Origin: Candidatus Zhuqueibacterota bacterium
GTDB lineage: Bacteria; SM23-31
Length of the DNA: 5,061 bases
Direction of reading: 5' to 3'
Assembly: GCA_022562855.1 (NCBI GenBank)
Contig: JADFON010000187.1
Location: 1 to 5,061, forward strand
Positions 1-5,061 of this stretch are shown here, one piece after another. A program made the position numbers and the translations under genes. Within the stretch, counting starts at the first letter, position 1, and every line of letters begins with the position of its first letter. Under the pieces are notes generated by a model. That model was not told where the DNA came from. It did no database searches and was given only the letters and a program-made list of their open reading frames with translations.

Positions 1-315
1 CTGAATTTTACGATGGGGTATAAATTATATAGCGCTGATAATACGAATGGGATCTATCTGGAGGTTGGATACAATATAAATGATCATATCTCATTATTTA
101 TAGGTGGTATTACCAATGCAAGTGTTTTAAATTTTTCCGATGACAAGGGTATAACAAATATTGGAATTAATGCATCAAAAGATCTTATGATCACTGATCG
201 TTTTACTTTTCCTTTAGAAATATCATTAATTGTCAATCCTAACTATAGAAATATTTCAAAAGTTCCCGGAGTAGGTCAAAATCCAGTAAATTTTGTAGTG
301 TCTGTTGTTTTTTAG
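1..315 (+). CDS. Outer-membrane beta-barrel protein, C-terminal part (possibly TorF/Gcw_chp-like porin)
   Basis: The reading frame is open from base 1, so this is the 3' end of a longer gene; the ATG at 13 is probably internal. The 104 visible residues show alternating hydrophobic/polar strands with polar turns (GIYLEVGYNINDHISLFIGG and onward) and end in VVSVVF. A terminal Phe after a short strand is the usual BAM-recognised signal of outer-membrane barrels. The pattern of a Tyr-rich strand, then TNIGINASKDLMITD, then PLEISLIVNPNY, resembles the C-terminal half of the TorF/Gcw_chp putative porin family, but that assignment is from memory and moderate at best. The protein would sit in the outer membrane, possibly as a pore; substrate unknown. 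Its last 11 bases overlap the proposed start of the next gene. Its GC (about 30% by hand count) is far below that of the next gene (about 54%). Confidence 0.75.
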   Translation: MNFTMGYKLYSADNTNGIYLEVGYNINDHISLFIGGITNASVLNFSDDKGITNIGINASKDLMITDRFTFPLEISLIVNPNYRNISKVPGVGQNPVNFVVSVVF

Positions 316-1243
316 TATAAATCTCAAACCAATTTTAATTTTAATTTTCCTTTTGGTATTGACTTCCAGTCCTGTTTATTCACAGGATGCAGCCGGTGGA
401 GAGACGAAGGGTTCCACACAGATAGTCTTACTCGGCACGGGAACTCCGAATGCCGAACCCGACAGGTCGGGGACTTCGATAGCGATTGTCGTTGACGGGA
501 CGCCGTATATTTTTGACGCCGGACCGGGGCTGATCAGGCGGGCAAACGCTGCAGTTGAGGCGGGAGTCGGAGGTCTGAAGGTAAGCGGTATAAAAAGAGC
601 TTTTATCACGCATTTGCACTCCGACCATACGGTGGGGCTGCCGGATCTTATTTTCACTCCCTGGGTTTTGGATAGAGAGGAACCGTTAGATGTATATGGT
701 CCGCCGGGTATAATGAACATGATAGACCATATTCTTGCAGCCTACGAAGAAGACATCGCGATGAGGATATATGGAGACCAACCGTCGAATACAGAAGGCT
801 ACAAGGTGAACGTTTTCGAAATACAGCCCGGAGTAATTTACAAGGATAAAAAAATAACCGTAAAGGCGTTTCTGGTGAATCACGGGTCGTGGGATTACGC
901 ATACGGTTACCGGATCGAAACCCCCGACCGTGTAATTGTTATTTCAGGCGATACCGCCCCAACCGAGGAACTCATCAAAAATGCCGAGGGGTGTGACGTA
1001 CTGATTCACGAGGTCTATTCAGAAGCCGGATTTCAAAATCGCACTCCTGAGTGGCAGACCTATCATTCGGGTTCTCACACTTCAACGATCCAGCTTGCCG
1101 ATATTGCAAAAAGAATAAATCCGGAACTGGTTATCCTGTACCATCAACTTTCAATGGGGGCAACTCCCGAAGAAATGCTCGCCGAGATCGCCGATATTTA
1201 CAAGGGTAAAGTTGTGTATGGTAATGATTTGGAGATATATTAA
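305..1243 (+). CDS. Secreted MBL-fold metallo-hydrolase, ribonuclease Z/arylsulfatase-like
   Basis: A 312-residue metallo-beta-lactamase-fold enzyme. Residues 1-26 form a Sec signal peptide (hydrophobic core about 9-20, likely cleavage after PVYS and before Gln27), so it should act outside the cytoplasm. All RNase Z-type metal ligands are visible: HLHSDH (His103, His105, Asp107, His108), His193, Asp216 in SGDT, the HEVY segment at 235-238, HTS at 258-260 and His280 in ILYHQ. The GTGTP strand (44-48) and DAGPG (71-75) are family signatures. No long tRNA-binding exosite arm is apparent. With export, this argues against tRNA 3' processing and for an arylsulfatase or phosphodiesterase-like role; the substrate is unknown. 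The start is TTG at 305; the frame closes at a stop at 296-298, and later TTGs would destroy the signal peptide. No good Shine-Dalgarno site precedes it, so coupling to the upstream gene is likely. Confidence 0.92.
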   Translation: MFFSINLKPILILIFLLVLTSSPVYSQDAAGGETKGSTQIVLLGTGTPNAEPDRSGTSIAIVVDGTPYIFDAGPGLIRRANAAVEAGVGGLKVSGIKRAFITHLHSDHTVGLPDLIFTPWVLDREEPLDVYGPPGIMNMIDHILAAYEEDIAMRIYGDQPSNTEGYKVNVFEIQPGVIYKDKKITVKAFLVNHGSWDYAYGYRIETPDRVIVISGDTAPTEELIKNAEGCDVLIHEVYSEAGFQNRTPEWQTYHSGSHTSTIQLADIAKRINPELVILYHQLSMGATPEEMLAEIADIYKGKVVYGNDLEIY

Positions 1244-1309
1244 TATATTCTCACAATACTATTTATCGAAATACAAGCCCTTATGCACTTATTACATAGA
1301 TGAGCAAAC

Positions 1310-1591
1310 TCATCCCAATGCGATGACCCGGCTGACTGCTTTTTTCATTTCCGAGATTTCTTTTTGTATTTCCTTGAGTTCTTGTTTATCGATTCTGACT
1401 TTGCCGTCTTCATCTGGTTTGAGGGCGCGGGAAAACACCGAAATTACATCCACGGTTTCCTGAATCAAACCGAATACTATATTTATTTTTTTTCCGAGTA
1501 CTTTTTTTGCGCCGAACACCGACAATACGAACGTCAGCCCGCCAACTGCAAGCGAACCGTTGTGCGACAGTAGTTGAATTATCCAATCCAT
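1310..1591 (-). CDS. Small phage-like membrane protein, N-terminal TM plus charged C-terminal helix
   Basis: A 93-residue protein I cannot assign to a named family. After a short amphipathic start, residues about 12-28 form one hydrophobic membrane segment rich in Gly/Val/Leu, followed by Lys29-Lys30 and Lys34-Lys35 and a second, weaker hydrophobic helix (36-54). Residues 59-63 (PDEDG) followed by KVRID form an acidic DxDG-type turn that does not fit a full EF-hand loop. Residues 67-90 are a highly charged Lys/Glu helix likely to be a coiled coil. This layout is common among holin-like or tail/lysis accessory proteins of phages, and the neighbours fit that, but the function is inferred. A strong ribosome site, AAGGGAG (1597-1603), lies 5 bases before the ATG and fixes the start. 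It is the last gene of the minus-strand block and converges on the metallo-hydrolase gene 66 bases away. Confidence 0.72.
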   Translation of the reverse strand: MDWIIQLLSHNGSLAVGGLTFVLSVFGAKKVLGKKINIVFGLIQETVDVISVFSRALKPDEDGKVRIDKQELKEIQKEISEMKKAVSRVIALG

Positions 1592-1696
1592 GTTTTCTCC
1601 CTTTAGTTAGTTAGATGTTTATTGTTGGGTTTTTTTATTTGATTCTTTATTAGGGTAAAGAAAAGAGTCACTAATTTTTTCAATTGTGTATCACAC

Positions 1697-1726
1697 ATCC
1701 CCCTTGATCCCCCTTCAAAGGGGGAT
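1697..1726. repeat. C5/G5 palindrome with an extra direct half-copy
   Basis: ATCCCCCTT occurs at 1697-1705 and again at 1707-1715; the second copy pairs perfectly with AAGGGGGAT at 1718-1726, leaving a two-base loop region. It lies between the two small minus-strand genes and does not code. Short palindromes of this C-run/G-run kind are often dispersed intergenic repeats in bacterial genomes. No T-run follows on either strand, so it is not a convincing intrinsic terminator. Confidence 0.6.
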
Positions 1727-1786
1727 TGCTGGAGTTTCGACAGCCGTTCCACCCTTGCGGGATACGCCGCCCCAATTCACTTGTTG

Positions 1787-1816
1787 ACCACTCACGTGGC
1801 GGGATAATGACAGAAT
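1787..1816. repeat. Dispersed hairpin repeat, partial copy A
   Basis: The blocks ACCACTC (1787-1793), CGTGGC (1795-1800) and AATGACAGAAT (1806-1816) recur in the same order and orientation at 4983-5007, with five extra bases here before the last block. Only the right half of the fuller element at 4948-5007 is recognisable. It is intergenic, between the 79- and 93-residue genes. Confidence 0.6.
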
Positions 1817-1867
1817 ACTTCATACAAATTATTGTCCATGCTTAGCGGTTTGATCACGTGGTTTGTC

Positions 1868-2107
1868 TCATTTAAACACATATCGTATAAATCCCTGGAT
1901 TATTGTCAAGAACAGACCTGTGGTCAGTATCCACAGCCATTTTCCTGCGGCAATCCGGAATCCGGTGTTCTTGCCAACCCGTGAGTAAAGCCCGTTATCC
2001 GGATCGAAAAGGTTCATTTTTATTTCGTGAATATCGTGCTGCAGGTTTGTTTGCCCTTCGAGGATTTTTTCGGTTATCTCTTTAATTTCGGTAATCGTTT
2101 TAGTCAT
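1868..2107 (-). CDS. XhlA-like phage protein: N-terminal coiled coil, C-terminal membrane anchor
   Basis: A 79-residue protein with two clear parts. Residues 1-33 form an amphipathic helix with Ile at 5, 8, 11 and 15, predicted to be a coiled coil. Residues 57-76 form one membrane-spanning helix beginning KWLWILTTG and ending before a short basic tail. The connecting segment DPDNGLYSRV (35-44) resembles a motif I associate with small phage-encoded coiled-coil/TM proteins. The overall build matches XhlA-type hemolysin/lysis accessory proteins, which sit at the cytoplasmic membrane and work with holins; the specific role is inferred. The ATG at 2107 has only a weak ribosome site. It lies 165 bases after the 801-residue gene and 276 bases before the 93-residue gene, all on the same strand, with repeat sequences filling both gaps, so one transcript is possible but not shown. 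Confidence 0.75.
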   Translation of the reverse strand: MTKTITEIKEITEKILEGQTNLQHDIHEIKMNLFDPDNGLYSRVGKNTGFRIAAGKWLWILTTGLFLTIIQGFIRYVFK

Positions 2108-2156
2108 AGTTGTCTGGAATTATTGTTCATTGGTTAGATTTTTTCCTAATTATTTT

Positions 2157-2196
2157 GACGCAGATTTTCACAGATTTAACATGATTGACACTGATA
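2157..2196. repeat. Degenerate 10-base periodic repeat
   Basis: Four consecutive 10-base units, GACGCAGATT, TTCACAGATT, TAACATGATT and GACACTGATA, share a CA/AC core and a GAT(T/A) end in the same register. It lies in the 165-base gap between the 801- and 79-residue genes. This kind of CAGATT-rich repeat occurs as dispersed intergenic sequence in some bacteria; no function can be read from it. Confidence 0.55.
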
Positions 2197-2272
2197 AAGA
2201 CAAAAAACCCACCTCCTGTACCCCTCTCACATGGTAATAGAAGGAGAAGTTTTGTTGTCATTCTTATTTTAA

Positions 2273-4678
2273 TTAGATAATTTTTTTCACTATATACCAA
2301 TTCGGTTTTTTGTTACCGATAAATAATCGAAACTGGTAAACGCCATGGAGTGAATCACCGGTAAATGCCCCAACCCGGTTGTTTTCTCCCCACTCGAGTA
2401 TGGTTACACTATCGATATCGTTTAAATTTTTTACCGAATCGAATTCGATATCATATATCGAGCTCTCACTGTCAACATCGGATTGCCAGAATCCCGGACA
2501 CAAATATCCCCGGTTCAGTTTTTCCACATCGTCCGCTTTCATATAGAATGTCTCGGCGCAGTTATTCTCGTCTTTTATTCGAATACGTATCTTCGCGAAC
2601 GGTTGACGGTCATTGGATTCCGAGTCACTGAGAAAACTTTTCTGACCTTTGCTGCTTTCAATACCTGTCTCACCGTTTTTAATCTGTCGTTGAGAGGCAA
2701 TTCTTGCAGACTTTTTATTGAGAAAACTATCCATTAATTTGAAGGTCTCGATAGAATCGGGTTTTTTATCGATCCTGACTCCTATTACCCGGGGGTTTTT
2801 CCAACTGATTTTGTTGTCAAGATGAGAAACAGAATCCACTTCGACAAGAATCGTATCTCCATCCCTGCATTTTATAGGCGTTAAATGGGTGGCTCCAACA
2901 TATTTCAACCCGGTACGGTCTTTTATGCTTGCTCCATGTATCCATCCGTTTGACTTGGCGGTACTGCTTACTACAGATACATCAAGGACAAGTTTTTTTG
3001 ATAAAAACACCTTCCGGGAGGAATCACCGAACCGGCTCGCCAACGGCGTCAGCAAAACGCCCTCATGCGTACTTACCGATTCAATTTTATCATAGAGTTT
3101 ATCGTCTCCCAGCGAGACTCCGAAAGGTATGCATTGGATGACCCTCGAGTCTTTGCATATCTCTGAAAAATGCTCTAACCGCTCAATCAGAAACTCCGAA
3201 TTCTTTGTGGTTTCATCACTGAAATCCATCACTTTGACGCTGAAGCGCGGTTTTTCAGGAAAGACATTTTTACCTGAACTATCTATGGACAATTCGACCC
3301 TGCTTTTTCCTTTGAAAGCGATTAGCCCTGCAAGAATTTCACATGAATATAAATTCATGATCTTTAATTCCCTTGCAACATCTGCGAAGAAATCCAGGAA
3401 TAATTTTTCCATTTTGGCATATCCCTGCGGCAGTATAAATGAGATTGAGTCTATGTTATTTATTTCTCCGGCTGTATTTTCATTTTTTTTCTTTTGTAAT
3501 CCAATCGAGATTTTGACCGGTACGGCGTTATATTGCGGCATTACAACGAGATGTTCATCTTTACACTCCATTTGGGAGGTATCGAATATCTTTTCCGGCG
3601 CCCTGTTTAGCTCTTCACCGGCATCGTAATAAACGGAAAAATTTATGTCGCAGTGATTATCTTTTTTGATCTCATCCCGATTATGTATTTTTCTGTCTAT
3701 GCCTGTATCTTCGTGTCCGTCTTTATTTTGAATAGGGGGCAGAAATTCAATTTCAAGCACAGATTTATGGTTTACTTTTATACATGGAGCGGAATCCAAC
3801 ACAGATTCGCACACGTTTATCCTGTCTGCAAGGTAACCGGGAAGGATTTCTCCGAGATGCTCAAAAGCATTTTTATCCGGAAGAATATCTATCAAACCGT
3901 CTGTCCAGCCATGTTTTGCCATATCGCCGGTAATATAAAGGCTGCCGGACTGAATGTTTTGAAAATACGGCAAAATATCCTCCTTGTGAATCCTCCTTTC
4001 GGGATTTAATTTGAACAGCGACGCCTGGCTTTCATAATCGGCTTTCACGTTATTGTTTAACTCAAATCCAGTACCCGGATGCCCCCCGGCAAAAACAATA
4101 GAACCTTCAAGTACGTCTCCGATATCCTCATACCAGAAAAAGCATAACTTACCGTCATACCTTTTACCGGGCACATGGTCACACAACCTGATATCTTTTT
4201 TGCATATTCCGCATACGGGTTTTTCAAAGTACCAGCTAATGGAAGCCTGATGGTAAATACCGCCGTCAATATTCAGCCTGAGGTCTTCTGCCTGGGAATG
4301 GGATTTCATCCAGTAGATTTTCGGAACAATAAAATTCATTTTCTCTATTTTTCCGGTTTCGATATTAAGCGCCGGGTGGCTCTCGATACTTCCTCCAAAA
4401 AAACGGGCAATTCCTGCGGTTTCTTTCCGGTGACCGATCAAGCATGAAGCGCCCTGTGTCTTATTCAGAAGATCAGGCAGGTCTTCCGTATGAAATCTTC
4501 CAAAGTGGCAATTAATGCCATCACCGGCAAGACGGCACTTCCGGACATAGATATCCTTGATTTTGACAGGAACCGGAGGGGGGTTCGAGAGGTTGCTAAT
4601 GACAGCGATATCGTCGTCCGAAACAGAAGTTGTACCGGTATCAATTGTACCGGCAAGGCTATCGAAAATACGGATCAT
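2273..4678 (-). CDS. Phage prohead-protease-like / nucleotidyltransferase-like / degenerate DNA ligase-like fusion protein
   Basis: An intact 801-residue multidomain protein. Residues about 45-205 resemble a prohead (S78-type) protease: GASCLIGHRKETAGIARFF holds a likely catalytic His83, HQASISWYF a likely Ser146, and LEGSIVFAGGHPG fits the family's closing strand. A zinc knuckle, Cys156, Cys159, Cys166 and His168, is inserted after the Ser strand. Residues about 245-312 (YITGDMAKHGWTDGLIDIL) recall a Pol-beta-type nucleotidyltransferase lacking a complete DxD. Residues about 345-570 follow the order of ATP-dependent DNA ligase motifs, but KxDGxR reads QYNAVP (382-387), DGE reads AGL (450-452) and EGxxxK reads EGVLLT (539-544). 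Residues about 575-645 look like the ligase OB fold (DGDTILVEVD, then KNPRVIGVRIDKK). The C-terminal 110 residues are unassigned. GGGGAG lies 9 bases before the ATG, which overlaps the upstream stop. Protease fold fairly likely; ligase fold likely but inactive; nucleotidyltransferase tentative. Confidence 0.85.
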   Translation of the reverse strand: MIRIFDSLAGTIDTGTTSVSDDDIAVISNLSNPPPVPVKIKDIYVRKCRLAGDGINCHFGRFHTEDLPDLLNKTQGASCLIGHRKETAGIARFFGGSIESHPALNIETGKIEKMNFIVPKIYWMKSHSQAEDLRLNIDGGIYHQASISWYFEKPVCGICKKDIRLCDHVPGKRYDGKLCFFWYEDIGDVLEGSIVFAGGHPGTGFELNNNVKADYESQASLFKLNPERRIHKEDILPYFQNIQSGSLYITGDMAKHGWTDGLIDILPDKNAFEHLGEILPGYLADRINVCESVLDSAPCIKVNHKSVLEIEFLPPIQNKDGHEDTGIDRKIHNRDEIKKDNHCDINFSVYYDAGEELNRAPEKIFDTSQMECKDEHLVVMPQYNAVPVKISIGLQKKKNENTAGEINNIDSISFILPQGYAKMEKLFLDFFADVARELKIMNLYSCEILAGLIAFKGKSRVELSIDSSGKNVFPEKPRFSVKVMDFSDETTKNSEFLIERLEHFSEICKDSRVIQCIPFGVSLGDDKLYDKIESVSTHEGVLLTPLASRFGDSSRKVFLSKKLVLDVSVVSSTAKSNGWIHGASIKDRTGLKYVGATHLTPIKCRDGDTILVEVDSVSHLDNKISWKNPRVIGVRIDKKPDSIETFKLMDSFLNKKSARIASQRQIKNGETGIESSKGQKSFLSDSESNDRQPFAKIRIRIKDENNCAETFYMKADDVEKLNRGYLCPGFWQSDVDSESSIYDIEFDSVKNLNDIDSVTILEWGENNRVGAFTGDSLHGVYQFRLFIGNKKPNWYIVKKII

Positions 4679-4854
4679 GCTATTACTCTCCCCATTAGTC
4701 TTTCGTTGTTGTTAGTCACTATTTTCTTTTTACAAATAATGCATACAGGGAAATAATCGTCGCTTTGGATTGCAGATTCCCGGTTAATCGAACAGCGGCA
4801 AAATTTCGAGCCGCTTGTTTCAATTTTTTTGTCTTTTTTCGAATTTTCGTCCAA
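4675..4854 (-). CDS. Small four-cysteine zinc-ribbon-like protein, TTG start
   Basis: A 59-residue protein with a Lys/Glu-rich N-terminus (1-17) and two cysteine pairs, Cys19-x-Cys21 and Cys38-x2-Cys41, in a spacing compatible with a small zinc ribbon. The start is TTG (4852-4854): AGGAG (4862-4866) sits exactly 7 bases upstream and no ATG or GTG lies between it and the upstream stop at 4891-4893. The TGA stop overlaps the ATG of the 801-residue gene as ATGA, a classic translationally coupled junction, so this is very likely the first gene of the operon. PVCIICKKKI (36-45) matches PVCGICKKDI (154-163) of the downstream fusion protein at 8 of 10 positions, suggesting the same kind of metal-binding turn. 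A weak sigma-70-like pair, TTGAAG (4916-4921) and TATTAC (4894-4899) with a 16-base spacer, lies upstream. The function is unknown; a DNA- or protein-binding role is a guess. Confidence 0.7.
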   Translation of the reverse strand: MDENSKKDKKIETSGSKFCRCSINRESAIQSDDYFPVCIICKKKIVTNNNERLMGRVIA

Positions 4855-4861
4855 TTCTATT

Positions 4862-4866
4862 CTCCT
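4862..4866 (-). promoter_or_regulatory. Shine-Dalgarno site for the TTG-started 59-residue gene
   Basis: AGGAG on the minus strand, 7 bases before the TTG. It is the best-spaced ribosome site in this leader and is the main reason for choosing the TTG start. Confidence 0.65.
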
Positions 4867-4947
4867 GTTTATCGTATTATTAAGGTAGTTTTAGTAATAA
4901 TTGTATTTGAGTAAGCTTCAAGCATTTTATTAAATAGTTACGGAGAG

Positions 4948-5007
4948 ATTGCCACGTCGCTACGCTCCTCGTGGCGTGAGCCACCACTCTCGTGGCAATG
5001 ACAGAAT
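4948..5007. repeat. Dispersed double-hairpin repeat, fuller copy B
   Basis: A 52-base element bounded by perfect 9-base inverted repeats, ATTGCCACG (4948-4956) and CGTGGCAAT (4991-4999). Inside are two smaller possible stems: GCCACG (4951-4956) with CGTGGC (4970-4975), and GCCAC (4980-4984) with GTGGC (4992-4996). The element and the following ACAGAAT share three ordered blocks with 1787-1816. It lies upstream of the minus-strand operon, and no gene is visible between it and the window end. Confidence 0.65.
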
Positions 5008-5061
5008 GAACATATGCACCCCCTGACTCAGTCTGCCTGACGCTACGTTTCTCCTTATTTG

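Follow-up and report, generated by a model that had tools for sequence, protein, structure and literature searches.

Background

In many HK97-type phages, the maturation protease goes inside the prohead together with the scaffold. Among phage protein families related to the gene studied here is phrog_16951, which is listed as function unknown in PHROGs; its member from Flavonifractor phage Cormatin (WAK79859.1, annotated from HHpred) is 230 aa long, ends after the protease, and lies between the portal and the major head protein. A different type of relative is the "ATP-dependent DNA ligase" (AJP62006.1, from KP703175.1) of ANMV-1, a virus of methanotrophic archaea, which is a stand-alone protein of 866 aa and is absent from the main text of the paper describing this virus (PMC4372165). 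Described gene transfer agents (GTAs), or viriforms, include the Rhodogtaviriformidae, Bartogtaviriformidae, and Brachygtaviriformidae (PMC9662315).

The gene described here combines features of these systems. Over residues 14-205, its product is collinear with the Cormatin protein and shares with it the His, the Ser, the C-C-C-H knuckle, and the E-x-S closing strand, whereas 590 further residues follow in our protein; relatives of the fusion gene also resemble the Cormatin gene in following the portal. With AJP62006.1 it shares a nucleotidyltransferase (NTase)-like domain, a ligase core, an OB fold, and a similar C-terminus in the same order, although the viral protein has no protease, retains the catalytic lysine and the NTase D-x-D, and contains an extra segment, a few hundred residues long, whose counterpart in a relative is phosphoesterase-like. 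The OB fold and the motif-VI region are also similar to those of archaeal ATP-dependent ligases (Archaeoglobus, 3gde; Thermococcus, 3rr5 and 6wbo), and similarity in the adenylation domain is seen via one fused homologue (L019); unlike the archaeal enzymes, however, our protein lacks the N-terminal ligase DNA-binding domain, no longer has the catalytic residues, and is joined to a protease. In open-access papers, we found no description of either a protease-ligase fusion or such a cassette in these bacteria. Our favoured explanation, which we hold with some reservation, is that the gene encodes the head-maturation protease of a domesticated GTA-like cassette of HK97 type, fused at its C-terminus to a degraded viral NTase-DNA ligase-OB module.

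A fused gene conserved in three genomes

The window, i.e., the whole stretch of DNA analysed, is the entire 5,061-base contig C194 of a draft genome (2.5 Mb, 491 contigs, approximately 80% complete) and carries a fragment of the cassette only (Table 1). Translation of the window gives a fusion ORF of 801 codons from an ATG start to the stop with no internal stop, and an ATGA overlap links its start codon to the stop codon of a short ORF upstream, the same layout being present at the L017 locus of bacterium SM23_31. Two small-protein genes come after the fusion gene, and the same genes in the same order come after its homologue in L017 and L018.

Table 1. Positions of genes, domains, and candidate functional residues in the window
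Feature	Position	Strand	Evidence or remark
Protease/NTase-like/pseudo-DNA-ligase/OB/tail fusion gene, 801 aa	2273..4678	-	ORF call and fused homologues
Short upstream ORF with C-x-x-C, ending in the ATGA overlap	4675..4854	-	Counterpart of the 95-aa L017 gene between portal and fusion gene
Head (prohead) maturation protease domain, residues 14-205	4064..4639	-	phrog_16951, 36-member alignment, BFVD match
Candidate catalytic His83 (IGHRKE)	4430..4432	-	Invariant, 36/36
Candidate catalytic Ser146 (HQASIS)	4241..4243	-	Invariant, 36/36
C156-x2-C159-x6-C166-x-H168, metal-knuckle-like insert inside protease	4175..4213	-	All four residues invariant, 36/36
Glu191 (LEGSIV) in closing strand, possible third catalytic or structural residue (putative role)	4106..4108	-	Invariant, 36/36
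Degenerate nucleotidyltransferase-like domain, residues ~228-310 (ITGDMAKHGWTDGLIDIL; Leu in place of the first D-x-D Asp)	3749..3997	-	pLDDT ~80; aligned with ANMV-1 LVGGLANNGRTKGDIDVF
Degenerate ATP-dependent DNA ligase adenylation domain, residues ~375-558; P381-Q382-Y383-N384-A385 replaces motif I K-x-D-G	3005..3556	-	Homologues and profiles
Ligase-type OB fold, residues 559-650, ending in motif-VI-like W-K-N-P-R	2729..3004	-	pLDDT ~80-90; Z 10.9 (6wbo), 10.7 (3rr5)
C-terminal tail, residues ~755-801, resembling viral NTase-ligase C-terminus	2276..2416	-	Alignment only; weak
79-aa membrane-anchored small protein, holin-like pair member 1 (putative, from position)	1868..2107	-	Syntenic in L017, L018
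93-aa small membrane/coiled-coil protein, pair member 2 (putative, from position)	1310..1591	-	Syntenic in L017, L018
Metallo-beta-lactamase-fold gene, presumably host	305-1243	+	PF12706, E=3e-18

Searching 98 related genomes with the fusion protein as query identified full-length fusions in bacterium SM23_31 (L010/L017; 826 aa, 49% identical to the window protein) and in CSMAG_2693 (L012/L019; 731 aa, 33% identical). A third homologue of the same family (L011/L018) has 422 aa and no ligase core, and further relatives end after the N-terminal domain. A frameshift or assembly artefact was considered as the source of the long fused frame and was rejected, since the frame is present in two further genomes and thus in three independent ones. 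The central proposal of an earlier sequence-only reading, that one 801-residue protein joins a protease-like and a ligase-like part, therefore stands: the ORF is intact, the fusion recurs, and profile and structure tests agree on boundaries roughly as proposed. Altogether, the N-terminal domain was detected in five of the six genomes of the window's phylum, three of these five carriers having fused forms, and because this domain is kept while the middle may be missing, the protein is modular. Sequence identity is 35-43% in the ligase module compared with 79% in the protease, indicating that the module evolves much faster. No fused relatives were found in viral contigs when the window protein, the module alignment, and the ANMV-1 ligase were used as queries, and similar scans with A3, A5, and L068 (a viral NTase-ligase, see below) recovered only the contig of L068 itself.

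The N-terminal head-maturation protease

Residues 14-205 matched phrog_16951 in profile searches (E=8.4e-20). Since this family is itself unannotated, the profile chain leading to a protease is indirect: its Cormatin member cross-matches head-protease PHROGs, among them phrog_4523 (E=3.7e-5), the "major head and protease protein" family. In addition, the Cormatin protein, which is itself annotated as "major head and protease protein", was matched by tblastn (E=5e-6), and its profile alignment with the window family gave E=4e-14. In an alignment of 36 sequences, which includes Brevibacillus phage Jenst and one distant genome as outliers, the candidate catalytic His and Ser occur in the expected order, and V195 of the closing strand is invariant together with the residues listed in Table 1.

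The AlphaFold model of residues 1-212 was modest (pLDDT 49); it matched a phage "prohead serine protease" in the BFVD viral structure library (E=9.4e-5) and nothing in the PDB, the latter result not in itself excluding the fold. Curated Pfam/NCBIfam protease models (S78/XkdF) also gave no match to 11 family members, for which profile sensitivity may be too low. The S78-type prohead-protease features previously read in the N-terminal 205 residues are thus borne out by phrog_16951 and by the invariant His, Ser, and closing strand, while the expected match to a curated S78/XkdF model was not obtained and structural agreement came from BFVD and not from the PDB. The portal gene lies just upstream of this gene in L017, L018, L019, and the sister-phylum loci. 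We conclude that the N-terminal half is a head-maturation protease and, judging from sequence, probably an active one, which would cleave capsid precursor proteins during head maturation.

A ligase-derived module that has lost its active site

The ligase half of the window protein taken alone matched nothing in Pfam or NCBIfam and no ligase among PDB sequences. Its homologues were more informative: residues 341-515 of L012 matched DNA_ligase_A_M (PF01068, E=8.3e-16), the same protein (L012/L019) matched archaeal DNA ligases in the PDB by sequence (E ~3e-6), and its E-P-L-Y-E-G aligns exactly and unambiguously on motif I, E-x-K-F-D-G, of the Archaeoglobus ligase. A profile built from the window and L017 proteins without L012 gave a collinear alignment of 392 columns with three viral-type NTase-ligases (score 71, E=6.5e-8), whereas none of 30 column-shuffled controls scored above 24 and the reversed control reached 17; adding L019 to the profile raised the score to 131 (E=1.3e-15).

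AlphaFold modelled two stretches of the window protein with confidence, residues 231-316 and 561-650 (pLDDT ~80-90), but residues 316-560 only poorly, so the assignment of the adenylation domain rests on homologues and profiles. Foldseek comparison of the full-length model with the PDB returned weak OB-type matches only, and the DNA-ligase matches of the OB domain came via a second look at the model, in which residues 560-655 matched 6wbo (rmsd 3.0, 96 aligned) and 3rr5 (rmsd 2.5, 95 aligned). Residues 383-654 matched 3gde with Z=11.2 and a high rmsd of 8.1. The OB domain and the motif-VI-like region are the best-preserved parts of the module. A P-R-V-I...D-K-K-x-P-D stretch had been considered as evidence specific to ANMV-1 and was dropped, as it corresponds to the motif-VI region common to Thermococcus ligases. 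Of the earlier reading of residues 345-645 as ligase motifs in linear order followed by an OB fold, the order (by profile against controls) and the OB fold are upheld, and motif I proves to be merely a degenerate remnant, P-Q-Y-N-A. The stretch of residues 240-315, delimited in that reading as a separate segment, is better assigned to a nucleotidyltransferase-like domain found in the same order in viral ligase proteins, so that the layout gains this degenerate domain (~228-310) and the C-terminal tail, which together match the viral NTase-ligase layout. We are highly confident in the identity of the two halves as protease and ligase.

The active site of the ligase has been lost in each of the three fused proteins. 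Motif I reads P-Q-Y-N-A in the window protein, P-H-Y-D-G in L017, and P-L-Y-E-G in L019, with the adenylated lysine replaced by Q (Q382), H, and L, respectively. The motif IV lysine is also replaced in the window protein (EGVLLT) and in L017 (EGVDIT), and motif III of the window protein is weakened by the loss of its acidic residues. Similarly, G-D-I-D in the NTase domain of ANMV-1 corresponds to G-L-I-D, T-S-I-D, and D-R-I-D, the first Asp being absent from all three. When the ligase and OB regions of the window and L017 proteins were compared, pN was approximately half of a saturated pS, and all frames are open. Lost catalytic residues in open, constrained frames are the pattern of a retained pseudo-enzyme, and the ligase is very probably catalytically dead in every fused member found. 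These data favour the earlier suggestion of a domesticated pseudo-enzyme for this half of the protein.

Stand-alone viral NTase-ligases and a plausible origin of the fusion

In ANMV-1, the NTase-ligase-OB-tail protein is encoded directly after a portal gene (Phage_portal_3, E=3e-22; deposited under the name "MutT-like"). Another version with an intact lysine (L068, 1,343 aa) is encoded on a 30-kb IMG/VR contig (IMGVR_UViG_3300044799_000064) and is immediately followed by a protease-like gene and an HK97-type capsid gene; here, unlike in the window, ligase and protease are separate genes with the ligase upstream, and the contig also has tail-type genes. A third version is located on a contig of a Hatepunaea genome bin. 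The stand-alone viral relatives with an intact lysine (K-x-D-G) look active from their motifs. A stand-alone NTase-ligase gene that adjoins the portal or protease gene in head modules is an obvious candidate donor, and the fusion plausibly joined neighbouring head-module genes. These observations draw attention to NTase-ligases encoded in the head modules of archaeal and other viruses, a set for which no study of a function in the virion was found in open-access papers.

The capsid cassette and its inheritance

In L017, L018, and L019, the fusion gene or its homologue comes after the TerL and portal genes, and contig C138 of the window genome carries a connector-like gene, a small terminase-like gene, TerL, and portal and ends after the latter. 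A fuller arrangement is seen on long host contigs of a second, sister phylum (probably Ca. Electryoneota), where genes for a cement protein, capsid protein, connector-like protein, TerL, portal, protease, secreted proteins, the small membrane pair, and an amidase are flanked by ordinary host genes; by eye, no tail, integrase, or replication genes were recognised beside the cassette in long host contigs L020, L022, L023, and L026. The protease gene is present in 35 of the 39 genomes of the second phylum, exactly one in each, and the capsid protein (MCP) and TerL were each detected in 38 of 45 genomes across both phyla, nearly always as single genes, the absences being soft because draft genomes miss genes.

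Protease distances closely follow RecA distances in the 24 genomes having both sequences (Mantel r=0.90; none of 2000 permutations gave a value as high), and each of the five host families with at least two members is monophyletic in both trees. This test of vertical inheritance covers one cassette gene and one marker and is limited to the N-terminal-only proteases of the sister phylum. The cassette genes are dispersed over 21-54 kb in four genomes (G107, G123, G124, and G125). Mobile relatives of the cassette exist, as a related 31-kb contig (L075) carries the same head module with an integrase-like (recombinase-like) gene and replication-type genes.

Since it is near-universal and mostly single-copy and its protease tree tracks RecA in the sister phylum, the cassette is a candidate GTA-like element. 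Like known GTAs, it comprises an HK97-type capsid, TerL, portal, protease, and lysis genes in one copy and tracks host phylogeny (in the sister phylum), but it lacks recognised tail genes, occurs in other bacterial phyla (the FCB group), and is known here from genes alone. The gene set looks like tamed virus machinery and not like a passing infection, and its domestication, directly tested only in the sister phylum, appears to us quite likely.

Alternative explanations and possible role of the dead module

A prophage, either ordinary or in decay, without any domestication would account for the integrase-like and replication-type genes that accompany the same head module in L075 and for the mere cassette fragment on the window contig. 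Nevertheless, this explanation is unlikely given the near-universal, mostly single-copy presence and RecA-like phylogeny in the sister phylum, the lack of visible integrase or replication genes next to the cassette on several of the long host contigs, and the dispersal of cassette genes in some genomes with frames open throughout. With regard to the C-terminal half, it could be asked if the ligase-like motif order is coincidental and residues 345-645 form an unrelated domain, as the window protein alone has neither a Pfam match nor a PDB ligase sequence match; the PF01068 match of L012 (8e-16), a profile score far over the shuffled and reversed controls, and DNA ligases as top structural matches make this hardly credible. 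It is also very improbable that the module, through some unusual active site, remains an active enzyme for sealing nicks or ligating the ends of packaged DNA: the overall fold and several motif positions persist and the viral stand-alone relatives look active, yet the adenylated lysine is missing from all three fused proteins and the window protein is also without the motif IV Lys and the motif III acidic residues.

The main rival to our explanation concerns what a dead module would do. It might be an assembly scaffold or delta-domain-like prohead core whose fold is kept for shape and protein contacts without touching DNA, as could be expected from the joint entry of protease and scaffold in HK97-type phages and from the fast evolution of the module and the loss of the ligase core in the 422-aa L018 protein, both of which suit a non-enzymatic spacer. 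However, no scaffold signature was found, and the best-preserved parts, the OB and motif-VI-like regions, fit DNA binding at least equally well; we regard the scaffold as possible and on balance improbable. Under our preferred explanation of a protease fused to a degraded viral ligase module, the C-terminal part would enter the prohead together with the protease and serve as a binding platform, either for DNA or DNA ends near the portal or as an internal assembly core. Among the roles considered, the most likely is that its OB-containing clamp fold, no longer catalytic, contacts DNA or some partner close to the portal while packaging proceeds. A coupling of head assembly to DNA ends, the other possibility raised in the earlier reading, is likewise conjectural. 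A DNA-binding or packaging role is a tentative proposal that we are slightly more inclined to doubt than to accept.

In this naturally fused protein, which unites a capsid-maturation protease with a DNA-ligase fold, the protease looks intact and the ligase dead, so that the ligase fold has probably acquired a new use within a viral head. In a wider and rather doubtful scenario, an unrecognised GTA, vertically inherited and either tail-less or tail-diverged, would reside in bacteria of the FCB group, probably in Ca. Electryoneota and in the small sister phylum to which the window belongs; in the window's lineage, its head protease would have taken up a dead viral NTase-ligase, which would act as a receptor for DNA ends and so tie capsid maturation to the packaging of host DNA. 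The genomic context does suggest a vertically inherited capsid-packaging system across a whole bacterial phylum. Such a system would extend GTA-like elements to a bacterial branch for which we found none described in open-access papers, and it would explain why cassettes of this kind surface as short "viral" contigs in metagenomes.

Capsid cassette with no recognised tail genes in a second phylum

Host contigs L020, L022, L023 and L026 carry a cassette of capsid, TerL, portal, protease and lysis genes, in which no tail genes were recognised. Searches of the phylum of genome G012, which is probably Ca. Electryoneota, showed that this cassette is near-universal and mostly single-copy, and the tree of its protease follows RecA (r=0.90). 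The cassette is a candidate for a gene transfer agent so far unrecognised. On four contigs (G107:C16, G123:C8, G124:C14 and G125:C2), capsid, TerL and protease are separated by 21-54 kb with host genes intervening, a spread-out layout likewise seen in dispersed gene transfer agents. One of the secreted-looking proteins encoded within the cassette matched a virion structural PHROG (E=6e-8), and such proteins might be surface or tail-replacement proteins. Comparable proteins occur at the same position in similar loci besides those tabulated.

Secreted-looking protein genes within the cassette
Locus	Coordinates	Position
L020	11267-12061	between protease and lysis genes
L026	11389-12243	between protease and lysis genes

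Virus-like relatives and stand-alone NTase-ligases

The head module of the cassette is also present on a 31-kb virus-like contig, IMGVR_UViG_3300028837_001967 (L075/L107/L108), together with a tyrosine-recombinase-like gene and helicase/nuclease-type genes; no tail genes were recognised on it. This contig is possibly a viral relative of the cassette, either tail-less or tail-diverged.

IMGVR_UViG_3300044799_000064 (L068 and L109) and the archaeal virus ANMV-1 (L061) encode large NTase-ligases with an intact lysine, whose genes stand among viral genes for the head or other structural proteins; within the open-access papers searched, a virion role for such proteins seems not to have been studied. 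A third NTase-ligase (L062/L028; 1,255-1,314 aa), which includes a LigD-phosphoesterase-like segment, was found in the Hatepunaea genome bin (G100:C143), where its gene lies next to a LAGLIDADG-like ORF and to genes for secreted proteins of repetitive sequence. This could be a virus contig binned together with the host.

Apparently mislabelled records

The ANMV-1 gene at 1913-3193 (KP703175.1), deposited as 'MutT-like phage hydrolase', encodes a portal protein (Phage_portal_3, Pfam, E=3e-22). The organism name Caldithrix abyssi on CAMBDS010000001.1 (L022) is probably wrong, because this record matches G099, a genome grouping with the Hatepunaea phylum.
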